Notes: a model not told the origin generated them from the letters alone. Shown: positions 1 through 64,000, counted from the stretch's first letter. The stretch is DNA of 64,000 nucleotides from Flavobacteriales bacterium (GCA_947449575.1 CANFRV010000008.1:1-64000), one strand, 5' to 3'. Numbers and translations are program-made.

Positions 1-1110
1 AATTTGTCGACGTACTTGGTAAAACAGGTGCGGTTGCATTTTGGCACACATTCGCAACAGGTGAAAATGTCGGAGTAACTGGTGTATCAATTGTGATAGT
101 TAGAGTAGTATTTGTAGCACACATTCCTGCTGATGGAGTAAATGTATACATTGTTGGACCAGTCGTTGCAGTACTAACCGCTGGTGACCATGTTCCAGTG
201 AATGCATTCGTTGAAGTTGTAGGTAAAACCGGAGCTGTAGCATTTTGACAAACGTTAGCAATTGGTGCAAATGTTGGAAGTACGGGGGTACTAACAGTAA
301 TATCTAAAGTCGTATTAATTGCACATTGACCAGCAGCAGGTGTGAATGTATATGTTCCAACGCCTAAAACAGCCGTAGTCACAGTTGGTGACCAAGTACC
401 GTTAATAGCAGGTACATTCGAAGAACTTAAAGGTAAAACGGGGGCGGTAGCTCCTTGACAAACATTAGGAATCGCAGCGAATGTTGGTAAAATAGTTGTT
501 GTTGTAAGAATGCTTAAATTAGCTGTGGTTGCACATTGCCCTGAAGCAGGTGTAAACGTATAAACCGCACTACCAGCAACCGCAGTGCTAACGGTAGGCG
601 ACCATGTTCCTGGAATTGGAGTAGTATTCGTTGAATTCGTTGGCAATACAGGGGCAGATGAGTTTAAACAAACATCTGACACAGCATTAAAAGTTGGAAC
701 TGTAGGAGCAATTGTTGTAACTGTTAAAGTTGCTGATGTTGCACATTGCCCAGCGTTTGGCGTAAAAGTATATGTCGCTGTACCAATGGCAGCAGTGCTA
801 ACAGCTGGAGCCCATGTTCCTGTAAACGAATTCGTTGAAGTTGTAGGTAAAACCGGAGGTGTAGAATTTTGACAAACATTCGCTACTGGCGCAAATGTTG
901 CCGGCGGACCTGCTACTGTAGTGATATTTATCGTGGTAGTAGTAGCACATTGCCCTGCCGTTGGCGTAAATGTATACGTTGCAGTTCCAATGGTTGCCGT
1001 GCTTATCGCTGGTGACCATGTACCCGTAAATGAATTCAATGAAGTAGTTGGTAAAACTGGAGGTGTAGAATTTTGACAAACATTCGCTACTGGCGCAAAA
1101 GTAGGAGTTG
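1..1110 (-). repeat. Tandem ~207-213 bp coding repeats (Ig-like modules)
   Basis: Module starts recur at roughly 1110, 905, 700, 490, 275 and 60. They are recognisable by the complement of NVCQN (acaaacattngc-type strings) and of TGTWSP. The units vary slightly in length and sequence, so they are diverged tandem repeats inside the coding frame. A single copy of the same module sits near residue 370 of the neighbouring giant protein, and another lies near its C-terminus. Confidence 0.85.
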
Positions 1111-2083
1111 CACCAACGGAAACATTCACTACGACATCATCTGTTATTACCAAGGTTCCAGGTGCGGCACATGTTGGCACTGTTAATTGAGCAGTATAAG
1201 TGGTTGTTGCAGTAGGACTAACACTTGTTGTGGTTGTTGTGCTTAATTGCGTAGCGCCTTGCAACCATTTAACTGTAGATATTTCTGCACCAGCAGGAGA
1301 AAAACGGTACGCCTCGTTAGTAGCAGTCCAAACTGTGGAATTTTTCCCTGGTGCAGCAGTAAAAAGCGTTGCCGTTGCATTTTGAATACCTAAAATTGCT
1401 AGACCGCCATTCCAGCTTGAACACGTTGGTTTACTTTTCACCATTACATCAATATAGTTCGTTGTTTCATAAAGAATAAGTTGTTGATTAGCAATCAATG
1501 AATTACAACTACCACTAAACATAGGCGTATTAGACCAGGATACAATAAAAGTTCTGCAAGGCGCCGTTCCAAGTGTTTTATATTTAATATCACTGGTTCC
1601 AGAAGCCGGATTTATAGATGGGTCAATATCGTGAAATGGGGCCATAATCGAATTCTTTGGAAGAGAGGTCGATGGCAATGCTACTGAGAAAGACCAAGGA
1701 CAATAAGCACTTGCGTCTGCAGCAGTAAAAGTGATTAACCCATTTGAACCTATAACACATTGTGTGTAGGTAACCCCGTAAAACTGAAAGCAAAAACCAA
1801 TTGGTATTAATGGGCTATAAACATCATCTGTACTAGTTGGAATTCCAGTGGTTCCGGTTGTTTGAATAGTTGCATCCCAAGCATATGTGGTAGCAGCCAC
1901 TGTATAACTCGTAGTTGCTTTTACAGGAGTATACGTCATCGTTAAATTCGCAGAACCAGTACAAATTGTTTGATCTGCTCCGGCATTAACGGTTACGCAC
2001 TGAGAAAAAGAAAAATGAACGAAAGTTTGCACAAAAAATAGTGCGAGAACGATTGTGGACTTCTTTTTTAAAATAGTAATCAT
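1..2083 (-). CDS. Giant secreted Ig-like repeat protein, N-terminal part (cut by window edge)
   Basis: This is the first ~694 codons of a large exported protein; the rest lies beyond position 1. The ATG at 2083-2081 is followed by a signal peptide (lysines, a hydrophobic stretch, then FSFS before Gln-Cys), so I chose this start. Residues ~28-320 closely match the N-terminal domain of the neighbouring giant protein, with a Gly-Phe-Cys-Phe-Gln-Phe-Tyr segment and a later aPY/FHDIDP segment resembling a nidogen-like fold. From about position 1110 downwards there are five full and one partial ~69-70-residue Ig-like modules. Each contains NVCQN, PVLPTTS, TGTWSPA and TYTFTP(x)AGQC. By analogy with its neighbour it is probably a T9SS cargo adhesin, but its sorting domain is outside the window. 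The reading frame is open throughout. Confidence 0.88.
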   Translation of the reverse strand, partial: MITILKKKSTIVLALFFVQTFVHFSFSQCVTVNAGADQTICTGSANLTMTYTPVKATTSYTVAATTYAWDATIQTTGTTGIPTSTDDVYSPLIPIGFCFQFYGVTYTQCVIGSNGLITFTAADASAYCPWSFSVALPSTSLPKNSIMAPFHDIDPSINPASGTSDIKYKTLGTAPCRTFIVSWSNTPMFSGSCNSLIANQQLILYETTNYIDVMVKSKPTCSSWNGGLAILGIQNATATLFTAAPGKNSTVWTATNEAYRFSPAGAEISTVKWLQGATQLSTTTTTSVSPTATTTYTAQLTVPTCAAPGTLVITDDVVVNVSVGATPTFAPVANVCQNSTPPVLPTTSLNSFTGTWSPAISTATIGTATYTFTPTAGQCATTTTINITTVAGPPATFAPVANVCQNSTPPVLPTTSTNSFTGTWAPAVSTAAIGTATYTFTPNAGQCATSATLTVTTIAPTVPTFNAVSDVCLNSSAPVLPTNSTNTTPIPGTWSPTVSTAVAGSAVYTFTPASGQCATTANLSILTTTTILPTFAAIPNVCQGATAPVLPLSSSNVPAINGTWSPTVTTAVLGVGTYTFTPAAGQCAINTTLDITVSTPVLPTFAPIANVCQNATAPVLPTTSTNAFTGTWSPAVSTATTGPTMYTFTPSAGMCATNTTLTITIDTPVTPTFSPVANVCQNATAPVLPSTSTN

Positions 2084-2213
2084 TTTGAAATATGTTTTTA
2101 AAAGTATTATAAAAGTAGACGAAAATTATCATATCTAGTTGCCTCACCGAAAATACAGAAAATCAGCATCAGAAGTGAATAATTGGTAAATAAGTTTTTA
2201 TAAATATGATTAT

Positions 2214-2221
2214 CAAATATA
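2214..2221 (-). promoter_or_regulatory. Candidate -7 promoter box for the truncated giant gene
   Basis: The minus strand reads TATATTTG, an exact match to the Bacteroidota -7 consensus TAnnTTTG, inside the 274-bp gap between the two giant genes. It would give a leader of about 120 nt before the ATG at 2083. The same octamer precedes the other giant gene. No clear -33 TTG is present, so this rests on one box. Confidence 0.45.
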
Positions 2222-2357
2222 TAAGTGGTATTTCTTGAGTGATTTTGAACTAATTATAAATGCTAAAAGGGATTGTTAGATTATCAAACTCCACTTTTCA
2301 ATGAACATTTGACAATATAGATAACTTCAAAATAAATTCAATGAAATGCCATTTCTA

Positions 2358-5300
2358 CTACCTCAAAACATTCACATGACCTGTAATTATTTTCCTTTGC
2401 GGACTAATTTTTGCTTTAAATTCAATTTTCCATGTATAGGTGCCATCTTCAACTGCTTGTCCTGAAAGATTATTACCATCCCAAGAAGCATTTGAATCAT
2501 GAGATTCAAAAACAATTTGGCCCCATCGATTAAAAATTAATAGTGAATAATGATTTGGATCAAAACCGGATGTAAAAACAGGTAAAAACACATCGTTAAA
2601 CCCATCATTATCTGGCGTAAAACTATTAGGAATGTAATACGCCAATTCTTCTTTCACTTTAACGAATTGATAGGTAGTATCAACACATCCGAATTCAGAA
2701 ATAGCTATTAATTGTACGTTGTAATTTCCATACATATCATATGGAAATGTATGCATCGGCGAAGTTTCCGTTGAAGTTTCTGTTGAATCTCCAAAATCCC
2801 ATACATAACTTACCGCATTTTCTGATGAATTAATCATTTCGCATTCCGTATAGAAACTTGATAATAGCGCAGAAGATGGCACAAATGATGCAATAGGTAA
2901 TGAATTAATTACCACATAAACCGGCTCAATAGCACTTAAACATCCAAAACCTGATATTGCCTGAATGTAAAAAGTACCACTTCCTGAAACTACCGTTGGT
3001 GTTGTCATCGCTGTCATTGGACTTAAACTTGTCCAATAGGTTAATAATCCTACATTCGAACTACCTAGTGTTACATTTTGTGATGTCAAATTTATATTTT
3101 CCGGAAAACAAACCGCATCTGGATTTGTTATAATTAAGTTCGGAGAAGGATTTACAGTAACCACTAATGTTTGATTCGAAGCACATTGATTCGCGTCTGG
3201 AACAAACGTATAAGTTATAGTTCCGGCTATAGCTGTATTAATGAAAGAAGGAGTCCAAGACCCTGTGAACGGTGTAGTGTTTTCTGAAACGATTGGTAAA
3301 GCAGGCGCAAGAGTCCCTTCACACATAGAAGCAATAGGATTGAATATCGTTGGGGTTAATGCATTGATTTGTACCGAAATTGTGGATGGAGATCCTTCAC
3401 AACCAGTTAAAACATTTGTCTGTGAAACATAATAAATATATGTTCCAGGACTTGTAGTATTTGGAATTGTTGCAACGGACGTCGATGAGCCGCTCGCCGT
3501 TGTTCCGTACCAATTTAATGAGAATGTTTCCGATCCTACTCCTGCTGCTGGTATTGCGTTTAATGGATTTGCAAGATCATTCACACAATAAGACACAGGT
3601 GTCCCGACAGGTGTGCCTGGGATTGAATTAATTACCACAATTACTTGATCTGTAGCACTGCATCCATTCGCATCAACTCCTGTAACTGTATACGTTACTG
3701 TGCCAACATTTTGAATAAAAGGAGAACCATCTGTCACTGAATTATTCCAAGAATAAGTGGTCGCTCCGGAGCCAGAAAGTGTAACTAAGGTCCCATCACA
3801 GACAGATTGATCTGCTCCAGCATCAACATTCGGAGGAGTAGGGTCAACCAAAGTAATTATGGTGTTGTCTGACGCAAAGCAGGTCACACAATTTGCATCT
3901 TGAACTATGAAATTTGTATAAGCTCCTTGACCTAACCCAGTAATAATGATATCACCTGCAGCATTGAAAGGAATACTTGAAATATCAATACCTCCGTAGG
4001 TAATAACATACGTCTCCAAAGGATTCAAACCACTTAATACAATTGTTCCATCAGTTCCACCGCACGTTGTAGGGTCTGTAGAGGACAAAGTAAATATTGG
4101 GGTGATCGCATTAATGATAATGGATTGCGTTACATTGATTGTATTTCCACAAGCATCTGTAATTGAATACGTTCTTGTTATTATTTCTCCATTGCATGTA
4201 TTTCCGTCTGACACATCACTCACAAAAGAAACCACTGGAATTGAACAATTATCCGCCTCATCTGTAATCAAATTAACATCCGGTGCAGGAACATCTCCAA
4301 TACATTCCACATTAATAGAAGAAGGAGCTGTTGCTGTAGGTGCCGTAATATCAAGAACCGTAATTTTTTGTGTCACTAAAGTCTGACCTAAACAAATATC
4401 TGTAACAGAATACGTACGAGTGATTATTTCAGGACAAGTTCCGCCATCCGAAACATCAGACACAAAGGCAACTGTTGGTGTTCCTTGATTATCGGCTTCA
4501 TCATTTACCACTAATGGATCTGGTGCTGGCACATCTCCAATACATTCAACATTGATCGGTGTTGGGTTTGATGCTGTTGGTAAGAATGGGTCTGTAATTA
4601 ATATCAAATGAGTTACGTTGATCGTGTTTCCGCAAGCATCAGTCACGCTGTAGATTCTGCTAATCGTTAAAGGACAAGCAGCCCCATCGTTTGTTTCACT
4701 AACAAAAGCAACAACGGGTACTGAACAATTATCGGCTTCATCAATTACAACTGTTGGGTCCGTTGCCGGTGCAGGACCTCCTGGTACTGTTGTTGTAGCT
4801 GGATTGGAAGCTGTTGGAGGTGTTATGTCATTAACAATAATGGATTGTGCTACTGTGGTTGCATTTCCACATGCATCTGTAATTGAATACGTTCTTGTAA
4901 TTGTTTCTGGACACGTATTTCCATCTGACACATCACTTACAAATGCTACAACAGGAGAAACAGAACAATTATCAGAAACACCCGTTACTACTGATATATT
5001 TGCCGCTGGTAAATCACCAACACATTCAATAGTAATAGCTGCAGGTACAGAAGCTACAGGCGATGTGATATCAAGAACAATAATAGATTGAGCTACATTC
5101 ACACTATTTCCGCACGCATCTGTAATTGAATAGGTTCTTGTAATTGTTTCTGGACATGAATTTCCGTCTGAAACATCGCTCACAAAAGCAACGTCTGGAA
5201 TTGAACAATTATCCGCCTCATCTGTAATCAAATTAACGTCAGGAAGAGGAACATCTCCAATACATTCCACATTAATAGAAGAAGGAGCTGTTGCTGTAGG

Positions 5301-8300
5301 TGCCGTAATATCAAGAACCGTAATTGTTTGTGTCACTAAAGTCTGACCTAAGCAAATATCTGTAACAGAATAGGTGCGAGTGATTATTTCAGGACAAGTT
5401 CCGCCATCCGAAACATCCGATACAAAAGCGACCGTTGGAGTACCTTGATTATCGGCTTCATCCGTTACCACTAATGGATCTGGCAAAGGCACATCACCAA
5501 TACATTCAACATTTATGCCAACTGGATTGGAAGCTGTTGGTGAAAATGGGTCTGTAATTAATATCAAATGAGTTACATTTATAGTATTTCCGCAAGCATC
5601 AGTCACGCTGTAGATTCTGCTAATCGTTAAGGGACAAATTGCACCGTCATTAGACTCACTTACAAAAGCAACAACAGGTACTGAACAATTATCCGCCTCA
5701 TCAATTACAACGAATGGATCAACCGCTGGCGCTGGACCACCAGGAACAGTGATTGTAGCTGGATTGGAAGCTGTTGGAAGTGTTGTGTCATCAATTGTAA
5801 AAACCTGGGTAGCCGTCGTACCATTACCACATGCGTCCGTAACGGACCACGTTCTTGTTATTGTTCCTCCACAAGTCCCTCCTATCAATGATCCATCCGT
5901 TCCTACTACTACTCCTGCTGCATCGCAATTATCAGTATATCCCAAATTACTCATTAGGGGTAAATTTGCTAAACAATCAATTATCATGGATACCGGAGGA
6001 GTTGTAAATACGGGAGCAATTAAGTCATGAATTGTAATCGTTTGTGTTTGTGTTGCTGAATTACCACATGCATCGGTAAAAGTCCAAGTTCTTGTTATTA
6101 TTTCCGGACAACTTCCGCCATTTGAAACATATGTACCCGCTACAGAACCAGCAGCAGAGCAGTTATCCGTATAACCTAGATTTGTCATTGCAGGAATATC
6201 TGCTGCGCATGAAACAGTTAATGAAGCTGGAGGAATTGCAAAGACAGGAGCAATTATATCATGAACTGTAATGGTTTGTGATTGTGTTGCTGAATTACCA
6301 CATGCATCGGTAAAAGTCCAAGTTCTTGTTATTATTTCTGGACAACTTCCACCATTTGAAACATCTGTACCAGCTACCGAGCCAGCAGCAGCGCAGTTAT
6401 CCGTATACCCTAGATTTGTCATTGCAGGAATATCTGCTGCGCATGAAACAGTTACTGAAGCTGGAGGAGTTGCAAAGACAGGAGCAATTATATCATGAAC
6501 CGTGATGGTTTGTGTTTGTGTTGCTGAATTACCACACGCATCGGTAAAAGTCCAGGTTCTTGTTATTATTTCTGGACAACTTCCGCCATTTGAAACATCT
6601 GTACCAGCTACCGAACCAGCAGCAGCGCAGTTATCCGTATACCCTAGATTTGTCATTGCAGGAATATCTGCTGTACATGAAACAGTTACTGAACTAGGAG
6701 CAGATGCAAAAACAGGGGCGATAATATCATGAACCGTAATGGTTTGAGTTTTTGTTGCTGAATTACCACAAGCATCGGTATAAGTCCAGGTTCTTGTTAT
6801 TATTTCAGGACAACTTCCGCCATTTGAAACATCTGTACCAGCTACAGAACCAGCAGCAGAGCAGTTATCCGTATATCCTAGATTTGTCATTGCGGGAATA
6901 TCTGCTGCGCATGAAACAGTTACTGAAGCTGGAGCAGTCGCAAAAACAGGGGCAATAATATCATGAACCGTAATGGTTTGAGTTTTTGTTGCAGAATTAC
7001 CACACGCATCGGTAAAAGTCCAAGTTCTTGTTATTATTTCAGGACAACTTCCGCCATTTGAAACATCTGTACCAGCTACAGAACCAGCAGCAGAGCAGTT
7101 ATCGGTATATCCTAGATTTGTCATTGCAGGAATATCTGCTGCGCATGAAACCGTTACAGAACCAGGAGCTGTTGCTAAAATTGGAGCGGTAACATCTTGC
7201 ACTGTAATGGTTTGCGTAACAAATATGAAATTACCACAATCATCCGTAACTCTATATCTTCGAGCAATAAAAATAGGACAAGTTCCACTTAAAACATCAT
7301 CTTCCCATGTAACGATAGGTGCAGCACCATTATCTGTTTCATCCGTCACAACTAATGGATTTGGAGCAGAAACATTTGCAATACAATCTGAAGAAAATGG
7401 AGATGGATTAGACGCAGTTGGAGTAACTGCATCTCCAACTATTATTAATTGAGTAACAAAAATTTGATTCAGACAAAAATCAGTGACACTGTATGTCCTT
7501 GTAATTTTAGTAGGACAAAGTAAACCATCAGAAACATCACTCACAAAAGCGACTGTTGGCACAGAACAATTATCAGATTCACCAATAACAACTAACGGAT
7601 TGGATGCAGGTATAGCAGATGCTCCAGACACTGAAATCGATGCTGGATTAGATGCTGTAGGTAAAACATTATCATTAATTGTATAGGTATACACCCAAGG
7701 ATAGGTGGTTCCTGAACAATTGGTATAGGTATATGTGTATGTTTGAGTTCCTGAGCAAGTTGGGGCAGTTGAAATAACAGGTGCAGAAACTGTTAATGTT
7801 CTTCCGCAATTATCTAAAACTGTTGGAACCGTTGGGGCAACTGCTAATGCTGGACAAGATACTGTTGAGGATCCTGCTGCTGGCATTGTCACTGTTGGCG
7901 CACTGATTGTATAGGTATACACCCAAGTATAGGTGGTTCCTGAACAATTGGTAAAGGTATAAGTATATGTTTGAGTTCCTGAACATGTTGGTGCAGTTGA
8001 AATAACGGGAGCTGAAACGGTCAATGTTCTTCCGCAGTTATCTAAAACTGTTGGAACTGTTGGTGCAACTGCTAATGCTGGACAAGATACCGTTGAAGAA
8101 CCTGCCGCGGGCATTGTTACAGTTGGCGCACTGATTGTATACGTATACACCCAAGGATAAGTGGTTCCCGAACAACTTGTATAGGTAAATGTGTATGTTT
8201 GAGTTCCTGAACATGCTGGTGCAGTTGAAATAACAGGAGCTGAAACGGTCAATGTTCTTCCGCAGTTATCTAGAACGGTTGGAACTGTTGGGGCAACTGC

Positions 8301-10340
8301 TAATGCTGGACAAGATACCGTTGAAGAACCTGCCGCGGGCATTGTTACTGTTGGCGCACTGATTGTATACGTATACTCCCAAGGATAAGTGGTTCCCGAA
8401 CAACTTGTATAGGTATATGTGTATGTTTGAGTTCCTGAACATGCTGGTGCAGTTGAAATAACAGGTGCAGAAACTGTTAATGTTCTTCCACAATTATCTA
8501 AAACAGTTGGAACGGTTGGCGCAACCACTAAAGAGGGACAAGATACTGTTGAAGATCCTACTGCTGGCATTGTTACTGTTGGTGCACTGATTGTATAGGT
8601 ATACACCCAAGGATAGGTAGTTCCTGAACAACTTGTATACGTGTAGGTATACGTTTGAGTTCCTGAACAAGCTGGGGCAGTTGAAATTACAGGTGAAGAA
8701 ACTGTTAATGTTCTTCCACAATTATCTAAAACAGTTGGAACGGTTGGCGCAACCACTAAAGAAGGACAAGATACTGTTGAAGATCCTGCTGCTGGCATTG
8801 TTACTGTTGGCGCACTGATTGTATACGTATACACCCAAGGATAAGTGGTTCCCGCACAACTTGTATAGGTGTATGTATACGTTTGAGTTCCTGAACACGC
8901 TGGGGCAGTTGAAATTACGGGAGCTGAAACGGTCAAAGTTCTTCCGCAGTTATCTAAAACAGTTGGAACGGTTGGCGCAACTACTAAGGAAGGACAAGCA
9001 ACCGTTGAAGAACCTGCTGCAGGCATACTAACAGTCAATGCATCTATCGTCACATTCATTGTAGTTGGTATAGCACATTGTCCAGCAGTGGGCGTAAAAG
9101 TATAGGTGGTTGTTCCCGCAGTTGATGTTGATATAGTTGCAGGACTCCATGTTCCAGTTACTCCATTCAAAGAAGTTCCGGGTAATACTCCTGGTGTTGA
9201 ACATTGGCAATAAGGACCTAATGGGGTAAAAGTTGGGGTTGTACCAATTGATATATTCACAATCACATCATCCGTTATCACTAATGTACCTGGAGCTGCG
9301 CATGTTGGAACAGTTAATTGCGCAGTGTAGGTAGTAGTTGCTGATGGAGTTACTGTTGTAGAGGTGGTAGTACTTAATGTAGTAGCACCCTGAAGCCATT
9401 TAATAGTTGATATTTCAGCACCAGCTGGAGAAAAGCGATACCCTTCTGCAGCTGAAGTCCATACAGTCGAATTTTTGCCTGTTGCAGCAGTAAAAAGTGA
9501 AGCAGTTGCATTTTGAATACCTAGAATTGCCCTTCCGCCGTTCCAAGTAGAACACGTCGGCTTGTTCTTTATCATTACATCTATGCAATTTGTTGTTTCA
9601 TATAGTATCAATTGCTGATCATCTGTCTTGGAAGTGCAGGAAAACATTGGTGTATTTGACCATGTAATAACAAGAGTTCTGCAAGGAGCGGTTCCGATCG
9701 TTTTGTATTTAATTTCACTTGTACCAGATGATGGATTTATCGATGGATCAATATCATGATATGGAGCCATTATTGAATTCATAGGCAGAGAAGTCGAAGG
9801 CAAAGCTGCAGTAAAAGACCAAGGACAATAAGCACTTGCATCCCCAGTATTAAAGGTAATTAATCCATTTGAACCAACGACACATTGCGTATAGGTAATC
9901 CCATAAAACTGAAAGCAAAAACCAATAGGAATAAGAGCACTGTATACATCATCAACATTCGTAGCTAAAGCTGCCGTTCCAGTAGTCACCGCAGTAGAAT
10001 TCCAAGCATACGTGGTAGATGCAACTGTATAACTTGTTGTTGCTTTTACAGGGGTATAGGTCATCAATAAATTAGCAGAACCAGAACAAATTGTTTGATC
10101 TATTCCTGCATTAACAATAACACACTGACTATAAGAAAAACCAAAGAATGTTTGTGCAAAGATTACCAACACCAAGGCCACAAACTTATTTTTAAAGATA
10201 GCAATCTTGCAGAAAAAATAATGCGATAAAAGTTTAGAAAAATTATCAGACCGCACATTCAATCCTCTCATTGAAAAAATTGACTTTGCATTCAACCCTA
10301 TTAAAGTAAGAAATATCAATAATAGTCTATTCATTGCCAT
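2358..10340 (-). CDS. Giant T9SS-exported HYR-repeat adhesin with type B sorting domain
   Basis: This 2660-residue protein is predicted to be secreted and attached to the surface by the type IX system. The order is: an unusual N-terminus with two hydrophobic segments (residues ~3-16 and ~52-70, the second ending SYS-Gln-Cys like the neighbour's signal peptide); a nidogen-like N-terminal domain (~72-370); one Ig-like module; six 76-residue HYR-like repeats with four cysteines each (~433-883); fifteen ~78-80-residue HYR-like modules with TDNC and TDACGN motifs (~884-2080); SprB/Ig-like segments; a PKD-like domain (~2480-2560, with WDFGD); and a gliding-motility-associated C-terminal domain (~2565-2660, with NSFTPDNDG..D, FNRWGQ and DGTY.W). 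The start is uncertain: Met1 and Met3 (10340, 10334) and Met24 (10271) are the in-frame ATGs, and the codon aligned to the neighbour's ATG is AAG. Confidence 0.92.
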   Translation of the reverse strand: MAMNRLLLIFLTLIGLNAKSIFSMRGLNVRSDNFSKLLSHYFFCKIAIFKNKFVALVLVIFAQTFFGFSYSQCVIVNAGIDQTICSGSANLLMTYTPVKATTSYTVASTTYAWNSTAVTTGTAALATNVDDVYSALIPIGFCFQFYGITYTQCVVGSNGLITFNTGDASAYCPWSFTAALPSTSLPMNSIMAPYHDIDPSINPSSGTSEIKYKTIGTAPCRTLVITWSNTPMFSCTSKTDDQQLILYETTNCIDVMIKNKPTCSTWNGGRAILGIQNATASLFTAATGKNSTVWTSAAEGYRFSPAGAEISTIKWLQGATTLSTTTSTTVTPSATTTYTAQLTVPTCAAPGTLVITDDVIVNISIGTTPTFTPLGPYCQCSTPGVLPGTSLNGVTGTWSPATISTSTAGTTTYTFTPTAGQCAIPTTMNVTIDALTVSMPAAGSSTVACPSLVVAPTVPTVLDNCGRTLTVSAPVISTAPACSGTQTYTYTYTSCAGTTYPWVYTYTISAPTVTMPAAGSSTVSCPSLVVAPTVPTVLDNCGRTLTVSSPVISTAPACSGTQTYTYTYTSCSGTTYPWVYTYTISAPTVTMPAVGSSTVSCPSLVVAPTVPTVLDNCGRTLTVSAPVISTAPACSGTQTYTYTYTSCSGTTYPWEYTYTISAPTVTMPAAGSSTVSCPALAVAPTVPTVLDNCGRTLTVSAPVISTAPACSGTQTYTFTYTSCSGTTYPWVYTYTISAPTVTMPAAGSSTVSCPALAVAPTVPTVLDNCGRTLTVSAPVISTAPTCSGTQTYTYTFTNCSGTTYTWVYTYTISAPTVTMPAAGSSTVSCPALAVAPTVPTVLDNCGRTLTVSAPVISTAPTCSGTQTYTYTYTNCSGTTYPWVYTYTINDNVLPTASNPASISVSGASAIPASNPLVVIGESDNCSVPTVAFVSDVSDGLLCPTKITRTYSVTDFCLNQIFVTQLIIVGDAVTPTASNPSPFSSDCIANVSAPNPLVVTDETDNGAAPIVTWEDDVLSGTCPIFIARRYRVTDDCGNFIFVTQTITVQDVTAPILATAPGSVTVSCAADIPAMTNLGYTDNCSAAGSVAGTDVSNGGSCPEIITRTWTFTDACGNSATKTQTITVHDIIAPVFATAPASVTVSCAADIPAMTNLGYTDNCSAAGSVAGTDVSNGGSCPEIITRTWTYTDACGNSATKTQTITVHDIIAPVFASAPSSVTVSCTADIPAMTNLGYTDNCAAAGSVAGTDVSNGGSCPEIITRTWTFTDACGNSATQTQTITVHDIIAPVFATPPASVTVSCAADIPAMTNLGYTDNCAAAGSVAGTDVSNGGSCPEIITRTWTFTDACGNSATQSQTITVHDIIAPVFAIPPASLTVSCAADIPAMTNLGYTDNCSAAGSVAGTYVSNGGSCPEIITRTWTFTDACGNSATQTQTITIHDLIAPVFTTPPVSMIIDCLANLPLMSNLGYTDNCDAAGVVVGTDGSLIGGTCGGTITRTWSVTDACGNGTTATQVFTIDDTTLPTASNPATITVPGGPAPAVDPFVVIDEADNCSVPVVAFVSESNDGAICPLTISRIYSVTDACGNTINVTHLILITDPFSPTASNPVGINVECIGDVPLPDPLVVTDEADNQGTPTVAFVSDVSDGGTCPEIITRTYSVTDICLGQTLVTQTITVLDITAPTATAPSSINVECIGDVPLPDVNLITDEADNCSIPDVAFVSDVSDGNSCPETITRTYSITDACGNSVNVAQSIIVLDITSPVASVPAAITIECVGDLPAANISVVTGVSDNCSVSPVVAFVSDVSDGNTCPETITRTYSITDACGNATTVAQSIIVNDITPPTASNPATTTVPGGPAPATDPTVVIDEADNCSVPVVAFVSETNDGAACPLTISRIYSVTDACGNTINVTHLILITDPFLPTASNPTPINVECIGDVPAPDPLVVNDEADNQGTPTVAFVSDVSDGGTCPEIITRTYSVTDICLGQTLVTQKITVLDITAPTATAPSSINVECIGDVPAPDVNLITDEADNCSIPVVSFVSDVSDGNTCNGEIITRTYSITDACGNTINVTQSIIINAITPIFTLSSTDPTTCGGTDGTIVLSGLNPLETYVITYGGIDISSIPFNAAGDIIITGLGQGAYTNFIVQDANCVTCFASDNTIITLVDPTPPNVDAGADQSVCDGTLVTLSGSGATTYSWNNSVTDGSPFIQNVGTVTYTVTGVDANGCSATDQVIVVINSIPGTPVGTPVSYCVNDLANPLNAIPAAGVGSETFSLNWYGTTASGSSTSVATIPNTTSPGTYIYYVSQTNVLTGCEGSPSTISVQINALTPTIFNPIASMCEGTLAPALPIVSENTTPFTGSWTPSFINTAIAGTITYTFVPDANQCASNQTLVVTVNPSPNLIITNPDAVCFPENINLTSQNVTLGSSNVGLLTYWTSLSPMTAMTTPTVVSGSGTFYIQAISGFGCLSAIEPVYVVINSLPIASFVPSSALLSSFYTECEMINSSENAVSYVWDFGDSTETSTETSPMHTFPYDMYGNYNVQLIAISEFGCVDTTYQFVKVKEELAYYIPNSFTPDNDGFNDVFLPVFTSGFDPNHYSLLIFNRWGQIVFESHDSNASWDGNNLSGQAVEDGTYTWKIEFKAKISPQRKIITGHVNVLR
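4110..5790 (-). repeat. Higher-order repeat: three-module block duplicated at a 960-bp offset
   Basis: Long near-identical stretches recur exactly 960 bp apart: text near 4256 matches 5216, 4312 matches 5272, 4593 matches 5553 and 4796 matches 5756. The duplicated blocks are about 4110-4830 and 5070-5790, each coding for three HYR-like modules, with one further module between them. This indicates segmental duplication of a multi-module unit on top of single-module duplication. Confidence 0.85.
5796..7200 (-). repeat. Six tandem 234-bp coding repeats (78-residue HYR-like modules)
   Basis: The string coding for ADIPAMTNLGYTDNC recurs at about 6187, 6420, 6654, 6890 and 7122, giving a 234-bp period. 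A sixth, more diverged copy lies at the low-coordinate end (about 5800-6025). Units 1-5 are nearly identical at DNA level, which implies recent amplification or ongoing homogenisation. Confidence 0.88.
7690..9040 (-). repeat. Six tandem 228-bp coding repeats (76-residue, four-cysteine modules)
   Basis: The module codes for TVTMPAAGSSTVSCP, then PTVLDNCGRT, then ACSGTQTYTYTYTSC and TTYPWVYTYTI. Six copies follow each other without linkers. Differences are mostly at third positions plus a few substitutions (Val to Glu, Pro to Thr). Because the period is a multiple of three, copy-number change would keep the frame. Confidence 0.9.
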
Positions 10341-10685
10341 TCATAGTTGTTATTCAAGATCAATTTTATGCTCTTAAGCGTTATTTATTAATCAAATATA
10401 CGACCGTAATTCTTAATTTACTAAGTATTTATACGTAAATGAACGAAATCAGCCTTTGAATGAATATTCTTTACTATTCATAGAATATTTTAAAAAAAAG
10501 TTAAATGAAACTATCATTTTAATTTCTAACGAGTAATTTTATAAAATACTTATTATCAATAATCTAATATTAACAAATTATTAAATATTCTAGATATAAT
10601 TGAAATTCAACTAAGAAATTAAAAAACAACTTTCAATCGAAAAAACAATAAATTATTTCTTATTATAGAATGGGTAATAAGAAAT
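10341..10685. other. Gene-free stretch upstream of the giant adhesin
   Basis: These 345 bp separate the 3' end of hemF from the start of the giant gene, both on the minus strand. The sequence is very AT-rich with no convincing ORF, RNA or strong hairpin. The only supported element is the TAnnTTTG box at 10393-10400. Confidence 0.6.
10393..10400 (-). promoter_or_regulatory. Candidate -7 promoter box for the 2660-residue adhesin gene
   Basis: The minus strand reads TATATTTG, matching TAnnTTTG and identical to the box before the neighbouring giant gene. It lies about 52 nt upstream of the first ATG (10340). This suits the Met1/Met3 start better than the internal Met24, but no -33 partner is obvious. 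Confidence 0.5.
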
Positions 10686-11576
10686 TCAACACCAAACAAT
10701 CCCCTTTTTTAAAAAATCTAGCGATTCTTTTTCTCTTGTTCCATTCTCGAGAATATGATTATATTCCCACTTTGCATTAGGCGGTAAACTCATTAATATA
10801 GATTCCGTTCTGCCTCCAGAAAGCAATCCAAATTTTGTCCCTCTATCGTTCACCAAATTAAATTCAACGTACCTTCCTCTTCGAATATTACGCCAATCAA
10901 TTTCATTTTTAGTAACCGTATTATTCCTTCCTAATTCAGCTTGTTGATTATATAACAAAGTGAAGTTATCACCTAATTCGATGCAAAATTTCAGCAACTC
11001 TTCTTTTGAAAGGCCTGAATCTGTGCTAAGATGGTCAAAAAATATCCCTCCTATTCCTCGCGTTTCATTTCTGTGCGGAATAAAAAAATAATCATCGGCC
11101 CATTCTTTATATTTTACATAAAAATCACCGTTGAATTCATCACAAATACGCTTTAGTCCTTCATGAAATAATTTTGCTTGCGAAGGAACAACATAGTGCG
11201 GTGTGAGATCAATTCCTCCTCCAAACCAGAATGTACCGTCATTCAATTCGAAATAACGAACATTCATATGAATAATAGGCACGTGAGGATTTTTTGGATG
11301 TAAAACTATAGAAACACCAGTGGCAAAAAAAGTGTCCCCCTCTAATCCAAGTTGTTTTTTCATCACTTCAGAAACAGGTCCATGAACAGCCGAAAATGCA
11401 ACACCTCCTTTTTCTATTAAATCGCCGTTACGAATAATCTTGGTTGTACCTCCCCCACCTTCTTCGCGCACCCAATCATCTTCATTAAAGGTAGAAAAAC
11501 CATCTATCTCTTCTAATTTCGCGCAAATTCGAGTCTGAAGATTCTTCATTTCGTTTGCAACAAACTCTCTATTCAT
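10686..11576 (-). CDS. hemF: Oxygen-dependent coproporphyrinogen III oxidase
   Basis: HemF decarboxylates coproporphyrinogen III to protoporphyrinogen IX using O2, a late step of haem synthesis in the cytoplasm. The 296 residues are a normal length. Family signatures seen are the early EEGGGG stretch, HMNVRYFE, WFGGGIDLTP, the RGIGGIFFDHL segment, and the C-terminal RGRYVEFNLV..RGT.FGL..GGR.ESILMSLPP block. The start overlaps the end of the upstream LysM gene by 8 bp, so the two are translationally linked and probably belong to a guaA-LysM-hemF transcription unit. An O2-dependent enzyme agrees with the other aerobic genes in the window (paaABC, ACMSD, persulfide dioxygenase). Confidence 0.96.
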   Translation of the reverse strand: MNREFVANEMKNLQTRICAKLEEIDGFSTFNEDDWVREEGGGGTTKIIRNGDLIEKGGVAFSAVHGPVSEVMKKQLGLEGDTFFATGVSIVLHPKNPHVPIIHMNVRYFELNDGTFWFGGGIDLTPHYVVPSQAKLFHEGLKRICDEFNGDFYVKYKEWADDYFFIPHRNETRGIGGIFFDHLSTDSGLSKEELLKFCIELGDNFTLLYNQQAELGRNNTVTKNEIDWRNIRRGRYVEFNLVNDRGTKFGLLSGGRTESILMSLPPNAKWEYNHILENGTREKESLDFLKKGIVWC

Positions 11577-13344
11577 AGGTTTCAGCTAGTTTAATGATTT
11601 CAAAATCTTCTTGTTTCAAAATGTAGCAATTATTGTTTTCAAACCCATTACCTTCTCCTTTTTGAACCATTTTAATATCACTCATTATCCCTGCTGAAGG
11701 TTCTTTATCTAATAAATATTTTGAGGAAAAATATAAAATTACATCAAAACCTTGAACGGCCATTTTAGGCATATCTGCTCCGTAAGCTTTTCTATATTTT
11801 TTTAAGATTTTTTTTGTCGAGCTATAGGAATAATTAAAATCATTCGGGGAAGCAAAGTGTAAATTAAATTTATTTTTATTTGTTCCGTTAATTTTATCAA
11901 AATTCAACCATTCTTTTGTTCCAAAAACAGAAATTGATCCATTTAAATTCTTAGATGAAGCTGCTAATGTATTCATAAACAAGTTGGCAGTTATTTCATC
12001 AATTGTTGGCATAATAAACAGCGTATTCCCGTCTTTTCTTATATAGGTTTTAAAATCTTGTAAATTCGTTTCAATTAATTTAGGTCTAATTCCTGATGAG
12101 ATAACCGGAGAATTTAGAAATGATGTTCTAAAACTATCATACAGCAAAAGATCTTTTGTATTAGTTGGTTTTACCAGTACAATCTGAGTTTTATTAGTAT
12201 TAGTAAGGATATATTTCGCTGCTCCTTCCATTAATGTAATATCAGAAGGAATGGCTGCATACACATATGGATTACCTTTTAGAATTTCAGAATTAGGAGA
12301 TACAGGACAAATAAATTGTACTTCATGTGCTTTACACCATCGGGCAACAATATTCATTTTATCAGGAAACAACGGACCAATCACTAAATCAACACTTTCA
12401 GACTCAATCTGACTCAAAACGGTTTTTATAGTGACGCTATCATTTTGAGAATCAAACACATAAACCTTCGAATTTAATCCTAATTTATCAAGAGAATCGA
12501 TTGCCAACTGCGCGCCCATATAAAACTGAGTAGCAAGATCAGAAACGGATTCGACATACCCATTTCCTTTGTCTAAAAAAAATGGCAATAAAATAACGAT
12601 TGAATATTCTGTTTTTGTTTTATTGATAACTCTTACTTGATCCCCTCGGTTTTCAATCTTATTTGCTTTAACTTCCCTAATTTCAACCTTTTGAATTTTC
12701 TCCTTTTTGATTGGAATTTTTATAACATCCCCTGGCTTAATTTTACTATTCGTCAAATCATTCACCGACTGCAAATCTACTACTGGAACCATAAACCGCT
12801 TTGAAATACTATACAGTGTCTCATGAGCAAGCACGACATGTAATATAATGGTATCTGAAAAAGAAATAATCACATTTTTATTGGGAATAGGAATTGATGT
12901 AATAATTTTAGAAGAATCAACCGAAGGAATTATTAATTCTTGTCCAATTTTCACTCCTTTTTCAGTTCCTGGATTTGAAGCAATAATTTTTTCAATGGAG
13001 ATACCATACTTTTTTGAAATTCCATACAATGTCTCTTGCGACTTCACAATGTGTTTGACTTCAGTAGTCATAATAACCGGAGGATTTAAAGAAGTGTTTT
13101 TTTCAAAAACTGGAATTAACAACTTTTGTCCTTCTTGCACCCCATTTTCCACTCCTGGATTGACTGCAACAATATCGTCGACATTGACGTTGTATAAATT
13201 ATGTATTCCCCATAAAGAATTTCCTGCCTGAACAAAATGAATATAATATTTCTTCCCATCCTTCTCTTCAATTTCAGCATTATTTGGTTGAGCAAAAAAA
13301 TTCACATAAGCAAGAAGAAAAGTGATTAGTGTCCAGTATTTCAT
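11569..13344 (-). CDS. Exported protein with three LysM domains and a type 1 periplasmic-binding fold
   Basis: This 591-residue envelope protein starts with a signal peptide (KYWTLITFLLAYVNFFAQ). Three LysM peptidoglycan-binding motifs follow at about residues 31-80, 96-142 and 169-213, each ending in (L/I)IP-type strands after G(Q/D). Residues ~245-590 resemble a type 1 periplasmic amino-acid-binding/LpoA-like domain: VILLPFFLDKG, then a GAQLAIDSL helix, then LVIGPLFPDK. The layout suggests a wall-bound sensor or cell-wall-enzyme activator rather than a free transporter component; that role is inference. It is 65 bp downstream of guaA and overlaps hemF by 8 bp. Confidence 0.85.
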   Translation of the reverse strand: MKYWTLITFLLAYVNFFAQPNNAEIEEKDGKKYYIHFVQAGNSLWGIHNLYNVNVDDIVAVNPGVENGVQEGQKLLIPVFEKNTSLNPPVIMTTEVKHIVKSQETLYGISKKYGISIEKIIASNPGTEKGVKIGQELIIPSVDSSKIITSIPIPNKNVIISFSDTIILHVVLAHETLYSISKRFMVPVVDLQSVNDLTNSKIKPGDVIKIPIKKEKIQKVEIREVKANKIENRGDQVRVINKTKTEYSIVILLPFFLDKGNGYVESVSDLATQFYMGAQLAIDSLDKLGLNSKVYVFDSQNDSVTIKTVLSQIESESVDLVIGPLFPDKMNIVARWCKAHEVQFICPVSPNSEILKGNPYVYAAIPSDITLMEGAAKYILTNTNKTQIVLVKPTNTKDLLLYDSFRTSFLNSPVISSGIRPKLIETNLQDFKTYIRKDGNTLFIMPTIDEITANLFMNTLAASSKNLNGSISVFGTKEWLNFDKINGTNKNKFNLHFASPNDFNYSYSSTKKILKKYRKAYGADMPKMAVQGFDVILYFSSKYLLDKEPSAGIMSDIKMVQKGEGNGFENNNCYILKQEDFEIIKLAETYE

Positions 13345-13409
13345 AATTTCTATTTTCTCTATTAGTACTCTATTTGTTGAGGAATGCTAAAAATAAACAC
13401 AAGCAATTA

Positions 13410-14942
13410 TCATTCCCATTCAATAGTTGCAGGAGGTTTTGAGCTAATATCATAGGTAACCCTATTAATACCTTTCACTTGATTAATGATTTTATTCGAA
13501 ATTTTAGCTAAAAATTCATAAGGTAAATGGCACCAATCAGCTGTCATTCCGTCTGTTGAACTTACTGCACGAAGAGCCACAGCATTTTCATAGGTTCGTT
13601 CATCTCCCATTACACCAACAGATTGAACAGGTAAGAATATAGCACCCGCTTGCCAAACATCGTTATATAAACCATCTTCTTTCAATCCAGAAATAAAAAT
13701 ATGATCAACATCCTGTAATATTTGCACTTTTTCTGCAGTAACCTCGCCTAAAATACGAATCCCTAATCCTGGTCCAGGAAATGGGTGTCTTCCTAAAATC
13801 GCAGGATCAATTCCCATGGACTTCCCTACCCTTCTAACCTCATCTTTAAATAATAAGCGCAAAGGCTCAACCACTTGCAGCATCATGTAATCGGGTAATC
13901 CTCCTACATTGTGATGTGATTTAATTGTTTGAGAAGGTCCTCCTGAAAAAGAAATCGATTCAATTACATCTGGGTAAATAGTTCCTTGACCTAACCATTT
14001 AGCATCTGAAATTAATTTTGATTCTGCATCGAAAACATCAATAAAGACCTTTCCTATGGCTTTTCTTTTTAATTCAGGATCTGTCAATCCTTTTAATTCA
14101 GCATAAAATTTCTCAGAAGCATCCACTCCTTTGACATTTAAGCCCATTCCTTTATAAGAATCTAAAACAGATTGGTATTCATTTTTACGAAGCAACCCAT
14201 TATCAACAAAAATGCAATGAAGATTTGCTCCGATTGCTTTGTGAAGCAAAACCGCTGCGACAGAAGAATCAACTCCACCTGACAATCCAAGTATTACTTT
14301 ATCACTACCTATTTTCTCTTTTAAATCGCGAACTGTTGAATCTACAAATGAATCAGGTGTCCAATTTTGACTACAACCACAAATACCGACAATGAAATTT
14401 TCTAATAAAATGGATCCTTCAAGCGAATGGTAAACTTCAGGATGAAACTGAATTCCGAAGGTATTCTCCCCTTCAATATGATATCCTGCAATTTGCACAT
14501 CTTCCGTACTTGCAATGATTTTGTAATGAGCAGGAATCGACTTTACAGTATCTCCATGCGACATCCACACTTGAGACCCAATGGTCATACCTTTCGTTAA
14601 TACATTTGACTGATCGACATGCGTTAAATTTGCCCTACCATATTCTCGAATAGTGGAAGGAAGTACTTCTCCCCCAAAATTATGGGATAAATATTGAGCA
14701 CCAAAACAAAGTCCTAATAGTGGAAATTTCCCTTTTATCTCATCTAAATTTGGATTGGGAGCATTTTCATCTCGAACAGAAAAAGGACTACCAGAAAGAA
14801 TTACACCTTTAATAGAATCAGTCATTTCTGGACATTTATTCCAAGGTACGATTTCACAATAAACATTTAGTTCTCTCACTCTTCTTGCAATCAATTGCGT
14901 ATACTGTGAGCCAAAATCAAGTATTAATATCATTTCTTTCAT
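13410..14942 (-). CDS. guaA: GMP synthase (glutamine-hydrolysing)
   Basis: GuaA converts XMP to GMP using glutamine and ATP, the last step of guanine nucleotide synthesis. The 510 residues contain a class I amidotransferase domain (catalytic Cys79 in GLCFGAQ, and GIQFHPEV with the histidine and glutamate of the triad), the ATP pyrophosphatase loop GLSGGVDSS near residue 220, and the GMP-synthase C-terminal dimerisation domain ending KPPATIEWE. The start is the ATG at 14942; a TATCTTTG box lies only four bases upstream, so the transcript may have almost no leader. Met4 is an alternative start. It is the first gene of the guaA-LysM-hemF unit. Confidence 0.97.
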
Positions 14943-14946
14943 GGAT

Positions 14947-14954
14947 CAAAGATA
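14947..14954 (-). promoter_or_regulatory. -7 box of guaA, four bases from the start codon
   Basis: The minus strand reads TATCTTTG, then ATCC, then the guaA ATG. If the -7 box has its normal placement, transcription would begin within a base or two of the start codon. Confidence 0.55.
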
Positions 14955-15010
14955 GTTCTTTTTTGAAATAAGACAATATCATTTAAATACTATTTATGAC
15001 GCAAGAATTG

Positions 15011-15052
15011 AAGATTCAAGACGTCAAGACGTCAGGATTAAAGACATATAAA
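15011..15052 (+). repeat. Short AAGACGTC direct repeats and a GACATATAA-containing segment
   Basis: Between guaA and secA the octamer AAGACGTC occurs twice in tandem (about 15018-15033), followed by AGGATTAAAGACATATAA. A similar string, with AGGAATATAAGGACATATAA, lies inside the inverted-repeat element on the other side of secA (about 18672-18691). The region codes for nothing obvious. Confidence 0.5.
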
Positions 15053-15206
15053 TTGATGAATTTTTAAATCTTTGCCTCTCAACTTCTTGCCAAGTAATTA
15101 AAAATCTAACTTTGTCATTTTGTCACAAATGAGAGAATGGAACAATTTTAGATAACAAGCGGTGAAATAAACTGCAATAAACACAAATAAATATCAGAAA
15201 TAACCC

Positions 15207-15214
15207 TACTTTTG
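15207..15214 (+). promoter_or_regulatory. Candidate -7 promoter box of secA
   Basis: TACTTTTG matches TAnnTTTG and ends 25 bases before the secA ATG at 15240. The leader would be about 20 nt and AT-rich. Confidence 0.55.
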
Positions 15215-15239
15215 AACTCTTAATTTTTTCAAACATATT

Positions 15240-18200
15240 ATGATACAAGGAATTTTAAAAAAAATATTTGGTGACAAATCTTTAAAAGATCAAAAAAATT
15301 ACCAACCACTTATAGATAAAACGCACGAATTCACTAAAATATTAGAATCTTTAACAGATGATGAGTTACGTGCAAAAACAAACTACTTTCAAAAAACAAT
15401 AAAAGAAGGCACAAAAGCATTAGAAAACGAGGTCGTTGAATTGAATGCAAAAGCCAACAATCCTGCTACTGTTATTTTTGATAAAGAAGCGATTTTTGAG
15501 AAAATTGATAAATTAACTTTAGCAATTGATCAAAAAATTGAAGAAATTTTGGAATCTATTTTACCAGAAGCATTTGCAGTAATTAAAGAAACTGCCAGAA
15601 GATGGGCTGAAAATGGTCAACTTACAGTTACTGCTCAACAATTTGATCGAGATTTAGCAGCGAAAAAGGATGGAATTACCATTGATGGTGATATTGCTAT
15701 CTGGTATAACAAATGGACTGCTGCAGGAAGTGACGTTGAATGGAAAATGGTTCATTATGACGTGCAATTGATGGGTGGAGCGGTACTTCATCGAGGGAAT
15801 ATCTCAGAAATGCAGACAGGAGAAGGAAAAACATTGGTTGCAACACTACCAGTTTATCTAAATGCCCTTGCAGGAAAAGGAGTTCACCTTGTCACTGTTA
15901 ATGATTACCTAGCAAAGCGTGACTCTGAATGGATGGGCCCATTGTATCAATTCCATGGATTAAAAGTAGATTGCATTGATAAACATAGACCGAATTCTCC
16001 AGAACGTCGTCAGGCATACCTAGCGGATATTACTTTTGGAACCAACAACGAATTTGGATTCGATTACTTGCGTGACAATATGGCAGGGAGTGTAGAGGAT
16101 TTAGTGCAGCAAAAACATCATTTCGCGATTGTCGATGAGGTCGATTCTGTATTAATTGACGATGCAAGAACACCATTAATTATTTCAGGCCCAACACCAC
16201 GCGGAGACGAACACGAGTTTCATCTTTTAAAACCACGAGTTGAAACCGTTGTTTCAGCACAACGTCAGTTTGTAGCTAAATGCATTGAAGATGCAAAGAA
16301 TTTGTTGAGTGTTGTCAATAATCCAAGCGATGATAAAAAAGATGCAAAGCAAATGTTGGAAGATGGCGGAATTGCTTTATTAAGAGCACACCGTGGCTTA
16401 CCAAAAAATAAGACATTAATTAAATTCCTTTCAGAACCAGGAATGCGAGCTCAATTGCAAAAAGTAGAGAATTTCTACATGCAAGATCAAAGTAAAAATA
16501 TGAAGAAAATCGATAAGGAATTATTCTTTGTTATCGATGAAAAAAATAACACAATCGAACTTACTGAAAAAGGAATAGAATTGATTTCAGGGAAGGATGA
16601 TCAAGATTTCTTTATTATGCCAGACATTGGTTTAGAAATCGCAAATCTTCAAAAAGAAAATCTTCAAAAAGATCATTTCTTAGAGAAAAAGGATGAATTA
16701 ATTAGAGATTATAGCATAAAATCAGAAAGAATACATTCCGTTTCTCAATTATTGAAAGCATATACGCTTTTTGAAAAAGAAGTCGAATATATTATTTTGG
16801 ATGGTAAAATAAAACTTGTTGATGAGCAAACAGGACGTGTGATGGAAGGTCGAAGATATTCTGATGGTCTTCACCAAGCGATTGAAGCCAAAGAAAATGT
16901 TCAAGTAGAAGACGCCACTCAAACCTACGCTACGATTACCTTGCAGAATTATTTCCGTATGTACCACAAATTATGTGGTATGACTGGAACGGCAGAAACG
17001 GAAGCAAAAGAATTTTGGGATATTTATAAATTAGATGTGGTTGTAATCCCTTCCAACAGACCTATCATTCGTAAAGATCAAAATGACTATGTCTTTAAAT
17101 CTGCAAGAGAAAAATTTAATGCAGTTATCGAAGAGATAGAAAAATTAGTAGAAGAAGGTAGACCTGTATTAGTTGGAACAACAACGGTTGAAATTTCTGA
17201 ATATTTAAGCGAATTACTTAAAAAGAAAGGGGTTCCTCATCAAGTTTTAAATGCTAAATACCATCAAAAAGAAGCTGAAATAGTTGCGAACGCTGGAAAA
17301 GGTGGAGCAGTAACGATTGCTACGAATATGGCAGGACGTGGAACAGACATTAAATTAGGTGAAGGAGTAAAAGAAAAAGGTGGTTTAGCTATTATAGGTA
17401 CGGAACGACATGATTCTAGACGAGTTGACCGTCAATTACGAGGTAGAGCTGGACGTCAAGGTGACCCGGGTTCTTCCCAATTTTTTGTTTGTTTGGAAGA
17501 TGATTTGATGCGTAAATTTGGATCTGAACGAATTGCTAAATTAATGGATAGAATGGGACTAAAAGAAGGGGAAGTAATTACCCATAGCATGGTTTCAAAA
17601 TCGATTGAAAGAGCTCAGAAAAAAGTAGAAGAAAATAATTTCGGAAGTCGTAAACGATTATTGGAGTACGATGATGTTATGAACGCTCAACGAAAAGCGA
17701 TCTATAAAAAACGTCACAATGCATTATTCGGAGATCGCCTTGATTTAGATACAGATAATATGTTTTATGATATATCCGAATCTATTGTTACATCGCACGG
17801 CGGAGGCAGCGGTTATGACGAATTTGAATTAGATTTACTTCGCGTATTAAATATTCAATCGCCCGTTTCAGAAGAAGAATATAAAACAATGGACAAAACA
17901 ACACTTGCTGATAAAGTGTATAATGATGTTTGTGCGCATTACAAAAGAAAGAACGACAAAATATCCGCGCGTGTTTATCCTCAAGTAAAAAATGTGTATG
18001 AAACCATGCATGGTCAATTTAAACATATTCTATTTCCTTTAACGGATGGAAAGCGTGAAATTCAAATGCAACTTGATTTAGAATTGGCCTATAAAACAGA
18101 AGGAAAACAAATCGCGAAAGAATACGAGAAAAATATCACCTTAGGAATGATCGATAATGAATGGAAAGAACACCTAAGAGAAATGGATGATTTACGTTCA

Positions 18201-18614
18201 GCGGTTAATAATGCGCAATATGAGCAAAAAGACCCATTATTGGTTTATAAACTAGAATCATTTGACTTATTTAAAGGAATGTTACTGCGATTAAACACTG
18301 AAACGACAGAGTTTCTGATGAAAGTAGATATTCCACATGAAGAAGAAATAGAAACCACCAATAAGGCGGCGATTAATGTTGATCATTATCAAAAAGCACA
18401 AGTGCAGCAGCCGAATGGGAATAATGGTTCTTCAAGAAATACATCCTCTACAAGAGCTCCGCAATTTCAAGGAAGTGAAGGATATGACCAAGCGATGCAA
18501 AATTCATATCAACAGCCAGAAAAGCAGCAACCTGTGATTGCTGAACCGAAAACGGGAAGAAATGATCCTTGTCCTTGTGGAAGTGGTAAAAAATTCAAAC
18601 AGTGCCACGGATAA
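15240..18614 (+). CDS. secA: Preprotein translocase ATPase SecA
   Basis: SecA drives Sec-dependent export across the inner membrane, which all signal-peptide proteins in this window need. The 1124 residues are longer than the ~900 of E. coli SecA, as is usual in Bacteroidota. Landmarks: Walker A in MQTGEGKT (~residue 193), the TFGTNNEFGFDYLRDN motif, DEVDSVLIDDARTPLI (DEAD-type box), TNMAGRGTDIKLG, RQLRGRAGRQGDPGSS, a Q-rich linker, and the C-terminal zinc motif DPCPCGSGKKFKQCHG that contacts SecB or lipids. The extra length includes a charged insertion at about residues 350-470. The gene stands alone between its own promoter box and a hairpin terminator. Confidence 0.98.
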   Translation: MIQGILKKIFGDKSLKDQKNYQPLIDKTHEFTKILESLTDDELRAKTNYFQKTIKEGTKALENEVVELNAKANNPATVIFDKEAIFEKIDKLTLAIDQKIEEILESILPEAFAVIKETARRWAENGQLTVTAQQFDRDLAAKKDGITIDGDIAIWYNKWTAAGSDVEWKMVHYDVQLMGGAVLHRGNISEMQTGEGKTLVATLPVYLNALAGKGVHLVTVNDYLAKRDSEWMGPLYQFHGLKVDCIDKHRPNSPERRQAYLADITFGTNNEFGFDYLRDNMAGSVEDLVQQKHHFAIVDEVDSVLIDDARTPLIISGPTPRGDEHEFHLLKPRVETVVSAQRQFVAKCIEDAKNLLSVVNNPSDDKKDAKQMLEDGGIALLRAHRGLPKNKTLIKFLSEPGMRAQLQKVENFYMQDQSKNMKKIDKELFFVIDEKNNTIELTEKGIELISGKDDQDFFIMPDIGLEIANLQKENLQKDHFLEKKDELIRDYSIKSERIHSVSQLLKAYTLFEKEVEYIILDGKIKLVDEQTGRVMEGRRYSDGLHQAIEAKENVQVEDATQTYATITLQNYFRMYHKLCGMTGTAETEAKEFWDIYKLDVVVIPSNRPIIRKDQNDYVFKSAREKFNAVIEEIEKLVEEGRPVLVGTTTVEISEYLSELLKKKGVPHQVLNAKYHQKEAEIVANAGKGGAVTIATNMAGRGTDIKLGEGVKEKGGLAIIGTERHDSRRVDRQLRGRAGRQGDPGSSQFFVCLEDDLMRKFGSERIAKLMDRMGLKEGEVITHSMVSKSIERAQKKVEENNFGSRKRLLEYDDVMNAQRKAIYKKRHNALFGDRLDLDTDNMFYDISESIVTSHGGGSGYDEFELDLLRVLNIQSPVSEEEYKTMDKTTLADKVYNDVCAHYKRKNDKISARVYPQVKNVYETMHGQFKHILFPLTDGKREIQMQLDLELAYKTEGKQIAKEYEKNITLGMIDNEWKEHLREMDDLRSAVNNAQYEQKDPLLVYKLESFDLFKGMLLRLNTETTEFLMKVDIPHEEEIETTNKAAINVDHYQKAQVQQPNGNNGSSRNTSSTRAPQFQGSEGYDQAMQNSYQQPEKQQPVIAEPKTGRNDPCPCGSGKKFKQCHG

Positions 18615-18622
18615 AAATTTAT

Positions 18623-18812
18623 AAGAGGCTGTCTCAAAAGGACAGCCTTTACTTTTTTTTTGAACCATTTAAGGAATATAAGGACATATAAGTTGGTTGA
18701 TGAAATAACACAACAACTTGTTAATCAATAATAAGAATAGTTTCACATTTTAATACATAGGTTCTTACATTGTTAATTTTTAAGCAAATTATTACTTTTG
18801 AGACAGCCTCTT
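18623..18812. mobile_element. 190-bp MITE-like element with 18-bp perfect inverted ends
   Basis: AAGAGGCTGTCTCAAAAG at 18623-18640 is the exact reverse complement of the sequence at 18795-18812, with 154 bp between. Ends of the type GAGGCTGTCTCAAAA look like insertion-sequence terminal repeats, and the interior has no ORF. This fits a non-autonomous miniature element or an IS remnant next to secA. No clear target-site duplication is visible, because both flanks are A/T runs. The left end also supplies half of the secA terminator hairpin. The rest of the gene-free stretch up to 19048 is AT-rich, and I see nothing certain in it. Confidence 0.6.
18626..18660 (+). terminator. secA intrinsic terminator
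   Basis: AGGCTGTC (18626-18633) pairs with GACAGCCT (18641-18648) around a 7-base loop and is followed by a T-rich run to about 18660. The hairpin begins 12 bases after the secA stop and overlaps the left end of the inverted-repeat element, so two alternative pairings are possible. Confidence 0.75.
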
Positions 18813-19048
18813 TTTTTTTAAAAAAAATCTAAGTTCTTAAACTACTATTTCTAGATAATTAGACCAATTCTCACTGAAGATCTTAAAATAAAAACAATAA
18901 AGGATATTATACACATTTGCAGGAGAAAATCAAAAAAAATATCGTAGCTTTAATATAGATCGATTAGCAGATAATCATTATCAAAAAAACGTTCTTTACA
19001 ATTGAATCGATGTACTTATTCGGATATGGCAAACTAAACATTATTGCT

Positions 19049-20926
19049 ATGAAAACGAACATACTTTTTTTGTGGTCACTAATTTGTCCTCTTTTCTACT
19101 TTGCTCAATCAGATGCTTGTTCTGGGGCTGTCAACCTTCCTATTTACACAACCTGTTCATCTCAAGCTTTTTCTGTTCCTGCTTCTTTTACTGATGGTGG
19201 TTTAGTGAATGCAAGCTGCGTATCAAATACGGATAGAGAAGATGGTTGGTATACGATAATTGCCACATCAACATCAACTACAGTGCAAGCAACCGCAGAT
19301 AAACGAATTGTTTTAGCTGCTTATTCAAATTGTACAACAGGTGAATTGGCCTGCAGTAATGTCGCTTCAGGAGTAACGGCTAGTATCCAGTTCCCCACAT
19401 CGATAGGACTAACCTATTATATTCAGCTACATAGAAGAGGGTCAGCAGCGCAAAATATGACAGGAACTATTTGTGCTTTCCAAACACCTCCTCCCCCATC
19501 TAACGATGATCCTTGTTCGGCAATTCCCCTAACAGTAAATACTGCTTGCACCTACTCTACGTATACTAATGCATATGCAACTGCCTCTGCCGGTATCACT
19601 GCGCCAGGATGTGCAAATTATTCAGGCAGTGATGTTTGGTTTTCAGCAGTAATCCCCTCTACAGGATTTTTAGGAATTAATTCAAAGTCACTTGTAATTA
19701 CTGATGGAGGAATGGCGGTTTATTATGGAACTTGCTCCTCTTTAACTTTACTTTCGTGTGATGATTTGAGTAGTACAAATTCTGGGAACATGCCAGAAAT
19801 AAATGTAACAACTAGACCAGTAGGATCTACAATTTTTATTCGTTATTGGGAAAATGGAAACAATAATAATGGAACCTTCCAATTATGTGCTTCCGAAATA
19901 AATGCTTGCGGCAATGATAAAACCAATGATTATTGTAGCAATCCCGCAACACTTACGCAGGGTCCTGGCTCATGGTCAAGCAGCACATCAAGTACCTACA
20001 GTCCTGACAAACCAGGAAATATGGGGACATTATTCTGTGCAGGAACAGCCACGATAGAAAATAATTCATGGTATCGATTTACAGCACTTAGCACCACAGA
20101 AACATTTAATTTTTCCTCGGTCTCAAATTGCCTTCACAATAAAGGAATTCAAGCTGAAGTATTTGAAGTCACCACCGATGGAAGCACTTGCTGCACAGCT
20201 TTCACTTCGAAATCTAATTATTACAACCCTGGAAATTTAACTTTAGGAGTAGTAACAGCAACAGGTCTAACTATTGGTCATACCTATATTCTGATGGTAG
20301 ATGGATATTCAGGTGATCAATGTGATTTCACGGTCACAAACTGGACAGGTACAGGAATTCTCGATCCTATTAATCTTTCCATAGAATTAATCTATTTCAA
20401 CATCACTGCTGATGAAAAATACAATCAACTTTTTTGGGAAACAGCCTCAGAATATAACAATGATTATTTTAACATTGAAAAATCGTATGACGGAATTACT
20501 TTTTCAGAAGTAGCTCAAATTGAAGGAAGTGGCTCAACAAATAAATCCACGCAATATTCTTATATTGACGCTGAAGAAAGATTCGTAACAACCTACTATC
20601 GATTAATTGCTGTCAATTATAACGGTGAAAAAACTAAATCGGAAATAGTATCTGTTAAAAGGGATACAGAGAAAATTGGAATTTTATCTATTTATCCAAA
20701 TCCTGCAAAAACGGATCTCTACATAGATATAAAAGCTGAATTTCCTCAAAAATCACAAATCCAACTCCTTAATCAAATGGGAATAGCTCTTATAACGCAA
20801 GAAATTTATAATCCAAATATAATAACAGTCCACATAAATATAGAAAATTTACAAAATGGAGTATATTATGTGAGGTATACGGATGAGCAAAATAAGCCGA
20901 GTACACATAAATTCATTATTCGTTAA
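19049..20926 (+). CDS. Secreted protein with type A T9SS sorting domain
   Basis: This protein of about 625 residues is predicted to be exported. I start it at the ATG at 19049, which begins a clean signal peptide (KTNILFLWSLICPLFYFAQS); an in-frame ATG at 19010 would add 13 unlikely residues. Two cysteine-rich modules of roughly 130 residues follow, each opening with a D.C..A..L...T.C pattern and containing W(F/Y) plus IQL/IRYW strands. This resembles the jelly-roll modules common in Bacteroidota cargo. A third region has DDPCSA/NDYCSNPA motifs. The last ~80 residues are a type A sorting domain: IYPNPAKTDLYI, then G.....I, then NGVYYVRYT. The related gene at 21676 suggests a family of paralogous surface proteins. 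Confidence 0.85.
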   Translation: MKTNILFLWSLICPLFYFAQSDACSGAVNLPIYTTCSSQAFSVPASFTDGGLVNASCVSNTDREDGWYTIIATSTSTTVQATADKRIVLAAYSNCTTGELACSNVASGVTASIQFPTSIGLTYYIQLHRRGSAAQNMTGTICAFQTPPPPSNDDPCSAIPLTVNTACTYSTYTNAYATASAGITAPGCANYSGSDVWFSAVIPSTGFLGINSKSLVITDGGMAVYYGTCSSLTLLSCDDLSSTNSGNMPEINVTTRPVGSTIFIRYWENGNNNNGTFQLCASEINACGNDKTNDYCSNPATLTQGPGSWSSSTSSTYSPDKPGNMGTLFCAGTATIENNSWYRFTALSTTETFNFSSVSNCLHNKGIQAEVFEVTTDGSTCCTAFTSKSNYYNPGNLTLGVVTATGLTIGHTYILMVDGYSGDQCDFTVTNWTGTGILDPINLSIELIYFNITADEKYNQLFWETASEYNNDYFNIEKSYDGITFSEVAQIEGSGSTNKSTQYSYIDAEERFVTTYYRLIAVNYNGEKTKSEIVSVKRDTEKIGILSIYPNPAKTDLYIDIKAEFPQKSQIQLLNQMGIALITQEIYNPNIITVHINIENLQNGVYYVRYTDEQNKPSTHKFIIR

Positions 20927-21174
20927 CTATTTGATGAGTTTGCGATTGTAATCGCTCACAATTTACTTCCTTTTTTCATCTTGGGATTTCAAGAATAAAC
21001 TAGACCAACTACTTCTTATTCTCCCTCTAACATTGATTTAATTGGTAAAGTAAATTCTTAATTACGGGTACTTTTATAAAAATAGCTTATCAATGAATTT
21101 TAAAAAAAATAGGTACTTTCCATAGAAATCAACAAAACAAATTGTTTCTTTGTAGTCATAAACTATACTATAAT

Positions 21175-21630
21175 ATGAGGCAAATTCTGTTCTCCTTACT
21201 TTTCATTTGTCCTATAACGGCAAATTACGCTCAAAAAAATGAAATTTATCAATTTCAAAAAGCACACCCTGAAATTTCATTTATCTCACAAGAACGATTC
21301 AATTCCTTTTCACACGAAGAAATACTATTACTCGGGGATGATTATATAGTGTTTAACAAAGAAATTTCTGTATCAGATTTAGCAAGCTATAAAGGTGAAG
21401 CAATAAACAATGATAAAAGTGCAGAACGGGCAAAAGATCCAGCTGTTTCTGAGGAAGTGTTAAATGAAATCAAAATTTGGCTTGCAACTCATCCTTCCGT
21501 TAAAATTTTGAAGCATTCTGAATTCGAAGCATTGTCAGCACCGGATAAAATTCTTTACATCAATAATCAATGCCTAATCCTTATTGGTGAGACAATTACT
21601 AGCCAAGACCTTGCAAATTATCCATTTTAA
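21175..21630 (+). CDS. Small exported protein with an internal duplicated ~42-residue module
   Basis: I do not recognise a named family. The start at 21175 gives 151 residues beginning with a signal peptide (RQILFSLLFICPITANYAQ). The mature protein has two similar halves: HPEISFISQERFNSFS...ILLLGDDYIVF..EIS..DLASY, and HPSVKILKHSEFEALS...ILYINNQCLIL.GETIT..DLANY. They are joined by a lysine/glutamate-rich linker. No membrane segment or catalytic motif is visible. It sits between two T9SS cargo genes but has no sorting domain, so it is probably periplasmic. Confidence 0.75.
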   Translation: MRQILFSLLFICPITANYAQKNEIYQFQKAHPEISFISQERFNSFSHEEILLLGDDYIVFNKEISVSDLASYKGEAINNDKSAERAKDPAVSEEVLNEIKIWLATHPSVKILKHSEFEALSAPDKILYINNQCLILIGETITSQDLANYPF

Positions 21631-21675
21631 TCACCATGTCATTTCATAACTTTTTGATTTCTTGAATATTACCTT

Positions 21676-23145
21676 ATGAGACTTTCTTTACGAATACTGA
21701 TACCATCTTTTTGCCTGTTTTTTTTACCCAATAATCTACTAGCACTTAATAATACCCCCTGCACAGCAACAACTCTAACGGTAAGCAGTTCTTGTTCATA
21801 CATCTATAGTACAACTGTTGGCGCAAACTATTCTTCTAATGCTGCCAATTTTGGAACACCTTCCTGTGCGTCACCAGGTTCTCCAGACGTTTGGTTTCAA
21901 TTTGTTGCTCCAGCAGGAGGCTCTGTAAGAATTCAAACAGCAACGGGCACGGGAACAATGACAGATAGTGGAATGGCTTTATATTCAACCACAACAGGTG
22001 CTTGCGGTTCTACAGGTACTTCATTAGCGTGTGATGATGACAGTGGTTCGGGCTCCATGTCACTTATTAATTACACGGGTTTAACAGCTGGACGAACCTA
22101 TTTCGTAAGAGTATGGAAATATGGAACTTCTGGAACAGGGAGTTTTGAAATTTGCGTCATGTCTATCGCTACAACACTAACAAATACTATTTGTTCAAAT
22201 ATGTCACCAATTTGTCCAGGATCTCCAACTCTTTATACTGCACAAGCAGCGGGAACTAGCGCTCCCGTTGGCCCGAACTATGACTGCCTAGAGTCCCAGC
22301 CAAATCCAACATGGTTTTATTTAGAAATTGACAACCCCGGCCTACTGTCTGTTGACATATCAGCAAATTCTGATATTGATTATGCACTTTGGGGACCATA
22401 TAATTCTTTGTCAGCATCAAAATCAGCGTGCAATAGCTATCCAACGCCTATAGATTGTAGTTTTTCAGTGTCCGAAATTGAACAAGCAAATGCATCTGGA
22501 GCGGTAAGCGGCAAATTTTATGTATTATTAGTAACAAACTATTCAAATGTTTCTCAAATAATTGATATACAACAATCGGCAACTGCCACTGCTACGACAA
22601 ATTGTTCTATTCTTCTTCCGATCGAAATGAGCAGTTACGAAGTGAAAATAATCGATCAAAAGACGTCTATCAAATGGGTCACGGAAACGGAAAGAAACAA
22701 TGACTTTTTTCTTATTCAACGTTCAGCTGAAGGCAGTATCTGGGAAACCATAGGCGTAAAAAAAGGTAAATTAAATAGTTTAGTAGAAAACAGTTATGAG
22801 TATATTGATGAAAATCCCCTTCTCGGCATTTCTTACTATCGCTTAAAACAAGTTGATATTGACGGGAATTTTACCTTTACTCCTATTCGTTCGGTAATAA
22901 ATGACCCAGTTTTAGATTTTACCGTTTATCCAATTCCTGCAAAAGATGAAGTTAAAATCAATACAGGAAACCAAGAATTAGATCATCTTCAATTATTCGA
23001 TCTACTTGGCGAGCAAATAGAAATACCATTCACACAAATAAATGGAGAATACATCTTGCCTATAAGTGCACTTAAAAAAGGTGTCTATACGCTGGTTTTG
23101 ACAACTGGAGAAAAAAAAATAAATAGAAAATTAATCAAATCATAA
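21676..23145 (+). CDS. Secreted protein with type A T9SS sorting domain
   Basis: This 489-residue protein starts with a signal peptide (RLSLRILIPSFCLFFLPNNLLA). Residues ~28-165 form a module with NTPCTATTLTVSSSC, DVWFQFVAPAGG, ALACDDDSGSGS-like and YFVRVWKYG segments, closely related to those in the gene at 19049. A second module (~170-310) follows. Residues ~320-400 form a fibronectin-like linker (IKWVTETE.NNDFF..QRS..G..W), also shared with the 19049 protein. The C-terminus is a type A sorting domain with VYPIPAKDEV and KKGVYTLVL. Predicted to be surface-attached or released by T9SS; its substrate or partner is unknown. Confidence 0.85.
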   Translation: MRLSLRILIPSFCLFFLPNNLLALNNTPCTATTLTVSSSCSYIYSTTVGANYSSNAANFGTPSCASPGSPDVWFQFVAPAGGSVRIQTATGTGTMTDSGMALYSTTTGACGSTGTSLACDDDSGSGSMSLINYTGLTAGRTYFVRVWKYGTSGTGSFEICVMSIATTLTNTICSNMSPICPGSPTLYTAQAAGTSAPVGPNYDCLESQPNPTWFYLEIDNPGLLSVDISANSDIDYALWGPYNSLSASKSACNSYPTPIDCSFSVSEIEQANASGAVSGKFYVLLVTNYSNVSQIIDIQQSATATATTNCSILLPIEMSSYEVKIIDQKTSIKWVTETERNNDFFLIQRSAEGSIWETIGVKKGKLNSLVENSYEYIDENPLLGISYYRLKQVDIDGNFTFTPIRSVINDPVLDFTVYPIPAKDEVKINTGNQELDHLQLFDLLGEQIEIPFTQINGEYILPISALKKGVYTLVLTTGEKKINRKLIKS

Positions 23146-23175
23146 AATAAAAGTAAGTTCAATCTTCTATTTCTA

Positions 23176-23183
23176 TATCTTTG
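23176..23183 (+). promoter_or_regulatory. -7 box three bases before the DUF2520 gene
   Basis: TATCTTTG is followed by ACT and then the ATG at 23187. If this is the functional -7 box, the mRNA would start at or in the start codon. Confidence 0.5.
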
Positions 23184-23186
23184 ACT

Positions 23187-23966
23187 ATGGAAAAGAAGAT
23201 TAAACGTATTCTTATAATTGGCGCGGGAAATGTGGCGACTCATTTGGCGACTTCTTTTTCCAGGCATGTTGATATTGTTGGAATTTTTAGCAAAAATCAC
23301 CTCTCTTCAAAAGTCCTAGCTTCCCACTTAAAATGTCCTCATATTGAATCAATTGCTCAGTTTCCTCCTTGTGATTTAATTTTGGTTTGTGTACAAGATT
23401 CTTCAATTAATGATCTAATTTTAAGCATACCAAATCATTTCAATATTGCGTATTCATCAGGAAGCGTTGATTTGCCTTTAGATTCACAAAGAGAAAATTA
23501 TGGCGTTTTATATCCGCTGCAAACTTTTTCAAAAGAAAGAGAACTAGATATTTCAAATGTTCCCTTTTTCATTGAGGCAACAAATAAAACGTTCGCAAAA
23601 CAACTTTTTGATTTCGCTTTATTACTAAGTTCTCACGTAACATATGCTACCTCCCTTGAGCGAAAAAATCTGCATATTTCAGCAATTTTTGTGAGTAACT
23701 TTATAAATCACTTAGCCTATTTATCTCAAGAACACGCAGAAAGTAATCATTTAAATTGGGATCATTTAAAGCCTTTGATAAATGAAACGATTTACAAAAT
23801 AGTTAATAGCTTCACAAAAGCTTCACAAACAGGACCAGCACGCAGAAATGACCTAGAAGTTATCAATGATCATTTGCAGATGTTAAACGGTTTTCCAAAA
23901 GATATATATAAAGTCATATCGGAAAGTATCCTATATACTTATTCAAAATCAACTAAGAATGATTAG
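23187..23966 (+). CDS. Rossmann-fold DUF2520 oxidoreductase-like protein
   Basis: This 259-residue cytoplasmic protein has an N-terminal NAD(P)-binding fold (IIGAGNVATHLA at about residues 10-21) and a C-terminal all-helical DUF2520-type domain (LHISAIFVSNFINHL..L, and a late TGPA.RND segment typical of 6-phosphogluconate-dehydrogenase-like folds). Function is not established; the family is usually annotated as an F420/NADP oxidoreductase-like protein. I use the ATG at 23187; a TTG at 23181 would add two residues. It overlaps the kdsC-like gene by 8 bp, so the two are co-expressed. Confidence 0.85.
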   Translation: MEKKIKRILIIGAGNVATHLATSFSRHVDIVGIFSKNHLSSKVLASHLKCPHIESIAQFPPCDLILVCVQDSSINDLILSIPNHFNIAYSSGSVDLPLDSQRENYGVLYPLQTFSKERELDISNVPFFIEATNKTFAKQLFDFALLLSSHVTYATSLERKNLHISAIFVSNFINHLAYLSQEHAESNHLNWDHLKPLINETIYKIVNSFTKASQTGPARRNDLEVINDHLQMLNGFPKDIYKVISESILYTYSKSTKND

Positions 23967-24477
23967 CTACAAAGTAAGATTGAATCAAATAACAACATTT
24001 ATTTTTGATGTTGATGGAGTAATGACCAATGGAGATATTACTATCTTTAAAGGTGAATTGCTGAGAACCCTTCATTCCCGAGATTCTTATGCTATTCAAT
24101 ATGCTGCAAAAATGGGGTATCGTATTCTCGTGATTACTGGCGGTGAATCAATTGAGGTTAAAAATATTCTATTAAAAATTGGGGTACACGATGTGGTATT
24201 GCGCTCTTCTAATAAATTAAAAGTCTATTCTGACCTCAAGAAAAAATACAATTTTTTGGATGAACAAGTAATGTTTATGGGAGATGATATTCCCGATTAT
24301 CAAGTAATGTCAATTGTTGGATGCGCTGCCTGCCCTCAAGATGCGGTGGTAGAAATAAAACACATATCTCATTATCAGTCTCCTTTTGATGGCGGAAAAA
24401 ATTGTGTCCGCGATATTATTGAACAAACATTACGTGTTCAGAATAACTGGTTCACAGAGCAAGCTTTGGAATGGTAA
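23959..24477 (+). CDS. kdsC: HAD-family phosphatase, KdsC-like
   Basis: This 172-residue haloacid-dehalogenase phosphatase without a cap domain is of the type that removes phosphate from 3-deoxy-D-manno-octulosonate 8-phosphate for lipopolysaccharide Kdo synthesis. It contains FDVDGVMT (nucleophile Asp17 and acid Asp19), ITGGES, a conserved lysine near residue 100, and MGDDIPD as the Mg-binding motif. Length and motif order fit KdsC. Alternatives are related sugar-phosphate phosphatases. It overlaps the DUF2520 gene and ends 18 bp from a convergent gene. Confidence 0.85.
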   Translation: MISYKVRLNQITTFIFDVDGVMTNGDITIFKGELLRTLHSRDSYAIQYAAKMGYRILVITGGESIEVKNILLKIGVHDVVLRSSNKLKVYSDLKKKYNFLDEQVMFMGDDIPDYQVMSIVGCAACPQDAVVEIKHISHYQSPFDGGKNCVRDIIEQTLRVQNNWFTEQALEW

Positions 24478-24495
24478 TTAAAAAAAAAGCACGAG

Positions 24496-25998
24496 CTATT
24501 TAATAATTGTCAACATTTTATTTACTATCATCGTTTTTGAAATTATTGAGATATAATAATTCCCACTTTTTAAAGTATCAAGGTTAATTTTACACAAATT
24601 TTGTTCAGTATCAGTTACTGAAAGGTTATTTATCTGTTGAGGAGTTATTCCTGAAATTCTTTGACCAGAAATAGTGCTAATTATAATTTCGCTTAGATCG
24701 TTCGGAATATTTAAGAACAATTCACTTGAAGCTGGATTAGGATACATTGAAATATTGTCCTGCATAAGCTGTTCCTCCAACTGAACCAAACTATAGGTCG
24801 TTGGAACTCCATTTGTTAAAGGGAAGTCATCATTTATTCCGATTTTAGCTATAAATACATTTTTTCCTCCAGCGCCATACGAAGTATTGTACCCAACAAT
24901 AATTGCACCTCCATCGCTCGTAGAAATAATTTGACCTCCAATATCATCGCCTGTATTGGTGATTCCAAACGCTAATCCTTCCCAACCGTAATTTACCTCA
25001 TTGAATCTTGCAATATTTAAATCTTCTCCAACAGGAAAAGTTGTACCCTCTAACAATCGACTATATGCTAAATATATTTTGTCAGCAGCGCTGTAGGTGG
25101 TCGTCAATTCGTAAGACTCTTTTCCAGGCGTAACAGTCAAAAATTCAGAAATAAAAGCACCTGAAGTATCTATTTTAGCTGAATATGCGTCTAATTCAGA
25201 ATTTAAGGGAAACAAATTACTTCCCACAGGATTAATATGATCGCCCACAATGCACAAATCATTGAAAATATATTCACCCTTGTTTCCATAATAATGTTCC
25301 CACTGAATTTCTCCATTCGTTTTAATACAAAGTAAATATGCTTTTTTCAACAAGGAATCTTGTACATAGGTTTGTCCTCCAATAATGCAAATTGAATCAT
25401 TCAATTGTCGAATACAAGTGGCAAAATCATCTCCATTCCCACCTAACGTTTTTGTCCATAAAGTATCCCCTTCTTTATCTGTTCTCACGATGTAAATATC
25501 ATCATTGCCAGCAGTATTCGTGTTTGTTAGTCCTACCATCATGATACCAGTATCAATAAGCATAGTAGCGTCATTTACTTTCTCCCAACCAGTGCCTCCA
25601 TATGATTTTTCCCATAGAAAATTTCCTGATTCATCTGTTTTCACTAGATAATTATCAAATCCACCTTTTCCAATCGAGTTCGTATAGCCGGCTACATAAA
25701 AACCAACATTCTTCTTATAAAGTACCCTCCTGCCTCCTTCAGATTCAATTCCTCCGTAACTTGCAGACCATTTATAGGTGCCAAATTTGTCTATTTTTAA
25801 TAAAAAAGCTTGTGAAGCGCCTTCCACAAAACTACTTGAGGAACCTGTAACAACATAACTACTATCTTCTAATTGCGTAATTCCCTGGCCGAAATCATAT
25901 CCATTATTTGTGAATATCTCATAGAATTTAACTTGACTGTCAGCCAAATAAGGCAGCCAAATACATGCCAAGAAAAAAAGTATCCTTAAATTTTGCAT
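24496..25998 (-). CDS. Secreted repeat protein with type A T9SS sorting domain
   Basis: This 500-residue protein has a signal peptide (QNLRILFFLACIWLPYLADS) and several ~50-60-residue repeats of the pattern G.DD.(A/Y)I.RTD..GD.LW.KTLGG, each followed by a GG-containing strand. They resemble the SBBP/delta-60-type repeats that build beta-propellers. The last ~80 residues are a type A sorting domain (MYPNPASSELFLN, KSGNYYIS). Its start overlaps the stop of the upstream barrel gene by 13 bp, so it is the third gene of a surface cassette with a lipoprotein and an outer-membrane barrel. Confidence 0.85.
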   Translation of the reverse strand: MQNLRILFFLACIWLPYLADSQVKFYEIFTNNGYDFGQGITQLEDSSYVVTGSSSSFVEGASQAFLLKIDKFGTYKWSASYGGIESEGGRRVLYKKNVGFYVAGYTNSIGKGGFDNYLVKTDESGNFLWEKSYGGTGWEKVNDATMLIDTGIMMVGLTNTNTAGNDDIYIVRTDKEGDTLWTKTLGGNGDDFATCIRQLNDSICIIGGQTYVQDSLLKKAYLLCIKTNGEIQWEHYYGNKGEYIFNDLCIVGDHINPVGSNLFPLNSELDAYSAKIDTSGAFISEFLTVTPGKESYELTTTYSAADKIYLAYSRLLEGTTFPVGEDLNIARFNEVNYGWEGLAFGITNTGDDIGGQIISTSDGGAIIVGYNTSYGAGGKNVFIAKIGINDDFPLTNGVPTTYSLVQLEEQLMQDNISMYPNPASSELFLNIPNDLSEIIISTISGQRISGITPQQINNLSVTDTEQNLCKINLDTLKSGNYYISIISKTMIVNKMLTIIK

Positions 25999-27212
25999 CT
26001 TACTCTAAATAAAAGTGACTGACCAAACCCTTTTTTTGAGATCATTCCATATACGTCCTGACTTGCAATACCGATTGCCCAATTTTTCAAGCGAATATTT
26101 GAATAAGCACCAATTCTGAAATTAGAAAATCCCCCAAAAGTCGTTTGAGTTCCTACTTCAAGCCATTTATTCGCTTTATAATGTGCACCAATAAAAAGTA
26201 GAGGGCTAAAAGTTAACGATGGATAGAGCCTTATCCCAAAAAAGGATTGCCATTTTGATAAATTATTATCATCCACTATTTTACCTACCTGCAGGAATCC
26301 TGGTAAAAAGAGTGTTTTCTTTTGAACTACTTTTTCAATATGCAAGGAATCTAGTAGTGAAAAATCATCTCTAAAAAGAGATTTGTCGCCATAGATTTGT
26401 TTAAATTTCAATCCATCATAGACATAAGAACTATCAACTCGATATTGTTGAATCCCCGAATAATAATTAGCTACTCCAATATTTTTCGCTAGAAATTGAA
26501 CAGTTACTTTTTTATTATTTGTTCCAATAAAAGGAATTCGGTAATCGCAATCAACTCCCAATCCTATTCCTTTTGAAAACGAATTTCCTACTGCTGAATT
26601 TAATGCTCCATCCAATTTCACTTCTATAGAAGTTCCATCTTCATTTGTAGTCACGGAACCATTCCTCAAAAAGCCATTGTTAAAATCACTAATATTATAG
26701 AGATTCAACGAAATATTCGATTTTGTTTTCTTATTAATAATCCCAAATCCTACTTTTTGAAAAGATATAAAGGAAAATTGAGATCCAGTCAAATCTGCCG
26801 TCTCTCCTAAATAACTAGAATTACCATAAAATGCTAAACCAAAAGCATCTTTCGTATAGATTGCTGAACCGAGAATAGAATAGCCCCCTTTGACCAAGAA
26901 ACCAATCTTTTCATTTCTGAACGCATTCACTTTCATATTTCTATATTCCAACTCAGTCGTTATGTCCAACCCAAGGCGATTAACATTTTTATGTTTATCG
27001 AACGTTTGATTTTTAATTTGATCCGAGATAAACCCGCCATAAATCAATTTATTTGTAAATTCATTTTTTAATGCAGAAGAACTGACTTCCCCCATTCCTG
27101 TTAAGATTATTTCATGCGAATAAAATGTTGTATCATGCTGAACAGGAATGAATTGTTGTGAGAAACAAAAATTTGCTAGTAAAATCAGAAATAGAAATAT
27201 TTTACCTTTCAT
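25986..27212 (-). CDS. Predicted outer-membrane beta-barrel (DUF5723-like)
   Basis: This 408-residue protein begins with a signal peptide (KGKIFLFLILLANFCFSQ) and contains many alternating aromatic strands ending in an FGQSLLFRVRCKI-type terminal strand, typical of outer-membrane barrels in Bacteroidota. The pattern resembles the DUF5723 family, whose function is unknown. It lies between a lipoprotein gene (87 bp upstream) and a T9SS cargo gene (13 bp overlap). The barrel may help hold or present that cargo, but that is inference from order only. Confidence 0.7.
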   Translation of the reverse strand: MKGKIFLFLILLANFCFSQQFIPVQHDTTFYSHEIILTGMGEVSSSALKNEFTNKLIYGGFISDQIKNQTFDKHKNVNRLGLDITTELEYRNMKVNAFRNEKIGFLVKGGYSILGSAIYTKDAFGLAFYGNSSYLGETADLTGSQFSFISFQKVGFGIINKKTKSNISLNLYNISDFNNGFLRNGSVTTNEDGTSIEVKLDGALNSAVGNSFSKGIGLGVDCDYRIPFIGTNNKKVTVQFLAKNIGVANYYSGIQQYRVDSSYVYDGLKFKQIYGDKSLFRDDFSLLDSLHIEKVVQKKTLFLPGFLQVGKIVDDNNLSKWQSFFGIRLYPSLTFSPLLFIGAHYKANKWLEVGTQTTFGGFSNFRIGAYSNIRLKNWAIGIASQDVYGMISKKGFGQSLLFRVRCKI

Positions 27213-27299
27213 ATGCAGATCATTTGTTTAATACTGGCCATAAGTAGCACCTCTCTTATATCTTCATTACTGATTCTTTGTCTGCTCATGGCTCTTTCT

Positions 27300-28901
27300 C
27301 TAATATCGATTTTCGACTTTAAATGCTCCTTTTAATTTTACACCTAAAAAAGCGCCTTCCGAGATTAATACTTGTTCGCTCAAGCCAGATAATGGATTAG
27401 GAGTATTAAACTCAGCCATGATGGAGACTTTTTTGATTTGCTCTAATTTACTAACAATTCCTTCTGGAAGTGAAAAGTGAATTTCAGAAACACATGTTTG
27501 AACTCCAGTGCTTGAGAATGTATTTCCAAAAAGTGAGGATTGCACTATTTGAGAGCCATTCACTGTGCCAATGACCGAGCCACTTTCATCCAAAAGTTTT
27601 AAAGAAATCTTACCAGACATTGGAAAAGCATTGGTTGCTTTTAGAATTAATTCTCCAGAAACTACGTGCGTCTTAGCAGTATTCTGTTTCACATTAAAAT
27701 CAAATGTATCTCGTATAGTCAAACCATCCGCTCCAATAAGCAATGGTAAGGATGCATCAATAGAAACTTTTAAATGACTGTTCGGAAAAATCTCATTCCA
27801 ACCACCTGAAGTATTTCCCCATGGATTTAATTGAATTGAATATCCTATTTTTTGCTTTGCTCCTAAATTTTCCAAATAGGATTCGACATTGCTATTCAGT
27901 TCATTAAAGTTTATCGTTTTTACGCTCGAAGAAAGATCTGTCCACCCGCCAGTTGCTGGATCGATATTAAATGCTTCACCAAATTGAAACAAATTCGAGG
28001 AAGATACGGTCAAAGGAACAACATTTCCAGTTGAATTTTCATTGCTAATAACTGTCAACGTAGCTTTTGCTGGAATCTTGAAACCATTTGAAATGGAAAA
28101 ACTTAAGTTAGCAGAGGATAAATCAATCAATCCACTTGTTAAATGCGTAAGAAAATCAATTGTCGTTTCTGTTGTGTCTGAAATTACTTTATTTCCAAAA
28201 TAACCCCTAGCGTAATCCATTTTTATTCCCCGCAGCGTAGCTGACATCTTCGTTACATCACTATTTGTCATTGTTATTGTAGGTCCATCAATATCCGTTT
28301 TTACGGTTAACGAAGATTGCAATTTATTAAAATCGCCCCCCGAAATCCCTGTCAAATCCATAAAATAACCTGAAATATCAACAGTTCCTTCTACAATTCC
28401 AGGGTTTGCAATTGATCCAGCTGGAGCTGTGTATGATTGCTCAAAATCAAGTCCATCTTTCGTTACTCCCGGTAATTTTATCGTAAAAACAACTTTAGTA
28501 GCGAGTGGGTTTTGTAATTTAACATCTATAAAGCCCTTTTGTAAACGCGTTTTCTTTAATTCAACATCTTCAAAATTCATTGTATTTTCTTCCGTTGAAT
28601 TCACAAAGCTTGTTCCTGGAGCTACAACAAATGATGAAAAAGCAATTGAAAAGTTTTTATCAATCGTAGTATCAGGGAGAGTAATAAGTGAAGCTAAACT
28701 TATATCTATAAGGCTTCTATGAAGATCCATTTCATAAAAACCTGAACTTGAAATGGCTAACGTGGAGTCATTCACATATTTATTCAATGAGATCGTATCA
28801 TTTACAATAGGTGCTGTCCAATCAGAATCCCAAATAGATTGTCTTTTTTTGCAAGACAAAACTAGTAACAAAAAACAAGCTGAAAAAACAAGGTATTTCA
28901 T
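27300..28901 (-). CDS. Surface or periplasmic lipoprotein, function unknown
   Basis: This 533-residue protein has a lipoprotein signal with lipobox LVLSC; Cys17 is the lipid-attachment site and is followed by KK. The mature part is predicted to be mostly beta-strand, with repeated DIS(L/G)..., LPDTTI and LPGV elements and no enzyme motif. I do not recognise a named family. It is the first gene of the three-gene cassette that continues with a barrel and a T9SS cargo protein, all on the minus strand. Confidence 0.8.
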   Translation of the reverse strand: MKYLVFSACFLLLVLSCKKRQSIWDSDWTAPIVNDTISLNKYVNDSTLAISSSGFYEMDLHRSLIDISLASLITLPDTTIDKNFSIAFSSFVVAPGTSFVNSTEENTMNFEDVELKKTRLQKGFIDVKLQNPLATKVVFTIKLPGVTKDGLDFEQSYTAPAGSIANPGIVEGTVDISGYFMDLTGISGGDFNKLQSSLTVKTDIDGPTITMTNSDVTKMSATLRGIKMDYARGYFGNKVISDTTETTIDFLTHLTSGLIDLSSANLSFSISNGFKIPAKATLTVISNENSTGNVVPLTVSSSNLFQFGEAFNIDPATGGWTDLSSSVKTINFNELNSNVESYLENLGAKQKIGYSIQLNPWGNTSGGWNEIFPNSHLKVSIDASLPLLIGADGLTIRDTFDFNVKQNTAKTHVVSGELILKATNAFPMSGKISLKLLDESGSVIGTVNGSQIVQSSLFGNTFSSTGVQTCVSEIHFSLPEGIVSKLEQIKKVSIMAEFNTPNPLSGLSEQVLISEGAFLGVKLKGAFKVENRY

Positions 28902-28985
28902 AGGATCCTATTTTTTACTTCGAATTAGTTAGTAATCATTTTACTTTCTTAACGAATAAAGTTGCGCGTAGGTTGAAAATCGAAC

Positions 28986-30194
28986 TTACACCCTTTCAAG
29001 TATTGTCGCATAACCTTGACCAACCCCAATACACATGCTTACCAAAGCATATCGTTTATTTGTTTTTTGAAGTTCCAAAGCAGCAGTATATAAGATTCGA
29101 GCTCCCGTCATTCCGAGCGGATGTCCTAATGAAATTGCCCCTCCATTTGGATTTATTCGTTGGTCATCATCTGCAATTCCCAAAGCACGTGTGCACGCCA
29201 AAACTTGTGCAGCAAATGCCTCATTTAATTCCAAAATATCCATTTGATCAAGCGTTAAACCAGATCGGTCAAGAACTTTTTTAATCGCTTCAACTGGTCC
29301 TATTCCCATTATTCTCGGTTCTACTCCTGCAGAAGCTGCACAAACAATTCGAGCTAAAGGCGTTAAAGAATGTTTCGTCACCGCATCACCTGAAGCAAGT
29401 AAAATGGCAGCCGCTCCGTCATTTAATCCTGAAGAATTCCCGGCAGTTACCGTTCCATCTTTCTTAAAAGCTGGTCTTAATGCTCCTAAAGATTCTAATG
29501 TTGTTTCTGGTCGCGCAAATTCATCTACAGAAAAGAGGATGGGTTCTTTTTTCTTTTGGGGAATAATTACTGGAATAATCTCTTCAGCTAATCGACCAGA
29601 CTGCATAGCAACTGCAGTTTTCGCTTGTGACCATGCTGAAAATTTATCTTGTGCTTCTCGTTCAATACCATATAAATCAACTAAATTCTCAGCGGTCATT
29701 CCCATGCTATCAACGCCATATACTTCTTCCATTTTTGGATTAATAAATCTCCAACCAAAGGAAGAATCATACATTTGTGCATCTCTGCCATATGCAGTAG
29801 AGGTTTTTGAAATCACCCACGGTCCCCGCGTCATGTGTTCCACTCCTCCTGCGATAAATAAGTCACCGCACCCATCTTTGATAGCGCGCGCGGCATTGAT
29901 TGTGGCTGCCATTCCTGAAGCACATAAAATATTTACAGTCTCAGCACTTACTTGTGAAGGTAAACCTGCCAATAAACCAGCCATTCTTGCTATATTTCTA
30001 TTATCTTCTCCTGCCTGATTAGCACATCCAAAAACAACACCTTCAATCTCAAGCGGGTTTAAATTGGGATGCTTATCCATTAGCGCTTTTATAACATTAG
30101 CGGCTAAATCATCCGCACGAACAGATGATAAGGCACCTCCTAAATTACCAATCGCAGTTCTGACTCCATCAATAATATATACTTCCTTTGACAT
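28986..30194 (-). CDS. paaJ: 3-oxoadipyl-CoA-type thiolase (PaaJ/PcaF)
   Basis: This 402-residue degradative thiolase cleaves 3-oxoacyl-CoA with CoA. Nucleophile Cys91 lies in NILCASGMAA; NEAFAAQ, the histidine motif GHPLGMTGAR and the second cysteine in MCIGVGQG are present. The segments SSVRADDLAA, CANQAGEDNRN.ARM, GWRFINP and the C-terminal CIGVGQG..TILERV match PaaJ/PcaF 3-oxoadipyl-CoA thiolases rather than generic FadA. With paaABC near 61 kb it may serve phenylacetate breakdown. It is monocistronic by position, 85 bp beyond the lipoprotein gene. A TACCTTTA near-match to the -7 box lies at 30214-30221. Confidence 0.85.
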   Translation of the reverse strand: MSKEVYIIDGVRTAIGNLGGALSSVRADDLAANVIKALMDKHPNLNPLEIEGVVFGCANQAGEDNRNIARMAGLLAGLPSQVSAETVNILCASGMAATINAARAIKDGCGDLFIAGGVEHMTRGPWVISKTSTAYGRDAQMYDSSFGWRFINPKMEEVYGVDSMGMTAENLVDLYGIEREAQDKFSAWSQAKTAVAMQSGRLAEEIIPVIIPQKKKEPILFSVDEFARPETTLESLGALRPAFKKDGTVTAGNSSGLNDGAAAILLASGDAVTKHSLTPLARIVCAASAGVEPRIMGIGPVEAIKKVLDRSGLTLDQMDILELNEAFAAQVLACTRALGIADDDQRINPNGGAISLGHPLGMTGARILYTAALELQKTNKRYALVSMCIGVGQGYATILERV

Positions 30195-30345
30195 ACTCTA
30201 ATTATTAGTGCGATAAAGGTAGTAAATTTACAATAGGCCTTCTAAATCTAAAAGAATATTTTATTCAATAAACCGCTCACTAAACATGCTTAATTCAAAG
30301 ATCACATTGAAATCAGGCAAAATCATGCTTTAAAACATGTTTTTA

Positions 30346-30361
30346 TGTAACAAAGGTCACA
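30346..30361. promoter_or_regulatory. CRP/FNR-type palindrome upstream of the persulfide dioxygenase gene
   Basis: TGTAACAAAGGTCACA has the form TGTNAC-N4-GTNACA, a perfect inverted repeat of the kind bound by CRP/FNR-family dimers. Its centre lies about 40 bases before the expected transcription start of the downstream gene, a classic activator position. A separate 12-bp palindrome, AAAACATGTTTT, lies just upstream at 30332-30343. The regulator is not known. Confidence 0.5.
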
Positions 30362-30382
30362 TTTTTTATAACATTTTCTGCA

Positions 30383-30390
30383 TAATTTTG
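30383..30390 (+). promoter_or_regulatory. Candidate -7 box of the persulfide dioxygenase gene
   Basis: TAATTTTG matches TAnnTTTG and ends 47 bases before the ATG at 30438. Confidence 0.5.
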
Positions 30391-30437
30391 TTCTACGAAA
30401 GAGTAAAAACATCTAGTACTAACTATAGGAAATAGCT

Positions 30438-31853
30438 ATGAAAATTGAACAAATATATACTGGTTGCATAGCCCATGCTGCATATTACATTGAAAACAAA
30501 GGTGAAGCCGCAATTTTTGATCCTTTACGAGATGTGATTCCCTATATGGAAAAAGCAAAAAATGATCATGCTACGATTAAATACGTTTTTGAGACACATT
30601 TTCATGCTGATTTCGTTAGTGGTCATTTGGATTTAGCTACAAAAACTAATGCTAAAATCGTATATGGACCTACTGCAAAACCAGGATTCGAGGCAATAGT
30701 AGCAAAGGATAACCAAGAATTTAAAGTCGGAGATTATACGGTGAAGGTAATTCATACTCCTGGCCATACAATGGAAAGCACCACGTATTTGCTCATCGAT
30801 GAAACAGGCAAAGAACACGGGATTATTTCAGGAGATACTTTATTTATAGGAGATGTAGGAAGACCTGATTTAGCTCAACATGTCATCCCAGGATTAACAG
30901 AAGAAATTTTGGCTGGTCATCTTTATGACTCATTAAGAAATAAAATAATGCCCTTGAATGATGATTTAATTGTTTACCCAAACCATGGAGCTGGCAGTGC
31001 TTGTGGAAAAATGATGAGCAAGGAAACTACGGATACGTTAGGCAATCAAAAAAGAACGAATTATGCCTTAAATCCAGAATTGAGTAAAAAAGAATTTATC
31101 AGAGTTCTTTTAGATGGTTTGATGCCTCCTCCCGCCTATTTTCCAAAAAATGTTCTTTTAAATATTAATGGTTATGAAAATTTAGACAGCGTTCTTTTAA
31201 AGGGTTATACAGCAATTCCCGCGAATGAATTTAAGGATTTCATAGACAACAAGGAGGTGCTGATTTTGGACTGCAGAGACTCTGAAACTTTTGCTAAAGG
31301 ATTTATCCCAAGTAGTTTAAATATTGGCTTGGAAAGTAATTTTGCTATGTGGGTGGGGGAATTAGTCCCAGATATTAACCATAAAATTGCATTAGTTTGC
31401 CCGAAAGAGAAGGAAAAAGAAGCATTAATTCGACTTTCTCGTATCGGATTTGACAATTCAATCGGATACTTAGAAGGAGGTTTTGATGAATGGGCAAAAG
31501 AAAAGCGACCCATTGAAAAAAGTATACGTATTACAGCGCAAGAACTTTTTGAACGATTAAAAAATCCAAAAACGTTGGTTATTGACGTTCGTAAAAAGAG
31601 TGAATTTGAATCAGAACATATTGCTGGAGCAATTAATATTCCTCTGAATCAATTAGAAAATAGAATAAATGAAATACCTAAAAAAGAACCTTTCATCTTG
31701 CATTGTGCGGGTGGATATCGAAGTATGATAGCTTCTTCCATTTTAAAAAAGCACGAAATAACTAATTTTGTCGACGTAATTGGTGGGATAACTGAAATTT
31801 CAAAAACTGAAATCCCGGTCACTGATTATGTTTGTCCCACCACTTTACTTTAA
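30438..31853 (+). CDS. Persulfide dioxygenase-rhodanese fusion (CstB-like)
   Basis: This 471-residue cytoplasmic protein combines an ETHE1/CstB-type metallo-beta-lactamase domain with two rhodanese domains. Such enzymes oxidise persulfide to sulfite or thiosulfate for sulfide detoxification. Residues ~1-245 contain THFHADFVSGH (His54, His56, Asp58), HTPGHTMES and SGDTLFIGDVGRPDL. The first rhodanese domain (~270-360) keeps the loop cysteine (LVCPKEKEKE) but lacks the arginine expected in the active loop. The second (~375-465) has a complete CAGGYRS loop. The order matches CstB, in which only the terminal rhodanese is fully active. A CRP/FNR-like palindrome precedes the promoter. Confidence 0.9.
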   Translation: MKIEQIYTGCIAHAAYYIENKGEAAIFDPLRDVIPYMEKAKNDHATIKYVFETHFHADFVSGHLDLATKTNAKIVYGPTAKPGFEAIVAKDNQEFKVGDYTVKVIHTPGHTMESTTYLLIDETGKEHGIISGDTLFIGDVGRPDLAQHVIPGLTEEILAGHLYDSLRNKIMPLNDDLIVYPNHGAGSACGKMMSKETTDTLGNQKRTNYALNPELSKKEFIRVLLDGLMPPPAYFPKNVLLNINGYENLDSVLLKGYTAIPANEFKDFIDNKEVLILDCRDSETFAKGFIPSSLNIGLESNFAMWVGELVPDINHKIALVCPKEKEKEALIRLSRIGFDNSIGYLEGGFDEWAKEKRPIEKSIRITAQELFERLKNPKTLVIDVRKKSEFESEHIAGAINIPLNQLENRINEIPKKEPFILHCAGGYRSMIASSILKKHEITNFVDVIGGITEISKTEIPVTDYVCPTTLL

Positions 31854-32138
31854 ATCTGAGTTCGATATTTTTAATCGTTTCTCTCAGAACATTTGCTTTG
31901 TCAAGCATTTTTTAAAGATTTTTTAATCTTATTATTCTCCTATTTGAAAGTTAATAAGATATTCTTCTCTACTATATAAAAAAAAAACAATTCTCAACTT
32001 CATAAAAAGCTATTAACACAGAATCTCAGGTTATTAATTGTTGAAAACTTATTCAGCAATTAATGGCTTGATCTTTGTAATTTCGGAGCGCTAAACAATA
32101 GTCGAACATTTAAAATTAAAGTAAAAAAAATTACATCT

Positions 32139-33239
32139 ATGAAAATCAAAAATCATTTATTTCTGCTCTACTTCTTCCTTATTCCCTTTTTGAGTATTTC
32201 TCAACTTGAAGAATTGACTCCAAGTGAAAAAGCTTATAGCGATTCTATTGCTGCATTGAATACTAAAAATGCCGTGACTGCTCAAAGTCAAGAATTTTAC
32301 AACAAAGGAATACAATTGTTTGGAGAAAAAAACTATTCCGATGCGATCGATCAATTTAATAAATCAATTCAAGCTGACCCTCATTTTACTGCAGCTTTTT
32401 ATAACAAAGGAGTTGCTGAAAATGAAGTAGGGAAATATAAAAATGCTATCAGTACATTGGATGAATTGATCCGGATAGATCCAGATTACTCGAAAGCATA
32501 TTTTCAACGCGCAAGAGCTTTACAAGGTGCTAATGATTATTTAAGAGCAGAAAAAGATTACGATAAATCCATTCAAATTGATCCAAAAAACCCAAAAGCA
32601 TATTATAATTACGGAACGCTAAAATTTTTACAAGTAGATTATCCCGAAGCTATCAAACATTTTACAACGGCCATCACCTTGGACCCTAATTTTGCTTTTG
32701 CTTACAATGATAGAGGCAGCTGTTACAGAATGATGAACAACTATCCGAAGGCAATTCTTGATTATGAAGAAGCCGTGAAAAAAAATCCAAAATTAGCATT
32801 CGTTCTAAATAATATTGGAACAACAAAAAAGAAAATGAAAGATTATGCGGGAGCAAATGCAGCTTTTAATCGCGCCATTTCCGTTGACCCAAACTTTTAC
32901 TTAGCTTATAATAATCGAGGTGTCTCGCAATTAGAGCAAGGAAAAATAGAGGATGCTAAAAAAGATTTTGAAAAGGCATTGCAAATTAATCCGAAGTATG
33001 CTCCTGCGTCCTCCAATCTAAGTTCTATTTATTTCAAGCAAAAAGACTATAAAAAAGCACTTGAATTAGCCAATACCGCCGTTACAAATGATTCCAATTA
33101 TGCGAGCGCATATGTCAACCGAGGAATTGCAAAAGAGATGCTTAGAGATATGGAAGGTGCCTGTCAGGATTGGCATAAGGCAAAAGATCTGGGTGCTGAA
33201 CTTGGGAAAACATTTTATTCAGAAAATTGCAACAATTAA
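32139..33239 (+). CDS. Exported TPR-repeat protein
   Basis: This 366-residue protein has a signal peptide (KIKNHLFLLYFFLIPFLSIS) followed by eight to nine tetratricopeptide repeats from about residue 48 to the end. Each has the A..Y..G......Y..A......AI..DP spacing. It is probably a periplasmic scaffold. It ends 12 bp before the PorE-like gene and is likely co-transcribed with it. No sorting domain or lipobox is visible. The partner is not evident from sequence; the PorE-like protein is the natural guess. Confidence 0.85.
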   Translation: MKIKNHLFLLYFFLIPFLSISQLEELTPSEKAYSDSIAALNTKNAVTAQSQEFYNKGIQLFGEKNYSDAIDQFNKSIQADPHFTAAFYNKGVAENEVGKYKNAISTLDELIRIDPDYSKAYFQRARALQGANDYLRAEKDYDKSIQIDPKNPKAYYNYGTLKFLQVDYPEAIKHFTTAITLDPNFAFAYNDRGSCYRMMNNYPKAILDYEEAVKKNPKLAFVLNNIGTTKKKMKDYAGANAAFNRAISVDPNFYLAYNNRGVSQLEQGKIEDAKKDFEKALQINPKYAPASSNLSSIYFKQKDYKKALELANTAVTNDSNYASAYVNRGIAKEMLRDMEGACQDWHKAKDLGAELGKTFYSENCNN

Positions 33240-33251
33240 TTCACCGAAAAC

Positions 33252-35321
33252 ATGTTAAAAATATTTTACACATTTATAATTATAGCTCTTAGTTCTTCAT
33301 TTTACGGACAAAACATAGAGTTTAAATCCTCTAATTTCAAAGACAATAAAGAAGGATTAAAGAAAGCAGAAGATGCGATTGAAAAAGGAGATGAATTCTT
33401 TAAACTTGGAAATGAAGCATTTTTTATGGTTAAAAGTCCTGGCCTTAATTATCAAAAAGCGTTGAAGGAATATGAAGTTGCTCAAAAATTCAACCCCAAC
33501 AATGCCGAATTAAACTTTAAAGTTGGCGCTTGTTATGCAAATTCGAGTAATCCCTTCAAATCCATCGAATTTATAAAAAAGGCTAAAACATTAGATCCTT
33601 TATGTCATCCGTTTTTAAATTACTTTTATGGTTATGCCATGCAATTAGAAGGGAAATTCGATGACGCAACTAAATCATACGTATTGTTCGAAACTGAATA
33701 TAAAAAAGCGGACGATTTCGCTAAATTTGTGACGCAAAGAAAAAAAGAATGTGCATTAGGCAAAACCTCTTTTTCTAATCCAATAAGAGCCTGGGTTGAT
33801 CTTGTGCCTGAATTAAATACAACCGCCAACGATTTTGCTCCCTCGATTTCAACAGATGGTTCTGAATTAATTCTCACCTCCAATAGAGAAAATGGCCATC
33901 CAATCAATGAATTTGGCTCCTATGACAATGATATTTATTCATCAAGTTTAAATAATGGAGTATGGTCAGCACCAAAACAAGTAGCGGGTGGTGTAAATTC
34001 TCTAATTGATGACATCTCAAATAACCTAAGTTTTGATGGAACTAAAATGCTATTGCATCGAGAATCAGGGGGGCAAAAAGATATTTATGAAAGTAAATTA
34101 AAAGGCACAAGTTGGTCAGAACCTAAAATTTTCAACTTCCAAATTTCGTCTCCAAAAGCAAACGAACAATATGCAAGTTACAGCGATGATGGCTGGAGTC
34201 TTTATTATACGAGGGATAATGATAACCGTGGCAGTGGTTTTGATATTTACCAGTCAGGGATGCAAAGCAAACTGAACCAAGATTACCAGGCTGGAGTAAC
34301 GATGGTTGAGATGAATTCTAAATTCAATGATGGTCCTATATATTTAACCATTGACGGAGAAACCATGTATATTGCATCGGAAGGAAATGAATCTATTGGC
34401 GGATATGATATTTTTGTTTCAAGAAAATCAAGAGGTGTTTGGACAACACCACAAAATTTAGGATATCCTATTAATACTCCCTACGATGATTTCTTTTTTT
34501 CCCCGACGGCTAATGGAAAATTTGCCTACATTTCATCTAATCGCGCTGGAGGAAAAGGAGGCTACGACATCTACAAAGTGACCTTTTGGGGACCAGAAAA
34601 AAAACCAATTGTAGATATGGAAGACTTTTTACTTTCATCAATCGCCATGCCAATGAAAGATCATCAAATTGAAGCATCTGTAGTAGTTCACACAAAATCT
34701 TTCACTGTCTTTAAGGGTATCACAATAGATGCTTTGACAAAAAAACCTATTGAAGCAGAAATTGAAATCAATGATAATTTGACAGGAAAAGTAATCGAAA
34801 CCTTTACTACAAATAGCGCAACAGGAAAATTTATCATCACATTAGTATCTGGTAAAAATTATGGTATCGCTGTAAAATCTAAAGGATACCTTTTTCATTC
34901 AGAGAACTTTGACATCCCTTCAGGAAGCGGAGATAATTTGGTAAATAAAGTGATTGAATTAAAAAACATTGCTATTGGGAGCAAGATAGCACTGCGAAAC
35001 GTCTTTTTTGATACTGGGAAATCAACATTACGAATCGAATCAAATGGGGAACTCGATCGAATTGTAAAACTACTGAAAGATGTTCCAACGTTGAAAATTG
35101 AGATATCTGGTCATACTGATAACACAGGATCGGCAGCTATTAATGAGACATTATCCCAGCAAAGAGCAGAAGCAGTTGTTACCTATTTAAAAAACAAAGG
35201 AATAGTAGCAACTCGTTTGACAGCAAAAGGATACGGCGCGTCAAAACCAGTTAATTCTAATTCATCTGATGAAGGAAGGCAGCAAAACAGGAGAACCGAA
35301 TTTGAAATAAAAGGAAATTAA
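33252..35321 (+). CDS. PorE-like TPR/propeller/OmpA envelope protein
   Basis: The 689-residue protein starts with a signal peptide (LKIFYTFIIIALSSSFYG). It then has TPR-like helices (~40-170), PD40/WD40-like beta-propeller repeats (~190-430, e.g. APSISTDGSELILTSNR and AYISSNRAGGKGGYDIYKV), a carboxypeptidase-regulatory/CNA-B-like segment (~480-560) and a C-terminal OmpA domain (~575-689, with ISGHTDNTG and RAEAVVTYL...I...RL..KGYG, NRRTEFEI). This is the domain order of PorE, a T9SS component that binds peptidoglycan. Bacteroidota often carry several paralogues, so it may be PorE itself or a relative. It follows a TPR gene and precedes the TonB operon. Confidence 0.85.
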   Translation: MLKIFYTFIIIALSSSFYGQNIEFKSSNFKDNKEGLKKAEDAIEKGDEFFKLGNEAFFMVKSPGLNYQKALKEYEVAQKFNPNNAELNFKVGACYANSSNPFKSIEFIKKAKTLDPLCHPFLNYFYGYAMQLEGKFDDATKSYVLFETEYKKADDFAKFVTQRKKECALGKTSFSNPIRAWVDLVPELNTTANDFAPSISTDGSELILTSNRENGHPINEFGSYDNDIYSSSLNNGVWSAPKQVAGGVNSLIDDISNNLSFDGTKMLLHRESGGQKDIYESKLKGTSWSEPKIFNFQISSPKANEQYASYSDDGWSLYYTRDNDNRGSGFDIYQSGMQSKLNQDYQAGVTMVEMNSKFNDGPIYLTIDGETMYIASEGNESIGGYDIFVSRKSRGVWTTPQNLGYPINTPYDDFFFSPTANGKFAYISSNRAGGKGGYDIYKVTFWGPEKKPIVDMEDFLLSSIAMPMKDHQIEASVVVHTKSFTVFKGITIDALTKKPIEAEIEINDNLTGKVIETFTTNSATGKFIITLVSGKNYGIAVKSKGYLFHSENFDIPSGSGDNLVNKVIELKNIAIGSKIALRNVFFDTGKSTLRIESNGELDRIVKLLKDVPTLKIEISGHTDNTGSAAINETLSQQRAEAVVTYLKNKGIVATRLTAKGYGASKPVNSNSSDEGRQQNRRTEFEIKGN

Positions 35322-35454
35322 CACACAATCTGATAATATTAATTATCTGCAATTAAATTCAATCCGACACGAGAGATTATTAATTAAAACGACTTATTAA
35401 TACTTCATTAACAGCAAGTTTACATAAAGTTAAACTTCAAAATGTAATAAATTT

Positions 35455-35484
35455 AAAATAATGCCGTTTTAAAAAATAATGCCG
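35455..35484. promoter_or_regulatory. Two direct copies of AAAATAATGCCG upstream of exbB
   Basis: The 12-mer AAAATAATGCCG occurs at 35455-35466 and again at 35473-35484 (18-bp period), about 50 bp before the exbB -7 box. The spacing is not far from two helical turns, so this could be a tandem operator. No known regulator consensus is matched. Confidence 0.3.
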
Positions 35485-35525
35485 ATAATATTATTTTTTT
35501 TTAAGGTTATTTAAAACCTTTTTAT

Positions 35526-35533
35526 TATGTTTG
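35526..35533 (+). promoter_or_regulatory. Candidate -7 box of the exbB operon
   Basis: TATGTTTG matches TAnnTTTG and ends 37 bases before the exbB ATG. A short AAGGTT/AACCTT hairpin lies immediately upstream. Confidence 0.5.
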
Positions 35534-35570
35534 TCGGATAAACTTTTACTTAAAAATAAAAATTCAAATT

Positions 35571-36398
35571 ATGAGTACAAATCAAAAATCAACAGGAGGT
35601 TTTTCATCATTAGTTTCATCAATCGCTATTGCTATTGCTTTAGTAATTGGTTTTATTGTTTACAAATACATTTTTGGAGACGCTAATAATTTCGTCAAAG
35701 GAAGTGGTCTTCCAGGAATGAGTGATAACACTGGTGAGCCACAAGAAGGAAACTTTTTAGCAATTATTTACAAAGGAGGTATTATCGTTCCTTTTTTATT
35801 AGCTGTAAACTTTATTGTAATCATTTTTACAGTTGAACGTTTCATCAGTTTGGCGAAAGCAAAAGGAAAAGGAAATATTAACAAGTTTGTTGGGAAAATT
35901 AAATCCTTAATGGGTGCGCAAGAGATTTCGACGGCGAAAGAAGAATGTGATAAGCAAAGAGGTTCTTTAGCGAATGTTGTATATGCTGGATTGACAAAAT
36001 ACGAGCACATGCAAGCTGATACGGATATGAATAAAGAGCAAAAAATTGAGACACTTAAAAAAGAATTAGAAGAAGCAACGGCATTAGAATTGCCAATGTT
36101 GTCTAAAAACCTAGTAATTCTTTCTACATGTGCTTCTATTGCAACTTTAATTGGTTTGATTGGTACAGTATTAGGGATGATCAAATCATTTGCTGCGATG
36201 TCAGCTGGAACACCAGATACAGCTCAATTAGCAACAGGTATTTCTGAAGCACTTATCAATACGGCTTTAGGTATTTTCGCTTCTACAATTGCAATTATTT
36301 TCTTCAACTTATTCTCTACTAAAGTTGATCAAATTACACATAGCATGGATGAAGCATCTTTTACTATTGTTCAAGATTTTACAGCTTCAACAAAATAA
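35571..36398 (+). CDS. exbB: MotA/TolQ/ExbB proton-channel protein
   Basis: ExbB forms the inner-membrane proton channel that energises TonB. The 275 residues contain an N-terminal membrane segment (~10-33), a second one with IYKGGIIVPFLLAVNF (~64-90), and the conserved C-terminal pair: ILSTCASIATLIGLIGTVLGMI and TALGIFASTIAIIFFNLFS. These carry the channel glycines and polar residues. A cytoplasmic loop of ~90 residues joins them. It is the first gene of exbB-exbD-exbD-tonB with short spacers (51, 4 and 2 bp). Confidence 0.93.
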   Translation: MSTNQKSTGGFSSLVSSIAIAIALVIGFIVYKYIFGDANNFVKGSGLPGMSDNTGEPQEGNFLAIIYKGGIIVPFLLAVNFIVIIFTVERFISLAKAKGKGNINKFVGKIKSLMGAQEISTAKEECDKQRGSLANVVYAGLTKYEHMQADTDMNKEQKIETLKKELEEATALELPMLSKNLVILSTCASIATLIGLIGTVLGMIKSFAAMSAGTPDTAQLATGISEALINTALGIFASTIAIIFFNLFSTKVDQITHSMDEASFTIVQDFTASTK

Positions 36399-36449
36399 GA
36401 CATTGCTTTTATTTTAAAGCTAGTATTTATTAATAAATAAAAGAACGAA

Positions 36450-37124
36450 ATGGCTCAAATAAAAGGACCTAAAGGAACACCTACTATTGATATGACACCA
36501 ATGGTAGATTTAGCTTTCTTGTTGGTGACTTTCTTTATGCTTACAGCTAATTTCCGTTCAGAAGAACCGGTAGTTATTGATACTCCTTCGAGTATTGCTG
36601 ACTTAGAAACACCAAAAAATGTGGTATTGATAACCATAGATAAAGGAGGAAGGGTTTTTTACGGATTTACGGCTGGTGAAGACGCAAGAGTGCAAGTATT
36701 GAAGAATATGTCAGCAAAATACAAAGTTGGCTTTTCTCCAGAACAATATAAGAAATTTAGTACATTATCAAGTTTCGGATGTTCTGTTCAACAACTACCT
36801 GCGTATTTAAATTTAAGTGCCGAAGAAAGAAAAAAAACGGGGTTTTCAATCCCTAATGATTCTATAAATAATCAATTGAAAGATTGGATTAACTTCGGGA
36901 ATATTGAAGGTACTGCTGCAGGTAAGTTGAAATACGAAGAGGCTGCGGATAATGATCCAGATGTTGAAATGAATGAATTTAAACCTAAATTTATTCTGAA
37001 AGCAGATGGGAAAGCTCTGTATACACATGTTAAAAATGTTATTGAAACATTTAGAGATTTAGATTTAAATAACTTAAATTTTGTCACTTCTTTGGAAGCT
37101 GGTACAAAATTAGAAAAAGAATAA
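36450..37124 (+). CDS. exbD: ExbD/TolR biopolymer transport protein (first copy)
   Basis: This 224-residue protein has one N-terminal membrane helix carrying the proton-relay aspartate in TIDMTPMVDLAFLLVTFFML and a large periplasmic domain. It is longer than E. coli ExbD (~141), as in other Bacteroidota. Two different exbD genes follow each other here, probably giving a hetero-oligomeric ExbD with ExbB. Gene order and spacing show co-transcription with exbB and tonB. Confidence 0.92.
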   Translation: MAQIKGPKGTPTIDMTPMVDLAFLLVTFFMLTANFRSEEPVVIDTPSSIADLETPKNVVLITIDKGGRVFYGFTAGEDARVQVLKNMSAKYKVGFSPEQYKKFSTLSSFGCSVQQLPAYLNLSAEERKKTGFSIPNDSINNQLKDWINFGNIEGTAAGKLKYEEAADNDPDVEMNEFKPKFILKADGKALYTHVKNVIETFRDLDLNNLNFVTSLEAGTKLEKE

Positions 37125-37128
37125 GGAT

Positions 37129-37767
37129 ATGGCGGACATGGGAGAAGGTGGCGGAGGCCACGAAAAAGGAGGTAAAAAACGAGCGAAGAAAGGTTCTACT
37201 AGAGTCGATATGACTCCTCTTGTTGATTTAGCTTTTTTATTGCTAACATTCTTTGTCATGACTTCTACTTTTAGTAAACCAAAGGTAATGAGTTTGATTT
37301 ATCCTGCTAAACCAAAAGACAATCAAGTAGTCGATGATGGCCCGAAAATTAATAATGCCATTACTTTTTTATTGAGTGAGAATAGAATTTTTTATTACGA
37401 AGGAGAATATTACCCTATCGGAAATACAAAAGGGAAACCAGCAACTCAATTATCAGAAACTGATTTCGGTCCGACAGGTTTGCGTAAATTGATTACTGAA
37501 AAGAATAATTATGTTTTGCTAAATGTGAAAAAATATGATGCTCAGTTTGCTAAAAGAATGATTACTGATAAAGAGCGAACAGAACTAATAAAGAAAGCAA
37601 AAGAAAATACAAAAGCATTAAAAGTTCTTATAAAAACCGATGACAAAGCAGTTTGTAAAAATTTCATCGACGTTATCGATGAGTTGAGAATTGCGCAGGT
37701 AGGTATGATGGCGCCGGTAGATTTGATGGCGAGTGAATATGAATTAATAAAAGCTAAACTTAAATAA
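37129..37767 (+). CDS. exbD: ExbD/TolR biopolymer transport protein (second copy)
   Basis: This 212-residue protein has a glycine- and lysine-rich N-terminal tail (GEGGGGHEKGGKKRAKKG) before the single membrane helix with the aspartate motif RVDMTPLVDLAFLLLTFF. It is clearly related to the first ExbD but diverged, with a basic tail that the first copy lacks. It starts 4 bp after the first exbD and ends 2 bp before tonB. Confidence 0.92.
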   Translation: MADMGEGGGGHEKGGKKRAKKGSTRVDMTPLVDLAFLLLTFFVMTSTFSKPKVMSLIYPAKPKDNQVVDDGPKINNAITFLLSENRIFYYEGEYYPIGNTKGKPATQLSETDFGPTGLRKLITEKNNYVLLNVKKYDAQFAKRMITDKERTELIKKAKENTKALKVLIKTDDKAVCKNFIDVIDELRIAQVGMMAPVDLMASEYELIKAKLK

Positions 37768-37769
37768 TT

Positions 37770-38612
37770 ATGGCTATTACACTAAGCGTAATATTTCTAA
37801 TAGTGGTGGTATCGCTATACGACTATTTTTCAGCTCGTAATTGGCAGCAAGTGACCTCTTCTAGCAGAAATGATATTGTTTTTGAATCCAGAAACAAAGA
37901 GTATGGGGCATATGAAATCAGACGAGGTTATGATAGAAAAATAGTTTTTATTTTACTTGGCCTATGTTTGTTGATCGGAGGTGCTTTTGGAACCTATAGA
38001 TATATTAAATCAATTCCGGAAGTAGTAGTAGCCCCTCCCCCAATTGATATGTCTCAATTTGATATTCCTGCAGCTCCGCCTGAGAAGGAAATTCCACCAC
38101 CAATTGAGGAGCCACCGCCACCAACTGAAAAAACAATTGCTTTTGTTGCTCCAGTGATCACGGATGAGGAAGTTACGGAAGATATTAAATTAGTGGAACC
38201 GGAGGTAAAAGTATCAACTACAACCAATGATGTAGAAGAAAACTTTAACGTACAAGAACCTGAAGCAGAGAACGTAAGAATCGTTGAACCAGTTGTAGAA
38301 GAAATACCCGCATTTGTGGATGAAGAAGCTACTTATTCTGGATATGCAGCATTTTTAAGTCAACATTTAAAATATCCAGAAACAGCTATTGAAGAAGGAT
38401 TAGAAGGTAGATGTTATTTAAATTTTATCGTTGACAAAAGCGGTAATATTACAAATATTACCGTTCTTAAAGGGGTTCCTGGTTGTCCTGAATGTGACAA
38501 AGAAGCGAAAAGAGTTATTGGAATGATGCCCAATTGGACACCAGCAAAATTAAATGGAAAAGTAACAAAATCAAATTGTAAAGCAGTTGTAAAATTCCAA
38601 TTAGCAAATTGA
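37770..38612 (+). CDS. tonB: TonB family energy transducer
   Basis: The 280-residue protein has an N-terminal hydrophobic stretch (~2-17), the Bacteroidota VFESRNKEYGAYEIRR motif, a membrane helix (~58-78), a proline- and glutamate-rich periplasmic spacer (~85-180) and a C-terminal TonB domain. That domain has HLKYPETAIEEG, GRCYLNFIVDKSG, ITVLKGVPGCPECDKEA and NWTPAKLNGK, and ends in a beta-strand. It passes proton-motive force from ExbB/ExbD to outer-membrane receptors. A strong terminator follows 19 bp after the stop. Confidence 0.94.
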   Translation: MAITLSVIFLIVVVSLYDYFSARNWQQVTSSSRNDIVFESRNKEYGAYEIRRGYDRKIVFILLGLCLLIGGAFGTYRYIKSIPEVVVAPPPIDMSQFDIPAAPPEKEIPPPIEEPPPPTEKTIAFVAPVITDEEVTEDIKLVEPEVKVSTTTNDVEENFNVQEPEAENVRIVEPVVEEIPAFVDEEATYSGYAAFLSQHLKYPETAIEEGLEGRCYLNFIVDKSGNITNITVLKGVPGCPECDKEAKRVIGMMPNWTPAKLNGKVTKSNCKAVVKFQLAN

Positions 38613-38631
38613 TTAATTTGACAAACGTTAT

Positions 38632-38670
38632 AATCCCCGAAGCTACTATTGGTTTCGGGGATTTTTTTTT
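38632..38670 (+). terminator. Intrinsic terminator of the exbB-tonB operon
   Basis: A perfect 10-bp stem, AATCCCCGAA with TTCGGGGATT, closes a 12-base loop and runs into a T tract. Confidence 0.92.
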
Positions 38671-38727
38671 AATTAGCAATCTCGAAAATAATTGATTTAT
38701 TCTAAACCAGAATTAATTTTATAAAGA

Positions 38728-38922
38728 ATGAACTACAATATAATTAATATCATACTTGCTTTATTTATCTCCGTCGCATGCATAACATTGTCTTATAATC
38801 TGGCTTTTACAGATACAATAGATTGGAAATTAAGCGAAATGATGCGTAAAACTCTTATCGCAATTTTACTAACCTATGCCGCATTCAGACTGTTTCGAGT
38901 ATATAAGCTATTGAAAAAGTAA
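38728..38922 (+). CDS. Small two-helix membrane protein
   Basis: This 64-residue protein has two predicted membrane helices (about residues 5-25 and 42-58) and a basic end, VYKLLKK. A patterned segment AAFRLFRVYK follows the second helix. Small proteins of this shape are seen after TonB operons in related bacteria, but I cannot name a family. It lies beyond the tonB terminator and 54 bp before the arylsulfotransferase-like gene. It reads as a real gene because of its hydrophobic pattern and lack of overlap with other genes. Confidence 0.6.
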   Translation: MNYNIINIILALFISVACITLSYNLAFTDTIDWKLSEMMRKTLIAILLTYAAFRLFRVYKLLKK

Positions 38923-38976
38923 TCTTCAACATATTAAAAAAAAAGCTATTTTAGCATAGAACGTTGAATCTATCAA

Positions 38977-40296
38977 ATGAAAAAACGAATAAAATACATT
39001 ATTGCATTTTGGATCTTTTTCTTTCTGATTCTTTTTTCTATGGGAATTACTCGGAATGTAATGCAAAATGGATCTATTAAAGGAACTTCTCGAGAAATAG
39101 TGCTTTTTCTTTCTTCGTTCTTATCGAACGTAGTGAATTATTCTAAAATAAATACACAAATGATAGTTGAGAGTAATTTGAAGCTTAAAAATGGCTTTAA
39201 TAGATCTAACAACTATACTGCAAGTAAAGATTACCTTCTTGTTTCTGTATGGGATGATTCTTTGGGTCAGTCTATCGTGAAATTGGTGCGAATTGCTGAT
39301 GGGGTTATTCTGCATAAATGGGTTGTCAATATCGATGAGTTAAATGACATATACAATACTTCATCAACAAATGGTGAAAAGCATTGTTTAACTAAAAATA
39401 CAACGAGCATGCAGCATCCAATTTTGCTGAATGATGGTTCCCTGGTCTTTGGATCTGGAGGTATTTTTAAAGTAGATAAAAATTCAAAACTAATTTGGTC
39501 GAACAAAAATAAAAACACACACTCTATTGAAGTATCCAATGAAGGCGATTATTGGATTTGCGGATACAATCGTTCGATAAAAAATCAAAAAAAATACCTA
39601 ATTAAAGATGATGCAATTCAAAAAGTATCAGCAAAAACGGGTAAAATTATTTTTGAAAAATCGGTCTTTGAAATTTTGATGGAAAATGGTTATGGAATGG
39701 CTAATTTTTTCGTGAATTCTGAGTTTTCTTCTCAAATAACCTACGCAGACTTCATTCACTTAAATGATATTCAACCTGCCTTATTCGATGGTAAATATTG
39801 GAAAAAAGATGACTTATTTTTAAGTTTAAGAAACCAAAATTTGATTGTACAATATCGACCTTCAATAAATAAGATCATTTGGTCAAAAAAAGGGCCTTGG
39901 TTGAAACAGCATGACGTAGATATTATAGATTCAAACAGTATAAGTATTTTCGGAAATAACGTAATTGATGCTCAATTTGATAAAAAAGAGAAAAAATTAG
40001 TAGACGGGTACAATAATTTATACGTCATTAATTTTGAAACAAATTCATGCACAACTCCTTACACTGATTTTTTTAAAAGTTCGAAAATCGCTACCTATAC
40101 GGAAGGTCTATCCACAATTCTTGATAATGGCAACGTTTTCATTGAAGAAACGAACAATGGTAGACTTCTCTTTGGAAATAAAAATAAAGAAATTTGGTCC
40201 TATATTGAGCGTATCGATGAAACTAAATTGAGCATTTTCAATTGGAGCAGATATATTACTGAAAAGGAATTCAAAAATTTAACTTTTTTAAAATAA
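38977..40296 (+). CDS. Membrane-anchored arylsulfotransferase-like propeller protein (paralogue 1)
   Basis: This 439-residue protein has an uncleaved N-terminal anchor (KKRIKYIIAFWIFFFLILFSMGI) and a periplasmic domain resembling the arylsulfotransferase (ASST) family. Three histidines are conserved with its paralogue at 53783 and sit in ASST-like motifs: His182 in HSIE, His261 in HLNDIQP and His312 in QHDVDI. DLFLSLRNQN and IIWSKKGPWL motifs are shared too. ASST enzymes move sulfate between phenolic compounds through a sulfo-histidine. Whether this one is catalytic is unknown. It is not next to a sulfotransferase, unlike paralogue 2, and converges on the MacB permease gene. Confidence 0.78.
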   Translation: MKKRIKYIIAFWIFFFLILFSMGITRNVMQNGSIKGTSREIVLFLSSFLSNVVNYSKINTQMIVESNLKLKNGFNRSNNYTASKDYLLVSVWDDSLGQSIVKLVRIADGVILHKWVVNIDELNDIYNTSSTNGEKHCLTKNTTSMQHPILLNDGSLVFGSGGIFKVDKNSKLIWSNKNKNTHSIEVSNEGDYWICGYNRSIKNQKKYLIKDDAIQKVSAKTGKIIFEKSVFEILMENGYGMANFFVNSEFSSQITYADFIHLNDIQPALFDGKYWKKDDLFLSLRNQNLIVQYRPSINKIIWSKKGPWLKQHDVDIIDSNSISIFGNNVIDAQFDKKEKKLVDGYNNLYVINFETNSCTTPYTDFFKSSKIATYTEGLSTILDNGNVFIEETNNGRLLFGNKNKEIWSYIERIDETKLSIFNWSRYITEKEFKNLTFLK

Positions 40297-40305
40297 AAAA
40301 AGAAT

Positions 40306-41520
40306 CTATTCATGGCGCAGGGCATCAATCGGATTCAAACGTGCGGCTTTTCGTGCTGGAAAAAAACCGAAAATAATCCCTACGATACATGAAAAAGAAA
40401 AGGCCATTACAATAGACAAAGAAGTTACCACTGCGTTTAGACCTAATGCACTTCCTACAGAAGCAGCTAAAACATATCCAAGTACAATTCCAATTATTCC
40501 CCCAATTAAACTCAAAATAATCGCCTCAATTAAAAACTGAAGTAAAATTGCTTTACTAGGAGCGCCAACAGCAAGCCTAAGTCCAATTTCACGCGTTCGT
40601 TCAGTAACAGAAACAAGCATAATATTCATTATACCAATTCCGCCTACTAAAAGCGAAATTGAAGCGATAGCGGCAAGTAGCAAAGTTAGCATACTTGAAA
40701 TAGATCCCATAATATCCATCATTTCCTTTTGAGTCCGAATATTAAATTGAGGTTCACCCCCACTTATTCTTTTTAATCTATTCAAAAACAAATCATTCAA
40801 TTCTGCAGTAGCCATATCCACTAAATTTTCTGTAGTTGTTGCGGTTAGAATGCTGCTTGCGTAATTTATTCCAAGAATTCTTTTTTGAACTGTTCTGAAA
40901 GGAGCAATTACAATATCATCTCTGTCAAATCCAAATGTTTGCCCTTTTTCTTCTAGCACACCAATAACTCTGCAAGGAATCTTATCTAATCGTATGATCG
41001 CCCCGATTGCTTTTTCTTCCGAAGAAAACAACTCATTCGCCACCGTTTTACCGATTACGCAAACTTTTTGAATTGATTTCCCCGTCTTTGTATCGAATAG
41101 TTGCCCTGCATTCACTCTAAAATTATTTATCACAAAATAATCACTATATCCACCAACAATTGTTGTCCGCACATTAAATGTGCCAGTTACTGCTTGTACT
41201 TTTGTCTGCACCACAGGTGTTATATAATGTACAGAAGGACAAAATTTTAAAATTGATTGAACGTCTCTTTCTTTCAATATTTGAGAAGTTGCCATGTCTA
41301 AACTAACACTATGGTGATCTAAACCTGGAGAAATAGCCATCAGATTGGTGCCCAATTTCCCTAATTCACCTTTAATACTATTTTCAGAACCTTTTCCAAT
41401 CGCCATCATTCCGATAACGGATCCGACGCCAATAATAACACCTAGTACTGTCAATAATGATCGAGTTCTATTTCGATTAATAGATCGAAAAGCCGACAAT
41501 AATAGATCTCTTATCTTCAT
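40306..41520 (-). CDS. MacB-type ABC transporter permease
   Basis: This 404-residue inner-membrane protein has a first membrane helix at ~20-40 (SLLTVLGVIIGVGSVIGMM), a large periplasmic MacB-PCD-like domain (~45-280), and three more helices in the FtsX-like C-terminal domain. That domain has the VTERTREIGLRLAVGAP coupling motif and ends FFPARKAARLNPIDALRHE. It acts with the ATPase encoded 2 bp upstream, the MacA-like adaptor and the TolC-like channel to export peptides, toxins or drugs. In E. coli MacB the ATPase and permease are one chain; here they are separate. Confidence 0.93.
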   Translation of the reverse strand: MKIRDLLLSAFRSINRNRTRSLLTVLGVIIGVGSVIGMMAIGKGSENSIKGELGKLGTNLMAISPGLDHHSVSLDMATSQILKERDVQSILKFCPSVHYITPVVQTKVQAVTGTFNVRTTIVGGYSDYFVINNFRVNAGQLFDTKTGKSIQKVCVIGKTVANELFSSEEKAIGAIIRLDKIPCRVIGVLEEKGQTFGFDRDDIVIAPFRTVQKRILGINYASSILTATTTENLVDMATAELNDLFLNRLKRISGGEPQFNIRTQKEMMDIMGSISSMLTLLLAAIASISLLVGGIGIMNIMLVSVTERTREIGLRLAVGAPSKAILLQFLIEAIILSLIGGIIGIVLGYVLAASVGSALGLNAVVTSLSIVMAFSFSCIVGIIFGFFPARKAARLNPIDALRHE

Positions 41521-41522
41521 TT

Positions 41523-42257
41523 CTATCGCCCAATTTCAATTAACTTTTGATGAGCACTCATCACATTTTCATTCAATACATCTTCGATTATTACACCGTC
41601 GTGCAGTACAATTTTACGTTTGGTAAAAGTCACAATATCTAATTCATGCGTTACCATTACGATTAGAATTCCCTTTTGATTTAATTCTTGAAACAACTCC
41701 ATAATTTGATACCCCGTTTTAGAATCTAGATTTCCTGTAGGTTCATCGGCGAAAATAACCAAAGGATCATTCACCAATGCTCTAGCAATTGCCACTCTTT
41801 GTTGCTGCCCACCCGACAATTCATTTGTTTTGTGATAAATTCTATTTTCTAAACCGACTCTTTTCAAAACCGCTTTCGCTTTGTCTCTTCGCTCTTTAAT
41901 AGAAAAAGAAGGATTGTACAATAAAGGCAGCTCTACATTTTCAATTGCTGATGTTTTGGGTAATAAATTATAGGCTTGAAAAACAAATCCAAAATTTCTA
42001 TTTCTAATTTTTGATATTTCAGATTTCGACATAAAACTCACATCTTCACCCTTCAATAAATAAGATCCTGCTGTAGGCTGATCTAAACAACCCAAAATAT
42101 TTAATAGAGTGGACTTTCCACTTCCGCTTGCCCCTATTAATGAAACAAATTCATTTGAAAAAATCTTCAAGTTTATGCTTTCAAGCGCCCGAACTTCATT
42201 TTCTCCAGGATTAAAAATTTTCGTAATATTAGTGAGATCAATTATGAGTTCCGGCAT
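41523..42257 (-). CDS. ABC transporter ATPase, MacB/LolD type
   Basis: The 244 residues contain Walker A ([11 protein letters not shown]), the Q-loop, the signature [15 protein letters not shown], Walker B with [10 protein letters not shown] and the H-loop VTHE. This matches the MacB/LolD subclass that powers periplasmic extrusion. The gene overlaps the adaptor gene by 20 bp and is 2 bp from the permease gene. The C-terminal extension ([19 protein letters not shown]) is short. Confidence 0.95.
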
Positions 42258-43422
42258 TTTTTTTCGTTTTTTCGCGATTAGGGATTAATAAACTTCTGCC
42301 TTCTTTTTTTTCTTTTTGAAAAACAATATTTGTTAGCACTGAATCAGCAGTAGTTAAATTACCTGTAAATGCAGTTTTTATACCATTGGTGAAATTCGTT
42401 TCAAGTGCAATTTCTTTTAAGACCTTCCCCTTTAAAACCCAAACACTATTGGCGACTTCACTATTAAGGCTTTCCTTCCTATACTGATTTCTTTTCAGTT
42501 CCTTCCAGTCCTCTTCGGTAGGATTATAGGCAAGAGCAGAATTAGAAACCGTGAGAGAAGGAAGATTTTCTAATGTTCGAATAATCAAGGTCGCGGTCAT
42601 TCCTGGCATTAATTTTAGATCCTGATTTTGAACCAAAATAATAACCGTGTATGTTACCACATTTTGAACCACATTAGGTTCGAGTTGGATTTCCTTCACC
42701 ACCCCTGTATATTCTTCCTCTGGATATGAGTCCACTGTAAAAAAAACTTTTTGATTTAGTTTAACTTGACCGATATCAGCTTCATCCACACTTGCTTCAA
42801 TTTTCATTTTCTTTAAATTATTAGCAATAGAAAATAATTTAGGCGTAGCAAAACTGGCTGCAACTGTTTGACCAATTTCACAGTTCTTTGAAATCACCAC
42901 GCCATTTATTGGTGAAAGAATGTCAGCATATCCTAAATTTATTAAATTCTTTTTTAGCTGTAATTTGGCAATATTATAGTTTGCTTTCGCATTGTTAAAC
43001 TCGTCTTGCGCCTTTTCAACTTCTACAGAAGCAATTAAGCTATCCTTGAACATCTCATTTGTTCTCTTCAATGCCCTTTCAGATTGATTTAAGAGCACTT
43101 CAGTTTTATATAAATTCGTTCTTCCTTCCTCAATTAATGATTTTAAAATTTTTACATCCATTCGAGCTAAGACCTGTCCTTTTCTCACATAATCATTATA
43201 ATCAACCATAATTTCTACAATTTCACCTGAAACTTGCGTTCCCACATCCACCATTTTTAGAGGGTAAATTGTTCCAGTAGCAGAAACCTCTTTATAAATC
43301 GATTCATATGCAATTGGTTCTGCATGAAAAGTTATTTCAAGCTTGGATTTTTGTAAAAAATACCAATATATAGCGAGCAAAATTATGGCGCTAATTACTA
43401 TCCACGTTATTTTTTTAATCAT
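42238..43422 (-). CDS. MacA-like periplasmic adaptor (HlyD family)
   Basis: This 394-residue protein has an N-terminal membrane anchor (~4-22), a biotinyl-lipoyl-like half (VSATGTIYPLKMVDVGTQVSGEI, then GQVLARMD), a coiled-coil hairpin (~95-165), a second lipoyl half (DILSPINGVVISKNCEIGQTV) and a beta-barrel domain (DEADIGQVKLNQKV.F.VD). It links the inner-membrane MacB-type transporter to the outer-membrane channel. It lies 12 bp downstream of the TolC-like gene and overlaps the ATPase gene. Confidence 0.94.
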   Translation of the reverse strand: MIKKITWIVISAIILLAIYWYFLQKSKLEITFHAEPIAYESIYKEVSATGTIYPLKMVDVGTQVSGEIVEIMVDYNDYVRKGQVLARMDVKILKSLIEEGRTNLYKTEVLLNQSERALKRTNEMFKDSLIASVEVEKAQDEFNNAKANYNIAKLQLKKNLINLGYADILSPINGVVISKNCEIGQTVAASFATPKLFSIANNLKKMKIEASVDEADIGQVKLNQKVFFTVDSYPEEEYTGVVKEIQLEPNVVQNVVTYTVIILVQNQDLKLMPGMTATLIIRTLENLPSLTVSNSALAYNPTEEDWKELKRNQYRKESLNSEVANSVWVLKGKVLKEIALETNFTNGIKTAFTGNLTTADSVLTNIVFQKEKKEGRSLLIPNREKTKKNAGTHN

Positions 43423-43434
43423 CTCCTAATCATT

Positions 43435-44901
43435 TTATAAGGGCGGTAATTTTATTTCACCCGATTGATAATATTTTAAAATAATATTTTTAAACAGTAT
43501 CTGATATTGCAATTGAACTATTTCATTCTCTGCACTTATTAGTTTATTTTTCTCCACTAACAATTCATAACTACTCGTCGTATTTAACTCAAATTGTTTT
43601 TGAATTTTACCATAAGAAAACACATATGCATTCCGTTTTTCATTGACAGCTAATAACCTATTCGTCAACAACATGTAATCTAAGTAAGCTGTTTCAATAT
43701 CTTTTCGTAGTACATTCTTTTTATTTTCCAGCTCTAATTTCGCTTGATTTACGGCCACCAATGCTTTTCCCGTATTGACTAAATTTTGTTTTTTACTATA
43801 GATTGGAATGGATAAGATTAGGCTGAGTGATGTGTTAAAATTATCGGATAATTGATTTCTATAGGGATAACTTTGTACAATTGGTATCATCGAAGATTGG
43901 TTACCAATAACCGTTTGACTGGGATCAGAAAATAAATACCCGATAGGCTCCTGACTTAAAATTTCTTGTTTTAAGATTTTTTTGCTTGAGGAAGCATAAT
44001 TAGTGACAATTCTTCCGTTTAATGATAGAACAGGGAAATAACCACCTTGCTTCACTTTAAGATCAAGTGTTTTATATTGGATCTCCAAATTAGCATTTTG
44101 AATCTCTGGAACAACCAGTAAAGCACTATTATAGACTTCATCAGAATTGGAAATGATGGAATATTGCTGAAACTTTTTCGAGTCAAATCTTTCAATTTCA
44201 AAAGTGGGAGAATAAGGAATTTCGATCAGCTGCAGCAATGAAAGTTTAGCAAGCTGGAGAATGGTATATGCTTCAACAGAATCAGCTTTTTCGAGTGCTA
44301 TTTGGGATTTTATTTGGAGTAAATCGAGAGCAGATTTACTTCCTAATTCAATATTTTTTACAGTTAACTTTAACAATTCTCTGGTAGATATTAATTGACG
44401 TAAAAGAATTTCTTCTCTTTCATGCGCTAATAAAATTTGCAAGTATGCTCCCGCAATTGAAATAGCAATCGCATTTTTCTGCTTCTTTACTTCTACCTCA
44501 GCCATTTCTAAGCCGACTTTACTTTCTTTAATTCTATTGGGAGTTGAAAAACCATCAAAAAGTGTCATCGTGCTTGATAATGTAAGATTGTTCGTATTGA
44601 CACCACCTGTTACAAATTGATATGTAGTAGGGTCAATGGATCTTCCCCAATTATATCCATTGGAATAGGAGAGATTTAAATTTGGATGAAATCCAGCACG
44701 ATTGAATTCGAGGTCGTATTGACTATTTATTCGATTATTTTCAGTTTGTTTTATTGTATTATTTGACTTACATGCTTGATCAATACATTGCTCAATTGTC
44801 CAATTTGGTGATATATTTTGCTGAGAAGTAACGAATAAGCAATTTAGCAATGTAAAAAATACAAATGCTTTTTTATTGAAATTATACCACTTTGAATTCA
44901 T
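43435..44901 (-). CDS. TolC-family outer-membrane efflux protein
   Basis: The protein has about 488 residues. I prefer the ATG at 44901 because it starts a good signal peptide (NSKWYNFNKKAFVFFTLLNCLFVTSQ); an ATG at 44931 would add ten residues. The sequence has the two-fold outer-membrane efflux pattern: long helices rich in N, Q and A, with LNLSYSNGYNWGRSIDP near the first strand pair and LNTSLSLILSIPIY in the second half. It is the first gene of the exporter operon and provides the exit duct for the MacA/MacB-like proteins. Confidence 0.92.
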   Translation of the reverse strand: MNSKWYNFNKKAFVFFTLLNCLFVTSQQNISPNWTIEQCIDQACKSNNTIKQTENNRINSQYDLEFNRAGFHPNLNLSYSNGYNWGRSIDPTTYQFVTGGVNTNNLTLSSTMTLFDGFSTPNRIKESKVGLEMAEVEVKKQKNAIAISIAGAYLQILLAHEREEILLRQLISTRELLKLTVKNIELGSKSALDLLQIKSQIALEKADSVEAYTILQLAKLSLLQLIEIPYSPTFEIERFDSKKFQQYSIISNSDEVYNSALLVVPEIQNANLEIQYKTLDLKVKQGGYFPVLSLNGRIVTNYASSSKKILKQEILSQEPIGYLFSDPSQTVIGNQSSMIPIVQSYPYRNQLSDNFNTSLSLILSIPIYSKKQNLVNTGKALVAVNQAKLELENKKNVLRKDIETAYLDYMLLTNRLLAVNEKRNAYVFSYGKIQKQFELNTTSSYELLVEKNKLISAENEIVQLQYQILFKNIILKYYQSGEIKLPPL

Positions 44902-45072
44902 TCTGGTAAAAATACCAGAAGACCGAATCAACTATAATGACTTGAGGCAGAATGTTAAATGACTTTTTATCAAAGAAATTAAATTCTACACATTATACTA
45001 CCTATTTGTTGATTGCATTATTCAAGAATATTATTGGCGTAATAGATTTTGAAACAATTGAAAAAATAGTAA

Positions 45073-45453
45073 TCAGCAACCTGTTTTCTTTCCGGTTAAC
45101 GATTCCCCTTGCAAATTTTGCTCTCTCAATGTCCAACTATCTGTCAACGTTGTTTCTAACCACATTCGACCAGAGTTTCTATGCACTTGAGCTAAAATCC
45201 CATACTCTTTTTTCATTTGATTTTCCAATTCAGCAACAGTCATATCAGATGTAATTTCAATATTTTTTTCAGATTTTGATTTTCTAAATTCACCTAAAGT
45301 TTTTGTGCTTTTATCCAACGATTTCTGAGTTGTGTTGCCCACTTTTATGCTACCTGTAATTAAAAAAAAAATAATTTTCAAATATGGGAAAACCTTATTA
45401 AATTCCTGTTGAACAGAAATAAAGGTCATTTTATCTTCCAGTATAATTCTCAT
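45073..45453 (-). CDS. Conserved small cytoplasmic protein, function unknown
   Basis: This 126-residue protein has no signal peptide. An N-terminal segment MTFISVQQEFNKVFPYLKI.FF is followed by a lysine-rich middle. The C-terminal half, DMTVAELENQMKKEYG..AQVHRNSGRMWLETTLTD.WTLREQN, looks like a compact folded domain that I have the impression recurs in Bacteroidota. I cannot assign a function. It follows the CRP-fused response regulator gene (138 bp gap) and precedes the TolC-like gene, all on the minus strand. Confidence 0.7.
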   Translation of the reverse strand: MRIILEDKMTFISVQQEFNKVFPYLKIIFFLITGSIKVGNTTQKSLDKSTKTLGEFRKSKSEKNIEITSDMTVAELENQMKKEYGILAQVHRNSGRMWLETTLTDSWTLREQNLQGESLTGKKTGC

Positions 45454-45590
45454 ATTTATCTTTATTACAAGTAATAATTCAAATAGAGGATTTAATTGTC
45501 CTGCTATGAATTATTTAACAAAACTAAATAATATGAAGAGTGAATTCAATGATTGAAATCAGAAATGAAAGATGATATACATCAGTTATT

Positions 45591-46655
45591 CTAATTACGC
45601 ATGCCTACTAACGCATCATTATCCAAAACTATAATAAAGCCTTTTTCGATAGATATGATACCTTCTTCCTTAAAATCACTGAGTGTTCTTATCGTTGTCT
45701 CGGTCGCGGTACCAGCAAGATTGGCTAAATCCTCTCTAGAAATATGAATTGCAAATTCGTTCTCATCTTCTTTCTTATATTTTCGAGATAAAGTGGAAAG
45801 CGCCTCTGCCACTCTTTTTCTAACAGAATTGTATGCTAGTTTAATAAGTTGACTTTCCTTTTCCTTGAGATTATTTGAAATAATCTTGATAAATTTACTG
45901 GAGACATCTGCATTTTTATAAAGCAAAGAAAAGAAATCTTCTTTTGGAATAAGGCAAACCGAAGAATCTTCCAAAGCAGTTGCAGAATCCGTATATTTTC
46001 CATCTTCGAACAAGGCAGGATACCCGAAAAAATCACCTTCCTTGTATAATTCAGTAATAAATTCCTTTCCTTGATCATTCGTCCGAAATGTCTTGATTTT
46101 ACCCTTGGATAAAAAATAAATTCCTTTCGGATAATTTCCTTCTAAGTATATAACTTCTTTCTTTTTGCAAGCCCTTGTATCAACATTTTCGCCAGTAGAA
46201 ATTTCAGTCAATAAATTAAGTCCTTTGGCATCTGAAAGGAAGCTGCTTATTCCATTAATATCTGTAGAGAAATCTTTTGTTAATATCGCAGACTTTTTTA
46301 ACCGAACTTCGATTGCATTTAATAATTCAATATCATCGAAAGGTTTCACGATATAATCATCTGCACCCATTTCCATTCCCTTGCGAAAATCACTTCTTTC
46401 CGCTTTTGCCGTCATAAAAATAAAAGGTGTTCCTGCTAAATCCTCATTCTTTGAAATCAAATGAAGAACGCCATAGCCGTCCAAAACTGGCATCATTATA
46501 TCACAAATAATTAAGTCTGGTTTTTCAGAAATTGCTAATTGAACACCTATTTTTCCATTTTCAGCGGTAACAACTTCATAATTAGCTAATTCTAAAATCT
46601 CTGCGGTATTTTCACGAATATCAAAATTATCTTCAATCAGCAATATTTTTTTCAT
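45591..46655 (-). CDS. Response regulator fused to CRP/FNR-type DNA-binding protein
   Basis: The 354 residues hold an N-terminal receiver domain (phospho-acceptor Asp52 in IICDIMMPVLDG; TAKAE; conserved lysine in VKPFDD), then a cyclic-nucleotide-binding-like domain (~145-265, with GNYPKGIYFLSKGKIK and EGDFFGYPALF) and a CRP-type winged helix (~275-345, with ISREDLANLAGTATETTIRTLSDF). The recognition helix keeps the E..x..R pattern of CRP/FNR proteins. It is probably the partner of the PAS histidine kinase encoded 164 bp upstream on the same strand. A two-component regulator with a CRP output is an uncommon arrangement. The signal is unknown. Confidence 0.92.
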   Translation of the reverse strand: MKKILLIEDNFDIRENTAEILELANYEVVTAENGKIGVQLAISEKPDLIICDIMMPVLDGYGVLHLISKNEDLAGTPFIFMTAKAERSDFRKGMEMGADDYIVKPFDDIELLNAIEVRLKKSAILTKDFSTDINGISSFLSDAKGLNLLTEISTGENVDTRACKKKEVIYLEGNYPKGIYFLSKGKIKTFRTNDQGKEFITELYKEGDFFGYPALFEDGKYTDSATALEDSSVCLIPKEDFFSLLYKNADVSSKFIKIISNNLKEKESQLIKLAYNSVRKRVAEALSTLSRKYKKEDENEFAIHISREDLANLAGTATETTIRTLSDFKEEGIISIEKGFIIVLDNDALVGMRN

Positions 46656-46819
46656 CTTTTATTCATCTTTTTAATTTGTCATGGGGGCACAAAACTAACG
46701 ATAGAGTTTCTAACTTACTCTCATTTTCGACATTTTCCTATATGACCTTTTTCATTTTTTAGTTTTTTCCTTAAAGAAATAAGATTATCATCCATATTAA
46801 TTCCGAAGAGCATTTAACG

Positions 46820-48025
46820 TCATTGAGGAAACTGTAATTCAAAAATGGTTCCTTTATTTTCAACACTCGTAAAATTAATAGTTCCATCCATTAACTCAAC
46901 ATAATTTTCTATTATATTTAATCCCAAGCCTGTACCTTGAATGTTAGATGCATTTTTGGCTCTAAAAAATCGTTGGAATAAATATTTCTGCTCTTTTTTA
47001 GAAATTCCAATCCCTTGATCCTCTATCGAAAGTTTTAAATCATCTTGTGTTCTCTCCGTTTTTATGCTGATCACTGAATCGGCAAAAGAAAATTTCGCTG
47101 CATTAGAAATTAAATTGAACAAAATATTTTTAAACATCTTTTTATCCAAAGAGACAATTGTATCTCCACTGTGAGAATAGCTAATTTTTTGGCCTTTTTT
47201 ACACAGAGATTCTGTTTCAGAAACAACCTCTTTCACAAAGAAATCTATCAAAAAATCTTCTTTCACATTGTGCACCTTCCCTTCTTCCATTTTACTGATG
47301 GACAGAAAGTCATTTAATATATCTGTTAGATTATTAATGGAGGACTTAATTTTTCCGATGTGCTTATTTTGTTTTTCAGAATCATTTTTATCACCATACG
47401 TTTTTACAAGCGAAAGTGAAGAAATAATAGTCGCTAATGGCGTTCGAAATTCATGCGAAGCCATAGAAACAAAACGAGATTTCATTTCATTTAATTCCTT
47501 TTCTTTTTCAAGAGCAACATGCAGCTCATTTTTTGTTTTCTCTAGTTCCGAGATCGCCTCTTCGAGAATTAATGTCCTATTTCCCACTTGCTTTTCTAAA
47601 TCCGCAGAATAATTTTTTAATTTATCCTCGGCTAATTTACGCAGGGTAATATCTAAAACAAAAGCAACCACAAACCTCCCTTCGTTGGTCGTATAGGAGC
47701 TTAAACTTATTTCAATTGGGAATTCAACTCCTGTTTTTGAAATTCCAAATAAATCCAAACCACTGCCCATTGAGCGAGAATGTGGATTTTTATGGTATTC
47801 ATTTCTTGAAACAACGTGGTTTTCTGTATATCTTTTTGGAATTAAAACTTCTACCTTCTGTCCAGCAAGTTCTCCAGGTTCGTAGCCAAATAGTTTATTA
47901 ACGCTTGGATTTGAAAGTACAATTTCACTTTTTTCATTCGTCACAAGAATACCCTCTGTGGCATAATAAAAAATTGCATCAAAACCTTGCTCACTATTCA
48001 TTCTACTTTCATTTGAAAATCGCAT
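46820..48025 (-). CDS. PAS-domain histidine kinase (cytoplasmic)
   Basis: The 401 residues show one PAS domain (~12-130), a coiled coil (~135-185), the H-box MASHEFRTPLATIISSL, and the N, G1 and G2 boxes of an HATPase (NILFNLISNAAKFS, DQGIGI, GTGLGLNI). There is no membrane segment, so it senses a cytoplasmic signal. The PAS core has His70 in RYTENH, at the position of the haem ligand of FixL, but the FixL arginine is not conserved, so haem binding is only a possibility. The start is the ATG at 48025 or the ATG at 48001. A TACCTTTG box ends two bases from the former, which favours a leaderless transcript or the latter start. Confidence 0.92.
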   Translation of the reverse strand: MRFSNESRMNSEQGFDAIFYYATEGILVTNEKSEIVLSNPSVNKLFGYEPGELAGQKVEVLIPKRYTENHVVSRNEYHKNPHSRSMGSGLDLFGISKTGVEFPIEISLSSYTTNEGRFVVAFVLDITLRKLAEDKLKNYSADLEKQVGNRTLILEEAISELEKTKNELHVALEKEKELNEMKSRFVSMASHEFRTPLATIISSLSLVKTYGDKNDSEKQNKHIGKIKSSINNLTDILNDFLSISKMEEGKVHNVKEDFLIDFFVKEVVSETESLCKKGQKISYSHSGDTIVSLDKKMFKNILFNLISNAAKFSFADSVISIKTERTQDDLKLSIEDQGIGISKKEQKYLFQRFFRAKNASNIQGTGLGLNIIENYVELMDGTINFTSVENKGTIFELQFPQ

Positions 48026-48027
48026 AA

Positions 48028-48035
48028 CAAAGGTA
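48028..48035 (-). promoter_or_regulatory. -7 box two bases from the histidine kinase start codon
   Basis: The minus strand reads TACCTTTG, TT, ATG. With normal -7 placement the transcript would begin inside the first codon, so initiation may be leaderless or at the ATG at 48001. Confidence 0.45.
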
Positions 48036-48087
48036 ATAATATATTTATCTTTAACTTACAAAGATCTACTTTGAATTTTTATAAAAT

Positions 48088-48139
48088 AATGATGTCGGTC
48101 ATGTTTTTAATTAATAAAAGATGATGGTCATCATGTTTT
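48088..48139. promoter_or_regulatory. Two related palindromic motifs in a divergent promoter region
   Basis: At 48116-48139 an almost perfect 24-bp inverted repeat has arms ATGATG and CATCAT around GT, flanked by AAAA and TTTT. About 28 bp upstream (48088-48107) a related string, ATGATGTCGGTCATG then T's, repeats the same core. They lie between the divergent histidine kinase and amidohydrolase genes and could be operators for the CRP-fused regulator or another protein. Confidence 0.4.
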
Positions 48140-48202
48140 AGGTTCGTCTCACTAAAAAGAGCACTGGGATTATTTTAATTAGTGGTAATCAAAGCAGATT
48201 CT

Positions 48203-48210
48203 TATCTTTG
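48203..48210 (+). promoter_or_regulatory. Candidate -7 box of the amidohydrolase gene
   Basis: TATCTTTG matches TAnnTTTG and ends 23 bases before the ATG at 48234. Confidence 0.55.
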
Positions 48211-48233
48211 AAGTATTCAAAAAATGGGGGCAC

Positions 48234-49880
48234 ATGAAACAATTTACATACATACTGAACTTCCTACTAATCGCTTTTTCAACAGCACTTCTTTCAGGTT
48301 GTTTTAAAGGTAAAAAAGTGGACCTTATTATTCATAATGCGCGAATTCATACACTCAATGATGCTGATGCTATTTTTGAAGCCATCGCCATAAAAGATGG
48401 GAAAATTGTAGAAATTGGAGCGGAAAGACAAATACTCAATCGTTACACTTCAACTGAAGAGATAGATGCAGAAGGCAAAGATTTGTATCCTGGTTTCACA
48501 GATGCTCACGGGCACATTATGTCACTCGTGAAAAAGAAATTAGGCCTTGATTTAACAGGTACTCGTTCATTTGATGAAGTTTTGATTCGAATTGAGAAAT
48601 ACCAATCACGGAATAATCGAACGTTCATTATAGGAAGAGGATGGGATCAATCGCTTTGGAACACCAATGAGATGCCTACCAATGAACAATTAAATAAATT
48701 ATACCCAACAACACCAATTTGTTTAACGCGCGTTGACGGTCATGCGATGTTGGTGAATGATGCCCTATTGCGTAAAATAAAACTAAGTCCAACCGCAGAA
48801 ATCGAAGGAGGAGAAATACTTGTCAAGGAAGGTAAATGCACTGGAATCCTCATTGATAATGCTATGAATGCGGTCACAAAAATTCTTCCAAGCTATTCTA
48901 AAAATGAAATTCAGAAAACAATACTAGAAATACAAAATGAATTATTTCAGTATGGAATTACAGGCGTTCATGAAGCGGGAATTGAATTTGAAGAAATAGC
49001 CTATTTTAAAGAATTAATTGACCAAAAAAAATTGCAATTGAACATCTATGCCATGCTTCTTCCTTCCACTAAAAACATTGAATTCGCTAAGAAAAATGGG
49101 ATTTACACCTATAAAAATTTGCTGATTCGAAGTTTTAAAGTTTTTGGCGACGGTTCTTTAGGTTCAAGAGGTGCGTATTTGAAGAAGGAATACACAGATG
49201 AACACCAGCATTTTGGATCCTTAACAACTTCATTCCCAGAAATGAAGCGGATTGCATTAATTTGCGAAAGTATAGGTTACCAAATGAATACACATGCAAT
49301 TGGAGATTCTACCAATCGAATCGTATTAGAACTCTATAAGATGATTTATGAAGTAAACAAAGATCATCGGTGGAGAATTGAACATGCACAAGTCCTAGAT
49401 CCTATTGATTTTAAATTATTTAGTGAATATGCAGTGTTTCCATCTGTGCAACCCACGCATGCCGTTAGCGATATGAGATGGGCCGAAACTAGATTAGGAA
49501 AAACACGATTGAAAGGAGCTTACGCTTATAAAACACTATTAAATCAAACAGGAATGCTGGCAATTGGAACCGATTTCCCTATTGAAAGTTTTAATCCGTT
49601 TTTAACGATTCATGCGGCAGTTCATCGAATGAATGAAGAAAATTCACCTAGTAATGGATTTCTTTCTAATGAGGCAATTACTTTAGAAGAATGTATCAAG
49701 GGCATGACCAAATGGGCTGCATTCGCTTCCTTTCAAGAAAATGAATTAGGAACATTGGAAAAAGGGAAAGATGCCACTTTTACAATTTTAGATTATCCGC
49801 TTTCATCCTCTTCAGAATTCAAGCAAAACTATGCGTACATGACTTTTATAAAAGGGAAAAAAGTATATACCACTGAATAA
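48234..49880 (+). CDS. Amidohydrolase lipoprotein (YtcJ-like)
   Basis: The 548 residues start with a lipoprotein signal (lipobox LLSGC, Cys23), then an amidohydrolase-3 domain. Visible motifs: IHNARIHTLND, DLYPGFTDAHGHIMSL with the HxH metal pair, VFGDGSLGSRGA, MNTHAIGD, WRIEHAQVLD and IGTDFPIESFNP. The C-terminal beta-sandwich has GKDATFTILD. The metal-dependent hydrolase family is broad, so the substrate is not predictable. It would be attached to a membrane facing the periplasm or the outside. An 18-bp gap to the OmpR-type regulator suggests co-transcription. Confidence 0.9.
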   Translation: MKQFTYILNFLLIAFSTALLSGCFKGKKVDLIIHNARIHTLNDADAIFEAIAIKDGKIVEIGAERQILNRYTSTEEIDAEGKDLYPGFTDAHGHIMSLVKKKLGLDLTGTRSFDEVLIRIEKYQSRNNRTFIIGRGWDQSLWNTNEMPTNEQLNKLYPTTPICLTRVDGHAMLVNDALLRKIKLSPTAEIEGGEILVKEGKCTGILIDNAMNAVTKILPSYSKNEIQKTILEIQNELFQYGITGVHEAGIEFEEIAYFKELIDQKKLQLNIYAMLLPSTKNIEFAKKNGIYTYKNLLIRSFKVFGDGSLGSRGAYLKKEYTDEHQHFGSLTTSFPEMKRIALICESIGYQMNTHAIGDSTNRIVLELYKMIYEVNKDHRWRIEHAQVLDPIDFKLFSEYAVFPSVQPTHAVSDMRWAETRLGKTRLKGAYAYKTLLNQTGMLAIGTDFPIESFNPFLTIHAAVHRMNEENSPSNGFLSNEAITLEECIKGMTKWAAFASFQENELGTLEKGKDATFTILDYPLSSSSEFKQNYAYMTFIKGKKVYTTE

Positions 49881-49898
49881 AAAAATCTATTTTGTATT

Positions 49899-50576
49899 AT
49901 GAAAATATTAATCATAGAAGATGAAATACAATTGGCTGAGAATATTCAGAAGTACTTAAAAAGTAATGATTTTGTTATAGAAGTAGCAGAAAACATAACA
50001 ATTGCCGCCGAAAAAATAGATCTGTACGAATATGATTGCATCCTTTTAGATTTAATGCTCCCGGATGGAAATGGCTTTGAAATACTTAAAAAATTAAAAA
50101 AATTAAATAAAACAGCTGGTGTGATCATTCTTTCTGCAAAGGAGACACTTGAGACACGCATAGAAGGTTTTAATTTTGGAGCCGATGATTATTTAACAAA
50201 ACCATTTCATCTGTCTGAACTATTAGTTAGAATCCAAGCATTAATAAGAAGAAAGAATTTTCAGGGTAGTACTATTATTAATTTCGAGGAAATCAGAATT
50301 GACATACAATCAAAATCTGTTAACGTAAAAAACATCGCTATAGAAACTACTAAAAAAGAATTTGAACTATTAATATATTTGATTGGAAATAAAAATAAGG
50401 TGCTTTCTAAAACTTCAATTGCGGAACATTTATCAGGTGATTTGGCTGATATGCTTGATAATCACGATTTCATATATGCACATATCAAAAATTTAAAAAA
50501 GAAACTTTCGGAAGCGGGAAGTGGTGATTACATCAAAACAATCTATGGATTTGGATATAAATGGCAAAATGACTAA
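49899..50576 (+). CDS. OmpR-family response regulator
   Basis: The 225 residues contain a receiver domain (acidic pair Glu7-Asp8, phospho-acceptor Asp51 in LLDLMLPDGNG, switch Ser in ILSAKE, Lys in TKPF) and a winged-helix OmpR/PhoB DNA-binding domain with TKKEFELLIYLIGNKNKVLS and TIYGFGYKW. It overlaps its cognate kinase gene by 8 bp, a standard two-component operon. The downstream PepSY-like gene is a likely member or target of the system. Confidence 0.95.
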   Translation: MKILIIEDEIQLAENIQKYLKSNDFVIEVAENITIAAEKIDLYEYDCILLDLMLPDGNGFEILKKLKKLNKTAGVIILSAKETLETRIEGFNFGADDYLTKPFHLSELLVRIQALIRRKNFQGSTIINFEEIRIDIQSKSVNVKNIAIETTKKEFELLIYLIGNKNKVLSKTSIAEHLSGDLADMLDNHDFIYAHIKNLKKKLSEAGSGDYIKTIYGFGYKWQND

Positions 50577-51837
50577 AAAACTACTTACAAAAACCTTAAG
50601 ATCCAATCTTTTATTTTCATTGCTTGTTCTCATGATTTCGGGACCACTTTTTTATTTTTTTACTGAAAGACTCTATTTAGAGGATTCAGACGAGGTTCTG
50701 CTCCTTCGAAAAAATGAGTTTGTGAAATTCACCTTATCTTCTATGAAAGAAAGCGAAATTTCAATTTGGAATAAAATAAGTAAAGATGGAAAAATTGAAA
50801 AAGAAGCACACTCATCTGCAAAAGACTCTCTATTTTTTATTTCAAAATACGACAATTACACCGCTGAGAACGAACCTTATCATGTTTTAAAATCTTCCAT
50901 ACGAATAGAAGGAAAACCATATTCTGTGCAATTTAGAATAAATCTAATTGAAGCAAATGATCTAATAATAAGCATCGCCATTTTGTTTTCAATTATTATT
51001 ATTCTACTTCTAACAGGGCTTTACATTATTACGAAAAGATACTCTATCAAACTGTGGAAACCATTTTATGAGACACTCAGCCAGATTGAACAATTTGAAT
51101 TGGATAAAGATAGGATTCCACATTTTAAACCTACTTCCATCGAAGAGTTTGATCGCTTAAACAAAGATATTTCGAAGCTAATTGAAAAAAATAGTTCCAT
51201 TTTTAAAAGTCAACGTGAATTTGTTGAAAATGCTGCTCATGAATTACAAACGCCATTAGCCATTTTTCAGCTTACAATTGATACACTTATTCAAAATCCT
51301 GCTATTACTGATGAACAATACATTCTGGTGAATCAACTCAACGAAACAATTGGTAGATTAAATCGGTTGAACAAAAGTTTATTACTTCTTTCAAAAATTG
51401 ATGGGAATCAATTTGAAACAAATGAGAAAACGGACCTCTATGTTGTTATTGATAAGCAAATTCCATTCTTTCTTGAACAAGCCTCTTTCAAAAATATTAA
51501 AATATTTTCTTCGATTGACAAGAATGTTTTCGTTCATTGTAATTCTGAATTACTAGAAATTTTAGTAAGTAATCTATTTCTCAACACAATAAAACACAAT
51601 AAAAGTAATGGCACCGTTCAAATTACCTTAACCAAGACTGCCTTAACCTTTTCTAACACAGGAGTTGCAATAACTCTTGATTCTGAGAAATTATATCAGC
51701 GATTTTCAAAATTAAATCCATCGACACATGGAAACGGTCTAGGCTTATCTATCATAAAAAAAATTGTACAGCTAAATGACTGGGCAATTAAGTATTCATT
51801 TAAAGGAGATATGCATAGTTTTGAGATTATATTTTGA
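50569..51837 (+). CDS. Membrane histidine kinase
   Basis: About 422 residues from the ATG at 50569, which overlaps the regulator stop; a GTG at 50521 is in frame but would overlap more. There are two membrane helices (about residues 11-33 and 140-165) around a ~105-residue periplasmic sensor, then a HAMP-like stretch, the H-box VENAAHELQTPLAIFQL, an N-box with SNLFLNTIKHNKSNG and a shortened G-region with NGLGLSIIKKIV. The ATP-binding domain is compact, as is common in Bacteroidota kinases of this group. Signal unknown. Confidence 0.93.
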   Translation: MTKKLLTKTLRSNLLFSLLVLMISGPLFYFFTERLYLEDSDEVLLLRKNEFVKFTLSSMKESEISIWNKISKDGKIEKEAHSSAKDSLFFISKYDNYTAENEPYHVLKSSIRIEGKPYSVQFRINLIEANDLIISIAILFSIIIILLLTGLYIITKRYSIKLWKPFYETLSQIEQFELDKDRIPHFKPTSIEEFDRLNKDISKLIEKNSSIFKSQREFVENAAHELQTPLAIFQLTIDTLIQNPAITDEQYILVNQLNETIGRLNRLNKSLLLLSKIDGNQFETNEKTDLYVVIDKQIPFFLEQASFKNIKIFSSIDKNVFVHCNSELLEILVSNLFLNTIKHNKSNGTVQITLTKTALTFSNTGVAITLDSEKLYQRFSKLNPSTHGNGLGLSIIKKIVQLNDWAIKYSFKGDMHSFEIIF

Positions 51838-51865
51838 AATTCAGAATTAATTCTAAATTGCCCGA

Positions 51866-51873
51866 TACATTTG
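51866..51873 (+). promoter_or_regulatory. Candidate -7 box of the PepSY-like gene
   Basis: TACATTTG matches TAnnTTTG and ends 29 bases before the ATG at 51903. This suggests separate transcription from the two-component operon. Confidence 0.5.
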
Positions 51874-51902
51874 CACGTATTAACTTTTTAAAACCCATTA
51901 TT

Positions 51903-52319
51903 ATGAATAAGATTAAATTTTTACTTATTAATTGCTTGGTTACTTCAATTTCATTCGCACAAGGAATCAAGGAATCTGAAGTGCCTCAAATTGTAAAATC
52001 TGCTTTTGAAAAAGCATATCCCACCGTTAAAACTGCGAAATGGGAAAAAGAAGAAACAAATTATGAAGCTGAATTTACCCTAAATAAATCGGATAATTCT
52101 GCTTTAATAAGCAGTGCGGGAGCAATACTTGAAACAGAAATAAATATTTCAACCTCTCAGCTTCCAAAAGTGGCATTGGAATATATCAAAAAAAACTATA
52201 CTGGATGTAAAATTGCAGAAGCAGCAAAAATTACAGATTCTAATGGTACCATCAAATACGAGGCTGAAATCAAAGGAGTAGATGTTTTTTTTGATGTAAA
52301 TGGAAAGATCATAAAATAA
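51903..52319 (+). CDS. Periplasmic PepSY-like protein
   Basis: The start at 51903 gives 138 residues with a signal peptide (NKIKFLLINCLVTSISFAQ). Two PepSY-like halves follow: VPQIVKSAFEKAYPTVKTAKWEKEE.NYEAEF and LPKVALEYIKKNYTGCKIAEAAKI. Each has a helix followed by strands, and the C-terminal part ends in DVFFDVNGKII. Proteins of this kind often accompany two-component systems and act in the periplasm, possibly as inhibitors or sensors. It lies 65 bp after the kinase gene. Confidence 0.85.
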   Translation: MNKIKFLLINCLVTSISFAQGIKESEVPQIVKSAFEKAYPTVKTAKWEKEETNYEAEFTLNKSDNSALISSAGAILETEINISTSQLPKVALEYIKKNYTGCKIAEAAKITDSNGTIKYEAEIKGVDVFFDVNGKIIK

Positions 52320-52373
52320 GAGATGTCAATTTCCGAAAAAAATATTATTCAGTAATTTATTCAAACTTCTAAA

Positions 52374-53720
52374 ATGAAAAAAACATTGATTTTATTGATT
52401 TTATTTATTCAATGCTTCACAAACTTTCGTGCACAAGATTCAATCACTAAGGATTCTATTAAACTGCCCTTTGCTATTAGTTCCGAAAAAAAATTATCGG
52501 ATGAAGACTTGGCTAACAAAAAAGAAGGCACATATATCACGGGAGTTCCTGATTTGAGTTCTGATCCTGTCAATGGTTTTGGTTATGGAGTGGAAGGTTC
52601 TATCTATTTTAACGGAAAAAAATCTGACCCTTTTTTCAAATACACGGCCTACCGAGCAAAACTTGACGTGGCACTCTTCAATACCACCAAAGCACAGCGA
52701 GAGATCATGGTTATTTGTGACATTCCCTATATATTAAATACAAAATGGCGCATGCGAGGTGAATTAGCATTCGAAGTCAACCCCAACTTATTGTATTTCG
52801 GAATCAATCAACAAACCACTTTAGCAGGCTTGAGTTATTACCCGGCTAATGATCTATCTCAAAAACCTGTCACTAATTCCTCTTTTGATGCTTATCAGAA
52901 TTCTTTAATTGGTGACAATAAAAATTACTTAAATTTCACTAAAAAAGAAGCTGTCATCAATGTGAGTATGGAAAGATCTTATATGGAAGGACGTCTCCGG
53001 GCATTAATTGGATATGAATATGCCAATCTTACTCTGACTCCCTTCGCAGGAAATTCTTTTTTGCAAAATGATTTTAATAAAGGACTTATCACAGGTGTTG
53101 GTAGAAATTCAGTGTCATTCGTTCAGGTTGGATTAATCTATGATACTCGGGATTTAGAAACAGATCCTTCTCAAGGGTTTTTCGCTGAGTTGACCAATGA
53201 AGTTTCACTAAAAGCTTTGGGGTCTCAATTCGATTTCAATAAAACGTTTGGTCATGTAAATTACTACCATAAATTATTTCCATCTATTTTTAAAAAATTA
53301 GTGATTGCAGGAAGAATAGCTGCAGGATACACGGCTGGGAATTCTCCTTTTTATGAATATCACGATCAATGGAGTTCAGAAGGAAGTATTGAAGGATTGG
53401 GCGGAGGCGTTACGTTAAGAGGTTTTAAGCAAAGTAGATTTGTTTCTCGCTTAACACAATGGAATAATTTTGAATTACGTTATCGATTTGCTCAATTCAC
53501 ACTTATGAAGCAACATTTTGCTTTGAGTGCTGTTCCATTTTTTGACTTCGGAGGTGTTTGGGATACTGGTAAGAATTTCACAAAACAATTTAACAACTAC
53601 CGCTGCGACGAAGGTGCTGGTTTAAGAATTGCATGGAATGTAAATACTATTTTACGTTTTGATTATGCTATTTCCAAAGAGGACAAACAATTTTTCTTTT
53701 CGTTAGCTCACACATTTTAG
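52374..53720 (+). CDS. Omp85-like (surface antigen D15) outer-membrane barrel protein
   Basis: The 448 residues start with a signal peptide (KKTLILLILFIQCFTNFRAQ). No POTRA domains are evident. The barrel half shows VGLIYDTRDLETDPSQGFF and the LRGFKQSRF motif, which matches the (V/L)RGF L6 signature of Omp85 barrels. It ends with F as the last residue (FFFSLAHTF), a typical outer-membrane protein ending. Related proteins are annotated as BamA/TamA-like barrels, but without POTRA domains the role is unclear. Confidence 0.85.
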   Translation: MKKTLILLILFIQCFTNFRAQDSITKDSIKLPFAISSEKKLSDEDLANKKEGTYITGVPDLSSDPVNGFGYGVEGSIYFNGKKSDPFFKYTAYRAKLDVALFNTTKAQREIMVICDIPYILNTKWRMRGELAFEVNPNLLYFGINQQTTLAGLSYYPANDLSQKPVTNSSFDAYQNSLIGDNKNYLNFTKKEAVINVSMERSYMEGRLRALIGYEYANLTLTPFAGNSFLQNDFNKGLITGVGRNSVSFVQVGLIYDTRDLETDPSQGFFAELTNEVSLKALGSQFDFNKTFGHVNYYHKLFPSIFKKLVIAGRIAAGYTAGNSPFYEYHDQWSSEGSIEGLGGGVTLRGFKQSRFVSRLTQWNNFELRYRFAQFTLMKQHFALSAVPFFDFGGVWDTGKNFTKQFNNYRCDEGAGLRIAWNVNTILRFDYAISKEDKQFFFSLAHTF

Positions 53721-53730
53721 GTTCAGGTAA

Positions 53731-53763
53731 TTGTTCAACTTACGCAGTTTCTATGTAACTTTG
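53731..53763 (+). promoter_or_regulatory. Promoter of arylsulfotransferase-like paralogue 2
   Basis: A TTG at 53731 lies 22 bases before TAACTTTG (53756-53763), fitting the Bacteroidota -33/-7 pattern. The box ends 19 bases before the ATG at 53783. This is one of the few promoters here with both elements. Confidence 0.55.
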
Positions 53764-53782
53764 AGAATATGATTCTACTAAG

Positions 53783-55078
53783 ATGAAGAAAATTATTAAA
53801 TATCTAATTTTTTTCTGGGTGTTCTTTTTTATTTTGGTCTTCTTTATGGGGGCTACAAGATATGTATTACTGAACAGCACCCGGATGGACGGATATCCGA
53901 AGAAAGCAATCATTTTTCTATCTACATTTTTATCGAATATTTATGATTACGATGAATTGACAAAACCTTTAGAGATAAACAGTACTTTAAAATTACACAA
54001 TGGATTTAACTATTCTAACTACTACAAAAAAAGTAACGATTATGTCCTTGTTTCCAGTTGGGATCACCTGTTAGAGCAATCTATTGTAAAATTAGTACGA
54101 ATTAGAGATGGCGCTATTATGCATAAATGGGTAGTTGATATCGACCAAATAAATCAAGCACATCTTTCACGAAATTCGATTAAATTAATGCATCCGTCTT
54201 TATTTTCTGATGGTTCTCTGCTTTTTGGATCGGAGAATCTCTACAAAGTGAATAAAGACTCAAAAATTGTTTGGTGGAGTGATGCTTATTGTCATCATTC
54301 AATTGAAAAAGGAATTGGAAATAATTATTGGTTTTGTAGTTTTAACAGTTCCACCAAAAATGCGAAAAAATACCAAATTGTGGATGATGTAATCAAAGAA
54401 GTTTCTGCAATAACAGGTAAAATTTTATTTGAAAAATCAGTTTTTGAGATTTTAATGGCGAATGGATATGGAAGAGGTAACTTTTTTATCAATGCGGAAG
54501 AAAATCCTATTTCCACTGCTATGGATTATGTCCATTTAAATGATATTCAACCGGTATTAACGGATTCAAAGTACTGGAAGAAAGGAGATTTATTTTTGAG
54601 TCTAAGGAATCAAAATATGGTCATGCTGTATCGTCCTTCTACCAACAAAATTATTTGGTCACAAAATGGGCCTTGGTTGCGCCAACATGATGTTGACATT
54701 CTTGATTCTACACGAATTGGTATCTTTGGTAATAATGTAATTGACCCTCAAAACTCAGATAAAACAGGGGTTTTAATTGATGGACATAATAATCAATACA
54801 TTTATGATTTCTCCAAAAATCTAATTACAACACCCTACGAACAATTATTTAAATCATCTAAGATTGGCACGATTTCAGAAGGTTTATCGAGAATATTGGA
54901 GGATGGAACCATTTTTATTGAAGAAACAAACCAAGGCAGAATTGTCTTTGGAGACCAAAACCACGAAATGTGGTCATATATTGATCGCATTGATAAAAAC
55001 AAAGTTAGCCGTTTAAGTTGGTCTACCTATATCACAGAAAGTGAATTTAAAACACTTGATTTCATTAAGAAAAAGTAA
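53783..55078 (+). CDS. Membrane-anchored arylsulfotransferase-like propeller protein (paralogue 2)
   Basis: This 431-residue protein is clearly homologous along its full length to the protein at 38977. The N-terminal anchor (KKIIKYLIFFWVFFFILVFFMGAT), the HPSLFSDGSLLFGSENLYKV region and the three histidine motifs HSIE, HLNDIQP and QHDVDI are all kept. It differs from paralogue 1 mainly in a shorter loop near residue 130. It has its own promoter and is followed, 154 bp later, by three tightly packed genes including a P-loop sulfotransferase. This suggests a sulfate-transfer role in the periplasm. Catalytic activity is not shown by sequence alone. Confidence 0.8.
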   Translation: MKKIIKYLIFFWVFFFILVFFMGATRYVLLNSTRMDGYPKKAIIFLSTFLSNIYDYDELTKPLEINSTLKLHNGFNYSNYYKKSNDYVLVSSWDHLLEQSIVKLVRIRDGAIMHKWVVDIDQINQAHLSRNSIKLMHPSLFSDGSLLFGSENLYKVNKDSKIVWWSDAYCHHSIEKGIGNNYWFCSFNSSTKNAKKYQIVDDVIKEVSAITGKILFEKSVFEILMANGYGRGNFFINAEENPISTAMDYVHLNDIQPVLTDSKYWKKGDLFLSLRNQNMVMLYRPSTNKIIWSQNGPWLRQHDVDILDSTRIGIFGNNVIDPQNSDKTGVLIDGHNNQYIYDFSKNLITTPYEQLFKSSKIGTISEGLSRILEDGTIFIEETNQGRIVFGDQNHEMWSYIDRIDKNKVSRLSWSTYITESEFKTLDFIKKK

Positions 55079-55207
55079 TTTCAAGCTGGATTATTTCTAT
55101 ATTATTTCTGCGACAAATAATTCTTGCGCGAGATAAACAGCAAATGAAAAAATCCACAATAAATCGTATTTACTATACTAATTCTTACCCAACAAGAAAT
55201 TAAAATC

Positions 55208-55227
55208 TTACTTTTATAAAAAAGTAA
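55208..55227. promoter_or_regulatory. Inverted repeat just before the 59-residue gene
   Basis: TTACTTTT at 55208-55215 is the exact reverse complement of AAAAGTAA at 55220-55227, with a 4-base spacer. It lies 5 bases before the ATG at 55233. It could be an operator or an RNA hairpin at the ribosome entry site. The composition is low-complexity, so chance is possible. Confidence 0.35.
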
Positions 55228-55232
55228 CACCA

Positions 55233-55412
55233 ATGGATGCATTATTAATAAAATTCGCAAGTATACCCATATATATTGGGCCGGGACTTGGAGGAGGAAC
55301 AATCCTTGCAATTTTAGGAATATTAACTTCATTTTTCTTGTCCTTAATAGCTATTTTTTGGTATCCGTTAAAAAGACTATTTAGATTTTTAAAATCCAAA
55401 TTCAAGAAATAA
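55233..55412 (+). CDS. Short membrane protein (59 residues) in the sulfotransferase operon
   Basis: Reading from the ATG at 55233 to the TAA at 55410 gives 59 residues: an N-terminal amphipathic part (MDALLIKFASIPIYI), a GPGLGGG turn, a hydrophobic helix (TILAILGILTSFFLSLIAIFW), then a basic tail (YPLKRLFRFLKSKFKK). The gene is 2 bp from the following ORF. Together with the strong helix-plus-basic-tail pattern this makes it a convincing small gene. A GPG(L/I)GGG-helix-basic arrangement resembles small proteins I associate with such clusters, but no function is known. Confidence 0.75.
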   Translation: MDALLIKFASIPIYIGPGLGGGTILAILGILTSFFLSLIAIFWYPLKRLFRFLKSKFKK

Positions 55413-55414
55413 GT

Positions 55415-55795
55415 ATGGATCTTTTTATTGTGTTAATTTTCAGCTTTTTTACCGCTTTTTTGTTTGATTTTTTATCGATTTTCAAAGCGAGTAAGTACTT
55501 ATTTACGATACAAAAAGAATCATTCAAGGTTATTTCCGATAAACAATTAACAGATGATCAAAAGCAGAAAGCGCTGTTATCGTATACTTCAAAGATTTTT
55601 CTGACTTCCTTAAAATTGCTTTTTTTCTTCCTACTTGTGCTAAGTCCATTTACATTCCTTGTTTTGTATGGACACAATTATACTACTACTGATTTTTATG
55701 GTGTTTTAACGTCACTATATGGGATGTTAATTACTGCTGTTTCATTTCTGATTTACTTTTCTATTAAGAAGAAATATGGAAGAAAACAGCTATAA
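55415..55795 (+). CDS. Membrane protein of unknown function in the sulfotransferase operon
   Basis: This 126-residue protein has three predicted membrane helices (about residues 2-22, 60-84 and 95-117) and a charged loop between the first two (DKQLTDDQKQKALLSY). It begins 2 bp after the 59-residue gene and overlaps the sulfotransferase start by 20 bp, so translation is probably coupled. No catalytic motif is visible. It may be a membrane partner that recruits the sulfotransferase or moves its product, which is inference from order. Confidence 0.75.
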   Translation: MDLFIVLIFSFFTAFLFDFLSIFKASKYLFTIQKESFKVISDKQLTDDQKQKALLSYTSKIFLTSLKLLFFFLLVLSPFTFLVLYGHNYTTTDFYGVLTSLYGMLITAVSFLIYFSIKKKYGRKQL

Positions 55796-56825
55796 TTTTC
55801 TTTCAAAATTACTTCATAAAATCAGTCTTGGGTCGAAGTCTGTTTCTGAAATGAGTTTTGAAATTGAAAAAGTACTTTATCTAAAAAAAACGAAGCATAA
55901 TGTAGCAGAAAACCATCTTTTCATTAGTGGTTTAGCTAGAAGTGGTACGACGGCCTTCCTGAATCTTCTTCATGAAACCAATCAATTTTCGTCATTAACC
56001 TATGAAGTTATGCCTTTTATACTTGCTCCCAATTTTGGAGGAAAGTTTTCTAAAAGAAAAACGGGCAAAGCATTAAAAAAGAAGGAACGATCACATAAAG
56101 ATGGTATTTTAATCAATAATGAAAGTCCTGAAGCGTTGGATGAAGTATTCTGGAAAGTCTTTTTAGATGATACATACATTCAAAAAGATCGCTTGGTGAT
56201 TCATGAAATTGGTCTCGAAAACAAAACTCGCTATAGCCAATATATTGATATGATTGTTTTAAAGCATAGTGAAAAAGCAGGAAATAGATATCTCTCAAAA
56301 AACAATAATTCAATTTTGCGCTTATCTTCTCTTTTACAAAATTTCCCAAAAGCTACCGTAGTCATTCCTTTCAGAAACCCTTTACAGCATGCACTTTCAC
56401 TGTTAAATCAGCATCAACATTTTTGTAAACTTCAAACAGAAAATCCATTTACCTTGAAATATATGAATTGGATCGGGCATCATGAATTTGGATTAAATCA
56501 AAAACCATTTTACTTGGGAAATGATTCTGTATTCAACCAATTATTGGAGACTAGTAAAGAAGATATCAATTATTGGTTACTAACTTGGTTAAATTATTAC
56601 ACGTATGTTTACGAGCACTTTATGGATTCCTGTGTGCTTTTTTCATATGAGAAATTTTCTGAAGAACCTACGAACTACATCCAGGAAATTTCAAAAAAAA
56701 TTGGGCTACAAGATATACAATTTGAACTAAAATCATTTCTTTCCAAAGAAAGAAAATGTGATGGCGTTAATGAAGATTTACTAAGAAAGTGCACTGAAAT
56801 TTACGAAAAATTAAATCACCATTGA
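55776..56825 (+). CDS. P-loop (PAPS-type) sulfotransferase
   Basis: This 349-residue cytoplasmic protein has the 5'-phosphosulfate-binding loop ISGLARSGTTAFLNLL (~residues 50-65) and a 3'-phosphate-binding segment VVIPFRNPLQHALSLL near residue 200. These define PAPS-dependent sulfotransferases. The acceptor is not predictable: carbohydrate, lipid or a small molecule. Its location with two small membrane proteins and an arylsulfotransferase-like membrane protein suggests a two-stage sulfation route from PAPS to an exported acceptor. It converges on hutH. Confidence 0.85.
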   Translation: MEENSYNFLSKLLHKISLGSKSVSEMSFEIEKVLYLKKTKHNVAENHLFISGLARSGTTAFLNLLHETNQFSSLTYEVMPFILAPNFGGKFSKRKTGKALKKKERSHKDGILINNESPEALDEVFWKVFLDDTYIQKDRLVIHEIGLENKTRYSQYIDMIVLKHSEKAGNRYLSKNNNSILRLSSLLQNFPKATVVIPFRNPLQHALSLLNQHQHFCKLQTENPFTLKYMNWIGHHEFGLNQKPFYLGNDSVFNQLLETSKEDINYWLLTWLNYYTYVYEHFMDSCVLFSYEKFSEEPTNYIQEISKKIGLQDIQFELKSFLSKERKCDGVNEDLLRKCTEIYEKLNHH

Positions 56826-56857
56826 TAGAAATCAGGAAGTGAAATAAATAAATAATA

Positions 56858-58339
56858 CTAAAGATTCACAACAAACTCTCGACTTTTAGCTATCAAAGGT
56901 TGCAAGAATTGATCTTTTTCTACAAATGAAACCTCTTTTCGATAGTTAGAAACCAAAGATTCTATTTGAGGGGAAGATTTCAATGGTCTTCTAAATTCGA
57001 ATGCTTGAGCTGCATTTAAAATCTCAATCGCTTGGATCGTGTAACAATTCTCTACAATTCTGTGCAATTTCGTAGCTGCATTTGCCCCCATACTTACATG
57101 ATCTTCTTGACCATTTGAAGAATCAATTGTGTCCACACTTGCCGGCGAACAAAGTTGTTTATTTTGGCTAACGATGGAAGCACATGTATATTGAGGAATC
57201 ATAAATCCGGAGTTTAATCCAGGATTAGCCACTAAAAAAGCAGGCAAACTTCTAGTCCCTGAGATTAATTTATACACTCTTCGTTCAGAAATACTACCTA
57301 ATTCAGCTAAAGCAATAGCTAAGAAATCCATAGAAATAGCCAAAGGCTGACCATGAAAATTTCCAGCAGAAACCACCAAGTCTTCATCAGGAAAAATGGT
57401 CGGATTATCCGTCACAGCATTCACTTCGCGTTCAACGATTTCCTTACAATGCAAAATCGCATCCAACGAAGCACCATGAACTTGGGGAATACATCTAAAA
57501 GAATACGGATCTTGAACATGCGCTTTTTCTTGCTTCGAGATTTCACTACCTGCTAATAAATCACGCATAATTTTAGCAACAGCGATCTGGCCATTTTGCC
57601 TTCTAATTGCATTTACCGACACTCCAAATGGTTCAATTCTTCCGTCATAACCTTCTAAAGAAATAGCCGCTATTTGATTGAACTGATTGAATAATTTTTC
57701 GGCATGACTAACACAGTAAGATGCGTAGGCGCTCATGAATTGTGTTCCATTTAACAAGGCCAATCCTTCTTTTGATCGCAAAACAATTGGTTTCAGATTA
57801 AATCTTTCATTCATCGCTTTACTGGACATTTTTTCGCCATTTACATATACCTGTCCTTCGCCGATTAGTGGTAAAGACAAATGCGCCAGCGGAGCTAAAT
57901 CGCCGGAAGCACCTAAACTCCCTTGTTGATATATAAGAGGAAGAATATTGTTATTGAAGAAGAAAATCAATCGTTCCACTGTCTCAACTTGGACCCCAGA
58001 ATGACCATGAGAGATACCAATAATTTTCAATAATATCATTCTTTTCACCAATGCAGAAGGAACTTCTTCACCCGTTCCGCAAGCATGAGAAAGAACCAAA
58101 TTCTTTTGCAATTGTTCTAGATCTTCAGTAGAAATAGCCGTATTGCACAGCGATCCAAACCCTGTATTGACGCCATACATTAAACGTTCACTTCTAGTAA
58201 CTTTTTCGTCTAAATACGTTCTACATTTTTGGATAGCCGTTTTTGCGCTTTCAGATAATTCAATTACATTATTTTCCTTTACTATTGCATCAATTTCAGC
58301 TAATGAAATCCATTCATTATTAATAATTCTTGTACTCAT
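56858..58339 (-). CDS. hutH: Histidine ammonia-lyase
   Basis: The 493-residue enzyme converts histidine to urocanate and ammonia. Ala144-Ser145-Gly146 in GSLGASGDLAPLAHL form the MIO cofactor. Ser84-His85 in NLVLSHACGTG match histidine-specific lyases (tyrosine-specific ones have His-Leu there). The start is the ATG at 58339. hutU, hutI and hutG are not in the window, so the rest of the pathway must be elsewhere or the gene serves another use. Confidence 0.93.
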   Translation of the reverse strand: MSTRIINNEWISLAEIDAIVKENNVIELSESAKTAIQKCRTYLDEKVTRSERLMYGVNTGFGSLCNTAISTEDLEQLQKNLVLSHACGTGEEVPSALVKRMILLKIIGISHGHSGVQVETVERLIFFFNNNILPLIYQQGSLGASGDLAPLAHLSLPLIGEGQVYVNGEKMSSKAMNERFNLKPIVLRSKEGLALLNGTQFMSAYASYCVSHAEKLFNQFNQIAAISLEGYDGRIEPFGVSVNAIRRQNGQIAVAKIMRDLLAGSEISKQEKAHVQDPYSFRCIPQVHGASLDAILHCKEIVEREVNAVTDNPTIFPDEDLVVSAGNFHGQPLAISMDFLAIALAELGSISERRVYKLISGTRSLPAFLVANPGLNSGFMIPQYTCASIVSQNKQLCSPASVDTIDSSNGQEDHVSMGANAATKLHRIVENCYTIQAIEILNAAQAFEFRRPLKSSPQIESLVSNYRKEVSFVEKDQFLQPLIAKSREFVVNL

Positions 58340-58402
58340 TTGTCTTGCAGTTATTCCTTTTCAGAAGAAAAAGTAATTTATATAGTCTGTTTGGTACGCT
58401 AT

Positions 58403-59773
58403 TTAATTTTTTAATTTTTCAATCAATTCTTCCACAGATAATTCGAATTGATCTCCTGATTCCATATTTTTCAATTGAATAATTCCTTTCGCCATTTCTT
58501 CATCACCTACTATTGCAACATACTGAACACCTCGATCATTGGCATATTTCATCTGTTTTTGCATTTTCGATTTTGAAGGATACAATTCGCAATCAATCCC
58601 TTTATTTCTGCATTGACGCACTAATTTCATGCAATATGCTTGTTCTATTTCACCAAAATTTACAAATAATAACGTTAAACCTAAATCTGTTTCTTTTGGA
58701 AAAAGATCTAATTCGGTCAATACATCATAAATTCTATCAGCACCAAAAGAAATTCCAACACCAGACATTCCTGACATTCCGAACAGTCCCGTCAAATCGT
58801 CATATCTTCCACCCCCACAAATACTTCCCATGTTTACACCATTCGCTTTTACTTCAAAAATTGCCCCGGTGTAATAGTTTAAACCACGCGCCAGAGTGAC
58901 ATCAAATTCAACCTTTGCTTTCAAAGGCCCTAATTCAGTCACTTGATTTAAAACAAATTCAAGTTCTTCAATTCCTTTCAAACCAATTTCACTTTTCGCT
59001 AAAACGACTTTCATTTTCGCCAATGAATCAGCATTATTTCCCGTCATAGAAAAAAGAGGAGTAATCTTTTCGATAGCAGAAATGGAAACACCCTTTTCTA
59101 TCAATTCTTTCATCACACCTTCCTCCCCTATTTTATCCAACTTGTCAATCGCAACGGTAATATCAATTATTTTATCTGATTCCCCGCTTACTTCTGCGAT
59201 ACCTGATAATATTTTTCGGTTATTGATTTTTACACTAAAATCAGGAATATTTAAAGCCGTAAGCACCTCATCGAACAACAAAATAAAATCAATTTCATAA
59301 ACCAAAGAATCACTTCCGACAACGTCAGCATCGCACTGAAAAAATTCCTGATAACGACCATGCTGCGGTCTATCAGCTCTCCAAACGGGTTGAATTTGAT
59401 ATCTTTTAAAAGGAAATGAAATGTCATTTTGGTGCTGCACAACAAATCGCGCAAAAGGGACAGTTAGGTCATAGCGTAATGCTTTTTCAGCCAAAGAATT
59501 AGCAAAACGAGGTAAATTTCCAGTTTCTAAAGCAACCAGATCTGCTTTTTTCATTTTTTCGCCAGAATTCAAAATTCTAAAAATCAAACGATCACCCTCT
59601 TCGCCATATTTGCCTAATAATGTTTGAGATAATTCAAAAGAAGGCGTTTCAATTGGAGAAAAACCATACTTTTTAAAAAGCACTTTAATTGTATCAAAGA
59701 TATACGTTCTTCGCGCTACTTCTAAAGGTAAAAAATCTCTTGTTCCTTTTGGAATGGACGGTTTTTGAGCCAT
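58403..59773 (-). CDS. hisS: Histidyl-tRNA synthetase
   Basis: This 456-residue class IIa synthetase has motif 2 ([27 protein letters not shown]), the HisA-type motif [30 protein letters not shown], motif 3 ([11 protein letters not shown]) and a C-terminal anticodon-binding domain ([17 protein letters not shown] and later [15 protein letters not shown]). Its location directly before hutH (63 bp) puts two histidine-related genes side by side on one strand. Promoter box TATCTTTG lies at 59795-59802. Confidence 0.96.
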
Positions 59774-59794
59774 TATTATTCAATTATTTGATTG

Positions 59795-59802
59795 CAAAGA
59801 TA
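59795..59802 (-). promoter_or_regulatory. Candidate -7 box of hisS
   Basis: The minus strand reads TATCTTTG ending 21 bases before the hisS ATG. The downstream hutH may be read from the same promoter. Confidence 0.55.
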
Positions 59803-60050
59803 GTTTTAAAAAGTTGAATAGAGCTTGTTACAATTTGGGATTATTTTATTTTGAAACATTGGCTTGGTTGATTCCACCCACAACACAATCACTATAAACC
59901 AATTTCAATTTTCACCATAATGATTTAGATCTAGTGAAAACAGTTCTCTTGTTGAACCAAAAGAAATAAAGCTAGATGTAAAATGTCGTAAATAATTGAA
60001 AAAAAATAGGAAATCAGGATTGAATAAAAACAGCTAAATACCTTTTAAAA
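59803..60050. other. Gene-free stretch between hisS and the paa terminator
   Basis: The gap between hisS and paaC is 321 bp in all (59774-60094). It holds the hisS promoter box at one end and a hairpin at the other. The middle is AT-rich; I see no ORF, RNA or repeat in it. Confidence 0.55.
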
Positions 60051-60077
60051 GGCTGTAAAAAAATCAATTTTACAGCC
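60051..60077. terminator. Bidirectional-looking terminator after paaC
   Basis: GGCTGTAAAA (60051-60060) pairs with TTTTACAGCC (60068-60077). It is flanked by A/T runs on both sides and lies just beyond the paaC stop on the minus strand. Confidence 0.8.
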
Positions 60078-60094
60078 TTTTTTATAGTTATTTA

Positions 60095-60844
60095 TTACCA
60101 GATTGCATCAGGATACTTACTTGGTAAAAATTGCATTTCTGTCAAAATATACCCCAAATTTTCTGAATGATATCCTTGTTTACCACCTTCAATTGTGAAA
60201 TCATTCGTTGGAATTGTAAGATTTGACATTGTAAAAATTTCTTCCACTTTGGCTAACCAATTTTTCTTAATCAGCGATAAATCAACTCCTATTCCAGCTT
60301 TCAACATCTCGCTATCCGTATCATTTTCTAAGAAGAATTCGTGTGTATATTTCCAATACTTATTAATTGCAACCTGCGCTTTTTCTTGCGCCTCAACCGT
60401 TCCTTTTCCTAGTCGAAACATCCATTCTGAACTTCTTTTCAAATGATATAAGACTTCTTTAATGGATTTATGCGCTATTCCCATTAAAAACTCATCTTTA
60501 CTATTGCGCAATTCTGAAAAGAATTGTTGGTGAAAAACATCCGTAAAAAATTGTCGAACCATAATGTGCGCAAAATCATCATTTGGCATTTCTACTAAAA
60601 TCACATTTAAGAAATCAGTTTCTTTTCTTCTGTAGACAATATCATCACCTGTTCTGCCTTCATTTTCTTGTCTAGCAACTTCTATATACATTGATTCTGC
60701 TAATCCAATCAAATCTAGCGCCACGTTAGTATTCGCCAAATCCTCTTCTAAGAAAGGACCTTTACTGCAATATTCACTTAATCTATGACTAAGAATTAAT
60801 GCATTATCAGCAATTTGTAAATAATATTTTAATTTCGCTTCCAT
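60095..60844 (-). CDS. paaC: Phenylacetyl-CoA epoxidase structural subunit PaaC
   Basis: The 249 residues match PaaC, the structural partner of the catalytic PaaA in phenylacetyl-CoA 1,2-epoxidase. Segments LADNALIL.HRLSEY, ED.AN..LDLIG, FAHIMVRQFFTDVFHQQFF and LYHLKRSSEWM..LG.GT are characteristic of this ferritin-like subunit. It is the third gene of paaA-paaB-paaC; spacing to paaB is 9 bp. paaD (maturation) and paaE (reductase) are not in the window. Confidence 0.92.
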   Translation of the reverse strand: MEAKLKYYLQIADNALILSHRLSEYCSKGPFLEEDLANTNVALDLIGLAESMYIEVARQENEGRTGDDIVYRRKETDFLNVILVEMPNDDFAHIMVRQFFTDVFHQQFFSELRNSKDEFLMGIAHKSIKEVLYHLKRSSEWMFRLGKGTVEAQEKAQVAINKYWKYTHEFFLENDTDSEMLKAGIGVDLSLIKKNWLAKVEEIFTMSNLTIPTNDFTIEGGKQGYHSENLGYILTEMQFLPSKYPDAIW

Positions 60845-60853
60845 ACTAAGAGA

Positions 60854-61165
60854 TTACATATTTTTAAGACCTTCTGGCATTTCGTAAAAAGTTGGATGAC
60901 GATAGACCTTATCATTCGATGGGTCGAAGAAATATCCTTCTTCACTTGGAGAAACAGCCACAATTTCTTTACTTTTCACAACCCATAATCCAGTCCCTTC
61001 GCCTCTTCTTGTGTAGGTGTCTCTTGCGTTGTCAATTGCCATTTCACGGTCATATGCATGAATTGATCCAGCATGTTTGAACGATTGTCCAGCCTTGCTC
61101 TGAATAAAAACTTCCCATAATTCACCTTGCGTATCTTTATTTTCCATTGTATTATCGTTTACCAT
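60854..61165 (-). CDS. paaB: Phenylacetyl-CoA epoxidase subunit PaaB
   Basis: The 103-residue small subunit has the PaaB core WEVFIQSKAGQSFKHAGSIHAYDREMAIDNARDTYTRRGEG..LWVV. It is a bridging subunit of the epoxidase complex. The start may be the ATG at 61165 or the one at 61147; the former gives a six-residue extension. It lies 15 bp after paaA. Confidence 0.93.
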   Translation of the reverse strand: MVNDNTMENKDTQGELWEVFIQSKAGQSFKHAGSIHAYDREMAIDNARDTYTRRGEGTGLWVVKSKEIVAVSPSEEGYFFDPSNDKVYRHPTFYEMPEGLKNM

Positions 61166-61180
61166 TATCTTTCAGTTGAA

Positions 61181-62119
61181 CTATTTTTGAAAACCACTTA
61201 CAAAAGCACTCTCTCTCACCCAAGCACCTTCTGTATGCGCTTTAATATGATGCGCTAATCTTTGTTCATTGCAAGGTCCATTTCCATTCACATTTTTCCA
61301 GAAATCATCCCAATTAATATCACCCGATTTATACGTACCATCCTCTAATAAGACCAAATTGTTATCTGGAATTTTTAAACCGATTAATTCAGCTTGAGGA
61401 ATCGTTTTATTAATAAATTTTTCACGCAGATAATCATTTGTTTCTCTTTTTATTTTCCATCTCATCGCATTCCCAGTTCTTGGAGAATCAGAGTCATGCG
61501 GTCCAAACATCATCAGAGAAGGCCACCACCAGCGATTCAAAGCATCTTGCGCCATTTCTTGCTGATCTTTCGTACCTTCCATCATTTTCCACATAATTTC
61601 ATATCCTTGACGTTGGTGGAAAGACTCCTCTTTGCAAATTCTAACCATTGCTCTTGCATAAGGTCCATAGGAAGTTTTTTGCAAAGAAACTTGATTAGTG
61701 ATAGCAGCTCCATCTACCAGCCATCCAATTGCGCCCATATCAGCCCAGTTCAAAGCAGGTGAATTAAAAACAGAAGAATATTTTGCTTTTCCTTCATGCA
61801 GCCATTGAATGTATTGTTCACGAGTAACCCCTAATGTTTCCGCTGCGCTGTATAAATACAAACCGTGTCCAGCTTCATCTTGAATTTTAGCAAGTAATAT
61901 TTTTTTACTTCTTAAAGAAGGTGCTCTTGTTATCCAATTTCCTTCCGGCTGCATTCCAATAATCTCAGAATGTGCATGTTGTGAAATCTGACGAATAAGA
62001 TGATTCCGATATTCATCGGGCATCCAATCAAGTGGTTCTATCTTTTGTTCAGCATTTATTTTAGCCTCAAACTCTACAAGTAATTCTTCTTTCGAAAGTG
62101 CAGTAATATTCATAAGCAA
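61181..62119 (-). CDS. paaA: Phenylacetyl-CoA epoxidase catalytic subunit PaaA
   Basis: The 312-residue di-iron oxygenase subunit inserts oxygen into the aromatic ring of phenylacetyl-CoA. Iron-ligand motifs are visible in [14 protein letters not shown] and [14 protein letters not shown], with [20 protein letters not shown] upstream. The ATG at 62119 or 62113 starts the protein. First gene of paaABC; a candidate -7 box (TAGTTTTG on the minus strand) and palindromes lie upstream in the region divergent from the ACMSD gene. Confidence 0.95.
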
Positions 62120-62152
62120 TTATTTTTATTAGTAATTTACAGACAATATTGC

Positions 62153-62177
62153 TATCGCGATATAAATTTACGTAAAT
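62153..62177. promoter_or_regulatory. Two adjacent perfect palindromes upstream of paaA
   Basis: TATCGCGATA (62153-62162) and ATTTACGTAAAT (62166-62177) are both perfect palindromes, 3 bases apart. They lie between the candidate paaA promoter and its start codon. They could be operators; the CpG steps stand out in an AT-rich context. Confidence 0.4.
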
Positions 62178-62210
62178 CCATTTAAATTGCAACGTTTTGT
62201 TAATATAAAT

Positions 62211-62218
62211 CAAAACTA
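62211..62218 (-). promoter_or_regulatory. Candidate -7 box of the paaABC operon
   Basis: The minus strand reads TAGTTTTG, matching TAnnTTTG, about 92 bases before the paaA ATG. No -33 element was found. Confidence 0.4.
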
Positions 62219-62264
62219 TTTACTTTTAAATTATAACACGTGTAAAGAGTTTTCAAACCTTAAA

Positions 62265-62274
62265 AACGAACGTT
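62265..62274. promoter_or_regulatory. AACGNNCGTT motif, candidate TetR/PaaR-type operator
   Basis: AACGAACGTT fits the core AACG-NN-CGTT described for the TetR-family repressor PaaR of Thermus (recalled, not checked). The outer bases of that consensus are not matched. It lies between paaA and the divergent ACMSD gene, where a phenylacetate-responsive repressor would be expected. Confidence 0.35.
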
Positions 62275-62378
62275 CTGATGTATTTAACCTTAAAATCATG
62301 AGGTATTTCACTCAACGATCCGATTGTTTGAATTTCACGTATTTTCTATTTTTACGTCAAAAAAATTAAAAAAATCAG

Positions 62379-62386
62379 TATTTTTG
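62379..62386 (+). promoter_or_regulatory. Candidate -7 box of the ACMSD-like gene
   Basis: TATTTTTG matches TAnnTTTG and ends 13 bases before the ATG at 62400. Confidence 0.45.
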
Positions 62387-62399
62387 AAAAAAAAATAGA

Positions 62400-63407
62400 A
62401 TGTTAAAAATTGATATGCATACCCACATTATACCTAAACACTTGCCCGATTGGACAAAAAAATTTGGGTATGGTGACTTTATTTTCTTAAATCACAACGA
62501 TAATAAAACTGCTGACATGATGCAGGGTGGGCAATTTTTTAGAAGAATTGAAGAAAATTGTTGGGATGAAAATATCCGTATCACTGAATATGAAAATTTT
62601 CATACGCAAGTTCAAGTAGTCTGCACAATTCCAGTGATGTTTGCATACAATGCCAAAACAAAAGATTGCGTTGAAATGTCTCAATTTTTGAATGATCATA
62701 TTGCTGATTTAGTTGTTCGATACCCTAAAAAATATATAGGTTTAGCTACAATTCCGATGCAAGATGCGGATGCTGCGATACGAGAATTGGAAAGAGCAAA
62801 ATCGATTGGATTAGTCGGAATTCAAATCGGCTCAAATATAAATGATGAAAATTTAGGCGAAGAAAAATTCTTTTCTATTTTTGAAGCGTGTGAGCGTTTA
62901 GGAATGGCAATTATGATTCACCCCTGGCAAATGATGGGCTTTGACAGCATGAAAAAATACTGGCTTCCCTGGTTAGTAGGTATGCCTGCCGAAACATCAA
63001 GAGCTGCTTGTTCCATGATTTTTTCTGGAATTTTAGAAAAATTACCCAAATTACGTATTTGCTTTTCCCATGCAGGAGGTTCTTTTTTACCGACATTAGG
63101 AAGGATCGAACATGGATTTAATTGTCGCCCAGATCTTGTGGCGATCGATAATCCTGTGAATCCGAGAGAATATTTAGGGAAATTTTGGGTAGATAGTATT
63201 ACACATGACATCGATTTATTGAAGTACATTTTAAACATGCAAGGAAGTAAACGTGTTTGTTTGGGCAGTGATTACCCATTTCCTTTGGGCGATATGGAAA
63301 TCGGTAAATTCATCGAAGAAAGTGATTTAAATCCTGCAGTTATTGAAGATATTTTTGCGAATTCAACCCTTGAATGGCTAGGGCTCGATAAAAAAATGTT
63401 TCTTTAA
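62400..63407 (+). CDS. 2-Amino-3-carboxymuconate-6-semialdehyde decarboxylase (ACMSD)
   Basis: This 335-residue metal-dependent amidohydrolase-fold decarboxylase belongs to the tryptophan/kynurenine pathway. It resembles animal ACMSD closely: KIDMHTHIIPK (His7 and His9), FRRIEENCWD, PVMFAYNAK, HPWQMM.FDSMKKYWLPWLVGMPAETS, FSHAGGSF, RPDLVAIDNPVNP, and LGSDYPFPLGDME with the metal aspartate. Product and neighbours fit aerobic catabolism of tryptophan. It is divergent from paaABC. Confidence 0.93.
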   Translation: MLKIDMHTHIIPKHLPDWTKKFGYGDFIFLNHNDNKTADMMQGGQFFRRIEENCWDENIRITEYENFHTQVQVVCTIPVMFAYNAKTKDCVEMSQFLNDHIADLVVRYPKKYIGLATIPMQDADAAIRELERAKSIGLVGIQIGSNINDENLGEEKFFSIFEACERLGMAIMIHPWQMMGFDSMKKYWLPWLVGMPAETSRAACSMIFSGILEKLPKLRICFSHAGGSFLPTLGRIEHGFNCRPDLVAIDNPVNPREYLGKFWVDSITHDIDLLKYILNMQGSKRVCLGSDYPFPLGDMEIGKFIEESDLNPAVIEDIFANSTLEWLGLDKKMFL

Positions 63408-63447
63408 CAAGCAGTTACTAAATTTCAATAATTTCCTGACTTTTCCA

Positions 63448-63455
63448 TATCTTTG
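63448..63455 (+). promoter_or_regulatory. Candidate -7 box of the cysteine desulfurase gene
   Basis: TATCTTTG matches TAnnTTTG and ends 16 bases before the ATG at 63472. Confidence 0.5.
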
Positions 63456-63471
63456 TAAAAAAATATTTTTG

Positions 63472-64000
63472 ATGCGTGTATATTTAGACAATGCTGCCAC
63501 AACTCCTGTTGCTCCTGAGGTGATTGACGTAATGGTTCCAATTTTAACAAATGATTTCGGAAATCCTTCTTCTATACATTCGTATGGTCGACATGTCAAA
63601 GGATTTGTAGAAACTTCTAGAAAAACAATTGCCAAGCATTTAAATTGTCATTCCTCTGAGATAATATTCACCTCTGGAGGAACCGAAGCAGATAATATGG
63701 CTTTGTATTCTTCTGTTCATAAAATGGAGGTAAAACATATCATCACGTCACGAATTGAGCATCACGCAATTCTTCACACCGCTGAAGCGATTGAAAAAGA
63801 AGGTCTTGCAACAATTAGCTATGTGCAGGTTGATTCTAAAGGGAATGTTGATTTGGCTAATTTGGAAACATTACTTCAAACTCAAGAGAAAACATTGGTT
63901 TCCTTGATGCATGCAAATAATGAAATTGCAACGCTCCTACCGCTTGAAAAAGTAAGTCAGCTGTGTAAAAAATACAATGCTTTATTTCATTCTGATACGG
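63472..64000 (+). CDS. Cysteine desulfurase (NifS/IscS family), N-terminal part
   Basis: The first 176 codons of a PLP enzyme that moves sulfur from cysteine for iron-sulfur clusters and tRNA thiolation; the gene continues past 64000. Visible motifs are YLDNAATTPVAPEV, FGNPSSIHSYGR, FTSGGTEADNMAL, the cofactor-stacking histidine in IEHHAIL and MHANNEIAT. The PLP lysine and the catalytic cysteine lie outside the window, so IscS and SufS types cannot be separated with certainty, but GTEADN and RVYLDNAATTP are IscS/NifS-like. Confidence 0.93.
   Translation, partial: MRVYLDNAATTPVAPEVIDVMVPILTNDFGNPSSIHSYGRHVKGFVETSRKTIAKHLNCHSSEIIFTSGGTEADNMALYSSVHKMEVKHIITSRIEHHAILHTAEAIEKEGLATISYVQVDSKGNVDLANLETLLQTQEKTLVSLMHANNEIATLLPLEKVSQLCKKYNALFHSDT

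Follow-up and report, generated by a model that had tools for sequence, protein, structure and literature searches.

A Conserved Four-Gene Unit of Bacteroidota and Alphaproteobacteria as a Candidate Membrane-Bound Two-Step Sulfation Relay

Introduction

A compact cluster of four genes, which encode an arylsulfotransferase-like protein (ASST), two small membrane proteins (S59 and S126), and a P-loop sulfotransferase (SULT), is a real and conserved unit found in two bacterial phyla, and we propose, with a probability of roughly 55%, that it forms a membrane-bound two-step sulfation relay, in which a sulfated carrier would be made inside the cell and its sulfate passed on outside. The cluster was recognized in the window, namely the whole stretch of 64,000 nucleotides from a Flavobacteriales bacterium that was analyzed here. 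Artificial aryl sulfates have served as substrates in studies of periplasmic ASSTs. PAPS is a cytoplasmic cofactor, which raises the question of how sulfate reaches the enzymes that transfer it outside the membrane. The natural substrates and physiological roles of the periplasmic ASSTs are described in a 2026 review as unidentified or poorly understood (PMC13426309). The relay, if true, could explain where outside-acting bacterial sulfotransferases obtain their sulfate, and the compactness of the unit, which in two phyla combines a PAPS sulfotransferase and its own probable anchor with an ASST and one more small membrane protein, makes the question of sulfate delivery testable in four genes.

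Organization of the Cluster

The genes under discussion, including a second ASST copy located about 13 kb from the cluster, are as follows:

38977–40296, plus strand: ASST2, second ASST copy, 439 aa
53783–55078, plus strand: ASST, 431 aa; PF14269 (Arylsulfotran_2), E 3e-35, above cut-off
55233–55412, plus strand: S59, small membrane protein, 59 aa; no match above cut-off in Pfam or NCBIfam
55415–55795, plus strand: S126, three-TM protein, 126 aa; no match above cut-off in Pfam or NCBIfam
55776–56825, plus strand: SULT, 349 aa; PF13469 (Sulfotransfer_3), E 1e-11, above cut-off

The open reading frames of the window place S59 and S126 2 bp apart and give S126 and SULT an overlap of 20 bp, in agreement to the base with the initial annotation of this DNA. 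The overlap measures 20–23 bp in the relatives examined, and this conservation is consistent with translational coupling of the two genes. Between ASST and S59 the window has a gap of 154 bp; in most relatives this distance is about 20 bp or less, or is replaced by a short overlap, so that all four genes are usually tightly packed. By hydropathy, ASST has a single predicted N-terminal TM segment, S59 has one segment and S126 has three, and SULT lacks any, which bears out the earlier description of a membrane-anchored ASST-like protein followed by two membrane proteins, just as the two Pfam assignments uphold the ASST-like and P-loop sulfotransferase identities proposed there. Searches of S59 and S126 against Pfam and NCBIfam gave sub-threshold matches only (for instance ABHD16_N for S126 and CysZ/EI24 for S59), and these identities were dropped.

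The Arylsulfotransferase and Its Second Copy

The AF2 model of ASST (pLDDT 77) aligns over about 310 residues with Cpz4 (VIA-align Z 24.0) and with the E. coli ASST 3ELQ (Z 22.3), propellers other than ASSTs scoring Z 19.4 and below. Cpz4 is the nearest solved structure by profile as well as by fold: a profile of 16 divergent ASST members reaches it at E 3e-14, with the DxxHxN, SxR, and QHD motifs aligned, a PDB sequence search with a narrow alignment yields a marginal match to it (E 0.5), and a PDB search with the single ASST sequence did not find it. The 16 divergent ASSTs, among them both copies of the window, share nine invariant residues: H172, D248, H251, N253, S273, R275, Q301, H302, and N317. 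Of these, H172, H251, N253, R275, and H302 make up the putative catalytic set. The active site of E. coli ASST consists of His252, His356, Asn358, Arg374, Thr501, and the sulfated His436 (PMC13426309); the order H172, H251-x-N253, R275, H302 reproduces that of His252, His356-x-Asn358, Arg374, His436, the correspondence being one of motif order and spacing and not of superposed residues. Since the residue order and the H-x-N spacing agree with those of the E. coli enzyme, H302 is the expected nucleophile and would be the residue that forms the sulfo-histidine. The initial annotation had made its proposal depend on the catalytic histidine geometry; the model and the alignment retain the histidines of the catalytic set as well as the propeller fold of the ASSTs. 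ASST is presumably, then, a periplasmic, PAPS-independent sulfotransferase-like beta-propeller that is anchored by its N-terminal TM segment.

ASST2, which the initial annotation overlooked, shares 56–58% identity with the cluster copy and keeps the catalytic residues. The relative G002 (L001) has two ASST copies about 2 kb apart, and the single ASST of the locus L003 is 55% identical to ASST2 versus 51% to the cluster copy and occupies the same position as ASST2, following TonB-system genes. This spacing, together with the likeness and shared position, indicates that the pair probably arose by duplication and was later separated by inserted genes.

The Two Small Membrane Proteins and the PAPS Sulfotransferase

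S59 is characterized by an invariant Y-x-GPG motif at the start of its hydrophobic core, the Tyr being invariant in 16 aligned sequences, and by a basic tail that follows W-x-P-x-[KR]. Outside the window's genus, the protein begins with a signal-peptide-like segment ending in AxA just before this Tyr, which suggests an N-out, C-in topology; the window's genus lacks the AxA site, and no N-terminal Tyr is predicted there. Elsewhere in the Bacteroidota the S59 profile has weak matches (E about 1e-4 to 1e-3), which were taken as chance, the partner genes being absent from the two loci checked (L057 and L058).

S126 has a conserved [TS]D..K[EQ] loop and is fused in frame to SULT in two separate settings, namely in the Bacteroidota genus g99 (L044) and in the Alphaproteobacteria (L064 and L065). 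Because of these three fusions, S126 is taken to be a partner of SULT and, most likely, the protein that anchors it in the membrane. The earlier suggestion that both small membrane proteins might present or move a substrate is modified accordingly: S126 looks more like an anchor, and the suggestion survives as a possible role for S59.

SULT displays a GLARSGTT 5'-PSB motif and a 3'-phosphate motif with R200 and S208; R55, G57, T59, R200, and S208 are invariant in 15 SULT sequences. Its model is of only moderate quality (pLDDT 67), and its best Foldseek matches are PAPS sulfotransferases. Together with the PF13469 assignment, these features place SULT among the PAPS-dependent P-loop sulfotransferases.

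Distribution and Coinheritance

The genus of the window was sampled with 12 genomes (G000–G011), its own included. Nine of them carry ASST, and in all nine (the window, L001, and L003–L009) the tblastn matches to S59, S126, and SULT follow immediately after it; the loci L002 and L010 end at contig edges. Across 395 Bacteroidota genomes the SULT profile matches seven, comprising the window's genome, four genomes of the genus g147, and two of the genus g99, both genera being distant from that of the window; the g99 genome G257 holds a SULT remnant, as a fragment only. The four-gene unit is present in g99 (L044) and g147 (L045, L046, and L048), and within g147, where 8 of the 13 genomes have SULT, all partners also occur in L105, L108, and L109, with ASST placed downstream in L108.

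Outside the Bacteroidota, a tblastn search of PLSDB, the plasmid records to which the alphaproteobacterial survey was confined, located SULT on seven plasmids, all of them alphaproteobacterial (from Sagittula, Rhodobacter, Novosphingobium, Paroceanicella, Paracoccus, and Tateyamaria), and ASST belongs to the cluster on all seven. Four plasmids (L063, L066, L068, and L069) have the gene order of the window, two (L064 and L065) have S59 followed by the fused S126-SULT and then ASST, and one (L067) has no recognizable S59; in SC52, neither motif nor tblastn searches found S59. Complete loci number about 22 in all, distributed over three Bacteroidota genera and six alphaproteobacterial genera. The conserved neighborhood and the co-occurrence of the four families in this order, which the initial annotation had put forward as the tests of its idea, are thus borne out in other Bacteroidota and in a second phylum. 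Incomplete versions also occur: G458 has S59, S126, and SULT, with no ASST found within about 9 kb on either side, and G203 has a deletion that runs from inside ASST, through S59, to the start of S126. Among viral contigs, no confirmed SULT relative was found.

PF14269 is present in 83 of the 395 Bacteroidota genomes versus seven for SULT, and an ASST alone is therefore not unusual; in 30 ASST loci with flanks, matches to S59, S126, and SULT were seen only beside the cluster-type ASST. Over 16 loci, the distance matrix of each family correlates with those of the other three at r 0.85–0.91, a level reached by 0 of 5000 permutations, the S126 values being approximate owing to an out-of-frame S126 row for L046; the four families have therefore travelled together. 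In the open-access literature searched, no account of this four-gene arrangement came to light, in line with the initial annotation, which knew of no such system.

PAPS Supply

The gene for APS kinase is often a close neighbor: it overlaps the start of ASST in L003 and L004, is convergent on the end of SULT in L006–L009, and lies directly downstream of SULT in L044. Within the genus, APS kinase is present in 9/9 genomes with the cluster versus 0/3 without it, G011 having only a partial fragment of 39 aa (Fisher p 0.0045, uncorrected for relatedness). CysD is general in the genus, being present in 10 of the 12 genomes, among them the window's own; together, the two enzymes cover PAPS supply in the host. 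The APS kinase gene of the window's genome is found away from the cluster, at a locus with other sulfotransferases, and the PAPS supply is therefore shared beyond the cluster.

Proposed Relay and Alternative Readings

In the relay that we propose, PAPS would be made in the cytoplasm by ATP sulfurylase and APS kinase, and SULT, held by S126 at the inner face of the membrane, would use it to sulfate a lipophilic phenolic carrier, giving a high-energy aryl sulfate. The sulfated carrier would then be flipped to the outer face, perhaps with the aid of S59, whose one TM segment is combined with a putatively N-out GPG motif. There the membrane-anchored periplasmic ASST could take the sulfate onto H302 and transfer it to a hydroxyl group on some component of the envelope; a surface glycan or glycolipid is the most likely acceptor. 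This membrane relay is favored because the enzyme types are those of Cpz8 and Cpz4, because Cpz4 is the solved structure nearest to ASST, and because the unit is built into the membrane. The idea of the initial annotation, in which a PAPS-dependent reaction in the cytoplasm supplies an ASST reaction in the periplasm, is the best-supported reading, with a soluble precedent in Cpz8/Cpz4 (PMC6731281, PMC4257720).

As for the carrier, no carrier-making gene was found in the conserved core of the cluster, and type III PKS (PF00195) is absent from all 12 genomes of the genus, which makes a housekeeping aromatic such as a quinol plausible as the putative carrier; in the window's genus this could be an aromatic lipid, for example menaquinol. 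Two g147 genomes encode a type III PKS elsewhere, so the carrier could differ between lineages. As for the acceptor, the cluster of L044 lies inside a surface-glycan locus, with heptose-activation genes on one side and a GDP-mannose 4,6-dehydratase gene on the other, and glycosyltransferases or an O-antigen ligase are encoded near the clusters of the plasmids L063, L065, and L067. These neighbors suggest that the acceptor is probably a glycan, although the glycan genes beside the plasmid clusters could be a coincidence. A tentative generalization, which we regard as possible, is that the unit serves sulfate translocation at large: the anchored SULT would load sulfate from PAPS onto a housekeeping quinol or similar lipid, S59 would aid its crossing, and ASST would sulfate the surface, in a logic resembling that of the lipid-phosphate sugar carriers.

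The same glycan loci would also suit two independent sulfations of one envelope polymer with no shared carrier, the anchored PAPS enzyme acting on a cytoplasmic lipid-linked precursor and ASST acting at another position, in the periplasm, with environmental aryl sulfates. Each of the two enzymes comes from an independently competent family, and E. coli ASST accepts free aryl sulfates as donors in vitro (PMC13426309). Dependent steps are nevertheless suggested by the coinheritance of four families over two phyla, their congruent divergence, and their near-constant adjacency; moreover, many ASSTs stand alone, so that those with these partners form a group apart. We therefore consider independent sulfations unlikely.

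Somewhat less likely again is an arrangement in which the product of SULT is itself the final envelope lipid, for instance a sulfated quinol like mycobacterial S881, and in which ASST runs in reverse, removing or relocating sulfate outside for recycling or detoxification. Sulfated menaquinone is known from M. tuberculosis (PMC3141025), and the ping-pong chemistry of ASSTs via sulfo-histidine (PMC13426309) would suit such a reversal, but ASST keeps the full catalytic set for transfer, its histidine included, no sulfatase was found beside the cluster in the loci examined, and an acceptor is suggested by the glycan loci that surround several of the clusters.

It is improbable that S59 itself is the sulfate carrier or acceptor, with its invariant Tyr, the predicted mature N-terminus in most lineages, being sulfated by ASST, or by SULT before export. 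The position of this Tyr right after the AxA cleavage-like site in the signal-peptide versions is what such a role would call for, Tyr-containing peptides are among the ASST acceptors tested in vitro (PMC13426309), and protein-tyrosine sulfotransferases are among the best PDB matches of the SULT profile; these matches are, however, marginal (E 0.003), the fold matches many sulfotransferases alike, the window's genus departs from the AxA arrangement, and a single-use carrier would be wasteful. Inside the window's genus, synteny alone could hold neighbors together, and an adjacency that is accidental or merely regional, without any shared function, would suffice there. The loci across phyla contradict this reading: the order is the same in different contexts, both in two further Bacteroidota genera and on plasmids of a second phylum, S126 and SULT are fused in three loci, and the overlaps are conserved. 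We give it almost no credence.

Comparison with Known Systems

The proposed membrane relay has partial counterparts in three known systems. The mycobacterial Stf3/S881 system is an earlier example of a sulfated aromatic envelope lipid that bacteria produce by way of a PAPS sulfotransferase; unlike the present unit, it has no ASST partner recorded in the account consulted (PMC3141025). E. coli AssT (3ELQ; PF05935) shares with the window's ASST the beta-propeller (Z 22.3) and a matching residue order, whereas the latter belongs to PF14269 and has an N-terminal TM anchor and a PAPS sulfotransferase partner. The closest parallel is the caprazamycin pathway of Streptomyces, in which the PAPS enzyme Cpz8 loads sulfate onto a phenolic carrier and the PAPS-independent Cpz4 then sulfates the product (PMC6731281, PMC4257720): there a PAPS enzyme and a PAPS-independent propeller enzyme work in series, as is proposed for the present unit, and here the two enzyme types are co-encoded in about 22 loci. 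Filing the cluster as a caprazamycin-type system was rejected, however, as the PKS for that carrier, a triketide pyrone used for an antibiotic, is absent from the window's genus. The unit described here differs further in that SULT comes with a membrane protein, sometimes fused to it, in that nearly every locus has another small membrane protein as well, and in its occurrence in Bacteroidota and Alphaproteobacteria. Its chemistry belongs to a type already known; the membrane-bound arrangement is new.

Copies and remnants of genes in and around the cluster

The arylsulfotransferase-like gene (ASST) is present in two copies both in the window and in L001, a locus of the congeneric genome G002, at the following positions, which are listed with the DUF5982/Omp85 gene of the window:

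Window 38977-40296: second ASST copy
Window 53783-55078: ASST of the four-gene cluster
L001 2629-3948: ASST copy
L001 6004-7299: ASST copy
Window 52374-53720: DUF5982/Omp85 gene

The spacing between the two copies is ~13 kb in the window, where they are separated by genes of an efflux system, by two-component genes, and by a gene of the Omp85 family, versus ~2 kb in G002. Compared with the DUF5982/Omp85 gene of the window, L001 retains a scar (5806-5938) that lacks the middle of the gene and keeps both of its ends within ~130 bp. In G010, also of this genus, a second ASST-S59 start is found at the end of contig C55 (L050 6379-7831), with the complete cluster residing on another contig, and this start is likely a second copy of the four-gene unit.

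In G203 (L047 7900-8700), a deletion fuses the N-terminal part of ASST in frame to a point just before S126, the sulfotransferase gene being intact. Toward its C-terminal end, the ASST reading frame of the distant Bacteroidota genome G255 (L048 5923-7152) departs from that of related genes in a manner resembling a frameshift, either real or due to assembly error.

A RiPP-like locus in the source genome

L112 4669-19437 (G000:C2 ~122.7-137.4 kb): RiPP-like locus

This locus of the window's own genome contains two sulfotransferases and an APS kinase, together with genes whose identities were assigned by eye, namely PqqD-like, transglutaminase-like, asparagine-synthetase-like, and nucleotidyltransferase-like genes, a halogenase-like FAD enzyme, and an ABC transporter; it resembles a gene cluster for a lasso peptide or another RiPP.
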